Assembly: GCF_002201535.1 (NCBI RefSeq)
Contig: NZ_NIWW01000003.1
Span: 310,001 to 374,000, forward strand
Reading direction: 5' to 3'
DNA length: 64,000 nucleotides
From: Lacimicrobium sp. SS2-24
GTDB taxonomy: Bacteria; Pseudomonadota; Gammaproteobacteria; Enterobacterales; Alteromonadaceae
Below, piece by piece: positions 1-64,000 of the stretch. The position numbers and the translations under genes were made by a program. The number at the start of each line of letters is the position of its first letter. Within the stretch, counting starts at the first letter, position 1. The notes beneath the pieces are model-generated. The model did no database searches. It worked only from the letters and a program-made list of their open reading frames with translations, and was not told the origin of the DNA.

Positions 1-1368
1 AACATCTTTAAAGCCTATGACTTTAAAATTGCACTGTGGAATCGCTGGGACAAGTTGGTGCTTGAGCCTAAAACCGAGGCCCCGGAAGATATCCGTCGCC
101 TGCTTGATCAGTTAAAACGCATCCCAGGTATCGAACAGTGCCTGCAAGTCAAGCAAAGCACCTACACGGACTTACATGACATTTATGAACAGGTCAAAGC
201 GGTATGGGGCGACAAGCTCGTGGGCAAGCGCTTTGCCGTTAAGGTGCGGCGCAGAGGCAAGCATGAATTCAGCTCCATCGATGTCGCCCGCTACGTGGGG
301 GGTGGTCTCAATCAACACTGTCAGACCGCCGGGGTCGATTTGAAGCACCCTGAAGTGCTGATTGAACTGGAAGTGGACAAGGATCAGTTGCTACTGATCA
401 ACGACAGATTCAAATGTCTCGGTGGTATGCCATTGCCCACCCAGGAGGACGTTGTTTCACTGATTTCCGGTGGCTTTGATTCTGGCGTATCCAGCTACCA
501 GATGATCCGTCGTGGTGCACGCACACATTATTGTTTCTTTAACCTTGGCGGAACGGAGCACGAAATTGCTGTGAAGCAGGTTGCCTGCTATTTGTGGCAA
601 CGCTACGGTGCCTCCCATAAAGTGAAGTTTGTCAGTGTCAATTTTGAACCTGTGGTGGCACAGATTCTTGAAAAAGTAGACAACGGTCTGATGGGTGTGG
701 TGCTCAAGCGTCTGATGTTGCAGGCGGCCACGATTGTGGCCGATAACCTGGCGGTATCTACGCTGGTCACTGGTGAAGCCATGGGGCAGGTATCCAGTCA
801 GACCCTGTCCAATCTTGCGGTGATCGACAGAGCCACCGACAAGCTGGTATTACGTCCGTTAATCTGCATGGACAAATCAGAGATTATCAGTCTCGCCAGA
901 GAAATCGGCACCGAAGATCTGAGTAAGAGTATTCCGGAATATTGTGGTGTTATTTCCAACAAGCCCACGGTTAAAGCCGATTTAGCCCTGGTAGAAGCAC
1001 AACAGGCTCTGATAGAACCCGGTCTGATTGAAGCAGTGGTCAGAGCCTCAAATGTATTGGATATGCGACGGATTGCCAAAGACGCACAAGAGGAAGTCCG
1101 CGAAGTAGAGACTTGTGAGTCTTTACCGGTAGAGGCGGTGATTATCGATATCCGCAGCCCGGAGGAGGAAGAACGGGCACCCCTTGAGGCCTCGGGCAAA
1201 GAGGTGATACATCTACCTTTTTATCGTCTCTCCACCCGCTTTGGCGATCTTGATCAGCAGCGCCAGTATTATCTGTACTGTGATCGTGGAGTGATGAGCA
1301 GAATGCAGGCCTTGTTGCTACATGAGCAGGGCTTTAGCAGTGTGAAAGTGTATCGCCCTAAGCAGTAG
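1..1368 (+). CDS. thiI: tRNA 4-thiouridine synthetase ThiI (5' truncated by window edge)
   Basis: ThiI transfers persulfide sulfur to U8 of tRNA and also takes part in thiamine thiazole synthesis. The frame is open from base 1, so the start lies before the window; compared with E. coli ThiI from memory, about 25-30 N-terminal residues are missing. Visible parts are the THUMP region (RRGKHEFSSIDV), the PP-loop SGGFDSG at about residues 156-162 of the visible frame, the EYCGVIS cysteine and a C-terminal rhodanese domain with the catalytic-type cysteine in YCDRGVMSR. Having the rhodanese domain makes it the long proteobacterial form. It converges with mutT. A 7-bp inverted repeat (GACAAAG/CTTTGTC, about 1392-1431) lies between the two genes without a clear T tract. 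Confidence 0.96.
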   Translation, partial: NIFKAYDFKIALWNRWDKLVLEPKTEAPEDIRRLLDQLKRIPGIEQCLQVKQSTYTDLHDIYEQVKAVWGDKLVGKRFAVKVRRRGKHEFSSIDVARYVGGGLNQHCQTAGVDLKHPEVLIELEVDKDQLLLINDRFKCLGGMPLPTQEDVVSLISGGFDSGVSSYQMIRRGARTHYCFFNLGGTEHEIAVKQVACYLWQRYGASHKVKFVSVNFEPVVAQILEKVDNGLMGVVLKRLMLQAATIVADNLAVSTLVTGEAMGQVSSQTLSNLAVIDRATDKLVLRPLICMDKSEIISLAREIGTEDLSKSIPEYCGVISNKPTVKADLALVEAQQALIEPGLIEAVVRASNVLDMRRIAKDAQEEVREVETCESLPVEAVIIDIRSPEEEERAPLEASGKEVIHLPFYRLSTRFGDLDQQRQYYLYCDRGVMSRMQALLLHEQGFSSVKVYRPKQ

Positions 1369-1428
1369 CCACAATTGCAACGGGGAGGACAGACAAAGCC
1401 GCGATCTGACAATAGGTGGCAGCCTTTG

Positions 1429-1839
1429 TCATGGCGAGTCATTAAGCTCATCACGCTGCAGTTTTTCAATAATTGCGACGTTGGCCTGAGGAAACTCGTA
1501 ATCGGTCAGTACGCTTAATGGCACCCACCGGCCTGTTTGTCCTTCCCGCCCATGAGGCTCTCCTTGGTAATCCCGCACCAGAAACACCTCCAGTTCGACA
1601 ACCTTGTCACCGTAGTCATGGCGTATGGTCATAAAGGGCTCTGCATCGGTCACGCGTATCCCGGTTTCTTCCTGGAGCTCTCTCCTCAGGGCTTGTTGTG
1701 CTGGCTCCCCGGGTTCACACTTGCCTCCGGGAAACTCCCATTTACCACCCTGATGCTGGTCCGCCTTGCGCAGCGTAATGAACGTAGACTGCGCCTTCAG
1801 GATCACTCCCACTGCAACGCTTATGTGTTTGACTGTCAT
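1429..1839 (-). CDS. mutT: 8-oxo-dGTP diphosphatase MutT (Nudix)
   Basis: This is a Nudix hydrolase that cleans oxidised dGTP from the nucleotide pool. The Nudix box spans about residues 38-61 of the 136-residue protein: GGK, then E in PGEP, then RELQEETGI, which fits GX5EX7REUXEEXGU. I chose the ATG at 1839 (MTVKHISVAVG), which aligns with the E. coli MutT start, over a TTG four codons upstream. It lies directly downstream of secA on the same strand, as in E. coli. A terminator hairpin separates the two genes, so mutT expression would need readthrough or its own promoter. Confidence 0.93.
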   Translation of the reverse strand: MTVKHISVAVGVILKAQSTFITLRKADQHQGGKWEFPGGKCEPGEPAQQALRRELQEETGIRVTDAEPFMTIRHDYGDKVVELEVFLVRDYQGEPHGREGQTGRWVPLSVLTDYEFPQANVAIIEKLQRDELNDSP

Positions 1840-1855
1840 GCAAATACCCAAAAAG

Positions 1856-1878
1856 CAAAGGCCGGAAAACCGGCCTTT
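1856..1878 (-). terminator. rho-independent terminator after secA
   Basis: On the minus strand a 9-bp perfect stem (AAAGGCCGG/CCGGCCTTT) with a TTTT loop is followed by GCTTTTTGG. It sits 30 bp after the secA stop and just before the mutT start, so it probably limits transcription of mutT from the secA promoter. Confidence 0.8.
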
Positions 1879-1907
1879 AAATAACGTGTTGTCCGATAAA
1901 CCCTATA

Positions 1908-4604
1908 TCAGGAGAGCTTACCGTGACATTGCTTATACTTCTTACCGGACCCACAGGGGCACGGCTCATTACGACCGACTTTCTGCCCTTCACGGAACTG
2001 AGTCTGGGGTGTACCGGCAGCGCCTTGACCATCACCCGGGTGACGCTCCGTTTGATTTTCGTGACTCTTGCGTCGCTGCTCTTCCACCGCTTCCACATCA
2101 GATTCGGCTCTGACCTGAACTTTACTCAATACGCTAATCACTTCAATCTTAAGGTTTTCCAGCATCTCCGTGAATAATTCGAAGGACTCGCGCTTGTACT
2201 CTTGCTTGGGGTTCTTTTGTGCATAACCGCGCAGATGAATGCCCTGACGCAGATGGTCCATTGCTGCCAGATGCTCTTTCCAGTGACTGTCCAGACTCTG
2301 TAGCATGATGGCCTTTTCAAACTGGCGCAATACCGGTGCGCCGACCATCTCCTCTTTGGCCTTGTAGGCTTTGGCGATGGCATCCTGGATGCGCTCACGC
2401 AACACTTCCTCGTAGAGCTTTTCATCTTCATCCAGCCATTGCTGAATCGGCAGATCCACCTGGAAATCGGACTTTAAACGGTCTTCCAAATCCGGTACAT
2501 CCCACAACTCAGACAAAGACTGCGGTGGAATATACTGACTGATCACCGTATCCACCACGTCATCGCGGATGGCTTCTATGGTCTGACTGATATCAGACTC
2601 GTTCAGCAGCTCATTACGTTGTTCATAGATGACCTTACGCTGGTCATTGGCAACATCGTCAAACTCCAGCAATTGCTTACGAATATCGAAGTTACGGGCT
2701 TCCACTTTACGTTGTGCATTTTCGATGGCTTTAGTGACCCAGGGGTGTTCAATGGCTTCACCGCGCTCCATGCCCAGTCTTTTCATCATATTGGCCATAC
2801 GATCCGAGGCAAAGATCCTCATCAGAGAATCTTCCAGCGACAAATAGAAGCGCGACGAGCCGGGGTCTCCCTGACGGCCAGAGCGACCACGCAACTGGTT
2901 GTCAATACGACGGGATTCATGACGCTCAGTACCGATAATATGCAATCCACCTGCAGCAATAACTTTGTCATGCTCTTCCTGCCACTCGTTTTGGATACGC
3001 TCGACAGTGGAAGGCTTGGGGTCCTTGATCTTCTCCAGCTCTGCCTGCCAGTTACCCCCCAAAACAATATCGGTACCGCGGCCTGCCATATTGGTGGCAA
3101 TGGTAACCGCGCCGGGGCGACCGGCCTGTGCAATAATATCCGCTTCCTGCTCGTGGAATTTCGCGTTCAGTACCTTATGGGGAATTTTGCCCTTTTTCAG
3201 CACCCTTGACAGCAACTCAGAATTCTCAATGGAGATGGTGCCCACCAACACAGGACGGCCCTTTTCCACACAGTCCTTAATGTCTTCGATGATGGCTTCG
3301 TACTTCTCTTCGGCGGTCAGATAAATCAAATCGGCACGGTCATCACGGATCATCGGCTTGTTAGTAGGAATAACCACCGTTTCCAGCCCATAAATAGACT
3401 GAAATTCAAAAGCTTCTGTGTCCGCGGTGCCGGTCATACCAGCCAGCTTGTCGTACAGACGGAAATAGTTCTGGAAAGTGATGGACGCCAAGGTCTGATT
3501 TTCGTGCTGAATATTCACCCCTTCTTTGGCCTCCACGGCCTGATGTAATCCTTCAGACCAGCGACGTCCTTCCATGGTACGGCCGGTATGTTCGTCAACA
3601 ATGATAATTTCACCATCTTTGACGATGTAGTCGACGTCTCTCTGGAACAGTTTATGGGCGCGAAGGGCCGCATTCACGTGATGCATCAGGGAGATATTGG
3701 CAGCGGCATACAAAGACTCGCCCTCGGGAAGCAAGCCATTCTTATGCATGATCTCTTCAACCCGCACTTGTCCCCGCTCGGTAAGATGAATCTGTTTGGC
3801 TTTCTCGTCGATAGTAAAGTCACCATCGCCTTCCTTGCCTTCTTCATCTTCCTTTTCCTGCAGCTGTAACTCAGGAATAATGGCATTGACCCGTTGATAC
3901 AGCTCTGAACTGTCATCGGCCTGACCGGATATAATCAGAGGCGTTCTCGCCTCATCGATGAGGATTGAATCCACCTCATCCACAACCGCGTAATGCAAGG
4001 GACGCTGCACCCTGTCATTGGGGCTGAAAGCCATGTTGTCACGCAGGTAATCGAAGCCGAACTCATTGTTTGTGCCGTAAGTAATGTCTGCTGCATAAGC
4101 CGCTTTTTTCTGCTCATGGGACATGCCAGGCACATTACAACCCACCGTCAGCCCGAGGAATTCAAACAAGGGTCTGTTCCAGTCAGCATCACGACGCGCC
4201 AGGTAGTCATTCACGGTAATAACATGCACACCCTTGCCGGTAACACCATTGAGGTAAGCAGACAGGGTGGCTGTCAGGGTTTTACCTTCACCCGTACGCA
4301 TCTCAGCAATCTTGCCTTCGTGAAGCACCATACCGCCAATTAACTGCACATCGAAATGGCGCATTTTAAAGACCCGTTTACTGGCCTCACGCACCACCGC
4401 AAATGCTTCAGGAAGGATGTCTTCACTGCTTTGCCCCTGACTCAGACGCTCTTTAAATTCGGTCGTTTTCTGTTTTAGCTGTTCATCACTGAAGGCTTCA
4501 TAATCGGCCTCCATTTGATTGATCACGTCGACCACTTTCCGTAGTTTCTTGATTGTTCTTTCGTTACGGCTACCAAATATCTTTGTAAAAATGCTCGAAA
4601 TCAT
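1908..4604 (-). CDS. secA: preprotein translocase ATPase SecA
   Basis: SecA is the motor ATPase that drives Sec-dependent export through SecYEG. The 898-residue length is normal for the family. Visible motifs are the Walker A motif MRTGEGKT at about 102-109, the DEAD-type DEVD at 211-214, the helicase motif [10 protein letters not shown], and [13 protein letters not shown] in nucleotide-binding fold 2. The C-terminal zinc-binding tail [13 protein letters not shown], which contacts SecB and lipid, is intact. The gene lies between an M23 peptidase gene and mutT. I see no SecM-like arrest peptide in the 225-bp upstream gap. Confidence 0.99.
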
Positions 4605-4771
4605 GGATGTACGACTTCCAATTATCTAAATTCAATTCTCAATTCTGTGTCAGGGGAATCGCAACGACACAAAATCCCTCATTTGTTCTACCCGCGCTAG
4701 CCCTTCTCAGGCCACTGGAGCCGCTCATTCCAGCTTCAGCTGGCCCGCTTAACGTGTTTGTCTCACGGATG

Positions 4772-4802
4772 AAACAAAAACAATCGGCCCGAAGCCGATT
4801 GT
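4772..4802 (-). terminator. terminator after the M23 peptidase gene
   Basis: Read on the minus strand, a 9-bp stem ACAATCGGC/GCCGATTGT is followed by TTTTTGTTTC. It begins about 27 bp after the stop of the M23 peptidase gene at 4830, so secA is probably transcribed from its own promoter in the 4605-4770 gap. Confidence 0.75.
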
Positions 4803-4829
4803 ACAAATATTAAAACAGGAGTCAGGGAT

Positions 4830-5738
4830 TTAGCCCTTTCGGTAAACGAACGGCAATGGATCGATCTGCTTTCCTCTGTTCAATACTTCATAGTGAACAT
4901 GGGGTCCTGTAGAACGGCCTGTTGACCCCATCACTGCTATTACCTGTCCTTTGGTCACAACATCACCGACCTGAACCTGCAGATCCTTATTGTGACCATA
5001 GCGGGTTACCAGACCATTACCATGCTCAATTTCCACAAGATTGCCGTAGCCATATCGTTCCCCAGCCCAGGTGACCAACCCGGCGCCGGTGGCAACCACA
5101 TCGTCACCCTCACTGCCGGCAAAATCCACACCTTTGTGCATTGCCGGCATACCCGAGAACGGATCTTTTCTCACACCGTAATAAGAAGACAGCCAACCGG
5201 AATTGATTGGACGCCCGGTAATAGCGCTTTCCTGCTCTATATGGTGATGACGCAGCACAGATTCAAGCACTTGCAGTTGCTTTGTTTTATTATCCAGTTG
5301 AGCCAACATCGCATCCATACGGCCAATCAGATTATCAGCCGAATCCAGATCCAGATCCGCCACTTCATGGGTGGGGCCACCACTGGCGGGCAATTCGGAG
5401 AAATTAAACTCCTTTGGATTGAGTGCAGACTCAGCAACTAACTTTTCCCCTAACGCATTCAGTCTCAGCAACTGCCCCTGCATTTCTCCCATTTTCACCA
5501 ACATGCCGGTTAACTGCTGTTGGGTTGTTTGCTTCAGTTGCTCCACTTCGTGGCGCTGCTGAATTAATCCACTTTGCGTATAGGCAACGCGCTCAGCACT
5601 GTCTGACAACGGGTCTGTGCCGCGCGCAGCAATAAAGGTCAGGGCAAGGGTCAGCACGACCGCGGCAAGCAACTGCCGACGGTTCAGACTGAAGCGAAAG
5701 CTGGTCTTTTTCGTTTTTACTAACAGCGTTAAACTCAT
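4830..5738 (-). CDS. M23-family (LytM) cell-wall peptidase or activator
   Basis: This is a predicted inner-membrane-anchored protein of 302 residues with one N-terminal transmembrane segment (QLLAAVVLTLALTFIAA), a coiled-coil middle rich in Gln and Leu, and a C-terminal M23 domain. The M23 zinc ligands appear intact: HKGVD supplies the first His and Asp, and HVHYEV the last His. It is therefore likely to be an active DD-endopeptidase rather than a degenerate activator like EnvC or NlpD. The ATG at 5738 is preferred to an upstream GTG because AAGGG lies 5 bp before it. It lies between lpxC and secA, the place occupied by secM in E. coli. Confidence 0.88.
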   Translation of the reverse strand: MSLTLLVKTKKTSFRFSLNRRQLLAAVVLTLALTFIAARGTDPLSDSAERVAYTQSGLIQQRHEVEQLKQTTQQQLTGMLVKMGEMQGQLLRLNALGEKLVAESALNPKEFNFSELPASGGPTHEVADLDLDSADNLIGRMDAMLAQLDNKTKQLQVLESVLRHHHIEQESAITGRPINSGWLSSYYGVRKDPFSGMPAMHKGVDFAGSEGDDVVATGAGLVTWAGERYGYGNLVEIEHGNGLVTRYGHNKDLQVQVGDVVTKGQVIAVMGSTGRSTGPHVHYEVLNRGKQIDPLPFVYRKG

Positions 5739-5924
5739 TGTTACCCTTGTAGGTTCCACTTTAAAGTGGCGTCATTAACCACAGACCGCGAGGTGACGGG
5801 GCCGGCTCATTCTATTGATTCTAAACTGAGTTGAGGTTAAAAAAAAGTTCATATCCTGTTTCAGGTTATAACCCGATACCTATGCGTATATAACCGCCAG
5901 TGGTACGCATAGAGCATGCCAGAA

Positions 5925-5950
5925 ACAACAATGCCGCTGAACGCGGCATT
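5925..5950 (-). terminator. terminator after lpxC
   Basis: On the minus strand an 8-bp stem AATGCCGC/GCGGCATT is followed by GTTGTTTC, 20 bp after the lpxC stop. It marks the end of the division and envelope gene block. The T tract is interrupted. Confidence 0.65.
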
Positions 5951-5969
5951 GGTACTCTTTATTTTGCGA

Positions 5970-6884
5970 TTATCCAGCCATAGCCGGTAAACCAAACCGG
6001 ATCGGCAATTTTTCTTCAGACTCATAGCTGACGTATTCCCAGCAATCCTGGTGCGCCAACAACTGATTCAGAAGTTTATTGTTCAGTCCATGTCCGGACT
6101 TGTATGCACACAGCTCGCCGATTATCGCGTGGCCGCCAAGATAGAGATCGCCAATGGCATCCAGGATTTTGTGCTTGAGAAATTCATCCTCATAACGCAA
6201 ACCTTCCTGGTTAAGTACCCGGTAATCGTCCAGCGCCACCGCATTTTCCATGCTACCACCCAGAGCCAGATCATGAGCATGCATATACTCAAGGTCTTTC
6301 ATAAAGCCAAAGGTTCGCGCTCGGCTGACCTCATCAATATAAGAGGAGGTATCAAAGTCCATAACCATATGCTGGCGAGTCTGACTGATAACAGGGTGTT
6401 CAAAATCGATTCTGAAGTCCACACGAAAACCATTATGGGGTCTCAACTCTGCCCATTTGTCGCCATCTTCAACGCGCACAGGTTTGGTCACGCGAATAAA
6501 CTTTTTCGCCGCATTTTGTTCTTCAATTCCTGCAGACTGCAGCAAAAAGATAAAGGGACTGGCACTGCCATCCATAATCGGCAATTCATTGGCATCAACT
6601 TCAACAATAATATTGTCCACGCCCATACCGGCCAGCGCCGATGCCAAATGTTCAACCGTAGAAATGTTGGCGCCCTGTTCATTGCTAAGACAAGTGCATA
6701 ACATCGTATCTCCAACCGCATCGGCACGGGCAGGGATATCCACAAAAGGCTCAAGATCAACGCGTCGGAACACGATTCCTGTGTTCGCTGGCGCGGGTCG
6801 GAGAGTCATGGTGACCTTGTCACCTTTATGCAGACCTATTCCTGTGACCTGTACAGATTGTTTCAGAGTACGTTGTTTGATCAT
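5970..6884 (-). CDS. lpxC: UDP-3-O-acyl-N-acetylglucosamine deacetylase LpxC
   Basis: LpxC catalyses the committed zinc-dependent step of lipid A synthesis. The protein is 304 residues, matching E. coli (305). Zinc-ligand regions are visible: [10 protein letters not shown] near residue 78 and [14 protein letters not shown] near 236-249, plus the catalytic-type late histidine in [13 protein letters not shown] chose the ATG giving [11 protein letters not shown], the family start, rather than a TTG five codons upstream. The gene follows ftsZ after a 243-bp gap in which I see no gene or clear terminator. Confidence 0.98.
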
Positions 6885-7127
6885 CTCGCTATAGCTCAAT
6901 AATTAACCAGCTTGCAAAAGGGCGCGTATTTTAGTGGTTTGACCACAATTTGTCAAAATTACTACCATCGCTAAGTTACCGATATATCAGGACTTCTTCA
7001 CCAATATGAAATATTTATGACAACAATTCACAAAATTGGTGCATTGCCCCCTGGCGATTTCCTTGCCCTTCCTGAATCAGGAAAGTGAAAACCGACAGCC
7101 CCCGGCTACCCCCGATGACCTGACAAA

Positions 7128-8297
7128 TCAGTCAGCCTGCTTACGCAAAAATGCCGGAATATCCAGATATTCCAGATCACTGTTATGCTCGGACTTGTCT
7201 TCTGCAGAAGATGCTGAAGAAGATCTGTCCTGCGCCGTCGTTTTCTCTGTGCCACTTGCTGACTGCAACTGAAAATCGTTCGCCTGTTGGGTCGCGCGGC
7301 TTCCCGAGCGATTACTGACCAACGAGATTTCCGGCTTACGCTCGGCACCAATTCCCGTGGCAACAACGGTCACCCGCAGTTCATCTGACATATCCATGTC
7401 AATAACAGTTCCCACCACCACAGTGGCATTCTCAGAGGCGAAAGCCTTAACCGCATTACCAACGGTTTCGAACTCATCGATGGCAAAGTCAGGGCCGGCA
7501 GTGATATTCACCAGGATGCCTCGTGCACCTGAAAGATCAATGTCTTCAAGCAGCGGACAAGCAATGGCTGATTCTGCGGCCTCTTCGGCACGGTCTTCAC
7601 CTCTGGCTGCCCCACTTCCCATCATCGCCATGCCCATTTCAGACATGACAGTGCGCACATCTGCAAAATCCACGTTGATCAAGCCCGGGCGGGTTATCAG
7701 TTCAGCAATGCCCTGTACGGCACCGCGCAGCACATCGTTAGCAGCGCTGAATGCCTGAAGCAATGGCGTACCACGTCCCATAACCTTGAGCAGTTTCTCG
7801 TTAGGAATGGTGATCAGAGAGTCTACGTACTTGGACAGCTCATCAATACCCTGCTCAGCAAACTCGATGCGTTTGCGACCTTCAAAAGGAAAAGGTTTGG
7901 TGACCACTGCGACCGTCAGAATACCCATTTCCTTGGCAATACGGGCCACTTCTGGCGCGGCGCCGGTACCTGTACCACCGCCCATACCTGCGGTAATGAA
8001 CACCATATCGGCGCCCTGCAGGCATTCCTGGATGGTTTCACTGTCTTCCTCAGCAGCCTGACGGCCAATTGCTGGGTTCGCCCCAGCTCCTAAGCCTTTG
8101 GTTACCCCTGAGCCTATTTGTAAGGTGACATTGGCCTTTGAGCTTCGCAGCACCTGAGCGTCGGTGTTCACTGCGATAAACTCGACGCCTTCGATATTAT
8201 GCGCCAGCATATGCTCGACGGCATTGCCGCCACCACCACCGACACCAATGACCTTGATGACGGCTTCTTCGTTATGATTGTCCATTAATTCAAACAT
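7128..8297 (-). CDS. ftsZ: cell division GTPase FtsZ
   Basis: FtsZ is a tubulin homologue that forms the cytokinetic Z ring. The protein is 389 residues. The GTP-binding signature [10 protein letters not shown] lies at about 106-115, and the glycine-rich [12 protein letters not shown] motif is near the N-terminus. A variable acidic and polar linker of about 60 residues precedes the conserved C-terminal peptide DIPAFLRKQ, which binds FtsA, ZipA and other partners. The ATG is preceded by GGAGAG. It is the last gene of the dcw cluster, 81 bp after ftsA. Confidence 0.99.
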
Positions 8298-8378
8298 ACT
8301 TTCTCTCCGGTTTTTATTCTTAACAACATCTGACCCGATCCGGGGCCAAATCCCGCTAAACTGATTATTTAAAAGGTG

Positions 8379-9608
8379 CTAAAACTCACCCTTAAACCAA
8401 CTCTGTATTCTGTGCCACATACCCTGCGACGCTTTCTGCTTTGCCAGTTGTCTGGTTCTCCAATGCTCTTTACCGTATTGCAATAAGCCAATGACGGTGG
8501 CGAATGTGGCATCTTCCACATACTCAGACAAGCCCTTGATATTCAGGGGCTGTCCGACCCGCACCGGCATCTGGAAAATTTCTTCTGCAAACTCTACCGC
8601 GCCCTCCATTTTGGCAGTGCCGCCGGTGAGCACGATGCCTGCCGCTATTTGCTCTTCAAGGCCGCTGGTGCGAATTTGCTCATGCACCAATTCAAACAAT
8701 TCCTGATAGCGAGGCTCAATCACCTCCGCCAGGGTGTGTCTGGACATGGCGCGGGGCGGTCGCCCCCCCACACTGGGCACTTCAATGCTTTCTTCCATAC
8801 TGACCATGTCCTTCAGAGCACAGGCATAGTTGATTTTGATCTCTTCAGCATGACTCAATGGAGTGCGAAAAATTTTGGCAATATCACTGGTAATCTGATT
8901 GCCCGCCACGGGGATGACTGCCGTGTGACGAATTGCCCCATCGGTATAAATCACAATATCAATGGTGCCACCACCAATATCAACGACACAGACACCGAGT
9001 TCTTTTTCATCATCGGTCAACACCGCATAGCTTGACGCCAATGCAGAGAATATCAGTTGGTCGTCATTGAGCTCACAGCGCTCAACACATTTCACCAAAT
9101 TCTTAGCCATGTCATCTGCACAGGTAATGATATGGGCTTCAGCCTCCATTCTGACACCAGACATACCCACAGGGTTTTTAATGCCCTCCTGCACGTCAAT
9201 GGTGAATTCCTGTGGCAGGACATGCAACAAGCGACGCTCTGCAGCAATGGGCACAGAACGGGCGGCATGGATCACGTTGTCGACATCTTCCTGTGTCACT
9301 TCCTTATTATTAATGGGAACCATGCCATTCTCATTCTGACATTGCACATGACGCCCGGAAATGGACATAAAAACGGAAGAGACGCGACAGTCCGCCATCA
9401 GCTCCATTTCATTAATGGCGCTTTGCACCGACTGTACCACCAGGTTCAGATCATTGACGCCGCCCTTATCCATTCCTCTGGCGGCATGCGTGCCGACACC
9501 AACCACACTGATGCCTCCGTCATCGAGAATTTCCCCAACCACGGCCTTGACCTGACTGGTTCCGATATCCAGCCCTACGATTAAATTGCGATCCGTTACC
9601 TTAGACAC
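8379..9608 (-). CDS. ftsA: cell division actin homologue FtsA
   Basis: FtsA tethers FtsZ filaments to the inner membrane and recruits later divisome proteins. The 409-residue protein shows the actin-like phosphate loops LIVGLDIGTSQVKA and VVDIGGGTIDI, the adenosine motif VLTGGTAKMEG, and a C-terminal amphipathic membrane-targeting helix (MWHRIQSWFKG). The start appears to be GTG (GTG TCT AAG), with GGAG 9 bp upstream. An ATG five bases earlier is out of frame and closes after three codons. It sits between ftsQ and ftsZ. Confidence 0.98.
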   Translation of the reverse strand: MSKVTDRNLIVGLDIGTSQVKAVVGEILDDGGISVVGVGTHAARGMDKGGVNDLNLVVQSVQSAINEMELMADCRVSSVFMSISGRHVQCQNENGMVPINNKEVTQEDVDNVIHAARSVPIAAERRLLHVLPQEFTIDVQEGIKNPVGMSGVRMEAEAHIITCADDMAKNLVKCVERCELNDDQLIFSALASSYAVLTDDEKELGVCVVDIGGGTIDIVIYTDGAIRHTAVIPVAGNQITSDIAKIFRTPLSHAEEIKINYACALKDMVSMEESIEVPSVGGRPPRAMSRHTLAEVIEPRYQELFELVHEQIRTSGLEEQIAAGIVLTGGTAKMEGAVEFAEEIFQMPVRVGQPLNIKGLSEYVEDATFATVIGLLQYGKEHWRTRQLAKQKASQGMWHRIQSWFKGEF

Positions 9609-9665
9609 CCATCGGCTCCACTATTACTACTTCTGTTATTGGTTGGGTTAAACACCACATTCTTT

Positions 9666-10406
9666 TCAGCTCTGTTGTTTATCTGTTTGTTTCCAGCCTA
9701 CAGCCAGTCCCGTGTCGTAACGCAAGTCCACATACTCTGGCTGGCGCTCACCCTGCATCAACAGCGGGTATATATCGACAAATCGCTGTAAGCGGTCGAT
9801 AAATTCGCTGCGCCCCAAATTCAGTTCAAGTTCATTGTTAAGTCTGACATGCCAGGCAAATCGTTCTGTCAGTACGAGTTCTGAAATGGAGAAACCACTT
9901 TGTTGCAACAAAGCCAACATCGCCCGATACCCATCCAGCGCAGCCTGCTCACTTCCCTGCGGCCCAAACAGGTCGGGTAACACCAATCCCTGAGGGACTC
10001 TGGCGACAAAGCTCTCCGCCTTGTCATTTAACAACATGTCCTGGTTCCATCGGGCTACCGCCACTTGCTCCACCAGATGGACCTGCAAATTATTGGGCCA
10101 GTCTTTACGCACCGAGGCCCGATAGACCCAAGGCAATGCCTCAATGTCTGCCTTCGCCTGCCTGACATCAAGCTGAAAAAAACTGCCGGGCTGATTCTGA
10201 CGAACCGCCCTGTCAACATCCTGTGCCGAGATGAACTGAAAATCACCACTCAAACGGATCGCTTTGACCGGCAGCCGCTGTTCATCTTCCAGCCAGTCAT
10301 TGAGCTGATAAACGCCATATCCGAGCATCAGCAGCACCGCAGCCAGAAAACCCAACCCCAGCCATAAACCCAGTCGTGGTTTTTCTCTGACCATTAACTG
10401 CGTCAT
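9666..10406 (-). CDS. ftsQ: divisome protein FtsQ
   Basis: FtsQ is a bitopic inner-membrane protein of the FtsQLB complex that links cytoplasmic and periplasmic division proteins. The 246-residue protein has a short cytoplasmic N-terminus, one transmembrane segment at about 13-34 and a POTRA-type periplasmic domain (VKAIRLSGDFQFISAQDV) followed by the FtsQ beta domain. It overlaps the ddlB stop by 4 bp (ATGA), implying translational coupling. Confidence 0.96.
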   Translation of the reverse strand: MTQLMVREKPRLGLWLGLGFLAAVLLMLGYGVYQLNDWLEDEQRLPVKAIRLSGDFQFISAQDVDRAVRQNQPGSFFQLDVRQAKADIEALPWVYRASVRKDWPNNLQVHLVEQVAVARWNQDMLLNDKAESFVARVPQGLVLPDLFGPQGSEQAALDGYRAMLALLQQSGFSISELVLTERFAWHVRLNNELELNLGRSEFIDRLQRFVDIYPLLMQGERQPEYVDLRYDTGLAVGWKQTDKQQS

Positions 10407-11335
10407 CTTGCCCCCAGACTGGTTTGCAGTACCGCCAGGGATAACTGAGCAAAGTCAATCCCGGTGGCTTTTGCAGCCATTGGCACGAGGCTCTTGGCCG
10501 TCATGCCCGGAACCGTATTCACCTCAAGTAAATAGAACTGGCCCTGTTCATCCTGCATAAAGTCAACGCGGCCCCAGCCCTTTCCGTCCACCGCATGGAA
10601 CGCTCGCTGGGCCAGTGTGGCAAGCTGTGCTTCAACCTCATCGGTTAACCCCGCGGGACAGAAATACTGCGTATTAGAAGCCTGATACTTGGCCTCATAA
10701 TCGTAGAAATCCCGGGGAGTCTGCATACGGATTGAAGGTAGCGCCCGACCATGAAGCAGGCTGACGGTAAATTCCCGCCCCTGAATAAAGCGCTCCAGTA
10801 ATACATCCGAGTCATATTCAAAGGCCTTGGTAATGGCAATGTGTAACGCCTCAGCGGTCTTCACTTTCGCCATGCCGATACTTGAACCTTCTCGGGCTGG
10901 CTTAACCATGACCGTTCCGCCAAGCCGCTCAATTATATCTTCACAACAGGCAGCATCAAAGGTGGATTTTTCGGCCACCACAAAATCGCTGGTCGGTAAG
11001 CCAAGACTTTGCCATACCTGCTTGCTACGTACTTTATCCATGGCCAGCGCTGAGCCCAGGACGCCAGTCCCGGTATAGGGTAAACCCAGTAACTGCAACG
11101 CACCTTGCATGCTGCCATCTTCCCCACCCCGGCCATGAAGCATAATCACGACGCGGTCAAACTGGTCGTCCAGCAAATCAGACAAGGGCCTTTGGGCAGG
11201 GTCAAAAGCATGTGCATCCACACCGTATTCTTGCAGGGCTTGCAACACCGCAGTACCGGACTTCAGAGATACCTCACGCTCAGCGGAACTTCCACCGAAC
11301 ATCACGGCCACTTTTCCAAAGTCAGAAATGTGCAT
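10403..11335 (-). CDS. ddlB: D-alanine--D-alanine ligase DdlB
   Basis: This ATP-grasp ligase makes the D-Ala-D-Ala dipeptide of the peptidoglycan stem. The protein is 310 residues. Visible are the N-terminal VAVMFGGSSAEREVSL, the ATP-grasp lysine region VMVKPAREGSSIGM, the metal-binding LLEVNTVPGMT and RVDFMQDEQGQFYLLE. It lies between murC and ftsQ; the murC stop and the ddlB start share one base. Confidence 0.97.
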   Translation of the reverse strand: MHISDFGKVAVMFGGSSAEREVSLKSGTAVLQALQEYGVDAHAFDPAQRPLSDLLDDQFDRVVIMLHGRGGEDGSMQGALQLLGLPYTGTGVLGSALAMDKVRSKQVWQSLGLPTSDFVVAEKSTFDAACCEDIIERLGGTVMVKPAREGSSIGMAKVKTAEALHIAITKAFEYDSDVLLERFIQGREFTVSLLHGRALPSIRMQTPRDFYDYEAKYQASNTQYFCPAGLTDEVEAQLATLAQRAFHAVDGKGWGRVDFMQDEQGQFYLLEVNTVPGMTAKSLVPMAAKATGIDFAQLSLAVLQTSLGAR

Positions 11336-12786
11336 CAGTCGTGCTCCTGTGAAGATTGCATCGCAACCACGTCTAATTTCAGGGCCTGCAGTTTTTTAGC
11401 CAGTCCACCGATATTGCCTGCGCCCTGTGTCATGACCAGATCGTTGTCCTCCATCACGCCAGCCAGCACCCGGGGTAATTCGTTCACATCGGCCACATAA
11501 ACCGGTTCTATTTCTCCGCGCTGACGAATGGAGCGGCATAAGGACTTACTGTCCACGCCTTCAATGGCAGGCTCACCAGCGGAGTAAATTTCCAGTAATA
11601 ACAGCACATCGACCTGTGATAAGACGCGTACAAAGTCCTCATAAAGGTCTCGGGTTCGCGAGTACCGATGGGGCTGATAGGCCATCACCAGCCGTCTATC
11701 TGGCCAATTAGCCCGTGCTGTGGCGATGGTTGCCTCCACCTCGGTGGGATGATGACCGTAATCGTCCACCAGAATCGCTTTACCCTTACCGGTATCGTAT
11801 TCCCCGAGGTACTCAAAGCGCCTGCCAATTCCCTCAAAAGATGATAAGGCATCCACAATGGCTTGCTCGTTAAGCCCCTCTTCCAGTGCCACGGCAATTG
11901 CTGCCAGGGCATTCAGTACATTGTGCCGGCCCGGCAGTCCGAGTTTCACTTCAAAGTCATGACCACTGCTGGTCTGTACCCGGAAACAACTGTGATTGAA
12001 CCCATGACGCACCTCCACAGCACGCACATCGCGCTGTTCAGAAAAACCATAGGTGAGCGTCTGACGACCAATCCGCGGCAACAAATCCCGGACCACAGGG
12101 TCATCGCCGCAGACAACCGCCAGTCCATAAAAAGGGAGGTTATGGAGAAACTCTACATAGGTATCCAGCATTCGTTGGAAGTCGCCTTCATAAGTGCCCA
12201 TATGATCCGCTTCGATATTGGTCACCACCGACACCATAGGCTGCAAATGTAAGAAGGACGCATCGCTTTCATCGGCCTCGGCAATCAGGTAGCGACTGCT
12301 TCCCAGACGGGCATTGGTGCCAGCACTATTAAGCAGTCCACCAATAACAAAAGTCGGATCTTTATCCGCATGGGCAAAAATGGTGGCCAACAGACTGGTG
12401 GTGGTCGTTTTGCCATGGGTTCCGGCAACCGCGATACCATGGCGAAAGCGCATCAGTTCAGCAAGCATTTCAGCACGGCGAATAACTGGCACCCGTGTTT
12501 CCCGGGCCGCCTGTATTTCCGGGTTATGTGGGTCAATCGCACTGGACACCACCACCACATCGACACCCTGTATGTTTTCCTGTTGATGACCAATAAAGAC
12601 ACGGGCGCCTTTTTCTTCGAGACGTCGGGTCATGGCGCCGGATTGCAGATCCGAGCCAGAGATTTGATACCCTTCATTAAGAAGCACCTCCGCAATGCCT
12701 CCCATACCGGCACCACCAATACCAATAAAGTGAATACGCTTAATTCTGCGCATTTCCGGTACCGCATAGGCCGTTTTTACTGTCAT
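11335..12786 (-). CDS. murC: UDP-N-acetylmuramate--L-alanine ligase MurC
   Basis: MurC adds the first amino acid (L-Ala) to UDP-MurNAc. The protein is 483 residues with an N-terminal Rossmann motif [17 protein letters not shown], the Mur-ligase ATP loop [11 protein letters not shown], and the middle-domain sequences [12 protein letters not shown] and [11 protein letters not shown] use the ATG at 12786, which overlaps the murG stop by 4 bp (ATGA), instead of a TTG ten codons upstream. Confidence 0.97.
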
Positions 12787-13865
12787 ACATTTTGCTCCAC
12801 TAGATACCGACAACATTCTGCAACCTGTGCGGTTGCATCCGGACGGGCAACGGTTCGGGCTGCCCGGCGCATGGACTCAAGTGAATGGGGATCACTGATT
12901 AACTGTTCCAGCCTCAGCCTGAAGGCCTCATCATTGAGGGTCTGCTGAGGTGCCAGAATGGCCGCCCCCGCCTCCACCAGTACCTGCGCATTCTTAGTCT
13001 GATGATCATCCACTGCGTGGGGCAAGGGAACGAAAACCGCAGGTAAACCCGCCAGGGCCACCTCGGAAACCGTTAACGCCCCTGCCCTGCAAATGATCAT
13101 ATCCGCCCACCCAAAGGCTCCCGCCATATCGGTAATAAAGTCATCCACCCGCACAGTCGTTTCCTCTTGCAACTGTTGTCGGTAGGCATTTTCCACCTGC
13201 TTTTGGTTGCCTTTACCACACTGGTGCCATACTTCTATCTTCTCCAACTTTCCCAGCACTGTCGGCATCGACTGATTCAGAGCCCTGGCCCCCAGACTGC
13301 CACCCACCACCAGCACCCTCACTCTGTCTGTGTCTTGCACCGACCTGCGCGTAATACCATCAAAGGCCTCTCGCACCGGATTGCCTACCCATTGATACTT
13401 CTCTTCATCGCGCTCACCAAAGGCTCCAGAGAAACCCATCAGCACTTTACTGGCCAGATGCTGCAACACCTTATTGGTCATGCCGGGAACCGCGTTTTGT
13501 TCATGGATAATCAGCGGTTTTCTGGTCAGCCAGGCGGCGATACCACCCGGTCCACTGGCGAATCCTCCCATCCCCAGCACCAGATCAGGCTGGCACTGGC
13601 GAATCACGTTACGAGCCTGCCAGATGGCCCGGACAAGCTGAAACGGCGCCGTGAGAAGCCGTAACAACCCATTCCCTCTGACGCCCTGTACCGACAAAAA
13701 GGAAATCGGATACCCGGCTTTGGGTACAATCTCTGCTTCCATGCGTGTCGCGGTACCCAGCCAGTGAATCTGCCAGCCGGATGTTTTCAGATAATCTGCC
13801 ACTGCAAGCCCGGGGAAAATGTGACCACCGGTGCCGCCAGCCATGATTAACAGCGTTCGGGTCAT
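12783..13865 (-). CDS. murG: lipid II synthase MurG
   Basis: MurG adds GlcNAc to lipid I at the cytoplasmic face of the inner membrane. The 360-residue GT-B glycosyltransferase begins with the glycine-rich [16 protein letters not shown]. It carries the second G loop [12 protein letters not shown] and the UDP-GlcNAc site [11 protein letters not shown] followed by [14 protein letters not shown]. It overlaps ftsW and murC by 4 bp each. Confidence 0.98.
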
Positions 13866-15067
13866 GGCCGGCCCCCCCGCTTTTTATCATCACTGATCGC
13901 CTGCACACCATCCATACGCAATTCAAAGTCGATACGCACCAGGATGGCAACCGCCACGCTCATCAGAATAATGCTATTGCCACCATAACTGACCAAAGGT
14001 AACGTCAGCCCCTTGGTCGGCAGCATACCAGCGCTGGCACCCACATTGACGGTTGTCTGAAACGCAAACCAGATACCAATGGAATGAGCCAGATAACCTT
14101 CAAATGGTCGCTCCTGCTGCAATGCAAGATTGCCCAGTTTAAGCGCCTTGAGGACCAGCATCATTAACAAAGCCAAAACCGCACAAACACCAACAAAACC
14201 AAGTTCCTCTGCAAGGATCGCCATGATGAAATCGGTATGGGCCTCCGGCAGGTATTCTAACTTTTGCAGGCTATTTCCCAGCCCCTGCCCAAAGACATGC
14301 CCACGACCGTAGGCCATCAAGGACTGTGTCAGCTGATATCCGCTACCGAAAGGGTCCGCCCAGGGATCCAGAAAAGCGGTAATCCGTCTTAAGCGGTATT
14401 CTTCAAACATAATCAGTGCCACGACAGCGCACAGACCGCTGAGCAACAGGCCAAAGAACTGCCACAATTTCGCCCCGGCAAGGAAAAGCAGTCCAACCGT
14501 GGTGGCAAACATCACCACCACCGTGCCTAAATCCGGTTGCATCAACAGCAGCAGCGCTAACAGAAATAGCACGGCCAGAGGCTTAATAAAGCCTTTAAGG
14601 TTCTCTGTGACTTCCTCATACCGGCGCACCAGGTAACCGGCCAGATAGCAAAAGAAAAACAGCTTCGCCGGTTCGGCAGCCTGGATGGTTAAGGGTCCGA
14701 TTGCCAGCCAGCGAGTAGCGCCGTTAACCGTGCGCCCGGCGACTAACACCGCGACCAACAGCAACAAAGAGAGCAGTAACAAATAGACGTTACTGGATTG
14801 CCACCAACGCATAGGTAGTTGCAGTGTGACCAGTGCCGCCACCATTGCCAGCAACAAATAAATGCCGTGACGGATAGCAAAATGAAAAGGATTGTCGAAA
14901 AGCCTGTCAGCAGCCGGCATAGAAGCTGACGTAACCACCATCAGGCCGATACTCATCAATGCCAGGGCAATGAGTAAAAAACCGATATCATAGGGGCGCT
15001 TACCCTGCGCATTATGGCGCAGCTGAAACAAACGCTGAAGATGATTAGCAGAGGTCGACACGCTCAT
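13862..15067 (-). CDS. ftsW: septal peptidoglycan glycosyltransferase FtsW (SEDS)
   Basis: FtsW polymerises lipid II at the septum together with FtsI (PBP3). The 401-residue polytopic protein has about ten transmembrane segments and the SEDS signature near the C-terminus ([19 protein letters not shown]). The region [16 protein letters not shown], which holds family-conserved acidic residues, is present. It lies between murD and murG with 4-bp overlaps at both ends. Confidence 0.98.
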
Positions 15068-16380
15068 GCGAGAGCCTCCACTGCATCGGTGAACACGTGC
15101 CCGCGGTGCTGATAATTGTCGAACATATCCAAACTGGCACAGGCTGGTGAGAGCAACACCATATCGCCATCGCCGGCCAGCGACGCTGCCGCAGCAACGG
15201 CAGCCTGCATGCTTGCCACTCTAAGCGCACCGGGCTTGAGCACAGCGATTTTTTCGGCATCTTTGCCAAGGCAAATGAGTTTATCCACAGATTTCAGAGC
15301 ATGCTGTAACAGGGAAAAATCCGCGCCTTTCCCATCTCCGCCAGCAATTAACAACAGCTGCCCCTGCACCATAGGGCGCAATCCAGCTATGGCCGCCTCT
15401 GTCGCGCCGATGTTGGTGCCTTTAGAATCGTTTATCCATACCACACCCTTGTGTTCACGCACTTTTTCACAGCGGTGAGGCAGTCCCGTAAAGGCTCTCG
15501 CAGCGGCCACCACGCCCTGACTGGTCGCGCCCCCGGCAAATGCCAGTGCGGCCGCAGCCTGAATGTTTAACAAATTGTGCTGCCCAACTAACTGACAGGT
15601 TGAAAACTCAAGCAAATCTTCGTTCTGATAGCGGATCATTCCGGTAGCGGATTGATAACCTATATCCCTTGTCGACTCTCCGAGACCAAAGCTGATTTGA
15701 GGCTGGGTGTTGTCGGTGTCTGCATCAGGCAGGGTCTGTGGGTCGTCCCGATTGACCACCAGCAATCCGGCGTGACGATAGATACGTAGTTTGGCCTGCC
15801 GGTACGCCTCCATATCCGTATAACGATCCAAATGATCCGGACTCAGGTTTAGCACCGTCGCGGCAAGCATGGATAAGGAGCTCAGCGTCTCCAGTTGAAA
15901 GCTGGATAGCTCCAGGACCGCCACCTCATAATCACGCTCCAGCAAATCCAGCGCCGGTGTACCGATATTTCCGCCCGACACAGCGCGGATGCCGCTGTGC
16001 TCAAGCATTGCCGTTACCAACTGAGTGACGGTGCTTTTACCGTTGGAGCCGGTGACAGCCAGCACTGGCCTGTGATTAAAGCGGGCGAAGAGTTCGACGT
16101 CACCGATCACCTCAACCCCTGCTGCGAGAGCACGTTGGATAGCCGGTTCGCTGAGCGGCACGCCCGGACTCAGAATGATCAGTGATGTGGCTGACAACAA
16201 TGCGCCGTCAAAGGGACCAAGGTTCACCTCAACCGACTCCGGCAAGGTCAGATTGAGGTCGCTACGACTGTCAAAAGCAGTAACCTTTGCACCCTGGGCT
16301 AGCAGAAATCGCACACAGGAGTGCCCGGTCAGTCCTAAACCGACCACAGCAACCTGTTGATTTTGTAGAGCCCGTTGCAT
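15064..16380 (-). CDS. murD: UDP-MurNAc-L-Ala--D-glutamate ligase MurD
   Basis: MurD adds D-Glu to the growing UDP-MurNAc stem peptide. The protein is 438 residues with the N-terminal [15 protein letters not shown], the ATP loop [20 protein letters not shown], and the C-terminal-domain [12 protein letters not shown] and [12 protein letters not shown]. It overlaps ftsW by 4 bp and lies 6 bp downstream of mraY. Confidence 0.98.
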
Positions 16381-16386
16381 CTATCG

Positions 16387-17469
16387 TTACCTGAGTTTCA
16401 ATGTAGCCAGCCCGATCAGTACAAGGATCAGGGAAATAATCCAGAACCTCACAATCACGCGAGGCTCCGGCCAACCTTTGAGTTCGTAGTGGTGATGTAT
16501 GGGTGCCATGCGGAAAATACGTTCTCCACGCAACTTATACGAGCCCACCTGCAAAATAACCGACAGGGCTTCGATGACAAAAACGCCCCCCATAATTAAC
16601 AGCACCAGCTCCTGACGAACCAGCACGGCGAGAATGCCCAGCGCACCGCCCAGTGCCAGTGAGCCCACATCTCCCATAAACACCATGGCCGGGTATGTGT
16701 TAAACCACAGGAATCCCAGACCGGCACCAACAATGGCTGTACAGATGATGACCAGCTCACTGGTCAGGGGAATAAAGGGGATGTTCAGATACCCTGAAAA
16801 ATTTACGTTCCCCGTTACATAAGCAAACACCGCAAAGGCACCGGCAACCAGGATAGTCGGGACAATCGCCAGGCCATCCAATCCATCTGTCAGGTTCACC
16901 GCATTACTGGTGCCCACCAGCACGAAATAGGTCAGCACGATGTAAAACATCCCTAACTGTGGCATGACATCTTTAAAGAAGGGGACGATAAGAGCGGTTT
17001 CCGGCGCTTGTTGGCTGCTGCTATACAGATAAAACGCCACCAGCAGGGCAACCGCGGAGAGCCAGAAGTATTTCCAGCGGGCGATGAGTCCCTTGGCGTC
17101 TTTACGCACAACTTTACGATAATCATCCACAAAGCCAATAAGGCCGTAACTGAGGATGACAAACAGCGACACCAGTACATAGCGATTACTCAAATCTGCC
17201 CACAGCAGAGTACTGGCCGTAATGGTCGCCACGATCAATACGCCACCCATGGTCGGAGTGCCCGATTTGGATAAATGGGACTGCGGCCCATCGTCGCGCA
17301 CGGTCTGACCAATCTGCAACTTCTGCAGCCAGCGAATCATTACCGGGCCCAGCATCACAGACAGGATCAATGCCGTCAGGGTACTGAGAATGGCCCTGAA
17401 CGTGAGATAGGAAAAGACATTGAAGCCTGTATTGAACTGTTGCAACCAGTCCGTCAGCCAGATCAGCAT
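16387..17469 (-). CDS. mraY: phospho-MurNAc-pentapeptide translocase MraY
   Basis: MraY forms lipid I on undecaprenyl phosphate in the inner membrane. The protein is 360 residues, as in E. coli, with about ten transmembrane segments. It has the family motifs [34 protein letters not shown] and the histidine-rich [14 protein letters not shown]. The gene overlaps murF by 7 bp. Confidence 0.99.
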
Positions 17470-18857
17470 GCAATTCGCTCCCGCTGACGCTCAAGCTTTC
17501 CCAATGGTGAGGCCTCAATCAGCGCCACAACCTGTTCCATACGCGCGCTGCGCGAGCCTTTAATCAGAATACTGATATCACGCTTTTCACCCTCTACCTG
17601 CTGCTGCAGATAGTCCACCAACATCTCTTTGTCAGTGAAGTGCTTACCGGCCTGCGCAAACTGATCGCTGGCATGCTGGCTGAGAACCCCTACACTGAAG
17701 AGATTGTCAATGCCCTGCTCTTTGGCGTAGGTGCCCATTTCTTCATGATAAAAGCGGGCTTTCTCTCCAAGCTCAGCCATATCACCGAGGACCAACACCC
17801 GACGGCCGCTGAAACTGGCGAGCAAATCAATGGCGGCCCGGGTAGACGCCACATTGGCGTTATAACTGTCATCAATCAGCCTGACCTGGTTGGTCAACTG
17901 ACGAATATTCAGCCGCCCTGTCACCTTCGCCATTTGTAACAGTCCCATTTTCACATCTTCAAGGGTCGCACCAACGGCCATCGACAACGCCGCTGCACAT
18001 AGCGCATTGGTGACGTTGTGCATACCCGGCACCACCAGGGAAATATCTACGCTTCCCTGCGGCGTATTCATCTGGAACTGGGCACAACCATCCATGCCCA
18101 GAATTACATCTTCTGCATAAAAGTCACCCTGGTGCTCCGAAAATGTCTGAATACGTTTGTCATGCAATTTACCCTGCCAAAAAGACATAAACTGACTGTC
18201 GGCATTGAGTACCGCAAGGCCTTTTTCGGGTAAGCCCTTAAAGATTTCACTTTTGGCTCTGGCCACCCCCAACAGGCTGCCAAAGCCTTCCAGATGAGCC
18301 GCCGCGGCATTAACAATGGTGGCCGCATCAGGTCGGGTCAGCGATGTGGTGTAGGCGATTTCCCCCAAATGATTGGCCCCCATCTCCACCACGGCAAAAT
18401 CGTGCTCTTCGGTCAGCTCTAACAGTGTCAGGGGCACGCCGATTTCATTGTTAAAGTTACCTTTCGTTGCCAGCACTTTGCCTTTGCGCGAAAGGATACA
18501 GGCCACCATCTCTTTGACCGTGGTCTTGCCACTACTGCCGGTAATACCAACCACTTTGACCTTTGCCAATTGTCGGATAGCGCCGGCTAATTGTCCCAGT
18601 GCCTGAGTGGTATCCTCAACCACAATGCAGGGCAACGTGGTGTCAACCGCCCGCGACACTATCAATGCACTGGCCTCTTTCTCAGCTGCCTGATGAACAA
18701 AACCATGGCCATCAAAATTAGGACCGGTCAGCGCTACAAACAAAGCACCGGCTTCGAGTTGTCGGGTATCGGTGCTCACTTTTTCAATCGTCAGATTCTC
18801 TCCCTCTAACCTGCCATTGACTTGTTGAGCAATCCATTCGAGTGTCACCGGAATCAT
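17463..18857 (-). CDS. murF: UDP-MurNAc-tripeptide--D-Ala-D-Ala ligase MurF
   Basis: MurF adds the D-Ala-D-Ala dipeptide, completing the UDP-MurNAc-pentapeptide. The protein is 464 residues with the ATP loop [14 protein letters not shown], the [12 protein letters not shown] and [11 protein letters not shown] signatures, and [11 protein letters not shown] in the central domain. It overlaps murE by 4 bp and mraY by 7 bp. Confidence 0.97.
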
Positions 18858-20356
18858 GCGTTGTTCCCCCTGATCAATGTGGCTGCATACTCACGTTCGT
18901 TATAATTAATTTTATTGTCCCCTATCACCTGATAGGGCTCGTGACCTTTACCGGCTAACAGGATCAGATCACCGTCTTTGGCCTGAGCAAAGAGTTGACG
19001 GATAGCGGTCTTGCGATCCAGTTCCACCAGCGCGTTGTCTGGAGATTGCATACCGCCAAGAATCTCTCTGGCAATGACCATCGGGTCTTCAGAGCGACTG
19101 TTATCATTGGTAATCATCACCACATCCGCGCCCTGCTCTGCAATTTTTCCCATCAAGGGTCGTTTACCCTTGTCGCGATCACCACCGCAGCCAAACAGAC
19201 AATACACTTTGCCCATGGCATGTTGACGCAGCGCCGCCAGTGCTTGTTGCAGGCCATCCGGTGTATGCGCGTAATCCACTATCAGTGCCCCATGTCCGCG
19301 CTGATAGAAAACCTCCAGTCGTCCCGGCACCGGTTTCAAAGACGGGATGGCCGCCAGCAAAGATTTGAGATCCGCACCAAGAACAAGCTGAGTGGAAACC
19401 GCCCCCAGCAGGTTGAGCACATTAAACTGCCCCATCAAAGGAGATAACACCTCAGCGCTTCCCCAACTGGTGTCTAACTGTATGCGCGCGCCGTGGGGCA
19501 GGTACTCTACCTGGGATGCCATCACATACTGGCACTGTGGATGCTTTGGCTGCCCCTCACCATAAAACACACTACGCAGGCGGTTGCCGCCAACTGCCAG
19601 CCAGTTTTCACTTTCTGAGTCCTGCTGATTCAGCACCATCGCCTGCAACCCCGGCTGATTCAGTAAGAGACGCTTGGCCGCCGCATACTGGTTCATGCTG
19701 CCATGGTAGTCGAGGTGATCGCGAGTGAGATTCGTGAATACCGCCACATCCGTTTTGATGCTGGCAATCCGGTGTTGCACCAATGCGTGTGACGATGCTT
19801 CCATCGCCACCAGGTTGGCTCCCTGCTGCTGCATTTCCCTGAGCAACCGTTGCATATTGATGGCATCGGGTGTGGTGTTCCCCAAGTCCTCCAGCGCCCC
19901 TTCCAGACCAGCTCCGAGTGTACCGATAGTGCCGGCTTTTTCACCAAGCAGGCGGGTCAGTTGTGCAATCAATTGTACCGTTGAGGTTTTACCATTTGTC
20001 CCTGTAACCGCCGCCACCTGTAACGCATTGGCAGGATGGTGATAGAATTCCGCTGCCAGGGCAGAAAGACACTCGCCAAGGCGATAAAACTGGACAATCA
20101 GCGATTGTTCGCGCATTTCCATCTGGCCGTGCTGCTCCGGCTGATCGGCCTGAGCCAGAATAGCCTTCGCACCCAGACTGACAGCCTGGGGAATAAAATC
20201 CCGTCCATCCAGCTGATGCCCCTTCAGTGCGACAAACAGGTTGTGGATAGCGACATCGCGGCTATCCAGTACAATGCGAGCCACCTCAATAGAGGGGGCT
20301 TCAATGCCAAAGGGCAACAACAAACGGCGCAAATCCATCGCGTTATCAGGAGTCAT
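18854..20356 (-). CDS. murE: UDP-MurNAc-L-Ala-D-Glu--meso-DAP ligase MurE
   Basis: MurE adds the third stem residue. The 500-residue protein has the ATP loop GTNGKTSTVQL, TTPDAINMQ and MEASSHALVQHR. Substrate choice is read from the motif that is DNPR in meso-DAP enzymes; here it is DNSR (NDNSRSEDP). The arginine expected to contact DAP is kept and the proline is replaced by serine, so DAP is still the likely substrate. I chose the ATG at 20356, with GGGGAG 6 bp upstream, over a GTG five codons earlier. The start overlaps ftsI by 11 bp. Confidence 0.96.
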   Translation of the reverse strand: MTPDNAMDLRRLLLPFGIEAPSIEVARIVLDSRDVAIHNLFVALKGHQLDGRDFIPQAVSLGAKAILAQADQPEQHGQMEMREQSLIVQFYRLGECLSALAAEFYHHPANALQVAAVTGTNGKTSTVQLIAQLTRLLGEKAGTIGTLGAGLEGALEDLGNTTPDAINMQRLLREMQQQGANLVAMEASSHALVQHRIASIKTDVAVFTNLTRDHLDYHGSMNQYAAAKRLLLNQPGLQAMVLNQQDSESENWLAVGGNRLRSVFYGEGQPKHPQCQYVMASQVEYLPHGARIQLDTSWGSAEVLSPLMGQFNVLNLLGAVSTQLVLGADLKSLLAAIPSLKPVPGRLEVFYQRGHGALIVDYAHTPDGLQQALAALRQHAMGKVYCLFGCGGDRDKGKRPLMGKIAEQGADVVMITNDNSRSEDPMVIAREILGGMQSPDNALVELDRKTAIRQLFAQAKDGDLILLAGKGHEPYQVIGDNKINYNEREYAATLIRGNNA

Positions 20357-22097
20357 GCTGCGCTCCCCCACTCACCGCCGCCAGTGAAGACACCGCTTTA
20401 TCATCAGGCGGAATATTCAGCATCTGCAAAGCGCCGGACATAATCCGGGAAAAGGTAGGAGCGGCCGTATCCCCGGCATAATAGAGATCGCCGCCGGGTT
20501 CATTAATCAATACGACTACCACTAACTCGGGGTTTGATACCGGTGCCAGCCCCGCAAAAATATTGACATATTCTTCACCGTAGCCACCCGCCACCGCTTT
20601 GCGGCTGGTACCCGTCTTGCCAGCAACCCGGTACCCATGAATCTGAGCCTTAGGCGCTGTGCCACCATCCATCACCACCGTTTCCAGCATGTGCACCATG
20701 GCGCGGGCATATTCCGGTGAGATCACAGACTCACCTTCAGGCTCCGCAGTGGCATTGGACTTAATCACTTTAAGGGGCAGTTTGTAGCCATCATTGGCAA
20801 TGGTGCTGTACATTCTGGCAAGCTGCAGGGTGGTCACAGACAGGCCGTAGCCAAATGAGAGCGTGGCCAGCTCAAAGTCAGACCAACGGCGGCGCTCGTG
20901 AAAAATCCCTCCGCTTTCCCCTATGAGGCTGGTACCGGTGTCACCAACCAGACCAAATTGATAATAATTGTCAATAAAATGATTTTTGGGCACCGATAAC
21001 GCCAGTTTTGAGGTACCCATGTTACTGGATTTGCGGATAACACCCGTCAGGTCCAGTTTGCCGTGATTCTTGCCATCCTGCACCATGCTGCCACCGATAC
21101 GCATCCAACCCGGAGACGTATCCAGGGTATCCTCCAGCTCTACCGTGCCAAATTCCAGTGCCGCTAACACCGCCAGAGGCTTAGCCGTTGAGCCGGGTTC
21201 AAAGGTATCGGTAATGGCGCGATTGCGGATCCGATGTGCAGAAACATTGCTACGATTGTTCGGATTAAAAGAGGGGCTGTTCACCATTGCCAGCACATCC
21301 CCGGAATGCACATCTATTACTACCGCAGAGCCCGAAGCCGCCTTATAAGTTCCGACTGCCAGTTTCAATTCTCTGTATGCCAGAGCCTGAATACGCTGAT
21401 CGATGGTCAGTTGCAAATCCTTGCCTGCATGGCCCTGGGTCTGCTCCAGTATTTCTACCTGTCGTCCTTTGGCATCACGACGAATCTGGCGGGTTCCCGG
21501 TGTACCGGTTAACCACTTGTCATAGAGCCGCTCGATACCTTCAATACCTTTGTCATCCACATCCGTAAAACCAATCAGCTGGGCAATCGTTTCTCCGGCA
21601 GGGTAATAGCGGCGTGATTCATCACGCAAATAGATTCCGGGCAGATCAAGCTCCTCAACATAGTCCGCCATGGCGGAGGAGACTTGTCGCTGAATGTAGA
21701 CAAAACGCTTTTTAGGATCGCCCAGGCGACTGGTGATATGGGGTAATTCCTGCCCTAATACATCCGCTAAAGCCTGCCAGCGACGCTGATCTGAGAAACC
21801 GCCATTGGCATGAATCACTTTAGGGTCTGCGTAGATGGCTCGAACCGGTATACTGACCGCCAGCTCTTCACCGTTGCGGTCGCTGATAATACCGCGATGA
21901 GCGCGGGTGACACGCACGCGCTTGGTACGATTGTCGCCCTGCTGAATCAGCGAATCTGGCTCAATCACCTGAATATAGGCGGCACGCACCACTAAGGCGG
22001 AAAAGACCCCGACCACCACCGTTGCAACGAGAATAAAGCGCCACTCCAACAGCCGTGGGCGTGAATTCTGCTTGGCATGGGCTGAACGCTTGTTCAT
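20346..22097 (-). CDS. ftsI: septal transpeptidase FtsI (PBP3)
   Basis: FtsI cross-links septal peptidoglycan with FtsW. The 583-residue protein has a cytoplasmic N-terminus, one transmembrane segment (FILVATVVVGVFSALVV), a pedestal domain and a class B transpeptidase domain. The active-site motifs are STAK (in FEPGSTAKPLAVLA), SSN and KTGTS. The C-terminal tail is longer than the minimal catalytic domain. It overlaps ftsL by 4 bp. Confidence 0.98.
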   Translation of the reverse strand: MNKRSAHAKQNSRPRLLEWRFILVATVVVGVFSALVVRAAYIQVIEPDSLIQQGDNRTKRVRVTRAHRGIISDRNGEELAVSIPVRAIYADPKVIHANGGFSDQRRWQALADVLGQELPHITSRLGDPKKRFVYIQRQVSSAMADYVEELDLPGIYLRDESRRYYPAGETIAQLIGFTDVDDKGIEGIERLYDKWLTGTPGTRQIRRDAKGRQVEILEQTQGHAGKDLQLTIDQRIQALAYRELKLAVGTYKAASGSAVVIDVHSGDVLAMVNSPSFNPNNRSNVSAHRIRNRAITDTFEPGSTAKPLAVLAALEFGTVELEDTLDTSPGWMRIGGSMVQDGKNHGKLDLTGVIRKSSNMGTSKLALSVPKNHFIDNYYQFGLVGDTGTSLIGESGGIFHERRRWSDFELATLSFGYGLSVTTLQLARMYSTIANDGYKLPLKVIKSNATAEPEGESVISPEYARAMVHMLETVVMDGGTAPKAQIHGYRVAGKTGTSRKAVAGGYGEEYVNIFAGLAPVSNPELVVVVLINEPGGDLYYAGDTAAPTFSRIMSGALQMLNIPPDDKAVSSLAAVSGGAQHDS

Positions 22098-22414
22098 CGG
22101 ATCCTCACCACCACTTCATCTGCCGGCTCGGGGCGGCGCATGTTCAGTTCTTTGGCTGCCATGGATTCGAGCCGGTTATGTTCAGTCAACGCACTTTGCT
22201 CCAGCACCAAATGACGCCATTCAACATCAAGCTGATCACGTTGCTGCATCTGTTGCTCATGACCGATGGCCAACTGGCGGTTGAGGTGGGCACTGAGGAT
22301 CACCGCCAGTGCACTGAGCACCACCATTAAAAACAACAAAACCCGCCCGGGGTGGCGAGTCAGATCTGTCCAGATAAGACTGATAAGATTGAACTGGGGG
22401 CTGAGCGTCTTCAT
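22094..22414 (-). CDS. ftsL: divisome protein FtsL
   Basis: FtsL is a small bitopic protein that forms a coiled-coil complex with FtsQ and FtsB and activates FtsWI. The 106-residue protein has one transmembrane segment at about 22-42 and a periplasmic coiled coil ([18 protein letters not shown]). Position between rsmH and ftsI, with 4-bp overlaps on both sides, supports the call because the sequence itself is poorly conserved in the family. Confidence 0.94.
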
Positions 22415-23346
22415 AGTTTCTCTGCCACCCTGAGCACAGAGCTGCGTGCCCGATTATTGATTTTGAGTTCTGCTTCTGAGGGCATCATGGCTTTGCCCAC
22501 CAGTCGCATTGCCTTACCTTCATCGAGTTCTGCACTGGTTACCGGTAGCCTTGCCGGCACCTGCTTACCGCGACTTTGCTCGCGCATGAAACGTTTGACC
22601 AGCCTATCTTCCAAAGAGTGAAAGCTGATTACGGCCAGCCTGCCACCCGATTTCAGCGCGTGAAGAGCGCCTTTCAGTGCCTGCTTTACCTCATCCAGCT
22701 CACTGTTCACATAGATGCGAATCGCCTGAAAACTGCGTGTGGCCGGGTGCTTATGCTTGTCACGAAAGGGCACCGCTTCATCGATAAGGGCGGCCAGTTG
22801 GGCCGTGCGGGTGAGCGGCTGCGCTTCTCGCGTTGTGACGATGGCATGGGCGATGCGCCTTGCAAAACGTTCTTCACCGAACTCTTTTAACACCTGTACG
22901 ATATCTTCCAACTCTGCGACGGCCAGCCACTGGGCAGCACTGATACCGGCTGTCGGGTCCATACGCATATCGAGTGGTCCATCACGCATAAAACTGAATC
23001 CCCGCTCAGCATCATCCAACTGAGGGGAAGACACACCAAGATCCATCAGCACCCCATCAAGTTGACCACTGAGATCCAGTTGTTCGACCACATCCTGTAA
23101 CCGGGAAAAGGGGCTGTGTACAATGCTAAATCGTTGGTCGTCGGCTAAGGAGGTGGCCGCGTCGATGGCCGCAGGATCGCGGTCTAATGCGATCAGGCGT
23201 CCGTTGTCACCGAGCTGCTGTAGAATGGCACGGGAATGCCCGCCACGACCAAAGGTGGCGTCCAGATAGATACCGTCGGGCTTAATAGCCAGGGCTTGCA
23301 GAGATTCCTGCAACAACACTGACTGATGTGCTTGTTGTTCGGACAT
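22411..23346 (-). CDS. rsmH: 16S rRNA (cytosine-1402-N4)-methyltransferase RsmH
   Basis: RsmH (MraW) methylates N4 of C1402 in the ribosomal P site; RsmI, encoded at 32502-33353, methylates the ribose of the same nucleotide. The protein is 311 residues with the N-terminal [13 protein letters not shown], the SAM-binding [12 protein letters not shown], and [18 protein letters not shown] and [15 protein letters not shown]. It shares one base with the mraZ stop and overlaps ftsL by 4 bp. Confidence 0.98.
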
Positions 23347-23804
23347 TACAAAGAAAAGTCCTGCAATCGCTCGGTTAGTTCAAAGCCGCCTTGCTGTTCA
23401 GTATCAATATCCTGATGAATCTGTTGCTGCCAGGTATCCGCATCCCACAACTCGAACTTATTCAGTTGTCCCACCAACATCAGCTGCTTTTCAAGGTGGG
23501 CATGCTGACGCAGCGGTGCTGACAAAAGAAATCGACCATTGCTGTCCATCGTGCCCTCAAGGGCGTAACCCAGCAAAAGGCGCTGTAAACGACGTTCATG
23601 AGGATTCATACTGGAGAGACGACTGAGTTTGAGTTCAATCTCTTCCCATTCGGAGAGTGGGTAAAGCAGCAAACAGGGTTGTTGTATATCAATGGTACAC
23701 ACCAACTGTCCCTGACAATCATCCAGCAGTGTCTGGCGATAACGAGTCGGAACTGTTACACGTCCTTTACTGTCGAGATTGATTGCATTAGCGCCGCGGA
23801 ACAT
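23346..23804 (-). CDS. mraZ: transcriptional regulator MraZ
   Basis: MraZ is an AbrB-like DNA-binding protein that represses its own dcw promoter in E. coli. The start [15 protein letters not shown] gives 152 residues, the E. coli length; the frame is open 15 codons further upstream to another ATG, which I rejected. The two repeated AbrB-like halves each carry a D-S-K/N-G-R signature: [14 protein letters not shown], and [14 protein letters not shown]. It is the first gene of the dcw cluster. Confidence 0.96.
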
Positions 23805-23829
23805 TCCCCTAGCCTTCTTATTAAAATTG

Positions 23830-23859
23830 TTTTTTCCACTTTTTGCCACTTTTACCCAC
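23830..23859 (-). promoter_or_regulatory. MraZ-box operator, three 10-bp repeats
   Basis: On the minus strand three adjacent 10-bp units read GTGGGTAAAA, GTGGCAAAAA and GTGGAAAAAA. This matches the known MraZ target of TGGGN units repeated every 10 bp. They lie 26-55 bp upstream of the mraZ ATG, downstream of the predicted promoter, consistent with autorepression of the dcw cluster. Confidence 0.8.
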
Positions 23860-23866
23860 AGATGAC

Positions 23867-23896
23867 AGTTTAGGTACCACCATGGTCTAGTGTCAA
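23867..23896 (-). promoter_or_regulatory. candidate dcw promoter upstream of mraZ
   Basis: A perfect -35 hexamer TTGACA (23896-23891, minus strand) is followed after 18 bp by TAAACT (4 of 6 matches to TATAAT). It points at mraZ and sits just upstream of the MraZ repeats. The -10 is imperfect. Confidence 0.5.
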
Positions 23897-23914
23897 GGAA
23901 TAAAAAACGAATAG

Positions 23915-23936
23915 ATCAGGGCCTGCAAGCCCTGAT
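23915..23936. other. 8-bp inverted repeat upstream of the dcw promoter
   Basis: ATCAGGGC and GCCCTGAT form a perfect 8-bp stem with a 6-nt loop about 20 bp upstream of the TTGACA box. On the minus strand a T-rich stretch (GTTTTTTATT) follows 8 nt later, so it could be a weak terminator shielding mraZ, or a binding site. Confidence 0.4.
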
Positions 23937-23967
23937 ATATAAGGCCTTCACGGAACTGCTTGATAAG

Positions 23968-23987
23968 GTGGAAAAAAGTGGAAAAAG
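23968..23987 (+). promoter_or_regulatory. second, oppositely oriented MraZ-like repeat pair
   Basis: On the plus strand two adjacent 10-bp units read GTGGAAAAAA and GTGGAAAAAG. They match the third unit of the MraZ box but lie about 110 bp further upstream and in the other orientation. No plus-strand gene follows. Each has TGGA rather than TGGG, so binding strength is uncertain. Confidence 0.4.
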
Positions 23988-24049
23988 GTTAATAAAAAAA
24001 TCTTCAGAGCAGAGCTAAATGCCTCAGGTAGAAGCCGTTTAACCATCAC

Positions 24050-24082
24050 AACAAACAAAAAAGGCAGCCATCTGGCTGCCTT
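24050..24082 (-). terminator. terminator after the SapC-family gene
   Basis: On the minus strand a 10-bp perfect stem AAGGCAGCCA/TGGCTGCCTT with a 2-nt gap is followed by TTTTTGTTTGTT. It lies 19 bp after the stop of the gene at 24101. Confidence 0.85.
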
Positions 24083-24100
24083 GTGCAAGTCATGTTCTGA

Positions 24101-24880
24101 CTAGTTGGCTTTTGCCGGCTCCGCGGCTGGCTGAGCCTGTGGCGCGTCTTTTGGCAGAATCTGAATGGCGGCGATAGGCTGTTCACTTTTCTGAGACAAC
24201 TGAACCAGTTTATTGAGCTGACCCATTGAGCTGAGCATGGCATACATGGCGCCCAGAAAACCATTGCGGTGCAGTTTCAATACCTGCTCATCATCTAGCT
24301 TCATCAGCTTCTCTTCGCTGATACTATACAGTCCAACCAATTGGCGTTGTTCACCACTGGCATAACGAATACCCAAGCGAAGCTCTTCTACTAAATCCAA
24401 CTCTGTGATGGTCTTAACAAAATCCTGGGTCAGGTTTTCACTGTTAACCAGCTCTGCCATCAACTTCTGACGGCTTTCCATGTATTCAGACACAGAACCG
24501 TCTTCATTGAACAGAGCGATCCCCTCTTTTTCATTCACCAGGTCACTGTCTTTGTCGATGAAGATAGACAGTTGATCGCCATTGGGGCGAACGTCGAAAG
24601 GATAACGTTGCAAATTCAATGGGGCGAAATGACTCTGCCATCCTTCTGCTGAATAATAGAGGTTTACGCCTTCCACCAAACCATACAAACCGGTGCAGTG
24701 ATAGCGGTTCGCCGCTTCATCTTTTACCAGAACCAGCGGTACACTGCTGGCAGCGCGAGCAAATTCGCGAATAGACACACCCACCAGATGCGACCCTTTA
24801 CTGTGGGTAAGGCTGGGATCCTGCTTAATCTTGATGTTCTTATGCGCTTCTTTATCCAGTAATACGTAATTTCTTGCCAT
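24101..24880 (-). CDS. SapC-family protein
   Basis: This 259-residue protein matches the SapC family as I know it: an N-terminal LLDKEAHKNIKI, GVSIREFARAASSVPLVLVKD, a YYSAEGWQSHFAPLNLQRYPF block and the later LFNEDGSVSEYMESR. The family is named after a Campylobacter surface-layer gene, and its biochemical role is not settled. Homologues are common beside TonB receptors in Alteromonadales and Caulobacterales. There is no signal peptide; the Ala- and Pro-rich tail looks unstructured. It is a single-gene unit with its own terminator, between the dcw promoter and a divergent enzyme gene. Confidence 0.78.
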   Translation of the reverse strand: MARNYVLLDKEAHKNIKIKQDPSLTHSKGSHLVGVSIREFARAASSVPLVLVKDEAANRYHCTGLYGLVEGVNLYYSAEGWQSHFAPLNLQRYPFDVRPNGDQLSIFIDKDSDLVNEKEGIALFNEDGSVSEYMESRQKLMAELVNSENLTQDFVKTITELDLVEELRLGIRYASGEQRQLVGLYSISEEKLMKLDDEQVLKLHRNGFLGAMYAMLSSMGQLNKLVQLSQKSEQPIAAIQILPKDAPQAQPAAEPAKAN

Positions 24881-25164
24881 GTTAGGGTCTCTTTCAATAA
24901 TGTGTTTTCACTATGTGGCGGCAAGTTTCCCCGATTTCAATACCAATGTCACCCCCGGACAATCACCGCAGTCACAATATCCTCTGTCAACCGGCTTATC
25001 TTGCTTTTGCGCCTGCAGAAGATTAGCTTTGCACTAAGATGATTTAGTCAGCGTCTGGGTTGCAATCTGTTAATAGTCGACAGGCATTCCATATGACTGT
25101 TGGAGCATCGAACTCTTTTCGGACGCACACATTTTGTCTGGCCAAACCATAAAGGGGTACATCT

Positions 25165-26217
25165 ATGAGCAGGGCCTGGGCCAACAATGCCATTGAGACC
25201 ATACAAGCTGACTTTCAACGCTCTTCAGACACACATCTGATTAAACTGCAGTTCGATGCCTTTGCAGATATTGATTTTTACCTTAAGGACGAGAGCACTC
25301 ATCCAACCGGCAGCCTCAAACACAGACTCGCTCGCTCCTTGTATCTTTATGGGCTCACCAATGGCTGGATCCGTCAGGACACCCCCATTATTGAGTCGTC
25401 CTCGGGCAGTACTGCGGTCTCTGAAGCCTATTTTGCCAGGTTGCTGGGGCTGCCTTTTATTGCAGTGATGCCAAAAAACACGGCCGCCCGCAAAATTCAG
25501 CAAATAGAATTTTATGGCGGGCAATGCCATTTCGTTGATAAGAGCGACCAAATCTATGCCGAGTCTCAACGATTAGCCGAGAGTTTAAAGGGTCATTACA
25601 TGGATCAGTTTACTTATGCTGAACGGGCAACGGACTGGCGGGGAAACAATAACATCGCCTGCAGCATGTTTGAGCAAATGCATTACGAACGTTTCCCGCA
25701 ACCGGAATGGGTAGTTATGAGCGCGGGCACCGGAGGCACCAGTGCAACCATTGGACGTTATATTCGTTACAAGTGTTTTAACACACGGTTGTTGGTGGTC
25801 GACCCTGATAATTCCGTTTTCTATCCTTTTTATCACTCCGGCAATGATCGGCTGACTTCCATTGGCAGTAAGATAGAAGGTATAGGCAGACCCAGGGTAG
25901 AGCCCTCCTTTGTCCCATCCGTGGTGGATGAGATGTTACAGGTGCCGGATGGCGCCAGTATCGTCACCATGAACTGGTTGGAAAGGGTACTGGGACGAAA
26001 AGTCGGCCCCTCGACAGGAACCAATATGTGGGGGGCCTTGCAAAAGGCTCAACGGATGAAAGACGCGGGGCGTCCGGGTTCAATCATTACCCTGTTATGT
26101 GACAGTGGTGAGCGGTATCTGGACACCTATTACAATCCACAGTGGGTCAGCAACCATATTGGTGAAACAGAAAAATATGACGTGCAACTAAAAAGGATGG
26201 TCGGCGAAGAAAGCTAG
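25165..26217 (+). CDS. PLP-dependent cysteine synthase-family enzyme (Cds1-like)
   Basis: This is a 350-residue fold-type II PLP enzyme. The Schiff-base lysine is probably Lys52 in [21 protein letters not shown] corresponds to the substrate or phosphate loop, and [17 protein letters not shown] to the PLP phosphate glycine loop. The overall pattern resembles L-cysteine desulfhydrases of the Cds1 type more than biosynthetic CysK or CysM, but the reaction is inferred. It lies 57 bp before msrP on the same strand, suggesting a sulfur or oxidative-stress link. A 284-bp gap separates it from the divergent SapC gene. Confidence 0.78.
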
Positions 26218-26274
26218 CGTCCACTTTCCCTGTCTTTGTTAGTAACGTCATAGTAAGGACAGAGGAAAACAGCC

Positions 26275-27276
26275 ATGTTAATCAAAATCGCCCGGCCCGG
26301 TGACTGTCGTGAAAATGAGGTCACAGATGAGGACATCTTTTTAAATCGTCGTCAGTTGCTCAAACAGATGGGATTCGTTGGCGCCGGCGCGCTGTTAGCC
26401 AACAGTCCGGGGGCCGCAGCCATTAATCTGTTTGGTGATGACAATGAGAAGAGGTTCCAGACCCGCGACCTGGAGTACACCCCCGGGTCTGAGAGTGCAG
26501 AGGTATTAACCCCAAAAGCCAAAGTCATCAGCCACAATAACTTTTACGAATTTGGCACTGATAAGCGGGATCCCAAAGAAAACGCACAGGAATTTAAAGT
26601 GAACCCGTGGCAGGTCAGGATAGACGGTTTAGTCGAAGAGCCCATGACCCTGGGATACGACGATCTCTTCACCCGCTTCGAATTACAAGAGCGCATTTAT
26701 CGGCTCAGGTGTGTCGAGGCCTGGTCAATGGTGATCCCCTGGATTGGTTTTGAACTGAAATCTCTGCTGCAACAGGTAAAACCACTCAGCAGCGCCAAAT
26801 ATGTCGCCTTTGAAACCCTGTATGATCCTGAACAAATGCCGGGGCAGCGCAACCCCTTCGTGGGCGGCGGCATTGATTACCCCTATGTAGAGGGCCTGCG
26901 GCTGGATGAAGCCATGCACTCACTGACACTTTTGTCAGTGGGGCTGTACGGTAAAACCTTACCTCCTCAGAACGGCGCCCCGATAAGACTGGTGGTGCCA
27001 TGGAAATATGGGTTTAAGAGCATTAAGTCCATCGTCAGAATTCGTCTGGTGGAGTCCAGCCCCCCGACAACCTGGAATTTGCTGGCACCCAATGAGTATG
27101 GCTTTTATGCCAATGTGAACCCACAAGTGGATCACCCGCGTTGGAGCCAGGCCAGAGAGCGGCGCATTACCAAAGGTGGACTGCTATCTAATAACCGTAT
27201 CGATACTCAGCTGTTCAACGGATATGATGAGGTGGCGTCCTTGTATCAGGGCATGGATTTGAGACGTCAGTACTGA
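26275..27276 (+). CDS. msrP: methionine sulfoxide reductase catalytic subunit MsrP
   Basis: MsrP (YedY) is a periplasmic molybdopterin enzyme that repairs oxidised methionine in envelope proteins. The 333-residue precursor has a Tat signal with the twin arginine in [10 protein letters not shown] at about 24-33, followed by a hydrophobic [10 protein letters not shown]. The molybdenum-coordinating cysteine is in [14 protein letters not shown]. The SUOX-like fold signature MPGQRNPF and the [13 protein letters not shown] motif are present. Its last base is the first base of msrQ, giving a tightly coupled pair. Confidence 0.96.
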
Positions 27277-27926
27277 TGGGCCTGAAGTTCCGGATACTAC
27301 CCTGGCACGTGGTGCTGGCCAAAACACTCATCCACCTGATTTGCCTCAGCTGGGCGCTGCTGGTGTATTACCAGGCGACCACGGATCAACTGGGCGGCGA
27401 TCCGGTAGAAGCGGTACTCCACTTTACGGGTATCGGCGCCTTTAATCTGCTGCTGATATCTCTGTGCATATCACCCCTGGCCAAGTTATTCCGTCAGGCT
27501 CAGTTTATGAGTTTCCGGCGTCTTCTGGGTCTGTACGCATTCTTCTATGGGTTTTTACATCTGGGCAGTTTCTTGTTGTTTGAGCTGCAACTCGAGTGGC
27601 GCCTGTTGCTGTCAGAAATTATCGAACGTCCCTATATTACCGTGGGTATGGCGGCCTGGCTGATATTATTGGCCATGACCATCACCTCCACAAAAGCCCT
27701 CCAACGTAAAATGGGAAGTCACTGGCAGACACTGCATAACGGCATTTACCTGGCTGCACCTCTGGTGGCACTGCATTATATCTGGTCAGTCAAATCCAAT
27801 ATCCTTGAGCCTTCGCTGTATATTCTGTTTGTCGCGGTTTTGTTGAGCCTTAGGAAGGATAAGTTGTTGCGCGCATTGCGACGTAGTCAACGCAGTGTCC
27901 GGCACCGGCGCGAACACTCAGGATGA
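27276..27926 (+). CDS. msrQ: heme-binding membrane subunit MsrQ
   Basis: MsrQ (YedZ) passes electrons from the quinone pool to MsrP. The 216-residue inner-membrane protein has about six transmembrane segments and histidines suited to heme ligation in the membrane (YGFLHLGSFL, WQTLHNGIYL, LVALHYIWS). It shares one base with the msrP stop. Confidence 0.95.
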   Translation: MGLKFRILPWHVVLAKTLIHLICLSWALLVYYQATTDQLGGDPVEAVLHFTGIGAFNLLLISLCISPLAKLFRQAQFMSFRRLLGLYAFFYGFLHLGSFLLFELQLEWRLLLSEIIERPYITVGMAAWLILLAMTITSTKALQRKMGSHWQTLHNGIYLAAPLVALHYIWSVKSNILEPSLYILFVAVLLSLRKDKLLRALRRSQRSVRHRREHSG

Positions 27927-27983
27927 ACATGGCTCAAAATCGACGTGGTTCCCGACAGCCCCGGCATACCGTCCTTCCCTGGA

Positions 27984-28012
27984 CATAAAAAAAGCCCCGC
28001 TTTTGCGGGGCT
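27984..28012 (-). terminator. terminator for the minus-strand DUF3718 transcript
   Basis: An 8-bp stem AGCCCCGC/GCGGGGCT with a 4-nt loop has a run of seven T residues only when read on the minus strand. It therefore best terminates the transcript of the DUF3718 gene about 185 bp downstream of its stop, leaving a long structured 3' region. It could also stop msrQ transcripts weakly on the plus strand. Confidence 0.7.
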
Positions 28013-28020
28013 CTTAAGGG

Positions 28021-28082
28021 ATTGGACAATTCACTCTCCTGAATTAAGAGGCGTCAAGACCTTCAGAAGAGTGATGTCCAAT
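28021..28082. repeat. long imperfect inverted repeat between msrQ and the DUF3718 gene
   Basis: Arms 28021-28043 and 28062-28082 pair almost completely: ATTGGACA and TCACTCT with their complements, one mismatch and a small bulge, around a loop of about 18 nt. Further short perfect stems follow: GTTGCC/GGCAAC at 28089-28103 and GCCCT/AGGGC near 28171-28183. I see no open reading frame of note. It may be a structured 3' UTR, a small RNA or a degenerate miniature element. Confidence 0.55.
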
Positions 28083-28194
28083 TCGGTGTTGCCGCGGGCA
28101 ACTTATTGTTGGAATCCTGAAGATTTGATGACACAGGGTGTCTACCACTTAATTCGCCATTCTCTGAGACAGCCCTAGCAGGGCCAGCCCTTAA

Positions 28195-28590
28195 TTAACT
28201 GATTCTGGACAGTAACTCTTTACCAATTTCAGTGGCGATATGGCCGTTGGCTTCTGCCCAGTCTTTAAGTGCCATACCATCTTTTTCGGCCACTGACAGG
28301 TCAGACTTACTCATGCGCTTAATCATGTACACGCCAGATTCAACAGAACCATTCTCCATCGCGTAGCGAATCAGGCTACTGCCACCACAGCTGATGCCGC
28401 CGTAATAATCGCCGAGACGCAATTTGTAATCGTCCTGCACAGACTTGAGCTTCTTACGCAGCTCAGACTTGTCATCGTTCTTAACGATAGTGCAGATGTT
28501 AGCCAGATCATCATTGATGTCTGCCTGACTGACAGGGGAAAACGCAACACAGGCCAAAGTAGTGAACAATGCAATAGCTGACTTTTTCAT
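28195..28590 (-). CDS. small exported DUF3718-type protein
   Basis: The predicted protein is 131 residues. It has a clear Sec signal peptide (MKKSAIALFTTLACVAFSPVSQA), so the mature part is about 108 residues and periplasmic. The mature region has two cysteines (ANICTIV and GISCGG) that could form a disulfide. Its pattern resembles the DUF3718 family of Alteromonadales, whose function I do not know. The ATG at 28590 is preferred to an upstream in-frame start because it begins the signal peptide and has GAGG upstream. Confidence 0.72.
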   Translation of the reverse strand: MKKSAIALFTTLACVAFSPVSQADINDDLANICTIVKNDDKSELRKKLKSVQDDYKLRLGDYYGGISCGGSSLIRYAMENGSVESGVYMIKRMSKSDLSVAEKDGMALKDWAEANGHIATEIGKELLSRIS

Positions 28591-28787
28591 GGTGGAGCCT
28601 CTTAACAAATAAGGTGTAGTCGGTCTTGACGCAGACAAGAATACGCCAATATCAGCAGGGCTGGTATACGCCTGCCAGTACCTATGTATAGCAATTCATA
28701 CCCATCTGTTTGTGGTGCCAGTCACGCAAGGCACTGCCACTGAGCGCCGCTCAGGAAGGCCATGATACTGTGGATCATGGTTAGAAA

Positions 28788-29150
<363 letters not shown>

Positions 29151-29272
29151 GCGGCGATTCTAACGTCTTTACCTGACAAAGGCCATCAGAGCAGGTAGAT
29201 TAAAAAAGAAGGTGAAAGATAACCAAGTTCCGCCGATACTAACAATACACTCATCAAGGAGTTGCTAAGACA

Positions 29273-30874
29273 ATGAATCTGGTACAAAAACTCATCGCGG
29301 CATTCGGCTTCATCGTTCTGGTGATGATCATTCTCACCATTTCCGTTTCCGTCAGCCTATCCGGTATGCGCGAAGCGACAGACATGACCAACCATACACT
29401 ACGGGTGGTCAATGATGCCGAAGACATCGTCAAACACCTACTTAGTATCGATAGCGGTCAGCGTGGTTATGTGATTACTAATGATAAAGCCTTCCTGCAA
29501 CCTTATGATGACGGTAAAGCCGGGGTAGAGAAAAACCTTAAGACATTACGTCAACTGGTAGCCGATATCCCGGAGCAACAAAAACGCCTGGATGAAGTCA
29601 GGGCCATGTATGAAGAATGGCTGGAAAATGCCATCGACCCGGGCATTTCTCTCAGGGCCATAGGACTGGAACAAGCCTCCAGATTCGTTGCCCGTGGCGA
29701 AGGAAAGGACCGGATGGAAAAAATCCGCGCTAAGCTGGACGAGTTTATCGGTGTTGAGCAGCGACTCCTCGAACAGCGCTCTGAAGATGCCAACAGCGCG
29801 TCATTCACCACTCAGACCGCTGCCATTGTGGGCGGCATTCTGGTGATTCTGGTCGCGGCGGGGGCTGCCTGGTTATTCAGCCGCCAGCTTAAACAACGCC
29901 TGGATATTGCCATGCAGGTCACCACAGATGTTGCCGATGGCAAACTGGATACAAATATTGATGATAGCGGCAATGATGAAATTGCCGAGCTGCTTTCAGC
30001 CATGAATCACATGCAGACACAGCTGCGTCAGATGATGCAACAAATAGGGAAAGCCTCCACAGAACTTAACGATGCCAGTCAGTCAGTATCCAGCACCGCC
30101 GAGCAACTCTCGGTCTCTTCTGATGAGCAATCCAACTCCAGTGATTCTATTGCCGCTTCAATTCAGGAGCTGAGTGAAAGCATCCGTCATGTCTCCGAAA
30201 ATGCCCAGGAAGCCAGCAGCATTGCCACCGAATCCGGCTCCAGTGCCGAGCAAAGTGCGCAGATCATGGAGAAAATGGTGGCGGCAATGAAACGCATCAA
30301 TGATGTTGTGCGTGATGCTTCTGCGCAGGTGGTGGAATTGGGCAAGCAATCTGAGCAAATCAGTTCCATCGTCAATGTCATCAAGTCCATCGCTGATCAG
30401 ACCAACCTGCTGGCGCTGAATGCCGCGATTGAAGCGGCCCGTGCCGGCGAGCAGGGTCGTGGCTTCTCGGTGGTGGCGGATGAAGTCCGCACATTGGCAC
30501 AACGCACCAGCGAGTCAACCGATGAAATTGAAACCATGGTAGGACGCATCCAGCAAGGTACGCAGGGTACAGTGCAACAGATGGAACGTGGTGTAAAAGA
30601 GGTCGAAGAAGGGGTGGAACTGGCAGATCAGACTGGTATTGCGATCAGGGAAATCAGGGAAAGCTTTGATCGGGTGCTGAGTGTGGTACAGGATATCAGC
30701 AATGCCCTGAGCGAACAGAATCAGGCCAGCGACGAAGTCGCAAAACATGTTGAGCGCTTCTCATCCATGACCGAACAGAACAAAGAGGCCACGCAACATA
30801 CCAGTGCGACAGCGCACCAGTTACAAACACTGGCCGGGCAGTTGGGTAAAGCGGTCAGTCGCTTCCGCTACTGA
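29273..30874 (+). CDS. methyl-accepting chemotaxis protein with CHASE3-like sensor
   Basis: This 533-residue transmembrane chemoreceptor has a first transmembrane segment ([18 protein letters not shown]), a periplasmic domain with the CHASE3 signature [14 protein letters not shown] at about 57-70, a second transmembrane segment ([19 protein letters not shown]) near 185-205, a HAMP domain and a long methyl-accepting coiled coil. The tip motif for CheA and CheW binding reads [20 protein letters not shown] and continues into [16 protein letters not shown]. There is no C-terminal CheR-binding pentapeptide; the protein ends in RFRY. The ligand is unknown. It is divergent from rnpB and has its own terminator. 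Confidence 0.96.
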
Positions 30875-30895
30875 TTAACACCCGGACAGATAACT

Positions 30896-30920
30896 GTACC
30901 TGTCTCAGGTATCTTTTTTT
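30896..30920 (+). terminator. terminator after the chemoreceptor gene
   Basis: A 6-bp stem TACCTG/CAGGTA with a 3-nt loop is followed by TCTTTTTTT, 22 bp after the stop codon. Confidence 0.75.
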
Positions 30921-31025
30921 CAGCCTAAGCCTGCAGCCCGATAACGACAGACAGATCGGCGCTGCAGCGTTTCTCTGCTAAGCTATTGAATCTGTAAAAT
31001 TAATTTATCGGAATAATTCGGCACT

Positions 31026-32477
31026 ATGAGTGAGACCGTTGGCGAAAGCCGCTACACCAAAGAATTGCGTACTCTGATCAGTAAGATCCATGATGTCACG
31101 CCGATAAAAGACTCCTTGTATGAACAGGCTGCCGACTACTTCGCTGCACAGGCTGCCGAGGATGAAAAGTTGGTGCAGTTAAACAGTCAGTTAAAAGCGG
31201 CCACCGAGGCAGACAAGAAAGGCGCTGAGACACGTCAGCAAAAAGCACAACACAATCTCAAGGCCTTTCAGCAAAAACGCAAAGAAAACCGGATTGAACG
31301 ACTACATAGCCTGCTGCAACTGTGCGAGCAGATCCTACATTTGGCAACGGGTAAAGATGAGCAGGAAACCCAACGCCATTGTGCCAGGTTACTGGGTACC
31401 TTGCTCCTGATCACACCCACAGAGAATCGCAAGGTTGGCCAGTTTAATCAGCGCAGCAAACATCTTTACAAGGCCGTGCTGAGCCTACTGTTACTGGAGC
31501 GCATGCTCACCGATAAGCAAATCAGCAACCAATATGTGCTCAAGCATGCTGAACATCGTATCGCGAATCCGAAAGACAAAGACGAACTTGCTACGTGCCC
31601 TTATCGTAACCATGTGCAGATTCCGTTATTAATGACGGCCCTGATGCAGGACGTCGGCCAGTATCATCCTGATGCACAGCGTATTCTTAAAGGCCCTAAC
31701 GGCGATATGAATGAGTTCAGAGTGCTGGAAAAGGAACAGCGTCTTAGTCTGCTCAAGATTAGCTATCAACAGACCCTGACCTACATGAAAACAGGACTGG
31801 GTAAAAACGCCTACGTGGGAAATTCTAAAGAGGAACGGGATGAGTTCAATCAAAATGAAGACGAGAAGCTCAAGTTTATCTTTACCCTGTTAAAGTCCTC
31901 ACTGGATCCCCAACAATCCATCGGCAACCTGCTCAAGGTGCCTCAGGTATATGCCTCTGTTGTATTGTCTACCAAAAGTGTTTACGAGTATGAGTCACTG
32001 CCAAAGGCCGCCATGGTGCTTGAAAAGGCGGCAGAAAAAGGGGCACTGAATAAAACCGCAGTCGACAGTTTTGTGCGTATTGTGGGGTACTTCCCACAAG
32101 GCTTTGGGGTAACCTATATCCCTAAAGATTCCGATCGACGGGATCTCGACCGCTATGAATATGCCATCGTCACCAGCTTGTATCCGAATAACCCTCAGGT
32201 GCCTCATTGTCGCACCGCCACCAAAAGTCTCACCTTTACACAATTCGGTCAGGGCATCCGGGTTGGAACAGAGAATAATCTTTACTACCCACAAGCCCGC
32301 AAAAAGCTGGAGCGCATGAGTAAAGAGCGACTACTGGAGATTCTGAGTAAGCTGGTATCCAATTTCGAAGAGCGTAAAGAGCTGGATCTGTTACCCAAGT
32401 GCTGGCATCCCTATACCTACTTCTCATACGCTAAGCACCAGAATCTGTGGAATAAAAAAGCCACGAAGACCAATTAG
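31026..32477 (+). CDS. uncharacterised protein with a degenerate HD-GYP-like region
   Basis: This is a 483-residue soluble protein with no signal peptide. Residues about 40-90 are Lys- and Gln-rich coiled coil. Residues about 192-260 (YRNHVQIPLLMTALMQDVGQYHP, then ILKGPNGDMNEFRVLEKEQ) resemble the HD-GYP layout of an HD dyad followed by a loop such as LNKPGPLTDEE. Here the dyad reads QD, not HD. A later FVRIVGYFPQGFGVTY near 346-361 resembles the ALGIYPVGTLV stretch found in HD-GYP proteins. The missing metal ligands suggest no phosphodiesterase activity. Family assignment is inference. It stands alone and converges with rsmI. Confidence 0.6.
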   Translation: MSETVGESRYTKELRTLISKIHDVTPIKDSLYEQAADYFAAQAAEDEKLVQLNSQLKAATEADKKGAETRQQKAQHNLKAFQQKRKENRIERLHSLLQLCEQILHLATGKDEQETQRHCARLLGTLLLITPTENRKVGQFNQRSKHLYKAVLSLLLLERMLTDKQISNQYVLKHAEHRIANPKDKDELATCPYRNHVQIPLLMTALMQDVGQYHPDAQRILKGPNGDMNEFRVLEKEQRLSLLKISYQQTLTYMKTGLGKNAYVGNSKEERDEFNQNEDEKLKFIFTLLKSSLDPQQSIGNLLKVPQVYASVVLSTKSVYEYESLPKAAMVLEKAAEKGALNKTAVDSFVRIVGYFPQGFGVTYIPKDSDRRDLDRYEYAIVTSLYPNNPQVPHCRTATKSLTFTQFGQGIRVGTENNLYYPQARKKLERMSKERLLEILSKLVSNFEERKELDLLPKCWHPYTYFSYAKHQNLWNKKATKTN

Positions 32478-32501
32478 ATCCTGCTCAGGGCGGCCACTTT
32501 C

Positions 32502-33353
32502 CTATTGAAGCTGCAACCCAAGTTGATACAGGGCATTTTTCTTCAAACCATAATGGCTTGCGGTAATGGCAGCAGCCTTTTTAAGTGGCAGTTCTTTCGT
32601 CAGGCTCATCAAGAGGTTAATCGCCTCATCCGGCATTTTACCGCTCTCTTCTTCACCTGGCCCTACCATCAGCACAAACTCACCTTTTTGGTGCACAGGG
32701 TCGGCCTGCAGCCACGTCGCCACTTCTGCAGCCGGGCCCTTTTTAAAGGTCTCAAAGGTCTTGGTCAGCTCCTTCGCCAGTACCAGAGTACGGTCTTCTC
32801 CGACCTCTTCAATTAATAATAAGACGGTGTCCAGTATCCGTCTTGGCGCCTCATAAAACACCGCTGTGCCCTTTGCATTTTTCAGACGGGATAACTGTTC
32901 GCGGCGAGCCATCTCTTTTACTGGCAAAAAACCATAGAAAGCAAACTGATCGGTGGGTAAACCACTGGCACACAGCGCCGCAATCAGAGCGCATGCTCCG
33001 GGAATCGGTACGACCCGGATGCCTTGTGAGCGGCAAAGGTTGACCAGATGGTAGCCTGGGTCGCTGATCAACGGCGTCCCGGCATCACTGATCAGGGCAA
33101 TGTCCAGCCCTTGTTGAAGCTTAACCAGTAATTGCTGTGCTCTCTGGGCCTCATTGTGATCATGCAAAGATAACAAGCGAGCAGAAATACGATAGTGATC
33201 CAACAGCCCTTTGCTATGGCGTGTGTCCTCAGCCGCAATCACTGCGACCTGCTGGAGAATCTGCAGGCCCCTTTGACTGATATCTGCCAAATTGCCGATT
33301 GGCGTGGCGACTATGTATAACGTTCCGACATCCGGCGCAGATTCTGTGCTCAC
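32502..33353 (-). CDS. rsmI: 16S rRNA (cytidine-1402-2'-O)-methyltransferase RsmI
   Basis: RsmI methylates the ribose of C1402, complementing RsmH. The 283-residue tetrapyrrole-methylase-fold enzyme has the N-terminal LYIVATPIGNLADIS, IAAEDTRHSKGLL, ISDAGTPLISDPG, PGACALIAAL and FYGFLP motifs, and ends in the RsmI C-terminal region (LPLKKAAAITASHYGLKKNALY). It is divergent from lpoA, the usual arrangement in gammaproteobacteria. Confidence 0.97.
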   Translation of the reverse strand: MSTESAPDVGTLYIVATPIGNLADISQRGLQILQQVAVIAAEDTRHSKGLLDHYRISARLLSLHDHNEAQRAQQLLVKLQQGLDIALISDAGTPLISDPGYHLVNLCRSQGIRVVPIPGACALIAALCASGLPTDQFAFYGFLPVKEMARREQLSRLKNAKGTAVFYEAPRRILDTVLLLIEEVGEDRTLVLAKELTKTFETFKKGPAAEVATWLQADPVHQKGEFVLMVGPGEEESGKMPDEAINLLMSLTKELPLKKAAAITASHYGLKKNALYQLGLQLQ

Positions 33354-33437
33354 GTGTTAACCCTTTGATTGTGTTCCCGCAAGCCACATCATAAACTAGC
33401 AGCCATGATATTTCGCCAGGAAGTTGAAACACTGCCA

Positions 33438-35222
33438 ATGCTAAATTTGCGTAATCTGACAGTATGCCTCACGATCACCTTGTTGAGTGCCTGTGCTTCG
33501 GCACCTGACACCCGGGTTAGGGATCGGGTAACAGAGCTACCACAATCCCCCCGACAGTCGGAAACAGTCAGTGCTGAAGAGCTCTATGCAAAGGCCAGGC
33601 AGGCACCCGCACCTCAACAGGCGGGACTGTTATTGCAGGCAGTTAAAGCCTGGCATCAGGAAGGGCGCTGTGAGACGGTGTTAAAGGTGCTAAGGCCCTT
33701 GCTGCCAGAACTGCGTGACAACCTCGAAGTTGATCAGGCCAGGTTATTAAGAAGTGAATGCTTACTTGAGTTGGAAAAACCGGAACTGGCGGCAGCCAGT
33801 CTGGAAAAAGTGAGCAGGCAGTTACAAATTCTGCCCGCCAGACTGAAACTCAGCGCGGCCCTGGCAACCTATCGCAGAGACTATCTGTCAGCGGCCAATG
33901 ATTTAGCGGAATTGCTAAGCCTGGATCCTGCTGCGGCAGACACTCTTTATCCACAAATATGGTCGTTACTGGAAAAAGTAGATAGTCAGCCACTGCGCAC
34001 CACAGTAACAACCTCAGATTATTTGTCTCCCTGGATGGAACTCAGTCACATCAGTCGCCAGGCACCGGTAAGTGACCTGCAATGGCAAGTGGAACAATGG
34101 CAGCAACGTTATCCTGACCTGCCCCTGCCGAGATCTTTACAACAACTCCAGCAACCCTATGCGCCACAAAGGGTTGCCGTTATCCTGCCCCTATCGGGGC
34201 GTCTTGGCAATCAGGGACAAGCCTTGAAAGAAGGCATGCTGGCGGCCTATTTTGTAAACTCCCAAACAGATAAGCCTCAACTGAGCTTTTATGATTCCGT
34301 CTTGCTCGACGAAACCCGGGTCCAGCAACTGGCATTAGAACATGACTTCGTCATTGGTCCGCTACTCAGAGAGAATATTCCGACAATCCTCAGCCAATTG
34401 CCCGAGTCCACCCCTGCCCTGATGCTCAACAGGGTAGAGACAGAGAATCCGGCTCCTCATCATTACTTCTATTCGCTGGCGCCGGAAGATGAGGCCGAGC
34501 AACTTGCCAGCTACTTGCACAGCGAAGGCTATGGGATGCCGGTATTAATAACGACAGGCAGGCCTCTATATGAACGCATGGCGGAACATTTCATCCAACA
34601 GTGGCAGAAACTGGAACGTCGGCGCCCCAAGCTGTTTACCTTCACAGACAATAAAAGTATGCGCGAAGCGGTGGATGCAGTACTCAGCATCGACCAGAGT
34701 GAACGACGCATCCGGGTGGTCGAGCGGTTGGTCAATAAGGAAGTGTATAGCTTTGCCCGTAATCGACGTGACGTGGATGCCATCGTGGTCTTTGCCAATC
34801 CGTCACAAACCGAATTACTTAACCCCATGATCGAATCCAGCATCAGTCCCTTTGCCAGTATTATCCCTGTGTTTGCCAGCAGTCGCAGCTTTAGCCAGGA
34901 ACTCAGCAACAACAGCCTAAGGGATCTGCGCAACCTGGTTTTCGTGGACATGCCATGGATGTTGCCGGGCAAAAACAGTGAATTCAAAGCAACGGCAAAC
35001 GCATTATGGCCGGATCGTAACGACAGTCAGAACCGGTTGTTTGCCATGGGCTACGATGCCTATAACCTTGTGCCTGACCTGATGCCACTGCGTCAGCTTA
35101 AGGGGCGTTTCGTGCAGGGGCTGACCGGGGAGTTGACTCTGGATCGGATGCATCGCGTGATCCGCCGTCTGCCTTTCGGTAAAATTGAACAGGACAGGGT
35201 TGTGGCCTTTGAGGGAAATTAA
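33438..35222 (+). CDS. lpoA: outer-membrane lipoprotein activator of PBP1A, LpoA
   Basis: LpoA reaches through the peptidoglycan to stimulate PBP1A. The 594-residue protein begins with a lipoprotein signal (CLTITLLSACAS; lipobox LSAC). It has an N-terminal helical TPR-like domain to about residue 240 and a C-terminal periplasmic-binding-protein-like domain starting around QRVAVILPLSGRLGNQGQAL. It is shorter than E. coli LpoA (about 680). I preferred the ATG at 33438 because it gives a compact lipoprotein signal; in-frame ATGs at 33405 and further upstream are possible. It begins the lpoA-yraN-diaA-dolP series. Confidence 0.93.
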   Translation: MLNLRNLTVCLTITLLSACASAPDTRVRDRVTELPQSPRQSETVSAEELYAKARQAPAPQQAGLLLQAVKAWHQEGRCETVLKVLRPLLPELRDNLEVDQARLLRSECLLELEKPELAAASLEKVSRQLQILPARLKLSAALATYRRDYLSAANDLAELLSLDPAAADTLYPQIWSLLEKVDSQPLRTTVTTSDYLSPWMELSHISRQAPVSDLQWQVEQWQQRYPDLPLPRSLQQLQQPYAPQRVAVILPLSGRLGNQGQALKEGMLAAYFVNSQTDKPQLSFYDSVLLDETRVQQLALEHDFVIGPLLRENIPTILSQLPESTPALMLNRVETENPAPHHYFYSLAPEDEAEQLASYLHSEGYGMPVLITTGRPLYERMAEHFIQQWQKLERRRPKLFTFTDNKSMREAVDAVLSIDQSERRIRVVERLVNKEVYSFARNRRDVDAIVVFANPSQTELLNPMIESSISPFASIIPVFASSRSFSQELSNNSLRDLRNLVFVDMPWMLPGKNSEFKATANALWPDRNDSQNRLFAMGYDAYNLVPDLMPLRQLKGRFVQGLTGELTLDRMHRVIRRLPFGKIEQDRVVAFEGN

Positions 35223-35568
35223 GCAACGCCTGTCGGCAATATTGGGACAAGATGCTGAGACCCGGGCCTGCAAATACCTTCAGACTCAGGGACTGCAACT
35301 GGTGATAAAAAACTATCGCTGTCGGTCGGGCGAAATCGATTTAATCATGCAGGATCACCATGAATGGGTATTTGTTGAAGTGAAATATCGTTCTCGCACC
35401 CACTTCGGACACCCTGCAGAATACTTTGATACAAAAAAACGCAGGAAATTTGAATCGGCCATGTTTCAATATATGCAGCAAAAAGGGCTGAATCCGGCAC
35501 TCGTTCCTCACAGAATTGATCTCATTGCCATCACCGGCAAACACATCCAATGGATAAAACAATTATGA
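35185..35568 (+). CDS. yraN: YraN family (UPF0102) nuclease-fold protein
   Basis: YraN proteins have an endonuclease-like fold with the signature GEIDLIM and VFVEVKYR, both present in this 127-residue protein (acidic residues at about 50, 52 and 65). The cellular role is not settled. The start is uncertain: no ATG exists before the conserved core, and the TTG at 35185, which overlaps lpoA by 38 bp, or later TTG codons at 35200 and 35209 could be used. The stop overlaps the diaA start by 4 bp (ATGA). Confidence 0.88.
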
Positions 35569-36161
35569 TAGATGCGATCAGAGACAGCTTTACTGAGAGT
35601 ATACAAACCAAGATCGCCGCCATCGAAGTGCTGCCTGAAGCCATAGAAAAAGCAACCTATATGATGGTTCAGGCCCTGATTTCCGGAAACAAAATCCTTT
35701 GTTGTGGATGTGGACGTTCCGCTATGGATGCGCAGCAATTTGCATCACTTTTGCTTACCCGCTTTGAAGGGGATCGCCCTAGCCTGCCTGCGCTGGCCTT
35801 ATCGAGTGACGCTGCCACGTTAAGCTCTGCAGCTGAAACCCATAGCCATAATGAAATATATTCCCGTCAAATCCGGGCATTGGGTCAGGGTAGCGATATC
35901 TTGTTGGCCATCTCTGTAGACGGCAATTCACGCAATATTATTATGGCCATGGAGGCTGCACTGAATCGCGATATGAGCATTATCGCGCTAACAGGACAGG
36001 ATGGTGGTGAGATGGCCGGTCTGCTCGGACCCAATGATTTGGAAATCCGGGTGCCTTCCAATAAGCCCCAGCGAACTCAGGAGGTGCATCAGCTGGTCAT
36101 TCACACTCTTTGCACTGGTATTGATAATTGTCTTTTCCCCGAACATAGCGGAGATGAATAA
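35565..36161 (+). CDS. diaA: DnaA initiator-associating protein DiaA (SIS domain)
   Basis: In E. coli DiaA binds DnaA as a homotetramer and promotes timely replication initiation. The 198-residue protein aligns along its length with it: [46 protein letters not shown]-type and [14 protein letters not shown] blocks. The sugar-phosphate loop reads [11 protein letters not shown] where E. coli has CGNGTSAANAQ, so that pocket has changed. I use the ATG at 35565, overlapping the yraN stop, rather than an ATG five codons upstream. Confidence 0.92.
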
Positions 36162-36735
36162 GGTGAAAAAAATAACCCTGTTACCCCTACTACTGATCTG
36201 TCTGGTTTTGCTGCAAGGATGTGCTGCAGTTGTTGTTGGAGCCGGTGTTGGTGCGGCTGCGGTTGCCCATGATCGGCGTACAGTAGGAACACAGTTAGAT
36301 GACAAGACTTTAACGTCTCGCATCAACACGGCTCTGAATGAAAATGCCAACCTGAAAAAATACGCTCATATCAATGCCTATGTTTTCAACGGCGTGACAT
36401 TACTGGTAGGTCAGGCGCCCAATGACGATTTAAAGCGCCAGGCGCAGCAGGTTGCCGAATCTCTTCCCCATGTAACCAAGTTGCACAACCAGATACGCAT
36501 CGGCTCGCCAACAGTCACCTCAACCCGCACCCATGATATCTGGCTGGCCACCAAAGTCCGCAGTGTATTACTCACCGATAAATCCGTTGATGGGCTGCAT
36601 ATTAAAGTCATTGTTGAAGACTCTGAAGTCTTCTTAATGGGTCTGGTTACGCGCCAGGAGTCGAATCAAGCGGTGGAAGTGGCTCGCAACATCGATGGCG
36701 TGGCGCGTGTGGTCAAAGCATTCGAGTATCTTTAG
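36154..36735 (+). CDS. dolP: outer-membrane lipoprotein DolP (dual BON domain)
   Basis: DolP (YraP) is a division-site lipoprotein important for outer-membrane integrity. The 193-residue protein has a lipoprotein signal ending LLQGCAA, then [19 protein letters not shown], a first BON domain (about 60-120) and a second (about 130-190) with DTW-like [16 protein letters not shown] and [11 protein letters not shown]. Starts at ATG 36154 or GTG 36163 are both possible; GGAG at 36150 is better spaced for the GTG. It overlaps the diaA stop by 8 bp. Confidence 0.93.
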
Positions 36736-37082
36736 AGAATTAGTATTCCAAAAAGAACAATATTTATGCAAAAAGATATAAGCACATCCACCCAATACGT
36801 AAATAAATCATTCCAGTTTTTTAGGGTATAGCTTTACATCGGCCAGTTGAATGGTTCTTTCCTAACTAAGTGCGCCTGTGCCTAGGGGCGCACTTTGATC
36901 TTCAGCCTTAAAATTACATTTTTTTACAAATGTGTTTCGGGATATTGAATTCTTGAACCATTCGTAATAAAAACGTAATTGTGGTGTCTGACTGCTCCTA
37001 CCACTTCTGTGGCATCAGTCGGATTACAAAATAAAAAAGCACACCAACAACCAGTTGGGTCAATGTATTCCAGGGAAACACT
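36736..37082. other. 347-bp intergenic region before the TonB receptor gene
   Basis: I see no gene here. A 9-bp inverted repeat AAGTGCGCC/GGCGCACTT (36868-36895) may end the dolP transcript, though no strong T tract follows on the plus strand. A possible promoter for the receptor gene is TTGAAT (36945-36950), 17 bp, TAAAAA (36968-36973), giving a leader of about 100 nt. The ribosome binding site is CCAGGGAAA just before the ATG at 37083. Confidence 0.45.
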
Positions 37083-40000
37083 ATGATAAGAAAAAGCAAA
37101 GTCGCGAAGGCGATTCAATACTCATTGCTGCTAAGCTCCATGGCCATTGCGCCGGGTGCTCTGGCTCAGGCAGAAGATTTACTTGAAGAAGAGACGCTCG
37201 AAGAAGAGCCGGTAGAAAAAGTGGTCATTACCGGTTCCCGTATTCGCCGCGCCGAATTCTCCAGTGCCTCCCCCATCCAGGTCATCGATGGTGAAGTGTC
37301 AAGAGAACTGGGTTTGTTTAATGCCGAAGACATGTTGCAAACCAGCACACAGGCTTCAGGCCTGCAAATTGACAACAGTTTTGGCGGTTTTGTACTGGAT
37401 AACGGTCCGGGAAGCTCTACCATTGGTTTTCGTGGACTGGGCGCAGCAAGAACCCTGGTGCTGATGAATGGTCGCCGTATTGCACCTGCTGGTGTAGGCG
37501 GTGCCCCCGTAGCGGCCGATCTCAACCTGATTCCGGGTGTGATGATCGACAGAGTTGAGAACCTTTTTGACGGTGCATCAACGGTTTATGGTTCAGACGC
37601 CATTGCTGGCGTGGCCAACATCATCCTGCGTCAGGATGTGGAAGGATTCGAATTTGAAGGGTCTTATTCCAACCCTGAAGCCGGTGGCGGTGAAGAAGAG
37701 ATCTTCTCACTCATGTACGGTAAAACCTCTGACAAGTGGTCCTTTACCATTGGTGCTGAATACAACAATCAGCGCAGACAGTCTATTGCTCAGAACGCTT
37801 TCACCGGAGAGTGTACCGAGCTCCATTATGAAGATGAGCAGGGTAACATTCTGTCCGAATACCGTGGTTTGGCTCCATCAGCGTTGCCAGACGACGCCTG
37901 TGATATCTTCCCCTTGACCAACCGTGTATTTTTTAACAACTTTTACGGAAGCTTGTATTACACGCCCGGAAGCACCAATACCGGTATCGATAACTTCACT
38001 GAAACCGGTATCCCATTCAGCCTTGTCGGCTTCCACCCTAGCTGGATAGCGGTCGATGACAACGGAGATGGCATTGCCGATGCGGGAATCGTTGACGGCA
38101 ATGGCGATGGCTTGCAGGATATTTCCTTCAAAGACCCCTTCTACGCTTATGGTCGCAGTGACTATTACCGTTCTGGAGACTTTATCAGTGCCAACAAGCG
38201 CTACTCTGTGATGGTTAATGGTGATTACAGCTTCGGCGATGATAACGACACCAGAGCCTTCTTCGAAGGTCTGTATGCCAAAAGAAATTCTGACTCCTTT
38301 AGCCCCGGTGGCCAGTTCTTCCCGGTGGTACCGGCTTCTAACCCCTACAACCCTTGCGGTATCTATGCTGAACAAGACTGTCTGTCCTTCCTGGGTGTAC
38401 AGGGCGGTCGGGTTCTGGCGCAGCCTATTCTTAACATCCGCGGTGATCGCGACCAGAGCGACGTAGATGTCTCTCAATATCGCCTGTTAGCCGGCCTGGA
38501 AGGTAACATCGGCGCCCTGGATGACCTCGGCATGGGTAACTGGGTGTATGAAGTGCATGCAGCATACAGCTCGTCAACGGGTGAAAATACCATTCAGGGT
38601 GTTCACAGAGGACGATTAAGCAACTCACTGAACACCTCAGTACTCAATGACGACGGCAGCATTACCTGTGGTAACGGCTCCGATGGTTGTGTACCGGTAA
38701 ACCTGTTTGCTCCTAACATCTATCAGGAAGGTGGCGGTACTTTCACCGATGCAGAGGCTGCGTACCTGTTTACTGATCGCTATATGGAAACCAAAGTTAA
38801 GCAAACCATGTTCAGCGGCTTTATTACCGGTGACTTGTTGAGCTTGCCATGGAACGATGAAATTGTACCGATCGTACTGGGTGCCGAGTTCCGTAAAGAC
38901 GAAATTGAATCAAACCCCAACGAAGCAACTTCTGAGGGCCTCATCCAGCACTACTTCTCAGATAAGGGAGCCGATGGTTCGCGTAATCTGAGGGAAATCT
39001 TCACTGAATTTGAACTGCCGCTGGTACGTGGTCACAAATTTGCCGAAGAGCTGACAGTGACCGCGTCTGGTCGCTGGACAGATGAGAGCTACTACGACCC
39101 TGCTACGACGTACAGCCTGAAAACTGTCTATCGTCCGGTAGAGTGGTTTACACTGCGCGGCACCAAGGGAACCTCGTATCGTGCGCCTAACTTGCGCGAG
39201 CGCTTCCTGAACGGCACCACAGGGTTTAATGATGTAACCGATCCTTGCGTTGTACCTACCGCGGCAAGAGACGGTGACCCATTAGATCCAAACGCCTTAC
39301 CTACTTACAATGCAGGCAACGACACCCGCCAGCAGCGTGTACTTAATGCCTGTATCGCCAACGGTGTTGATCCTACCTCCCTGGGTATTGGTAGTGCGCA
39401 AAATACCTACACGCCTCAGGTCAACGTGGAAATCAGCACGGGTGGCTCTGAGACACTCAGTGAAGAGAACTCAACCGCTAAAACATGGGGTCTGGTATTT
39501 GAACAGCCCTTCAGTGATGCCTTTGATCTGACCTTGTCAGCTACCTGGTATGACATTGAAATCGTAAACGCTGTGGTAGAGCCGGGTAACCAGTACATTG
39601 TTGATCAGTGCTACGACAACCCTGACATACCTGATGGCAGCAGCGGTTTCTGTAGCCGTATTACCCGTGAAGCAAACGGTGATATGACACTGCTGGATGC
39701 CAGCTTTATCAACGCCGGGCTGGAAACCTCCAGGGGTATCGATTACAACGTCTACTATAGTCAGGACTTTATTGTTGGTGAGAAAACCCTGGGCGTGACC
39801 TTTGACCTGTTAGCCACCAACATGAAAGAACAGATGTTTGATATTCTGGGCTCAGTTGATGACAACGTGGGTGAGCCGGCATTCCCTGAATGGCGCGCCA
39901 ATTCACGCCTGTCACTCGAATACAGTGACTTCCGTGTTAGCTGGATCACCCGCTTTATTCAGGGTGGTGAGCTGGATGATCCAGAAGAGTTCGACCCGAC

Positions 40001-40253
40001 CAATGCGGCGTGTGATGGCCTCAACATAGGTTGCCGTCCTGTACCCTATACAGAAGACTACTATCGTCACGATGTTGCTGTGAACTACACACAAGACAAC
40101 TACAGCGTGACCTTTGGTATCCGTAACGTCTTCGATGAAGCACCATCGAAAGCTGACGATGACGGTGTGTTCTCTGTGCACAACATCCCACTGGGTATTG
40201 GCTATGACCTCTTCGGTCGTACTGCCTACTTGAACTTCGGTATGAATTTTTAA
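37083..40253 (+). CDS. large TonB-dependent outer-membrane receptor
   Basis: This 1056-residue receptor has a Sec signal peptide ending at about ALAQA (29), an acidic linker, a TonB-box-like segment VEKVVITGSRIRR, a plug domain (SPIQVIDGEV through TIGFRGLGAARTLVLMNGRR and GASTVYGSDAIAGVANIIL) and a beta-barrel ending in the aromatic signature RTAYLNFGMNF. It has the length and style of the Xanthomonas/Alteromonadales receptors for oligomers or peptides. An extracellular-loop region at about 325-346 contains tandem DxNxDG motifs (DDNGDG and DGNGDG), typical of calcium-binding loops. The S9 peptidase that follows suggests peptide uptake, but the substrate is inferred. Confidence 0.93.
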   Translation: MIRKSKVAKAIQYSLLLSSMAIAPGALAQAEDLLEEETLEEEPVEKVVITGSRIRRAEFSSASPIQVIDGEVSRELGLFNAEDMLQTSTQASGLQIDNSFGGFVLDNGPGSSTIGFRGLGAARTLVLMNGRRIAPAGVGGAPVAADLNLIPGVMIDRVENLFDGASTVYGSDAIAGVANIILRQDVEGFEFEGSYSNPEAGGGEEEIFSLMYGKTSDKWSFTIGAEYNNQRRQSIAQNAFTGECTELHYEDEQGNILSEYRGLAPSALPDDACDIFPLTNRVFFNNFYGSLYYTPGSTNTGIDNFTETGIPFSLVGFHPSWIAVDDNGDGIADAGIVDGNGDGLQDISFKDPFYAYGRSDYYRSGDFISANKRYSVMVNGDYSFGDDNDTRAFFEGLYAKRNSDSFSPGGQFFPVVPASNPYNPCGIYAEQDCLSFLGVQGGRVLAQPILNIRGDRDQSDVDVSQYRLLAGLEGNIGALDDLGMGNWVYEVHAAYSSSTGENTIQGVHRGRLSNSLNTSVLNDDGSITCGNGSDGCVPVNLFAPNIYQEGGGTFTDAEAAYLFTDRYMETKVKQTMFSGFITGDLLSLPWNDEIVPIVLGAEFRKDEIESNPNEATSEGLIQHYFSDKGADGSRNLREIFTEFELPLVRGHKFAEELTVTASGRWTDESYYDPATTYSLKTVYRPVEWFTLRGTKGTSYRAPNLRERFLNGTTGFNDVTDPCVVPTAARDGDPLDPNALPTYNAGNDTRQQRVLNACIANGVDPTSLGIGSAQNTYTPQVNVEISTGGSETLSEENSTAKTWGLVFEQPFSDAFDLTLSATWYDIEIVNAVVEPGNQYIVDQCYDNPDIPDGSSGFCSRITREANGDMTLLDASFINAGLETSRGIDYNVYYSQDFIVGEKTLGVTFDLLATNMKEQMFDILGSVDDNVGEPAFPEWRANSRLSLEYSDFRVSWITRFIQGGELDDPEEFDPTNAACDGLNIGCRPVPYTEDYYRHDVAVNYTQDNYSVTFGIRNVFDEAPSKADDDGVFSVHNIPLGIGYDLFGRTAYLNFGMNF

Positions 40254-40275
40254 TTAATACCGATTAGCAGGTTAA

Positions 40276-40313
40276 ATAGCACCAATTGTCTTACAGTTGG
40301 TGCTATTTTTTTT
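40276..40313 (+). terminator. terminator after the TonB receptor gene
   Basis: A 10-bp perfect stem ATAGCACCAA/TTGGTGCTAT is followed by a run of eight T. It lies between the receptor and the S9 peptidase genes, so the peptidase needs readthrough or its own promoter. Confidence 0.88.
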
Positions 40314-40337
40314 CACTCAACACTAAAAGAGCAAGTC

Positions 40338-42236
40338 ATGAAATGTAGCAAGTTAGTTTCTATTACTCTTTTTGGCCTAATCTCAATGTTTGCATCAGCA
40401 AAACAGACGCTGCCATTAGATGCCTTTGCCATGCTGCCTGCCATTCAGCAGGTGAGCGTATCAAGGGATGGCAAACAGCTGGCAATGCTAAGAGCCACCA
40501 GTAAAAATGGCGATTACATTATTGAGGTGCGTAAGGTCGATAATCTCAAGGGCGAACCCGTTCGGCTGGGCGCGGATCGCATGGAGATCACTGGGTTCCA
40601 GTGGTTAAACAATAAAAAGCTGGGGGTAGGCTTTCGCCAGAACATTCAGGATGGCAACAAAAACTACTGGGTTAGTAAATACGCCATTGTCAATGCCGAT
40701 GGCAAGGGCGACTGGCTTGTTCCCTTCAGAAGTGACAGTCAGGCCAGCTTTTCACTGCTAAGCTCACTGCCGGGCGATGAAGATGAAATACTGCTGGAAT
40801 ACGATATCAACAATAATCGTATTCCCGATGTCATCCGTTTTAACATTGAAAATGGTCGCAGCCGCACTGTTCTTCGGGGTAACACAGAAATCAGTGGTGG
40901 ATTTATTCCTGATAACCAGGGAGAGATTCGCGCTGCTCAGGGCTTTAATGCTGCAGATACCACCATTGACCTGTATGCCCGTGCATCCACAGAAGATGAC
41001 TGGGTTAAGGTCAAGAGTATTTCTCCTAAGAAACGGGAAGTGTTTGATTTTCTCTACTTTTCAAAAGAGAGTCCCAGCAAGGTCTACATAAAGGCCACTC
41101 TGGGCGAAGATAAGGCCGGTATCTATCTGTACGATATTAAAACCGGTGAATACTCGGAGCGCCTGTTTGGCCTGAAATCAGTAGATGCAAGTTCAGTGGT
41201 ACTCAGTAGCAAGGAGGAAGACAGAGGTGCCTTACTAGGCTTCAGTTTTACCACCAAACACCCGGATGTTTATTTTACCGACCCCGCAGAACAGGCGTTA
41301 CAGGAATCCATAGAAGCACTGTTTGAAGATAAGTTTGTGCGTATGGTCAGTCGCTCTGAAGATGACAATGTCATTGTGATCAATACCCGTTCAGATAAAG
41401 ATCCCGGCACGTACTACCTGCTGCAGGACAAGCAATCCCTGAGTAAACTGGGTGAGGTCTTTCCGCTTATCGAACCGCAGCACCTGTCTGATGTAAAATA
41501 CATCAGCTACAAGGCTGCTGATGGCTTAAAGATCCCGGCCTACGTCACCATTCCCTCTAAAGGTGAAAAACCTTACCCCACCGTGGTCATGCCTCATGGC
41601 GGTCCCTGGGCCCGTGATGTCGTGATCTATGATGAGTGGTCGCAGTTACTGGCACATCATGGATATCTGGTAATACAGCCTCAATTTCGTGGCTCTGAAG
41701 GCTATGGCCTGAATCATTGGATAGCCGGAGATAATGAGTGGGGCCTGAAAATGCAGGACGACATGGATCAGGGCGCACAGTTCCTGGTAGAAAAAGGCCT
41801 GGCCGATCCAAAACGTCTTGCCATGTTTGGCTGGAGTTATGGGGGCTATTCTGCATTTGTCGGATCTATGCGTGAAAACAATATTTACCAGTGCACCATC
41901 GCCGGAGCCGGCGTCAGTGATCTGGCACGCATCAATGCCACCCTGCACGACAGTATCTTCCTTAGAGAGCTACAGCGACCAACGATTTCAGGCGTTTCAC
42001 CGCTGGACCAGGTAGAAAAAGTCAATGTGCCCATTATGGTGGTTCACGGTGATATCGATCAGCGTGTTCCGGTAGAGCACAGCCGCTTATTCGTTGAAGA
42101 ACTGAAGGAACACAATAAGGATTATAAGTACGTTGAGTTAGAGGGTGCCGACCACTTCTCCAACACCTTATATTACAATCACAAGACACAATTCTATTCC
42201 GCCATGCTGGATTGGCTTGAGAATAAGTGTTTCTGA
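40338..42236 (+). CDS. S9-family (prolyl oligopeptidase-type) exported peptidase
   Basis: This is a 632-residue serine peptidase with a signal peptide (LVSITLFGLISMFASA, cleavage near residue 22). It has an N-terminal beta-propeller-like region rich in short repeats and a C-terminal alpha/beta-hydrolase. The catalytic serine is in GWSYGGYSAF, the aspartate in VHGDIDQRVPVEHS and the histidine in EGADHFSN; PHGGPWARD marks the oxyanion region. Function is probably the breakdown of imported or extracytoplasmic peptides together with the upstream receptor. It could also be an acylaminoacyl peptidase. Confidence 0.92.
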   Translation: MKCSKLVSITLFGLISMFASAKQTLPLDAFAMLPAIQQVSVSRDGKQLAMLRATSKNGDYIIEVRKVDNLKGEPVRLGADRMEITGFQWLNNKKLGVGFRQNIQDGNKNYWVSKYAIVNADGKGDWLVPFRSDSQASFSLLSSLPGDEDEILLEYDINNNRIPDVIRFNIENGRSRTVLRGNTEISGGFIPDNQGEIRAAQGFNAADTTIDLYARASTEDDWVKVKSISPKKREVFDFLYFSKESPSKVYIKATLGEDKAGIYLYDIKTGEYSERLFGLKSVDASSVVLSSKEEDRGALLGFSFTTKHPDVYFTDPAEQALQESIEALFEDKFVRMVSRSEDDNVIVINTRSDKDPGTYYLLQDKQSLSKLGEVFPLIEPQHLSDVKYISYKAADGLKIPAYVTIPSKGEKPYPTVVMPHGGPWARDVVIYDEWSQLLAHHGYLVIQPQFRGSEGYGLNHWIAGDNEWGLKMQDDMDQGAQFLVEKGLADPKRLAMFGWSYGGYSAFVGSMRENNIYQCTIAGAGVSDLARINATLHDSIFLRELQRPTISGVSPLDQVEKVNVPIMVVHGDIDQRVPVEHSRLFVEELKEHNKDYKYVELEGADHFSNTLYYNHKTQFYSAMLDWLENKCF

Positions 42237-42260
42237 GAACAACCTGTATTCATCAGGTAC

Positions 42261-42288
42261 AAAAAAGGCGCCTCAGGGCGCCTTTTTT
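42261..42288. terminator. bidirectional terminator between the S9 peptidase gene and sspB
   Basis: A 12-bp stem AAAAAAGGCGCC/GGCGCCTTTTTT with a TCAG loop provides T tracts in both directions and serves both convergent genes. Confidence 0.9.
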
Positions 42289-42301
42289 TATAGACCTATT
42301 A

Positions 42302-42697
42302 TTATTTAACCACTTTTAATTGTGGTTTGCCTTTGGAAGGTGGCGGCTCCGGTGGTGGCGGCGTGTTATCCGGCTCATCATCTTCCGCAGTGAAGATCGT
42401 CCCTGCGCCATTTTCTCTGGCATAGATAGCCATAACGGCTGCCATGGGAATATGCAGTCTGCGTGCTACTCCGCCGAAACGGGCATCAAAGGTGACATCC
42501 AGATTACTCAGCTGTAATTTGCCGCACGCAGAGGGGGAGATATTCAACACTATCTGACCATCCCGTACATGCTCCTGCGGCACCTGGGTACCCTCAACCG
42601 TGGCATCCACCACCAGGTGCGGCGTCAACTCGTTATCCAGAATCCATTCATGGAAGGCCCGTAACAAATAAGGTTTGTTCGAAGTCATTACTGCCAT
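42302..42697 (-). CDS. sspB: ClpXP adaptor SspB
   Basis: SspB delivers ssrA-tagged proteins to ClpXP. The 131-residue protein has the conserved substrate-binding domain (KPYLLRAFHEWILDNELTPHLVV, VLNISPSACGKL, FDARFGGVAR, AIYARENGAGT), a Pro-rich acidic linker and the ClpX-binding tail LKVVK. The start codon is either ATG 42697, which overlaps the sspA stop as TGATG, or ATG 42688 just before the conserved SNKPYLL. Confidence 0.97.
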   Translation of the reverse strand: MAVMTSNKPYLLRAFHEWILDNELTPHLVVDATVEGTQVPQEHVRDGQIVLNISPSACGKLQLSNLDVTFDARFGGVARRLHIPMAAVMAIYARENGAGTIFTAEDDEPDNTPPPPEPPPSKGKPQLKVVK

Positions 42698-43329
42698 CAA
42701 AGCGGATTGTGAATTTCGCGTTCCTGATCCGTCAGCGATGCTTTAAAGGACGGACGCTCAAAAATACGGTTCATATAGTTCTTCACGTCTTTGGCGCCAT
42801 TACCCGTCAGTTCAATCCCCAGCGCCGGCAAACGCCACAACAGCGGTGCCAGATAACAATCCATCAGACTGAATTCTTCACTCATAAAATAGGGGTTGTC
42901 AGCAAACAGTGGCGCCAGCGCCAAAATGCCTTCTCGCAAATCGTTGCGAGCCGTAGCAATATCACCTTCTTTCTTCATAATGCGATCGGCAATACTGTAC
43001 CAATCCTGCTCTATACGATGCATCATCAGGCGACTCTGGCCTCGGGACACCGGGTAAACCGGCATCAACGGCGGATGGGGGAAGCGCTCGTCCAGATATT
43101 CCATAATAATGTGTGAGCGATACAGTACCAGTTCACGATCCACCAGGGTTGGCAAGGTACCGTATGGGTTTAACTCCAGCAAATCTTCCGGCAGGCTGGC
43201 CGGATCAACGAAGCTGATTTCAACGCCCACGCCTTTTTCTGCCAGGACAATACGTACCTGATGGCTGTATATATCCAGCGTATCCGAGAACAATGCCATA
43301 ATTGAACGCTTATTGGTGGCAACGGCCAT
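42697..43329 (-). CDS. sspA: stringent starvation protein A
   Basis: SspA is a GST-fold protein that binds RNA polymerase and is known as a stress regulator. The 210-residue protein aligns with E. coli SspA from its first residues (MAVATNKRS) through DIYSHQVRIVLAEKGV, IIMEYLDERFPHPPLMPVYP and SLMDCYLAPLLWRLP. The Pro-His-Pro surface thought to contact polymerase is kept. GGAGGAG precedes the ATG. It forms a translationally coupled pair with sspB. Confidence 0.97.
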   Translation of the reverse strand: MAVATNKRSIMALFSDTLDIYSHQVRIVLAEKGVGVEISFVDPASLPEDLLELNPYGTLPTLVDRELVLYRSHIIMEYLDERFPHPPLMPVYPVSRGQSRLMMHRIEQDWYSIADRIMKKEGDIATARNDLREGILALAPLFADNPYFMSEEFSLMDCYLAPLLWRLPALGIELTGNGAKDVKNYMNRIFERPSFKASLTDQEREIHNPL

Positions 43330-43385
43330 TCACACTCCTCCAAAACCCAAAAGTAATGGGCTACTTAACGCCCATTCATAAAACG

Positions 43386-43418
43386 ATAAAAAGGGCAGTG
43401 TCAACGTGCACACTGCCC
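43386..43418 (-). terminator. terminator after petABC
   Basis: On the minus strand a 9-bp stem GGGCAGTGT/ACACTGCCC with an 8-nt loop is followed by TTTTTATC. It lies 44 bp past the petC stop. Confidence 0.85.
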
Positions 43419-43461
43419 CTAAAAAATTGCGTGTCGCCATTATACCTGAAAAACTGCCTAA

Positions 43462-44196
43462 TTAGTGCACATCGCGCCAATATTCTTTTTTCAGCAGATA
43501 GGCGAATACGAAGAACACCAGAATAAACACGATAACCCAGCGCCCGATACTCTCGGCCTCCAGCCTCGAAGGCTCGCCGAGGTACACCATGAAGTTCACC
43601 AGGTCGAGTACCGCTTTATCATATTCCTCAGGACTCAGCGTACCAGAACCATCTGATTTAATTCCGGCATAGACTTCTTTCATCTCACCATCAATCATCC
43701 GCTCTTCATGGCTATCGTAGGGAACACCTTGCAATTCTTGCAGTACATGGGGCATACCCACATCGGGGAACACTTTATTGTTCACACCAAAGGGACGACT
43801 GTCATCCACATAGAAAGTGCGCAGGTAGGTGTATAGCCAGTCGGCTCCGCGAACTCGTGCCACCAGCGTCAGATCCGGTACCGCCGTACCAAACCATTTT
43901 TCAGCCGAGGCTTTGGGCATCGCGCCTTTCATGTAGTCACCGACCTTCTCACCGGTAAACTGCAGATTTTCCTGTCCCAGTTCAAGCGGTACACCGATAT
44001 CTTCAAAGGTACGCTGATACCGCTGGTATTGTGCCTGGTGACAACCCATACAGTAATTCATAAAGATCTGTGCACCACGCTGCAAAGAGGCTTTGTCGGT
44101 CAGATCATACTCTGCCTTGTCCAACGGATAGTTGCTGCCTGCGGCAAACACCAGTGAAGGAAGTAAAAAGCTCAGCAATACGACAAGTTTTCTCAT
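43462..44196 (-). CDS. petC: ubiquinol-cytochrome c reductase, cytochrome c1 subunit
   Basis: Cytochrome c1 passes electrons from the Rieske centre to soluble cytochrome c. The 244-residue precursor has a signal peptide (LVVLLSFLLPSLVFAAG), the heme motif CMGCH at about residues 50-54, a methionine axial-ligand candidate in KGAMPKAS, and a C-terminal membrane anchor (WVIVFILVFFVFAYLL). It overlaps petB by 4 bp. Confidence 0.97.
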   Translation of the reverse strand: MRKLVVLLSFLLPSLVFAAGSNYPLDKAEYDLTDKASLQRGAQIFMNYCMGCHQAQYQRYQRTFEDIGVPLELGQENLQFTGEKVGDYMKGAMPKASAEKWFGTAVPDLTLVARVRGADWLYTYLRTFYVDDSRPFGVNNKVFPDVGMPHVLQELQGVPYDSHEERMIDGEMKEVYAGIKSDGSGTLSPEEYDKAVLDLVNFMVYLGEPSRLEAESIGRWVIVFILVFFVFAYLLKKEYWRDVH

Positions 44197-45461
44197 TTGC
44201 TAATCCTCTCTGGCAGTGGCTTGGTTTTCTCATTCTTACTGTACAGCCATAGCAAGGCGAAGAAGCCAAAGTACAGGAAAGTACAGATCTGCGAGGCCGT
44301 GATTTTCCAGGGTTCCTGAGGCGTACCGCCCAAATAACCGAGGAACACAAAGACTGCGGCAAACACCAGCAGGTTATATCTGTGAATACCACTACGATAA
44401 CGCCAGGATTTCACCTTACCGCGGTCTATCCATGGCAACAGCACCAGCATGATAATCGCAGCGAACATGGCGATAACGCCACCCAGCTTGTCTGGTACCG
44501 CCTTCAGAATGGCGTAGAAAGGCGTAAAGTACCATACAGGGAAAATATGCTCTGGCGTTTTCAGCGGGTTAGCATGTTCGAAGTTCGGATGCTCCAGGAA
44601 ATAGCCTCCCATTTCCGGGTTAAAGAACAAGACATAGGCAAAACCCAGCAAGAAAATGGTGAACGCGACCAGGTCCTTGAGAACGATATGAGGGAAGAAT
44701 GGCACCACATCATCAACAATATCGTACTTGTTGGTGTAGTATTCGTGCATCTTCCACTTGGTCTTTTCTTCTTCTTTGAGTGAACCTTTCTTACGCTTCA
44801 CTTCAACGCCGTCAGGGTTGTTGGAACCCACTTCATGCAGGGCAACAATGTGCAGGAACACCAGAATTACAATCACCAGTGGCAACGCGATTACATGCAA
44901 GGCAAAGAAGCGGTTTAACGTGGCGCCAGAGATAACATAGTCACCCTGGATCCAGATTACCAGGTCTTCACCCACCACAGGAATCGCACCAAATAAAGAC
45001 ACGATAACCTGAGCACCCCAGTAGGACATCTGGCCCCATGGCAGCACATATCCCATAAAGGCTTCAGCCATCAATGCCAGATAAATGAACATGCCGAAGA
45101 CCCATAGCAATTCACGGGGCTTCTGGTACGAGCCATAGATCATGCCTCTGAACATGTGCAGGTATACAACAATAAAGAACGCTGAGGCCCCAGTAGAATG
45201 CATGTACCGGAGGATGTAGCCGTACTCCACCTCACGCATGATGTATTCAACGGACGCAAAGGCACGTTCTGCTGAAGGCTCAAAACTCATGGTCAGCCAG
45301 ATACCGGTCACGATCTGGTTAATCAGTACGATGGTGGCCAAGAAGCCAAACACATACCAGAAGTTCATGTTTTTCGGTGCGGGATATTCCATGGCGTGCA
45401 TTTTTGCCACGCGCATCATAGGAATACGATATTCAATCCAATCGAGCAGTTTATTTGACAT
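44193..45461 (-). CDS. petB: ubiquinol-cytochrome c reductase, cytochrome b subunit
   Basis: Cytochrome b holds the two b hemes and the quinone sites of the bc1 complex. The 422-residue protein has about eight transmembrane helices, paired histidines in helices B and D (RYMHSTGASAFF, YLHMFRG; FFALHVIALP, FLHIVALHEVG) and the Qo motif, present as PEHIFPVWYFTPFYAIL (PEWY variant PVWY). The ATG at 45461 (MSNKLLDW) lies one base past the petA stop; an upstream start is less likely. Confidence 0.97.
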   Translation of the reverse strand: MSNKLLDWIEYRIPMMRVAKMHAMEYPAPKNMNFWYVFGFLATIVLINQIVTGIWLTMSFEPSAERAFASVEYIMREVEYGYILRYMHSTGASAFFIVVYLHMFRGMIYGSYQKPRELLWVFGMFIYLALMAEAFMGYVLPWGQMSYWGAQVIVSLFGAIPVVGEDLVIWIQGDYVISGATLNRFFALHVIALPLVIVILVFLHIVALHEVGSNNPDGVEVKRKKGSLKEEEKTKWKMHEYYTNKYDIVDDVVPFFPHIVLKDLVAFTIFLLGFAYVLFFNPEMGGYFLEHPNFEHANPLKTPEHIFPVWYFTPFYAILKAVPDKLGGVIAMFAAIIMLVLLPWIDRGKVKSWRYRSGIHRYNLLVFAAVFVFLGYLGGTPQEPWKITASQICTFLYFGFFALLWLYSKNEKTKPLPERISK

Positions 45462-45462
45462 C

Positions 45463-46056
45463 TCAGGCTGCCCCCTCTTCAGAACCAATCAATATGGTGT
45501 TGTCGTCGATGTAGTAATAAGGGGGCACCACCAGATTAAGCGGGGCAGGTACACCCTGAAAAACACGGCCAGCCATGTCAAATTTAGAGCCATGACAAGG
45601 ACAGAAGAAACCTTCAGGTACACCTTCCACTTGTTCGGCAAAGGCACCATTTTTCAGGTGCTGTGGTGAACAACCGAGGTGAGTACAAATCCCCAGTGCG
45701 ACCAGATACTCTTCTTTGAGAGACCGGTATCGGTTTTTTGCAAATTCAGGTTGTTGAGGTTGTTCGGAGTCGGGATCCCGTAACTGGTCTTCATGGGCAG
45801 CCAGAGATTCGAGGGTCTCAGGGGTGCGGCGGACAATCCACACCGGCTTGCTGCGCCATTCAACACGCAACATCTGACCAGGCTCTAACTTACTGATATC
45901 AGCTTCCACATCCGCCCCGGCTGCCTTGGCTTTGGCACTGGGATTCCAGGAAGCGATAAAAGGCACTGCGGCACCTACCACTCCGACTCCGCCTACTACC
46001 GAGGTAGCGATGGTCAGAAATCGGCGCCGCCCATTATCTACTGGCGCATTACTCAT
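45463..46056 (-). CDS. petA: Rieske iron-sulfur subunit of the bc1 complex
   Basis: The Rieske protein carries the 2Fe-2S centre that takes electrons from ubiquinol. The 197-residue protein begins with a Tat-type anchor (NGRRRFLTIATSVVGGVGVVG). Cluster ligands are in CTHLGC and CPCHGS. I chose the ATG at 46056 (MSNAPVDNGRRRF), with GGAG upstream, over a start 14 codons earlier. It is the first gene of petABC. Confidence 0.97.
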   Translation of the reverse strand: MSNAPVDNGRRRFLTIATSVVGGVGVVGAAVPFIASWNPSAKAKAAGADVEADISKLEPGQMLRVEWRSKPVWIVRRTPETLESLAAHEDQLRDPDSEQPQQPEFAKNRYRSLKEEYLVALGICTHLGCSPQHLKNGAFAEQVEGVPEGFFCPCHGSKFDMAGRVFQGVPAPLNLVVPPYYYIDDNTILIGSEEGAA

Positions 46057-46262
46057 CCACTTTACTCCAAAGGTTGGATTATGTGCTTTCCAGGCCAATT
46101 GTCTTATTTTTATCTGCGCAATTGTGACAGGAAAGTCTGAGGTTATGATTTTAGCCGGAAATGATAAAAGAAAACCCCTTTAAAACACAAGGAAATGATG
46201 GACAAAACAACAGATTAGTTAGCATGAATGGATAAACCGCAGAAATTTAGCTGCTAAAAGCA

Positions 46263-46333
46263 CTAAAACTCCGGGAGAGTTTTAGGACAGCTTTCGCTTA
46301 TCCCGCGAAGCGGGTGAGTCTCATGGATGAGAC
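46263..46333. repeat. cluster of three hairpins, possible REP-like intergenic element
   Basis: Three perfect short inverted repeats occur in 71 bp: 8-bp stem at 46263-46285, 5-bp stem at 46302-46314 and 7-bp stem at 46318-46333. The last, GTCTCATGGATGAGAC, recurs in degenerate form (GTCTCACGGATGAAAC) at 4760-4775, also immediately outside a terminator and in the same orientation. Two related copies suggest an interspersed genomic element. Confidence 0.45.
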
Positions 46334-46360
46334 AAACAAAAAACCCGGCAAATGCCGGGT
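46334..46360 (-). terminator. terminator after rplM-rpsI
   Basis: On the minus strand a 7-bp stem ACCCGGC/GCCGGGT is followed by TTTTTTGTTTG, 27 bp after the rpsI stop. Confidence 0.88.
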
Positions 46361-46386
46361 TTTTATATAACAACAAAACTGTCGTA

Positions 46387-46779
46387 TTAACGCTTGGAGA
46401 ACTGAGGGCGTCTGCGTGCTTTGTGCAGACCCACTTTTTTCCGTTCCACTTCACGGGCGTCACGAGTAACAAAGCCAGCTTTACGCAACGCGGGGCGCAG
46501 GGCCTCGTCGTAATCCATCAGTGCACGGGTAATACCGTGACGAATGGCGCCGGCCTGACCGCTGATACCACCACCAGAAACAGTGATGTACAGGTCAAAC
46601 TTATCGGTCATCTCTAACAGTTCGAGAGGCTGACGAACCACCATACGGGCAGTTTCACGACCAAAGAACTCTTCCAGAGAAAGACTGTTTACTGTGACTT
46701 TACCAGTGCCCGGGCGAATAAATACGCGAGCAGTGGAGCTTTTGCGACGGCCAGTGCCGTAATATTGATTATCTGCCAT
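46387..46779 (-). CDS. rpsI: 30S ribosomal protein S9 (uS9)
   Basis: uS9 contacts P-site tRNA with its basic C-terminal tail. The 130-residue protein shows [36 protein letters not shown] and the C-terminal [12 protein letters not shown]. It follows rplM by 13 bp, the usual pair. Confidence 0.99.
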
Positions 46780-46792
46780 TACTCAATGCTCC

Positions 46793-47221
46793 TTAAATAT
46801 CCAGAACCTGTGGCTGCTGAGCCGCATGCACATGCTCAGAACCAGCGTAGACCTTCATTTTGCGGAACATCGCGCGGCCCAGAGGACCTTTTGGCAACAT
46901 ACCTTTTACCGCTCTTTCGATGATCAACTCAGGCTTGTGCGCCTGCAGTTTTTCGAAAGTGGTCTCTTTCAGTCCACCTACGTAGCCTGAATACGAATAA
47001 TACATTTTGTCCTGAGTCTTATTACCTGTAACCCGAACTTTTTCTGCATTGATGACTACAATGTAGTCACCTGTGTCCACATGTGGCGTGTACTCAGGCT
47101 TATGCTTACCACGCAGACGACGGGCGATTTCAGTAGCCAGGCGTCCAAGGGTCTTGTCTGTGGCATCAACCACAAACCAGTCACGTTTTACCGTTTCTGG
47201 CTTAGCAACAAAGGTTTTCAT
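46793..47221 (-). CDS. rplM: 50S ribosomal protein L13 (uL13)
   Basis: uL13 is an early-assembling large-subunit protein. The 142-residue length equals E. coli. It shows [44 protein letters not shown] and [20 protein letters not shown]. The 147-nt leader has hairpins that may serve autoregulation. It is the first gene of the rplM-rpsI operon. Confidence 0.99.
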
Positions 47222-47368
47222 TTCTCGTTACCCAAAATTTCAAATTTAGTTACTTGTGCACTTGCTGCAAGGCTTGCGCCAGCATCAAGGCTGCTAAAAT
47301 CAGGTGAATTGCCCCTTCGAGCATCCTGATTGTTCCGCTTTCCCAAAGCGGCTCGTGTAACTGGGCAG
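47222..47368 (-). promoter_or_regulatory. rplM mRNA leader with two hairpins
   Basis: Downstream of the predicted promoter, the minus-strand leader can form CCGCTTT/AAAGCGG (47335-47351) and AATCAGG/CCTGATT closing 47297-47331. E. coli L13 is known to repress its own mRNA through the leader; whether this leader works in the same way is inference. Confidence 0.4.
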
Positions 47369-47375
47369 GGCGCGC

Positions 47376-47381
47376 ATTATA
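47376..47381 (-). promoter_or_regulatory. -10 element of the rplM-rpsI promoter
   Basis: A perfect TATAAT on the minus strand is followed by the GC-rich discriminator GCGCGCC, typical of stringently controlled ribosomal promoters. No good -35 is visible at standard spacing. The predicted transcription start is near 47368. Confidence 0.55.
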
Positions 47382-47591
47382 CAGCAGTAAAAAATAAACG
47401 CGAGGAGAAATTTTGCGCATAAAGAGGTCAGGTTGCAGACGTCAGCTTTCAGTAGCCACCGCAAAGCCTTACTTTAATTACAAAAGGCACAATCCCACTG
47501 AGGACTGACAACTGAAAACTTGTCTGGCTCTGCAACGCTACCAAGAATAATGCCTTTCCTGTAGTGCGTAATAAAAAGCAAACCACGCTAT

Positions 47592-47612
47592 TGCAAACCA
47601 TTCTCATTTGCA
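47592..47612 (+). promoter_or_regulatory. Fur-box-like operator over a sigma70-type promoter
   Basis: The palindromic TGCAAACCATTCTCATTTGCA resembles a Fur box; the reverse complement contains AATGAGAAT, a good half-site, while the other half is weaker. It overlaps a promoter with -35 TTGCAA (47591-47596), 17-bp spacing and -10 TAAATT (47614-47619), the geometry expected for Fur repression. Transcription would start near 47626 on the plus strand. Confidence 0.5.
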
Positions 47613-47625
47613 TTAAATTGAACCT

Positions 47626-47727
47626 GCACTACTCCTCAAGTCTACTGGTCTTTCTTGGGAGTCATACCAATTCCTCACATGATTGGTATTTACCGGGCGG
47701 GTTCTCCATGGCCCGCCCGGTTTTTTT
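47626..47727 (+). ncRNA. candidate iron-regulated small RNA (about 100 nt)
   Basis: From the predicted start at about 47626, the sequence has a single-stranded-looking 5' part, a hairpin ATACCAAT/ATTGGTAT (47664-47689) with loop TCCTCACATG, and a strong terminator ending at 47727. It encodes no open frame of note. Size, architecture and a Fur-like promoter are those of RyhB-type sRNAs, but I see no convincing match to the RyhB core. Alternatively it is an attenuated leader of the borosin operon that begins 90 bp later. Confidence 0.45.
47692..47727 (+). terminator. strong rho-independent terminator upstream of the borosin genes
   Basis: A 10-bp perfect GC-rich stem ACCGGGCGGG/CCCGCCCGGT with a 10-nt loop is followed by a run of seven T (47721-47727). 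Confidence 0.9.
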
Positions 47728-47769
47728 ACTTCACTAAACATTGTCTCATTCAGCTTGGTGTGCTTTGTG

Positions 47770-47798
47770 TTGCGTCACCATCGAATATTTCTTATTCT
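47770..47798 (+). promoter_or_regulatory. candidate promoter of the borosin operon
   Basis: TTGCGT (47770-47775) and TATTCT (47793-47798) are 17 bp apart, giving a start near 47805 and a very short leader with AAGGGT before the ATG at 47818. Each hexamer is only a partial match. Confidence 0.35.
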
Positions 47799-47817
47799 TC
47801 AGTGATGGCATAAGGGT

Positions 47818-48660
47818 ATGGCAAGGGATTATAACGTGAAGGATACGCACAACGGACGCTTAACCATAGCCGGGTGTGGACTGCACCCAGGCCACATGAC
47901 ACTGGAAACCCAAAGCCTTATTGAAGCGGCGGAAACGGTGTTATTGGTTGCCCCCAACCCCCTGTCGATTCAGCATATCCGTCAGCTCAACGCTAATACA
48001 GAACACCTCGGCAGGTTTTACAATATGGGCTATTCACGCCCAGAGATATACCGTCAAATGGCCCTTCGCATAATCGAACTGGTGCAGCAGGGCCAGTCAG
48101 TGTGTGTGGTGTTTTACGGCCACCCTGGCGTATTTGTCTCGTCTACCCGCATGGCGGGCCGGGTATTGTCAGAACGCGGTTACCCCGTCACCATGTTACC
48201 AGGCATCTCCGCAGACGCCTGCTTATACGCCGATTTAGGCCTTGATCCGGCCGATACCGGCTGTCAGAGCTATGAATCCACCCGCTTTTTACTCACCCGT
48301 AGAGATGTCGATAACAGTGCGGCGCTGATTTTATGGCAACTGGGGCTGACCGGTGAACACAGCATGGATAAGTTCGAACCCGGGAAAAAGGGCCTGGCAG
48401 CCTTAAGCCGACTATTGCAACAGAGCTATCCGCCAGAGCATCAGGTGTGTTTATACGAGGCTCCGACCCTGCCGGGCTTTGAGCCCCGCAAGGACTGGAT
48501 GGCACTGACCGATCTGGCACCGGCGGATGTGAATACTATTACCACGCTTTATGTGCCAGCATGTCAGGAACCGTCTTTTGCGGCTGAGCGCTTAGCATGG
48601 CTCGGTCTGAATGAGGATGACATTCGCCATTGGGATGAATACGAAGAAATTGAGGTGTAA
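47818..48660 (+). CDS. borosin alpha-N-methyltransferase (SonM-type, split pathway)
   Basis: This 280-residue SAM-dependent methylase of the tetrapyrrole methylase fold begins TIAGCGLHPGHMTLE and has VCVVFYGHPGVFVSSTRMA, PGISADACLYADLGLDP, QSYESTRFLL and LILWQLGLTGEHSMDKF. From memory these blocks follow Shewanella SonM, a borosin enzyme that methylates backbone amides of its precursor peptide. The FYNMGYSRPEIYRQM segment keeps the Tyr, Arg and Tyr pattern placed near the active site in this family. It is too short to be a fused fungal-type borosin, and no precursor is attached. Cobalamin or siroheme methylases are an alternative, but no such pathway genes are nearby and the gene 46 bp downstream fits a borosin precursor. 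Confidence 0.87.
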   Translation: MARDYNVKDTHNGRLTIAGCGLHPGHMTLETQSLIEAAETVLLVAPNPLSIQHIRQLNANTEHLGRFYNMGYSRPEIYRQMALRIIELVQQGQSVCVVFYGHPGVFVSSTRMAGRVLSERGYPVTMLPGISADACLYADLGLDPADTGCQSYESTRFLLTRRDVDNSAALILWQLGLTGEHSMDKFEPGKKGLAALSRLLQQSYPPEHQVCLYEAPTLPGFEPRKDWMALTDLAPADVNTITTLYVPACQEPSFAAERLAWLGLNEDDIRHWDEYEEIEV

Positions 48661-48706
48661 GGCGTTGCAATCAGGCAACATACTATGGCAAGAAGAGGAA
48701 GAAGAT

Positions 48707-48982
48707 ATGGATAATTTAAGCCGTTTCTATCTGGAGTTGGCGACCAACACCAATAAGCTACAGACCTTTAACCTGAGCGAGGATAACCGCCGCGTTATGT
48801 TAGAACAAGCAGGCGTTAAGGATATTGATAACATCCTTAACATGGATAAAGAAAACCTGCGCCAGACTCTGGCCAAGGCGCTGATTGAGCAAACCGGCGA
48901 CTGGCAGGGGCTGGATAACACCGCTGGTAACGATGACAATAAAAATAATATCGGTCGTATTGGCCGCACAGTAACCCACTGA
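48707..48982 (+). CDS. borosin precursor peptide (SonA-type)
   Basis: This 91-residue protein is the predicted substrate of the preceding methyltransferase. Residues 1-57 form an all-helical Nif11- or borosin-binding-domain-like leader (LSRFYLELATNTNKLQTF, then VMLEQAGVKDIDNILNMD), comparable to SonA's LSDFFTQLGQDAQ and VMRAHGLTDEQINAVM. A Gly/Asn/Asp-rich stretch (about 63-80) leads to a C-terminal candidate core NNIGRIGRTVTH with a doubled Ile-Gly-Arg. Likely methylation sites by analogy are Ile82, Ile85 and Val89 (inference). The ATG at 48707 has GAGGAA upstream; the frame is open earlier but without homology. The stop lies 7 bp before the kinase gene. Confidence 0.82.
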   Translation: MDNLSRFYLELATNTNKLQTFNLSEDNRRVMLEQAGVKDIDNILNMDKENLRQTLAKALIEQTGDWQGLDNTAGNDDNKNNIGRIGRTVTH

Positions 48983-48989
48983 GGTCTGC

Positions 48990-51900
48990 GTGTGCCGGTT
49001 ATTGTGCTTTCTGGCTGTGCTTGCATCGGTATCATTCCCCGATGCAGGCGCTCAGAGTCCGGACAATAATCCGGCACCGGGCTCGGCTTTTCAGAAATCT
49101 GTCAGCGGTAACTGGTTTGCCGAACGTACCGAGCAACTGGCCCGTAATCAGCCCGAAGATGCCCTTACCCTGGCACAGCAGGCGCTGGCGTTTTTTGCCG
49201 ATAACCCCGATCCCAGTGCCCATGGTCGGGTACTAAATGCCTCGGCCTATGCGCTGTACTTTATGGGCCGATATGGCGAGTCCATGCAGCACGCCCGTGA
49301 CGCCGAACTCCTGGCCGAACAGCATAAATTACCTGCCGTCCGTGCCCGTGGACTAATGTTACAGGCCAATGTATTACAAAGTGTCGGCGAATACCCCCGC
49401 GCTATAACCAAATACCAGCAGGCCGCCAGTTATTATCGTGAAGCCGGCAATCAGCTGTATGAAGGCTATTGTTATAATAATATGGCCAATACCTACAAGG
49501 CCGCCGGACAGTACCAGACCGCCCTGGAGTATTATCAGCAATATCGGCGTTTAGCGGCAGGTGAAGATAATTTGGCCAGTGCAGAAAAAGGTACTGGTGA
49601 TGTATTTCTGCAATTAGGAAATATCGATGAGGCCACACGCTATTTTAAAAATGCACTGGCTCTCTATACTGAAGCTCAGGATAATCTGGGAATAGCTATT
49701 GCCAGCAATGCCCTAGGGGAAGCCAAGCTTAGCAAAGAGGATATTCCCGGAGCTATCGCTTTACTTGATAAAGCTATCGAATTGTCCGTTCAGAATAACC
49801 TTCAATACACTTTATTTAGTTCTCTTGTTCTGAAGTCTTCCGCCTTAAGCAGACAAGGTGAGATGGAGCAGGCTCTGGCATTGCTTCTACAGGCCCGTCA
49901 AACCGCTCAGGATATGGGAAGTAAAGCAAACCTAAGCAAAGTCGAATACCACCTTGCCGATATTTACCAACAACAAGGTAAGTTGCCGCTCGCTTTTGCA
50001 ACCCTGAAGTCGGCCCAGCAAACAGAGCAGCAGTATCTGAGTGAGCGCAGCGCCAGGCAGTTGAGTGTCATGCAGGCGCTGTTTGACAGTGAAACCAAAG
50101 CCGCACAAATAGAACAGCTTGAGCAGCAAAATCAGTTGTTACAACTGGAGCAGGAAGTCAGTCATCAGAATACCCAGAATGCGCGGTTAATGGCGGCCAT
50201 GCTGTTTGGCGCACTGGGATTGATCACACTGTGGGCCGTACATATTTTTCGAGAACGTCAACGCTTAAGTCGTCTGACAGAAGAACTGAAAAAAGCACGT
50301 CAGCAAGCAGAGTCAGCGGCTCAAACCAAGGCGGCATTTCTGGCTAACATGAGCCATGAGATTCGTACCCCCATCAACGCAGTGATGGGCCTGAGTCGAC
50401 TGGCTCTGGATACCGGCTCAGCGCAAGAAAAGAAAGGCTACCTCAACAAGATCCTCGATTCCGGTAACACGCTGTTACGACTGGTGGAGGACATTCTCGA
50501 TTTTTCCCGCATCGAAGCGGGAAAATTACATATCGACCAGATAGAGATGAAGCCTAGCCAGGTGATCAAGTCCGCGCTGAATATGAACACGGTGCAGGCC
50601 CATGAGAAAAGTTTGTCACTGATCACCCATGTTGCACCGGACACGCCGGTTCAGGTGATCGGCGATCCGTGGCGTATACAGCAGGTGCTGGTGAACCTTA
50701 TCAGTAATGCAGTAAAGTTTACCGCCGAAGGACACATCACGGTATCTGTACGGCAGCGAAATGATCCTCATCATGGGGGCCCTACTCTGCTATTCAGTGT
50801 GGCCGACACCGGTATTGGCATGACCGACGAACAGCAGAAAAACCTGTTCCAGTCTTTTTCTCAGGGTGATGACTCTATCACCAGAAAATATGGCGGCACC
50901 GGATTGGGCCTGGCGATCAGTAAACAATTGTGCAAGCTGATGGGAGGTGAGATCTGGGTAGACAGTGAACCCGGAAAAGGATCCACTTTTAGCTTTACGC
51001 TACCATTGAAACTGCCTCTGAAACACTCGGAGGCTGGTGCTGAAGTCATGCCCCGTGTCGCCAACGCCATGCCAGCACCGCCGGATTTCAGCGGATACAC
51101 TCTGCTTTTAGTTGACGATAACAGTATTAACTGTGAAGTGGCGAAAGGCATGTTGAATAAAACGGGTGTGCGGGTGGATATCGCTTCAAGCGGCGAGCAA
51201 GCACTGACGCTATTGCAGCGTCAACCTTATGATCTGATTCTGATGGATATCCAGATGCCGGGGCTGGACGGCCTCAGCACAACCCGAAAAATTCGCGAAG
51301 ACCTGCACATCCAGACGCCTATCATTGCCATGACCGCTCATGCTTTGGCATCCGATCGATTGAAATCCGAGCAGGCTGGAATGGATGCTCATCTGGCCAA
51401 GCCCATAGAGCCCGCGCAGTTGTACCTGATGCTGGAGCACTATTTACCCACAACACCGGTAAAGACACCTGTCTCTGATGCACCGTCCCCTTCCGCAATC
51501 TCCTCATTAATATCACCGGATGCACCACGGCAGCGACCTGAACAGAGCATGGAAGCCATCAGCGGCCTTGCAGAACTGGATACGACAGGGGCTTTACAGC
51601 GCCTGGCGGGAAATACTGAGTTGTATATGAAGCTTATTTATAGCTTCTGTCGAGACCAACAACATACAGCCAGCCGCATAAGGCGTATGCTGGCAGCTGA
51701 CGATCAACAGGGCGTGTATCGTGCTGTTCATTCTCTCAAATCCAGTTTCGCTTATATTGGTGCCTTCAGGTTGTCACAGGCCTGTGAGGCGCTGGAAAGC
51801 AAACTGTCTGGCGAGCATCCCTGTGGCAATGATCTCAATGACATCTGTCAGCACCTTGAGGCCTTACTCGACACATTAAAGCCCCTGTGTACGGACAAGC

Positions 51901-52187
51901 ATGACACGGTCAGAACACTGAGTCAGACTGAGCTCACTGACGAGCTCAGCGCCCTGATTCCGATGCTGCAACGATCCGATCTCAGTGCCCTGGAACACCT
52001 GAATAATCTGCAACCTCAGCTTGCAGATCCTCTGCTTTGTGACAAGTTTGAGCAACTTGTACAATTCACCCAGGAAGTGGAGTTCGAACAGGCAACGAAA
52101 TTGGCCAGGGATATTCTGACTCAACTGACGGAACGATCAGACAATCATGAACGCCGTGACGAAGAGCAGGGAAAGAGCACGTCATGA
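48990..52187 (+). CDS. TPR-containing hybrid sensor histidine kinase (HK-REC-Hpt)
   Basis: This 1065-residue protein has a signal sequence, a periplasmic TPR array of about 6-7 repeats (residues about 40-350), a coiled coil, one transmembrane segment (AMLFGALGLITLWAVHIF, about 405-423), HisKA with the phospho-histidine in FLANMSHEIRTPIN, an HATPase with DTGIGM and GGTGLGLAISK, a REC domain with the aspartate in LILMDIQMPGLDG, and a C-terminal Hpt domain (VHSLKSSFAYIG). All phosphorelay residues are present. It starts with GTG, preceded by GAGG, 7 bp after the precursor stop, so it is probably co-transcribed with the borosin genes. The ligand is unknown; TPRs suggest a protein or peptide. Confidence 0.93.
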   Translation: MCRLLCFLAVLASVSFPDAGAQSPDNNPAPGSAFQKSVSGNWFAERTEQLARNQPEDALTLAQQALAFFADNPDPSAHGRVLNASAYALYFMGRYGESMQHARDAELLAEQHKLPAVRARGLMLQANVLQSVGEYPRAITKYQQAASYYREAGNQLYEGYCYNNMANTYKAAGQYQTALEYYQQYRRLAAGEDNLASAEKGTGDVFLQLGNIDEATRYFKNALALYTEAQDNLGIAIASNALGEAKLSKEDIPGAIALLDKAIELSVQNNLQYTLFSSLVLKSSALSRQGEMEQALALLLQARQTAQDMGSKANLSKVEYHLADIYQQQGKLPLAFATLKSAQQTEQQYLSERSARQLSVMQALFDSETKAAQIEQLEQQNQLLQLEQEVSHQNTQNARLMAAMLFGALGLITLWAVHIFRERQRLSRLTEELKKARQQAESAAQTKAAFLANMSHEIRTPINAVMGLSRLALDTGSAQEKKGYLNKILDSGNTLLRLVEDILDFSRIEAGKLHIDQIEMKPSQVIKSALNMNTVQAHEKSLSLITHVAPDTPVQVIGDPWRIQQVLVNLISNAVKFTAEGHITVSVRQRNDPHHGGPTLLFSVADTGIGMTDEQQKNLFQSFSQGDDSITRKYGGTGLGLAISKQLCKLMGGEIWVDSEPGKGSTFSFTLPLKLPLKHSEAGAEVMPRVANAMPAPPDFSGYTLLLVDDNSINCEVAKGMLNKTGVRVDIASSGEQALTLLQRQPYDLILMDIQMPGLDGLSTTRKIREDLHIQTPIIAMTAHALASDRLKSEQAGMDAHLAKPIEPAQLYLMLEHYLPTTPVKTPVSDAPSPSAISSLISPDAPRQRPEQSMEAISGLAELDTTGALQRLAGNTELYMKLIYSFCRDQQHTASRIRRMLAADDQQGVYRAVHSLKSSFAYIGAFRLSQACEALESKLSGEHPCGNDLNDICQHLEALLDTLKPLCTDKHDTVRTLSQTELTDELSALIPMLQRSDLSALEHLNNLQPQLADPLLCDKFEQLVQFTQEVEFEQATKLARDILTQLTERSDNHERRDEEQGKSTS

Positions 52188-53140
52188 CACCACGCCAACA
52201 GATATTAATCATTGACGATGAGACCGACAACCTGATGATTTTAAGTGATATTCTTAGAAATCAGGCCGATATTCTGCTGGCCAAAAACGCCCAGCAGGGG
52301 ATCCGCAAAGCCACCGAACTAAAGCCGGATCTAATCCTCTTAGATGTGGTCATGCCTGGCATGGATGGCTTTGAGGTCATGACAATGTTGCAGCGCGATC
52401 CCGCCACCAGTGATATTCCGGTTATTTTCATTACCGCTTTGGGCGACATTCAGCATGAGGAGCGAGGCTTTCAGCTTGGCGCCTGTGATTACATTCAAAA
52501 GCCATTTCACACTACCATCGTTCTTGCACGCATCAGACTCCACCTGGAACTGGTGCGTCAACGCAGAATGCTGGAACAACTGGCAAATATTGACCCTCTG
52601 ACCGGTATCGCTAACCGTCGTCGCTACGAAGATGTACTGAAAAAAGCGTGGCGGGTAGCGCTGCGCAGACAAAACCCTCTGTCTCTGGTTCTGGTGGACA
52701 TTGATAACTTCAAACACTACAACGACCACTTCGGGCATGCCGCCGGGGACAGAGTCTTGCAAAAAGTAGCGGGAACACTGAATGAACGTTTGCAACGACC
52801 CGGCGATTTGGTCGCGCGCTTCGGTGGCGAAGAATTTATCATTTTGTTGCCCGATAACCCAAAGCAAGGTGCGATAGACGTCATGGAGCACTGTCGTCAG
52901 GCGATTGAAAAGATGCCACTGGATGAGTTTAATCATGCAGATATTGGCAACATCACCGTCAGCATAGGTGGCTATACCTGTCACCCTGAAGTAGATATCA
53001 ACCCGCAGGACGCCATCAAAATGGCAGACGACATGCTGTATATGGCGAAACACAAAGGCAAAAACCGTATCCTGTGGTTTTGCGACAATCAGGGGATCAG
53101 CGAGTTGCCACTAAATACCCCGTCCACCTCATCGTTCTGA
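52184..53140 (+). CDS. response regulator diguanylate cyclase (REC-GGDEF)
   Basis: This 318-residue protein has an N-terminal receiver domain (IIDDETDN; phospho-aspartate in LILLDVVMPGMDG; KPF near 105) and a C-terminal GGDEF domain with active site RFGGEEF and the inhibitory I-site RPGD five residues before it. It should make c-di-GMP when phosphorylated. Its ATG overlaps the kinase stop by 4 bp, so the kinase at 48990 is the likely partner. It ends the predicted operon. Confidence 0.94.
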   Translation: MTPRQQILIIDDETDNLMILSDILRNQADILLAKNAQQGIRKATELKPDLILLDVVMPGMDGFEVMTMLQRDPATSDIPVIFITALGDIQHEERGFQLGACDYIQKPFHTTIVLARIRLHLELVRQRRMLEQLANIDPLTGIANRRRYEDVLKKAWRVALRRQNPLSLVLVDIDNFKHYNDHFGHAAGDRVLQKVAGTLNERLQRPGDLVARFGGEEFIILLPDNPKQGAIDVMEHCRQAIEKMPLDEFNHADIGNITVSIGGYTCHPEVDINPQDAIKMADDMLYMAKHKGKNRILWFCDNQGISELPLNTPSTSSF

Positions 53141-53186
53141 GACAATGGCAGGCCGGTTGGATGGCCACTCTTTTAGCGAACCGATA

Positions 53187-54136
<950 letters not shown>

Positions 54137-54213
54137 TAAAACTGAACACTGCCGCCATTGAGTAGATTTATTGATTGACGCTGTGAGAGCATACGTTCTT
54201 TAGCTTAATCTGG

Positions 54214-56223
54214 ATGTCCATGCAGCGCGTTATATCTGTTTTCTCTCTTTGCATCGCCATGACCGCCGCTCCTATTGCGGCCAGCGAACTCGAACGCATT
54301 GTGGTGACCGCTCAGCGCCAGCCTCTGACGGTGGCTGAGAACCCGCTAAGCATCGCCAACGTGAGTGCAGCCGAGCTTGAGCTTTTGAATGCAGTTCATA
54401 TTAATCAGGCACTGGATCGCGTGCAAGGTACATGGATCAGCCGGGGAAACGGTCAGGAACACTTAACGGCGATTCGCTCTCCTGTCTTAACCGGGGCTGG
54501 GGGCTGTGGCGCTTTTCTGATTGCAGAAGATGGTATTCCAAGCCGCGCCAGCGGATTCTGTAATGCCAATCAGCTATTCGAAATTAACTCTGAACAAGCC
54601 GCCTCCATTGAAGTACTCAGAGGGCCGGGCAGTAGCTGGTATGGCAGCAATGCCGTGCATGGCATTATTAATGTTATCTCTCCCATGCCCGCAATAAGCG
54701 ATAATCAGCTGTCTGTGGAAACCGGCCCCAACCACTATATGCGTGGTAAATTCCAGCTTGGCTCAGACTCTTTGCTTGTTTATGGTAATCTCAGCCACGA
54801 TGGCGGCTATCAGGCGGACTCAGGCTATGAGCAGCAAAAACTGAATCTGGTTCAGACCCTCTCGCTGCATGACTGGCATGTGACTAATCGCGTTGCACTG
54901 AGTCACCTTAACCAGGAAACGGCAGGCTATGTTCAAGGTCGCCAGGCCTATCAGGATGATAACCTGCGACGCACCAACCCCAACCCGGAAGCCTACCGGA
55001 ATGCTGAGTCCCTGCGGGCTCACAGTCAGTGGGTGAAAGCCTGGTCGGGACAGCGGTTGAGTGTGACACCCTACCTGAGATATCAGGATATGAATTTCCT
55101 GCAACATTACCTGCCCTGGCAGGCGATTGAAGAAAACGCCCAGGTTGGAGCGGGTATACAAAGTCTGTATACCTGGGAGCAGCAGGAGTGGTTATTCCAG
55201 GCTGGCCTGGATGCGGAATGGACACAGGGAGAGCTCAACGAAACACAACCTCTGCCTTTTGCACCTAACATTCCTCAGGGTGACCATTATGATTATGAGG
55301 TGCATGCCCGCACACTGTCCCCTTTTATAAGTCTTCGCTGGCAGGCACATCGCGATATCAGTCTGACCGCCGGCTTGCGCTACGACTGGCTGGAATACGA
55401 TTACCAGACCAACCTGGCTCCGGGCAGCGCCTGCGCGCAAGAGGTAGAGGTATGCCGGTTTATCCGGCCACAAAATTCGACACTAAGTTACCCAAACTGG
55501 TCCCCCTCACTGGGCATCATTTACCAGCTCTCTCCTCAACACCAGTTCTACTCACAACTGAGCGTTGGATTTCGGGCGCCACAAGCCACGGAGCTTTTTC
55601 GCTTGCAGCAAGGACAGCAGTTAGCGGAACTGGATGCAGAAAGACTCAGCAGCATTGAGGTGGGTTTACGTGGCGAGCATCAGGACTGGTTTTACGACAT
55701 GACCGTTTTTTATATGGACAAGCGCAACTTCATCTTTCAGGACACCGAGCGACGCAATGTCAGTAACGGAGAAACACGCCACCAGGGAATAGAGCTGGCC
55801 CTGCGCTATCAGTTCACTAAACATTGGTCATGGCACCTCAGCGGAAGCTGGGCAAAACATCACTACAGCAACAATCTCTCGCTGGCCAGTACAGACATAA
55901 AAGGCAATGACATCGATACTGCGCCCCGCGTCATGCTCAACAACCGCCTGCTTTGGCAAGAAGATGAGCATCGCTCAGTGGAGCTGGAATGGGTGAAAAT
56001 GGGCCGTTATTACCTGGATCCACAAAACAGCGCTGACTATGAAGGCCATGATTTATTACACCTGCGAGCCCGACAGTCATTGGGTGACTGGCGCATCAGC
56101 CTCAACCTACTGAATATTCTGGACACCGATTATGCAGAGCGGGCAGATTACGGATTTGGCCAATACCGATACTTTATTGGTCAGCCACGTTCTGTATACC
56201 TTAATCTCAGTCATCATTGGTAA
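54214..56223 (+). CDS. TonB-dependent outer-membrane receptor
   Basis: This 669-residue receptor has a signal peptide ending near PIAAS (24), a TonB-box-like LERIVVTAQRQ, a plug domain with INSEQAASIEVLRGPGSSWYGSNAVHGIINVIS, and a barrel ending with a C-terminal aromatic residue (YLNLSHHW). The plug has a cysteine pair (GAGGCGAFL and SGFCNANQLF) that could form a disulfide. Its size is that of siderophore, heme or vitamin receptors; the ligand cannot be read from sequence. It is divergent from the solute-binding protein and overlaps the convergent GGDEF gene by 10 bp. Confidence 0.93.
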   Translation: MSMQRVISVFSLCIAMTAAPIAASELERIVVTAQRQPLTVAENPLSIANVSAAELELLNAVHINQALDRVQGTWISRGNGQEHLTAIRSPVLTGAGGCGAFLIAEDGIPSRASGFCNANQLFEINSEQAASIEVLRGPGSSWYGSNAVHGIINVISPMPAISDNQLSVETGPNHYMRGKFQLGSDSLLVYGNLSHDGGYQADSGYEQQKLNLVQTLSLHDWHVTNRVALSHLNQETAGYVQGRQAYQDDNLRRTNPNPEAYRNAESLRAHSQWVKAWSGQRLSVTPYLRYQDMNFLQHYLPWQAIEENAQVGAGIQSLYTWEQQEWLFQAGLDAEWTQGELNETQPLPFAPNIPQGDHYDYEVHARTLSPFISLRWQAHRDISLTAGLRYDWLEYDYQTNLAPGSACAQEVEVCRFIRPQNSTLSYPNWSPSLGIIYQLSPQHQFYSQLSVGFRAPQATELFRLQQGQQLAELDAERLSSIEVGLRGEHQDWFYDMTVFYMDKRNFIFQDTERRNVSNGETRHQGIELALRYQFTKHWSWHLSGSWAKHHYSNNLSLASTDIKGNDIDTAPRVMLNNRLLWQEDEHRSVELEWVKMGRYYLDPQNSADYEGHDLLHLRARQSLGDWRISLNLLNILDTDYAERADYGFGQYRYFIGQPRSVYLNLSHHW

Positions 56224-57182
56224 AGGCAAAGGCTGTTGCGCCCTGATGCCTTCGCCTGATACATGGCTTTGTCGGCATGGCCCAGCCATTCAAATCCGGT
56301 TTCGTTGCCCTGATATTCGGCAACCCCGAGTGAAATAGTCACCGTTTCCCGACTGATATTGGCACAGGCGACTTCCTTGCGCAGCGCTTCTGCCAGATTA
56401 CCCGCTTCCTGTAATCCGGTATTGCAGGCCAGGATCACAAACTCTTCGCCCCCGAAACGAAACACTTTATCGGTGCGCCGTATCCGTTGACGAATGATAT
56501 CAGTGACTTTTTGAAGAATCACATCACCTTCTTCATGACCATATTTGTCATTGAAGTTCTTAAAGTTATCCAAATCTAACAGGATCAACGACATCGAAAG
56601 GGGAGCCCGTCGATACTGTGCCACGGCCTCGAGCAACTGCTCTTCCAAGGCTCTGCGATTCCCCGCACCGGTGAGGGCATCGGTTGTGGCCAGTTGCAGA
56701 AGCATCTGTTGCTGCTGGCGCATTCTCAGGGCAAAGACAAAGGTAAAACCCACCGTGGCACTGATGGTCAGATAGAATCCAGCCAACCGGGTCAGAGGCA
56801 TGTCATCTAACAGAACAGGAAAAATCAACAGCAGCGTTACAACCACATAGGGCAGCGCCAGCCAGGGTCTGAGCAGAAAGAACACGGCCAACACTGCGGG
56901 ATAAGCCCAGAAAACCTGTTCACTGCCACGCAGCTCTATGGTGCCCAGCAATGCCAGCGCGCACACCAATGCCAGTACATGGCTCATCAGACTGGTTTGT
57001 CGCCTGACTCTGACGAAGAAGAAAATGGTCAGCATGGCAAAAATGGCCACCGCATCCAGCAACGCAATTAACCAGTCACCCTGCATCACCCGTATGGCCA
57101 TAAACGGGCTGATACTGACAGCCCCCAGCAGGCTAATTGTCATCACCACCCATTCTTCGGCTGTGCGATACGGCTGTTGCAT
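56214..57182 (-). CDS. membrane-bound diguanylate cyclase (GGDEF)
   Basis: The 322-residue protein has about five or six transmembrane segments in residues 14-150 and a cytoplasmic GGDEF domain with active site RFGGEEF and I-site RRTD. LATTDALTGAGNRRAL marks the domain start. It should synthesise c-di-GMP. AAGGAG precedes the ATG. It lies 30 bp downstream of a GGDEF-EAL gene on the same strand, probably in one operon. The stop region overlaps the convergent TonB receptor gene. Confidence 0.93.
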   Translation of the reverse strand: MQQPYRTAEEWVVMTISLLGAVSISPFMAIRVMQGDWLIALLDAVAIFAMLTIFFFVRVRRQTSLMSHVLALVCALALLGTIELRGSEQVFWAYPAVLAVFFLLRPWLALPYVVVTLLLIFPVLLDDMPLTRLAGFYLTISATVGFTFVFALRMRQQQQMLLQLATTDALTGAGNRRALEEQLLEAVAQYRRAPLSMSLILLDLDNFKNFNDKYGHEEGDVILQKVTDIIRQRIRRTDKVFRFGGEEFVILACNTGLQEAGNLAEALRKEVACANISRETVTISLGVAEYQGNETGFEWLGHADKAMYQAKASGRNSLCLYQ

Positions 57183-57212
57183 TGCGATTCCTTCTCCTTT
57201 TTCCCTCTGTGA

Positions 57213-59138
57213 CTATGAGCTATGGGTCTGAGGTATCTGGCTAGTTTGTAACAACTCAAGGAATGTTAACGCCTCACATGGCCTTGACCAATAGAAGCCC
57301 TGTCCTTTCTCGCATTCAAGCTCTCTGAGTTGCTCGGCAACATCAAGGCTTTCCACCCCTTCGGCCACGACTTCGAGATTGAGACTATGGGCCATCTGAA
57401 TGATGGCTTTTACAATGGCCTTGTCCTGATTACTGTGATTGATCTTACTCACAAAGCTGCGGTCAATTTTCAGCATATTAACGTCGAAACGCTGTAAATA
57501 TCCCAGATTGCAATAACCGGTACCAAAATCGTCGATGGCGAGAATGACCCCCTGCTGTCGCAGTTTTTGCAGGCAAAGCTGCAAGCTCGGTTGCACATCC
57601 AGCAACAGTGACTCCGTCAACTCCAGAATCAGTGATGTGCCCGGTAACCCTGCCTGACGAAGGGCCTCTTGTACCTGCACCTCAAAATCACCGCGACGGA
57701 GCTGGATTGCAGACACATTCACAGAAATACTGAGTTGCTTATAACCCATTTCATGCCAGCGTTTGCATTGGATCACGGCTGTTTCCAATACCCAGCGGCC
57801 CAGTTCGATAATAAGCCCGGCGCGTTCAGCCAGGGGAATAAAGTCAACCGGTGAAATCCAGCCACGCTGAGGATGGTGCCAGCGTATCAGTGCTTCTGCT
57901 CCCACAATCTCACCGCTTTGAAGGTTAACTTTGGGCTGATAGTGCAAGCACAGTTGCTCGCTGACCAGAGCCTGACGCAAATCCTGAGTGAGTTGCAACA
58001 CCTCCATCTCTGACTGATTCATGTCTTGGTTGTAAAAACAGTAGTTGTTGCGTCCTTTGTCTTTACAACTGTACATCGCTGTGTCTGCCTTTTGACACAA
58101 ATCATCGAAACAGTCGCCGTCATTCGGCGCCAGCGCAATGCCGATAGAACCACTGACAATCAGCTCGTTGCCATTGATAAAAAAGGGACGCGCAATGCCC
58201 TGCAAAATGCGCTGCGCAAGCTGATGAATTTGCGCATCCTTTTCAAAGCTTTGGCTTAACACAACAAATTCATCGCCGCCGAAGCGACATACCGTATCTG
58301 ATTCACGCAGCACACTGCACAAACGCTCTGCGACCTTTTTCAGAAACTCATCGCCCGAGGCATGTCCCAACGAATCGTTAATGGCCTTAAAATGATCCAA
58401 ATCCAGAAATATCAGCGCGATTTTACTGTTTTCCCGGTGAGCGAGCGCAACCGACTTGTCAAACAACTCTTTCGCTAATCTTCTGTTGGGTAAGTTGGTC
58501 AGAGGATCGTGATTGTACAACCTCAGGATTTCGTCCTCTGACTGCATGACCTTGAGGTTTTCATAGGACAACTTTTCCAGCAGATTGCGCAAATCCCGGG
58601 ATAATAACCACACGCTGAAGGACACGATTATCAGAATCGCACTGGTCAGAAATGCGCTGCTGAGGCTGGTCTCCTGTATCACATTGGTATACAGGTTGTA
58701 CTCATTGACATAGCCCAGCAACATAACCGTAGCGAGCATATAAAGTAATAGTAATACCAGTAAGCCGTAGCTGGCGATTACGGCAGAAAAAAGCAGAATG
58801 GCCGGAAAAACCAGCAGGGCTTCGTCACCCAGACCACCATAAGTCCACATAAAGTAGCTGCTTGTAATGGTAAGCGATGTCAGAAAAAGGGCTGCGCCCA
58901 CCTGCAAACGCCCATATTTAGCCACGTAGTAGCAAATCGCCAGTACCAGGGCCAGCACCCCGAGAATGGTGGCCGTCTGCCAGCTCCCGATCAACAGTCG
59001 CTGCACCATCACCACCATCAAACAAAATTCACTGGCGATAAGAATCTGACGTAATTTATCCAGCTTAAACACCAGTGCCTGGTCTGCAGACAAGGGTTTT
59101 AGGGGGCGGGAAGACGTCGTAGACGAATTATCAGACAA
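57213..59138 (-). CDS. membrane-bound GGDEF-EAL c-di-GMP enzyme
   Basis: This 641-residue protein has about six transmembrane segments (residues about 38-185), then a GGDEF domain with an intact active site RFGGDEF and I-site RESD, then an EAL domain with EALIRWHHP, LELTESLLLD, IDDFGTGYCNL and VAEGVES. Both sets of catalytic motifs look complete, so it could be bifunctional; which activity dominates is not readable. It is upstream of the membrane GGDEF gene. The 241 bp between it and hemH shows no gene. Confidence 0.94.
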   Translation of the reverse strand: MSDNSSTTSSRPLKPLSADQALVFKLDKLRQILIASEFCLMVVMVQRLLIGSWQTATILGVLALVLAICYYVAKYGRLQVGAALFLTSLTITSSYFMWTYGGLGDEALLVFPAILLFSAVIASYGLLVLLLLYMLATVMLLGYVNEYNLYTNVIQETSLSSAFLTSAILIIVSFSVWLLSRDLRNLLEKLSYENLKVMQSEDEILRLYNHDPLTNLPNRRLAKELFDKSVALAHRENSKIALIFLDLDHFKAINDSLGHASGDEFLKKVAERLCSVLRESDTVCRFGGDEFVVLSQSFEKDAQIHQLAQRILQGIARPFFINGNELIVSGSIGIALAPNDGDCFDDLCQKADTAMYSCKDKGRNNYCFYNQDMNQSEMEVLQLTQDLRQALVSEQLCLHYQPKVNLQSGEIVGAEALIRWHHPQRGWISPVDFIPLAERAGLIIELGRWVLETAVIQCKRWHEMGYKQLSISVNVSAIQLRRGDFEVQVQEALRQAGLPGTSLILELTESLLLDVQPSLQLCLQKLRQQGVILAIDDFGTGYCNLGYLQRFDVNMLKIDRSFVSKINHSNQDKAIVKAIIQMAHSLNLEVVAEGVESLDVAEQLRELECEKGQGFYWSRPCEALTFLELLQTSQIPQTHSS

Positions 59139-59379
59139 GAATACAGCTCAGTTAACCACAGTAAAATGAGTGTAGACTTGGCAGCAAAGTGGGTCAAAGA
59201 AGCAACATAAAATATTCGCACCTGATGTCAGTCAGAGACAGGTTTATTCGTTTTCGCAGCAACTGGCCTGAGTGAAGTCTGTCAGCTGTCACGACATTCA
59301 ATCACTTACCCTTTCCAATATTATTACTGGCGACCATCTCACATCGCCTAAAACAGCCCGCCTCCGCATGTGCTTCAGT

Positions 59380-60459
59380 TTATTGCGCAGCCCCCTGCTT
59401 CATGGCTCGCTCACTGCGCCCTTCTTCTTTTTTCACCGGTAACCAGTCACTGAGGTTCCGCTCAATCAGATCGACCAGCATATCAATATGTTGCGGATCC
59501 GCATTGAGTGCCGGAATGTACTCATAACGTTTACCCCCTGCCTGCATAAAATACTCGCGATTCTCTTCCCCAATTTCCTCAATGGTTTCCAGGCAGTCGG
59601 CCGAAAAGCCGGGGCAAACGATTTGCACAGATTCCACGCCTTGAGCAGGCAGGCCTTTTAAGGTGGCATCGGTATAGGGTTTGAGCCATTCCTCTCTACC
59701 AAAACGGGACTGGAAGCTGGTCAGATAGTGTTGTGGATCCAGCCCCAGTTGCTCGGCAATCAGACGTGATGTCTTGAGACACTGACAATGATAAGGGTCA
59801 CCATTATCCAGATAGCGCCGGGGAATACCATGGTAGGAGAACACTAACCTATCGGCTCTGCCGTGTGCCTGCCAATGGCTCTGTATTTTATTGGCAACGG
59901 CGCGGATATAGCCTTCATCATCGCAGTATTGGTTAATAAAGCGCAGTTCCGGCATCCAGCGCTTGCCTTGCAAATACTGACTGAGCTTGTCGAAGGTGGA
60001 TGCCGTGGTCGAGGCGCAGTATTGTGGATACAGCGGCAACACTAGCAGCTTACGGACGCCATTTTTCAACATGCTGTCTACGGTGGTATCAATGGCGGGG
60101 TTGCCATACCGCATGGCAAACTCCACCTGCACATCATCGCCCCATTTTTGTGCAAGATGTTGGCGAATGCCCTTAGCCTGATCGCGGGTATGGAACAACA
60201 GTGGTGACCCTCGGTCGGTCCACACCGTTTTGTAGGCCGCTGCCGAACGAGCCGGCCGAATGTTTAAAATCACCAGATTCAGAATACACCACCAAATGAG
60301 GCGGGGCACCTCGACCACCCTCGGGTCAGACAAAAACTCTTTCAGATAACGTCTAAGCGCGGTTTTTGTCGGTTCATCAGGGGTGCCAAGATTGGTTACC
60401 AGCACCCCCACCTTGTCCGCTTGTTGATGACTGAATCCCTGGCTATTTCGATACTTCAT
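59380..60459 (-). CDS. hemH: ferrochelatase HemH
   Basis: HemH inserts ferrous iron into protoporphyrin IX, the last step of heme synthesis. The 359-residue protein has GVLVTNLGTPDEPT, the metal-site histidine in FSYHGIPRRY, QSRFGREEWLKPYT and the acidic CLETIEEIG. It is longer than E. coli HemH because of N-terminal and C-terminal extensions. It starts 18 bp after the stop of the AbgT-family gene, so it is probably co-transcribed with it. Confidence 0.96.
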   Translation of the reverse strand: MKYRNSQGFSHQQADKVGVLVTNLGTPDEPTKTALRRYLKEFLSDPRVVEVPRLIWWCILNLVILNIRPARSAAAYKTVWTDRGSPLLFHTRDQAKGIRQHLAQKWGDDVQVEFAMRYGNPAIDTTVDSMLKNGVRKLLVLPLYPQYCASTTASTFDKLSQYLQGKRWMPELRFINQYCDDEGYIRAVANKIQSHWQAHGRADRLVFSYHGIPRRYLDNGDPYHCQCLKTSRLIAEQLGLDPQHYLTSFQSRFGREEWLKPYTDATLKGLPAQGVESVQIVCPGFSADCLETIEEIGEENREYFMQAGGKRYEYIPALNADPQHIDMLVDLIERNLSDWLPVKKEEGRSERAMKQGAAQ

Positions 60460-60477
60460 TGTCTCTCCCTACCCGAA

Positions 60478-62073
60478 CTACGGCTGATAATAAGTTTCCG
60501 CACCTGGTCCTACAGGCATCCCCAGCAGGAACACCCACACGTAGAAGAGTAGCGTCCAGCCGACAAAAAAGATCATAGAATAGGGCAACATCGTCGCCAC
60601 CAGGGTGCCAATGCCGAGATTTTTCTTGTATTGACTGGCTACCGCCAGAATAAGCCCGAAATAGCTCATCATGGGGGTGATCAGATTGGTCACCGAGTCA
60701 CCGATGCGATACGCCGCCTGAATCACTTCTGGTGCAAAACCCACCAGCATCAGCATAGGGACAAAAATCGGCGCGGTGACGGCCCATTGTGCCGAGGCGC
60801 TTCCTAGCGAAAGATTAACCATGGCACACATGAGGATGAACAGCACGAATACCTCCGGACCATCCAGTCCGAGGGCCTGAAGCATGGCTGCGCCTTTTAC
60901 CGCCAAAACGGTACCCAGGTTAGTCCACTTAAAAAAAGCAACAAACTGCGCGGCAAAAAACACCAGCACAATATACATGCCCAGAGTACTCATCCCCTTG
61001 GACATCGCGTTGATAACATCCTTATCATTTTTCATCACACCCACTGTCTTGCCGTAGACAAAACCGGGAATAGCAAAGCTGATAAAGATAAAAGCGACAA
61101 TACCACGCAAAAATGGCGAACCCGCCACCTCACCGGTCTCCGGGTGACGCAGAATCCCCCACTCAGGTACGATAGTCAGCGCCAATAAAGCACACACCAG
61201 TGCAAAGGCCACTCCCGCCAGTTTTAATCCCTTCTTTTCGGTTCCACTGAGGGCTTCCATTTTCTGCTCAGATAATTCGATACTGGCCTCTGAGGGATCA
61301 TAATGACCCAGACGGGGTTCAACGATTTTTTCTGTCACCAGCGCCCCTAAGCCCGCAATCAGAAACGTACTGATTATCATAAAATACCAGTTAACTTCCG
61401 GACCCACGATATAGTCAGGGTCAATCATGTGGGCGGCGGCTTCTGTAATTCCCGACAATAGCGGGTCCACTGTGCCGAGCAACAGATTGGCACTATAGCC
61501 CCCGGATACCCCCGCAAAAGCTGCCGCAAGACCGGCCAGAGGATGACGACCGAGGGAGTGAAAGATCATCGCCGCAAGCGGGATAAGCACAACATACCCC
61601 AGCTCCGATGCCGTGTTGGAAAGAATACCGGCAAATACCACTGTGACAGTGACCATGCGTCTGGACGCGTTCATCACCAGTCCGCGCATGGCCGCTGACA
61701 GTAACCCCGAATGCTCCGCGATAGAGACGCCGAGCAGTGCCACCAGAACGGTGCCAAGGGGTGCAAATCCGGTAAAGTTCGTTACCAGTCCGGTGACTAT
61801 CCTTGCCAGTCCCTCCGCGCTGAGCAACGACACCACATAAATGACACCATCTGGTGCTCTGCCCGCTGCATTTTCAGGCCGGGGATCCATGACACTGATG
61901 TCAAAGTAACCCAATACCCCGCTCAGCAAAACGATAAACAGGGCAAAGCTGGCAAACAGGGTTATTGGGTGAGGAAGTAGATTACCGGCCCACTCGACGG
62001 TCGCTAGAAAACGATTAAACCAACCATTATTTGAAACCTGCGAGACATTATTATTGGTGTTTTCTGTCTGCAC
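60478..62073 (-). CDS. AbgT-family transporter
   Basis: AbgT proteins are inner-membrane transporters; E. coli AbgT imports p-aminobenzoyl-glutamate, and Neisseria MtrF and Alcanivorax YdaH export sulfonamides. The protein has about 11-13 transmembrane segments with family blocks NNGWFNRFLATVEWAGNLLPHP, GLLSAAMRGLVM, ASELGYVVLIPLAAMIFHSLGRHPLAGLAAAF and SASAQWAVTAPIFVPM. The best start is GTG at 62073: AAGGAG lies 7 bp upstream of it, inside the seven codons that an ATG at 62094 would add. Substrate and direction are unknown. Confidence 0.93.
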   Translation of the reverse strand: MQTENTNNNVSQVSNNGWFNRFLATVEWAGNLLPHPITLFASFALFIVLLSGVLGYFDISVMDPRPENAAGRAPDGVIYVVSLLSAEGLARIVTGLVTNFTGFAPLGTVLVALLGVSIAEHSGLLSAAMRGLVMNASRRMVTVTVVFAGILSNTASELGYVVLIPLAAMIFHSLGRHPLAGLAAAFAGVSGGYSANLLLGTVDPLLSGITEAAAHMIDPDYIVGPEVNWYFMIISTFLIAGLGALVTEKIVEPRLGHYDPSEASIELSEQKMEALSGTEKKGLKLAGVAFALVCALLALTIVPEWGILRHPETGEVAGSPFLRGIVAFIFISFAIPGFVYGKTVGVMKNDKDVINAMSKGMSTLGMYIVLVFFAAQFVAFFKWTNLGTVLAVKGAAMLQALGLDGPEVFVLFILMCAMVNLSLGSASAQWAVTAPIFVPMLMLVGFAPEVIQAAYRIGDSVTNLITPMMSYFGLILAVASQYKKNLGIGTLVATMLPYSMIFFVGWTLLFYVWVFLLGMPVGPGAETYYQP

Positions 62074-62313
62074 CGGGACACTCCTTAACTGCATAACAAT
62101 TTGTCAAAACCACATAGTTTACCTTAATCGCGGTTCGGAGGCACCGCACTGATAGCGCTAAAACTGGCCGAAACGTCGCGAAAAGTGAACGGAAAACAGA
62201 TTTATTCGCTGAATAGGTTTGCAATCTCTGTTGTGCCATCTGTTTTGTCGGTATAACTAGGCTCCATTTTTTGCGTCGGCCAGACTGGCAGAAACCGGAA
62301 TAGCAACAATCCA

Positions 62314-63684
62314 GTGAACACATCAAGCGCACAACAAAAAGGATTATGGGGGCTGAGTAAACCCTTGTTACTGGAACAGGCACTGCAATTCAGTGTGCCA
62401 TTAATCGACACCCTTTTTCTCAGCATCATCAGTGATCACGCCGCTGCCGCAGCAGGAGCCATTGCCCCCATCCTGTTCTTGTGCGGCAATCTGCTGTGGG
62501 TCATCGTCTTTGCCGGCGCCAGTATTGCCAACCAAAGACTGGGGGCCGGCTTAAAAGACAAAGCCATTGCCACGATCTGGGTCTTTGCATTCTGGTGCAT
62601 GATATTGAGCCTGATGCTTGCGGCGCTATTGTATTGGGGAATCGACCCGCTTATCGCCCTGATGGGGCTACCAGCACAAATGGCCGACTACGCCCATCAC
62701 TATTTGCACGTGGCATTTGTCCTGGTGGTCATCTGGAGCGCCAAAGCCATCTGTCAATCAATACTGAATATGTTTGGCCTGCCCGGCTGGAACCTGCTCG
62801 CTAATCTTATCTATTTTCTCGCCAATCTGGTGGGTAACACCATTATCGTCTTTCAGCTTTTCGGTATACCGGATTACGGTATTACCGGTATCGCCTGGGC
62901 CAGCGTTATTGCCTCGTTGCTGGGTGTTCTGGTAAGCCTTGTGGCGATCGCTACTCAACTGCACCTGCCCTTTAAGTGGGGCGATATCAGGCGCCATTCC
63001 GCTTCAGTCAGTCAGAACCTGGTGCGAATTGGCGCGCCCAGTATTATTGAGCCGATATCCTTTGACCTGAATCTGATCATGCTCAACAGCTTGGCAGCGA
63101 AGGTCAGCGCGCTGGCGCTGACTGCCAAGATTTTTATTTTCAATACCTTTATGCTGGGTGTCATCATCTCGGTCGCCCTCACAACCGCCACTCAGATTCT
63201 GGTGACCCAAAAGGTGGGTGCCGGCAAACTGGCCCATGCCGATCAACAGCTCAGGCACAGTCTCAGAATATCCCTGATGGGCACAGGCGTCGTGGCCGTT
63301 ATCCTCACGGCTTTCCATCATCCCATTATGGCCATGTACACTCAGGAGCAACAGTTACTTGGTGGTGCCGCCTGGTGGTTTTTACTGGCAGCATTATCGG
63401 AGCCCGGGCGCACCACCAACATCATGGTGGGCTTTAATCTGCGCGCCACCGGTGATGGCTGGTATATCTCCATCGCCGGACCACTCTTTACCTGGCTGGT
63501 CGCCCTGCCTATGGCTTATGTGATGGCGTTTATCCTGAACTGGGGATTAAGTGGGCTGCTACTGGGAGCCCTTTTGGATGAGTGCGGCCGCGCCCTGCTG
63601 TTCTGGAGACGCTGGCGACAACAACACTGGCACCACTCTCATATTCACGCCAGAGAAGCACGAAAAAACCCTGAGCGGGTCTGA
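62314..63684 (+). CDS. MATE-family efflux transporter
   Basis: This 456-residue inner-membrane protein has about twelve transmembrane segments in two related halves, as in MATE exporters (LLLEQALQFSVPLIDTLFLSII in the first half and GAPSIIEPISFDLNLIMLNSL in the second). These normally expel drugs or metabolites by sodium or proton antiport. The start appears to be GTG at 62314, with a weak ribosome binding site, so the exact start is uncertain. The basic, His-rich C-terminus (HWHHSHIH) is unusual. It is divergent from the AbgT gene. Confidence 0.9.
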   Translation: MNTSSAQQKGLWGLSKPLLLEQALQFSVPLIDTLFLSIISDHAAAAAGAIAPILFLCGNLLWVIVFAGASIANQRLGAGLKDKAIATIWVFAFWCMILSLMLAALLYWGIDPLIALMGLPAQMADYAHHYLHVAFVLVVIWSAKAICQSILNMFGLPGWNLLANLIYFLANLVGNTIIVFQLFGIPDYGITGIAWASVIASLLGVLVSLVAIATQLHLPFKWGDIRRHSASVSQNLVRIGAPSIIEPISFDLNLIMLNSLAAKVSALALTAKIFIFNTFMLGVIISVALTTATQILVTQKVGAGKLAHADQQLRHSLRISLMGTGVVAVILTAFHHPIMAMYTQEQQLLGGAAWWFLLAALSEPGRTTNIMVGFNLRATGDGWYISIAGPLFTWLVALPMAYVMAFILNWGLSGLLLGALLDECGRALLFWRRWRQQHWHHSHIHAREARKNPERV

Positions 63685-63823
63685 GTTGTACACTAACTGA
63701 CATTAAACTAAGGTTAGAAACTGTTGCCAGAATGCAAATAGGTGTTAGCATGCAGCCGCTAATCTGCTGCCTGTTAGTACGGCTTTTCAGGACAAGCTAA
63801 ATACCTTTGGAGGATACTCATTT

Positions 63824-64000
63824 ATGTCTCGCGTATTGATTATTGGTGCCGGTGGCGTCAGTTCCGTAACGGTCAAAAAATGTGCTCGTTTACCACAGCT
63901 TTTTGATGAAATTTATCTTGCCAGCCGCACCCTCTCTAAATGTGAGGCGTTGCAGCAGGAAGTCGGTGCAGATCGTCTCAAAGGGGTGTTTGCGGTTGAT
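63824..64000 (+). CDS. saccharopine/carboxynorspermidine dehydrogenase-like (3' truncated by window edge)
   Basis: Only the first 59 codons are visible. They start with a Rossmann dinucleotide motif (VLIIGAGGVSSVTVKKCA) and continue IYLASRTLSKCEAL, which is typical of the family containing carboxynorspermidine dehydrogenase and saccharopine dehydrogenase. In marine gammaproteobacteria the polyamine enzyme is more usual. GGAGG precedes the ATG by about 9 bp. Function is inferred from family only. Confidence 0.8.
   Translation, partial: MSRVLIIGAGGVSSVTVKKCARLPQLFDEIYLASRTLSKCEALQQEVGADRLKGVFAVD

Follow-up and report, generated by a model that had tools for sequence, protein, structure and literature searches.

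A candidate Fur-repressed, iron-sparing small RNA in Lacimicrobium and Bowmanella

What is encoded just upstream of a borosin-type gene pair in Lacimicrobium sp. SS2-24, where a palindromic promoter and a terminator stand close together? We addressed this question in a window of 64,000 nucleotides (the whole stretch of contig NZ_NIWW01000003.1 that was analyzed) and in related genomes. An earlier note on this DNA had proposed that a Fur-box promoter drives an unannotated RNA whose role resembles that of RyhB; the proposal gains support, at the level of sequence, from conservation and from predicted iron-enzyme targets. We consider it likely (probability about 0.8) that positions 47626–47727 encode a stand-alone, trans-acting small RNA that is repressed by Fur and spares iron. 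What was computed is a promoter with its box, an RNA fold, conservation that includes some covariation, neighbours that change, and a seed-target complementarity that co-occurs with the RNA.

Promoter, fold and terminator

The palindrome that the earlier note had drawn across TTGCAA-17-TAAATT is present in the sequence, with the -35 element at 47591–47596, the -10 element at 47614–47619 and a 17-nt spacer, and transcription is expected to start near 47625–47626 (Table 1). The promoter matches at 8/12 positions, below the 9-of-12 threshold of the scanner, and hence was not listed by it. Scored over 19 positions against the E. coli Fur consensus, the palindrome reached 13/19. Within the 64-kb window alone this score is ordinary: four strand-specific matches (at two places) are higher and 19 tie, including the site at 47592–47612. 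Across the nine homologs described below, however, a Fur-like box scoring 12–16/19 was found in 9/9, its best 19 bases ending 14–21 nt upstream of the RNA, and in none of the nine 3-kb homolog loci did consensus scoring detect a better Fur-like site. Because they are conserved in homologs, we regard the box and the promoter as above chance; the Fur-site scoring that had been suggested earlier thus favours the site through its relatives and not through its rank in the window. A putative Fur box over the RNA's own promoter, as in the class of Fur-repressed iron-sparing sRNAs, is present by sequence in all nine.

The 102-nt RNA folded into three hairpins at -41.8 kcal/mol (z -6.26); shuffled sequences averaged -23.2, and 0/200 shuffles folded as well. 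A terminator scan returned a stem of 12 pairs at 47692–47721, and the GC-rich terminator has seven T at 47721–47727, such that the stable hairpin and the terminator claimed earlier are confirmed by sequence, terminator scan and fold alike. The further claim that the region has no open frame does not hold to the letter: frames of 52–57 aa overlap it on the + strand, but no reading frame is conserved, since the spacing between the conserved loops (33, 34, 49, 56, 59 or 61 nt among homologs) varies out of frame. In one relative (G002) the open frame of the methyltransferase extends upstream across the RNA (373 aa), unlike in the window or in G001.

Table 1. Positions of the proposed RNA, its parts and its promoter in the window
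Feature	Position	Strand	Basis
Sigma-70-like promoter TTGCAA-17-TAAATT	47591..47619	+	sequence; TTGNNA, spacer scored 16-17 nt in nine homologs
Fur-box-like palindrome TGCAAACCATTCTCATTTGCA across the promoter core	47592..47612		consensus score, homologs
Candidate small RNA, ~102 nt	47626..47727	+	fold z -6.26; homologs in 9/395 family genomes; covariation
Hairpin 1, loop 47641-47653	47631..47662	+	fold, alignment, covariation
Predicted loop-1 seed UGGUCUUU	47646..47653	+	complement of AAAGACCA in fumA leaders; part of sdhC match
Hairpin 2, variable	47664..47689	+	fold, alignment; missing in 5/9 homologs
Hairpin 3 + U run, intrinsic terminator	47692..47727	+	sequence, terminator scan, fold, alignment
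Predicted terminator-loop seed UUCUCCAUG	47702..47710	+	complement of CATGGAGAA at sodB ribosome-binding site

Relatives and changing neighbours of the RNA

Relatives were sought by a DNA search of 98 genomes and by a covariance model (R1), applied with strict filters to 395 family genomes. The DNA search matched two genomes of the same genus (87 and 85% identity) and G016 (75%), while three further matches cover the Fur-like box alone; the match to G001 and G002 ends at query base 167 (47726), that is, at the terminator end. R1 placed the RNA in 9/395 family genomes and 3/52 genera. The carrier genera include Lacimicrobium and Bowmanella, both of the Alteromonadaceae; one Aliiglaciecola-labelled genome is grouped with Bowmanella. 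Strong Fur-box-like sequences (by eye ATGCAAATGANAATNNTT) also occur beside unrelated genes in other genera, at L005, L006 and L007, which were matched through box similarity alone.

When GTDB contigs were scanned with a pattern, seven matches came up: in Lacimicrobium alkaliphilum, in Aliiglaciecola sp. CAU 1673, in four Bowmanella species, and one in Echinicola that R1 did not recover. A two-loop pattern run over the 395 family genomes found five known members and, judging by the matched text alone, no convincing new one; it misses the Lacimicrobium and G016 copies because of spacing or loop change. Wider occurrence in the order was considered and rejected: a second model (R2), applied to 394 order-level genomes, gave nine weak matches besides the window's own genome (E 5.6e-4 to 0.049), which by eye resemble unrelated terminators or coding DNA and have no Fur box. 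Among phage records, none matched.

In the alignment of the nine homologs, the 5' end GCACTAC is invariant, and both loop 1 (UACUGGUCUU, in the alignment UNUACUGGUCUU) and the terminator loop (UCUCCRUG, in the alignment NUCUCCRUG) are kept in 9/9. Hairpin 2 is confined to the three Lacimicrobium genomes and G016. With hairpins 1 and 3 as a fixed structure, 94.4% of the cells pair over the nine rows; upon sliding the pair partners, pairing falls to 24–66%, with at most two pairs changed on both sides. Five pairs of the fixed structure changed on both sides versus a shuffle mean of 0.6 (0/500 shuffles as high), in a test with only nine related rows, shuffles that ignore relatedness, and a structure drawn from the same sequences. 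The count of additional pair types is not striking, as 37/500 shuffles reach it. The covariance search in related genomes, which the earlier note had proposed, yielded nine homologs, among which the promoter and hairpins 1 and 3 are conserved.

The RNA at 47626–47727 matched no Rfam family. Among ten Rfam matches up to E 10 for the region 47560–47760, a search run without a RyhB positive control, there was no RyhB, and there was none among four matches up to E 2 for four homologous loci; neither set included PrrF or NrrF. Rfam includes families for RyhB, PrrF and NrrF. Matches to sX13 (47637–47727; 17.7 bits against a gathering score of 50) and, on the opposite strand of the G007 copy, to STnc310 (23.9 bits against 40) were taken as chance. 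The sole gathering-level Rfam match in the window is the bacterial RNase P RNA class A at 28790–29149 (-). Judged by title, none of the open-licence papers listed in literature searches on these genera and the order describes an RNA of this kind. The RNA is a new sequence family, and the role proposed for it is already familiar from other bacteria.

The Lacimicrobium RNA has rplM on one side and, on the other, a TP-methylase that resembles the borosin methyltransferase SonM (7ltc, E 2.7e-46); the 91-aa frame that follows had no significant match and is taken, by position, as the borosin precursor. G016 has a DUF3718 gene upstream of the RNA and a TonB-dependent receptor downstream, and in G007 the RNA is flanked by metE upstream and by an esterase downstream. 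A MipA-type gene follows the RNA in G135, G183, G102 and G163 (scanned in G135, by eye in the others). Upstream there is an aminotransferase in G102 and G163 (scanned in G102), whereas fumC, for the iron-free fumarase, is divergent from the RNA in G183 and also in G135, here with one 121-aa frame between. Altogether, the nine homologs sit in five gene neighbourhoods with four kinds of downstream gene. By sequence and synteny, the RNA has its own terminator and is not bound to one neighbour gene.

These neighbourhoods bear on two other explanations of the locus. The earlier note had left room for a leader or attenuator that acts in cis on the genes for the borosin methyltransferase and precursor and would couple the peptide to iron. 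The borosin genes are indeed on the RNA's strand, ~90 bp separate the terminator end from 47818, the three Lacimicrobium genomes preserve this arrangement and the adjoining methyltransferase is SonM-like. Nevertheless, 6/9 loci have another same-strand gene next (a TonB receptor, a MipA-type gene or an esterase), the terminator is strong and conserved, and the loops form only weak duplexes with the starts of the borosin genes, at -6.2 to -8.4 kcal/mol. Because the downstream gene differs between lineages, we judge a borosin leader or attenuator to be quite improbable, and the borosin link looks like one of neighbourhood only. The same diversity of loci bears on the possibility that the region is non-functional, a chance promoter ahead of another transcript's terminator. 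Promoter and Fur score are weak in the window alone, as a chance origin would have it, but conservation and covariation in nine genomes and five gene neighbourhoods leave that reading with hardly any credibility.

Predicted pairing with sodB, fumA and sdhC

From the nine carrier genomes we took the sequences upstream of sdhC, of the SOD genes and of the genes for class I fumarase. The controls were, for each gene, 54 genomes without detected RNA, mostly one per genus: G053 lacked a SOD match and G031 a fumarase match, which left 54 of 55 control genomes in either case. For G019, a distinct SOD (L164) was counted and G019b omitted, the site being absent from both; the second SOD of carrier G102 (L089) lacks CATGGAGAA and was left uncounted. 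Start codons, assigned by motif scripts, could be wrong for individual genomes.

The terminator-loop seed is complementary to a word that lies across the sodB ribosome-binding site. This word, CATGGAGAA, occurs within 30 nt of the sodB start in 9/9 carriers versus 0/54 controls, whereas shorter words are found there in controls as well (ATGGAGAA in 8/54, GGAGA in 51/54). Four 8-mers are shared among the sodB leaders of the carriers (last 60 nt), all of them within the stretch AACATGGAGAA; this conserved stretch extends two bases past the complement, hence part of the sodB conservation has another reason. No sodB 8-mer came up to the carriers' level in 2000 draws of nine control genomes. Genome-wide, CATGGAGAA followed by ATG occurs at 37 places in the nine genomes versus seven for the reversed pattern, and sodB is the sole such place found in all nine; G002 has no other. 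Of the 28 remaining places, the 21 that were read were set aside; they stand before short frames or within longer ones. Some recurrent ones (three or four genomes) lead frames of 5–56 codons, and two precede frames of ~290–300 codons where a longer frame runs through the site.

Two further observations concern SOD genes. The sodB gene of G001 (L092) reads as frame-shifted near codon 7, at a C run, possibly through a sequencing error. The G019 SOD gene at L164 has a strong Fur-box-like sequence immediately before its start, as one would expect for a manganese SOD used under iron shortage.

The loop-1 seed UGGUCUUU is complementary to AAAGACCA in the leaders of fumA, the class I fumarase gene. 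The word lies within 100 nt of the fumA start in 8/9 carriers versus 0/54 controls; the ninth carrier, G001, has a mismatch (AACGACCA instead), and widening the region to 150 nt adds one control, G049, with AAAGACCAG at -142. In a count that made no use of the seed, AAAGACCA was the only 8-mer common to at least 8/9 fumA leaders (last 120 nt), a level reached in 2000 draws of nine control genomes by two fumA 8-mers, in two draws and one draw. Duplex energies alone separate targets from controls poorly: those for fumA (-10.9 to -15.8) overlap with the best control (-14.2), as do those for sodB (-13.1 to -14.0, best control -13.8). A FumA tree, built from 33 of the 35 sequences loaded (two failed the motif filter), was poorly resolved, 16/30 inner branches being open. 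The well-supported branches require only two changes of the label, and one such branch joins carrier G007 with G018, which has neither detected RNA nor either site. A partial fumA site and a partial sodB site (L141, L185; AAGACCA, ACATGGAGA) were seen in G026, which has no homolog by R1 or pattern; perhaps they reflect a diverged RNA or a remnant.

All nine carriers have GTGAANAAACAAAGACCAGTAAA in sdhC, with CAAAGACCAGTAAA at codons 4–8, and this site offers an 11-nt match to loop 1. Among the matches listed, CAAAGACCAGTAAAT is common in sdhC of genera without the RNA, and g8 and g39 use other codons. Since this codon choice is widespread without the RNA, we did not count it as evidence for co-evolution. 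Nor is the exact loop complement AGACCAGTAG a general target mark, because this 10-mer is rarer in the nine genomes than its reversed control (51 versus 134 occurrences).

Complementarity to mRNAs for iron proteins is therefore kept, as predicted pairing, at sodB and fumA, and among the compared genomes the RNA co-occurs with both full target sites, with one exception at fumA. The 9:0 and 8:0 contrasts are not independent and may represent few events, as the nine carriers are related. This relatedness lends some weight to the possibility that the sRNA is Fur-regulated but has other targets, its matches to fumA and sodB then being due to shared ancestry or to a conserved ribosome-binding site, as do the unspecific sdhC match and the presence of GGAGA and ATGGAGAA at sodB of controls. 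On the other hand, two distinct loops fit two distinct leaders, no second 8-mer is as widely shared among the fumA leaders, and G018, although grouped with G007 in the FumA tree, lacks the detected RNA and both sites. We consider other targets rather unlikely, and prefer an RNA that acts on sodB and fumA.

A proposed mechanism and its known counterparts

We propose that, when iron is sufficient, Fe-Fur bound to the palindrome over the -35 and -10 elements would block transcription, and that, when iron is short, the RNA would be made and would end at its own terminator. Loop 1 (UACUGGUCUUU) would pair with the fumA leader and perhaps also with sdhC codons 4–7, whereas the terminator loop may pair with the Shine-Dalgarno region of sodB and so block ribosome binding. 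Synthesis of the Fe-S fumarase and of Fe-SOD would then fall, sparing iron. Hfq may assist; the RNA carries a 3' U run.

Iron-sparing, Fur-controlled sRNAs include FsrA alongside RyhB, PrrF, NrrF, BrrF and IsrR. RyhB, known from Escherichia coli, Vibrio and Shewanella, is ~90 nt long, has its own terminator and targets sodB and iron enzymes of the TCA cycle. It is described with a Fur site directly in front (PMC7377471). The RNA studied here is like RyhB in its Fur-like site, similar size, own terminator and predicted sodB and iron-enzyme targets, but its loops differ, and RyhB was absent from its Rfam matches up to E 10. RyhB is reported for Shewanella, where AcnA and SdhA are given as outside its control (PMC2964681, for S. 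oneidensis; PMC8891985). The best parallel is BrrF of Burkholderia cenocepacia, for which sodB, fumA and sdhC are predicted targets and which is presented as an analogue that shares no sequence similarity with other Fur-regulated sRNAs; as described there, BrrF lies downstream of hemP and has neither a Fur box directly in front nor its own terminator hairpin (PMC7377471), whereas the present RNA has a Fur-like box in front and its own terminator hairpin. PrrF of Pseudomonas and NrrF of Neisseria are Fur-controlled and iron-sparing (PMC7377471), a role like that proposed here, but their families were unmatched in our Rfam searches. IsrR of Staphylococcus aureus is described as an iron-controlled sRNA whose C-rich regions can pair with ribosome-binding sites (PMC11257911); here, by contrast, the terminator loop is the predicted seed for the ribosome-binding site, and another loop, of different sequence, fits a second target. 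The transcriptome of Alteromonas Te101 lists 127 chromosomal sRNAs, in a report whose main text is without the words RyhB and iron (PMC5864184).

The best reading is that the RNA is an analogue of RyhB and BrrF by function, not by sequence. Iron-sparing sRNAs are widespread in bacteria without a common sequence, and a family in the Alteromonadaceae would now be added to them. The proposed loop-to-target code is simple, and the co-occurrence of RNA and target sites offers a natural test of how an sRNA and its targets evolve. A fuller reading, which we put forward tentatively and at somewhat less than even odds, is that this is a lineage-specific RNA with two loop seeds, one per target class: the terminator loop would be the anti-Shine-Dalgarno seed that serves sodB, and loop 1 the seed that serves fumA and possibly sdhC. 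It adds that the Fur-box region of some Bowmanella may also drive the divergent fumC, and that read-through into the borosin genes is possible in Lacimicrobium. If the Fur-box region does drive fumC, one switch would turn the Fe-fumarase off and its iron-free replacement on.

Farther along the window, the + strand at 47818–53140 carries the borosin-type pair and then a hybrid kinase with TPR, histidine-kinase, receiver and Hpt parts; the gene after it within this span is, by eye, a response regulator with a GGDEF domain. At 53187–54071 (-) there is an SBP_bac_3 solute-binding protein with a long N-terminal Ala-Gln repeat, encoded by a simple DNA repeat, that may vary in length between strains.
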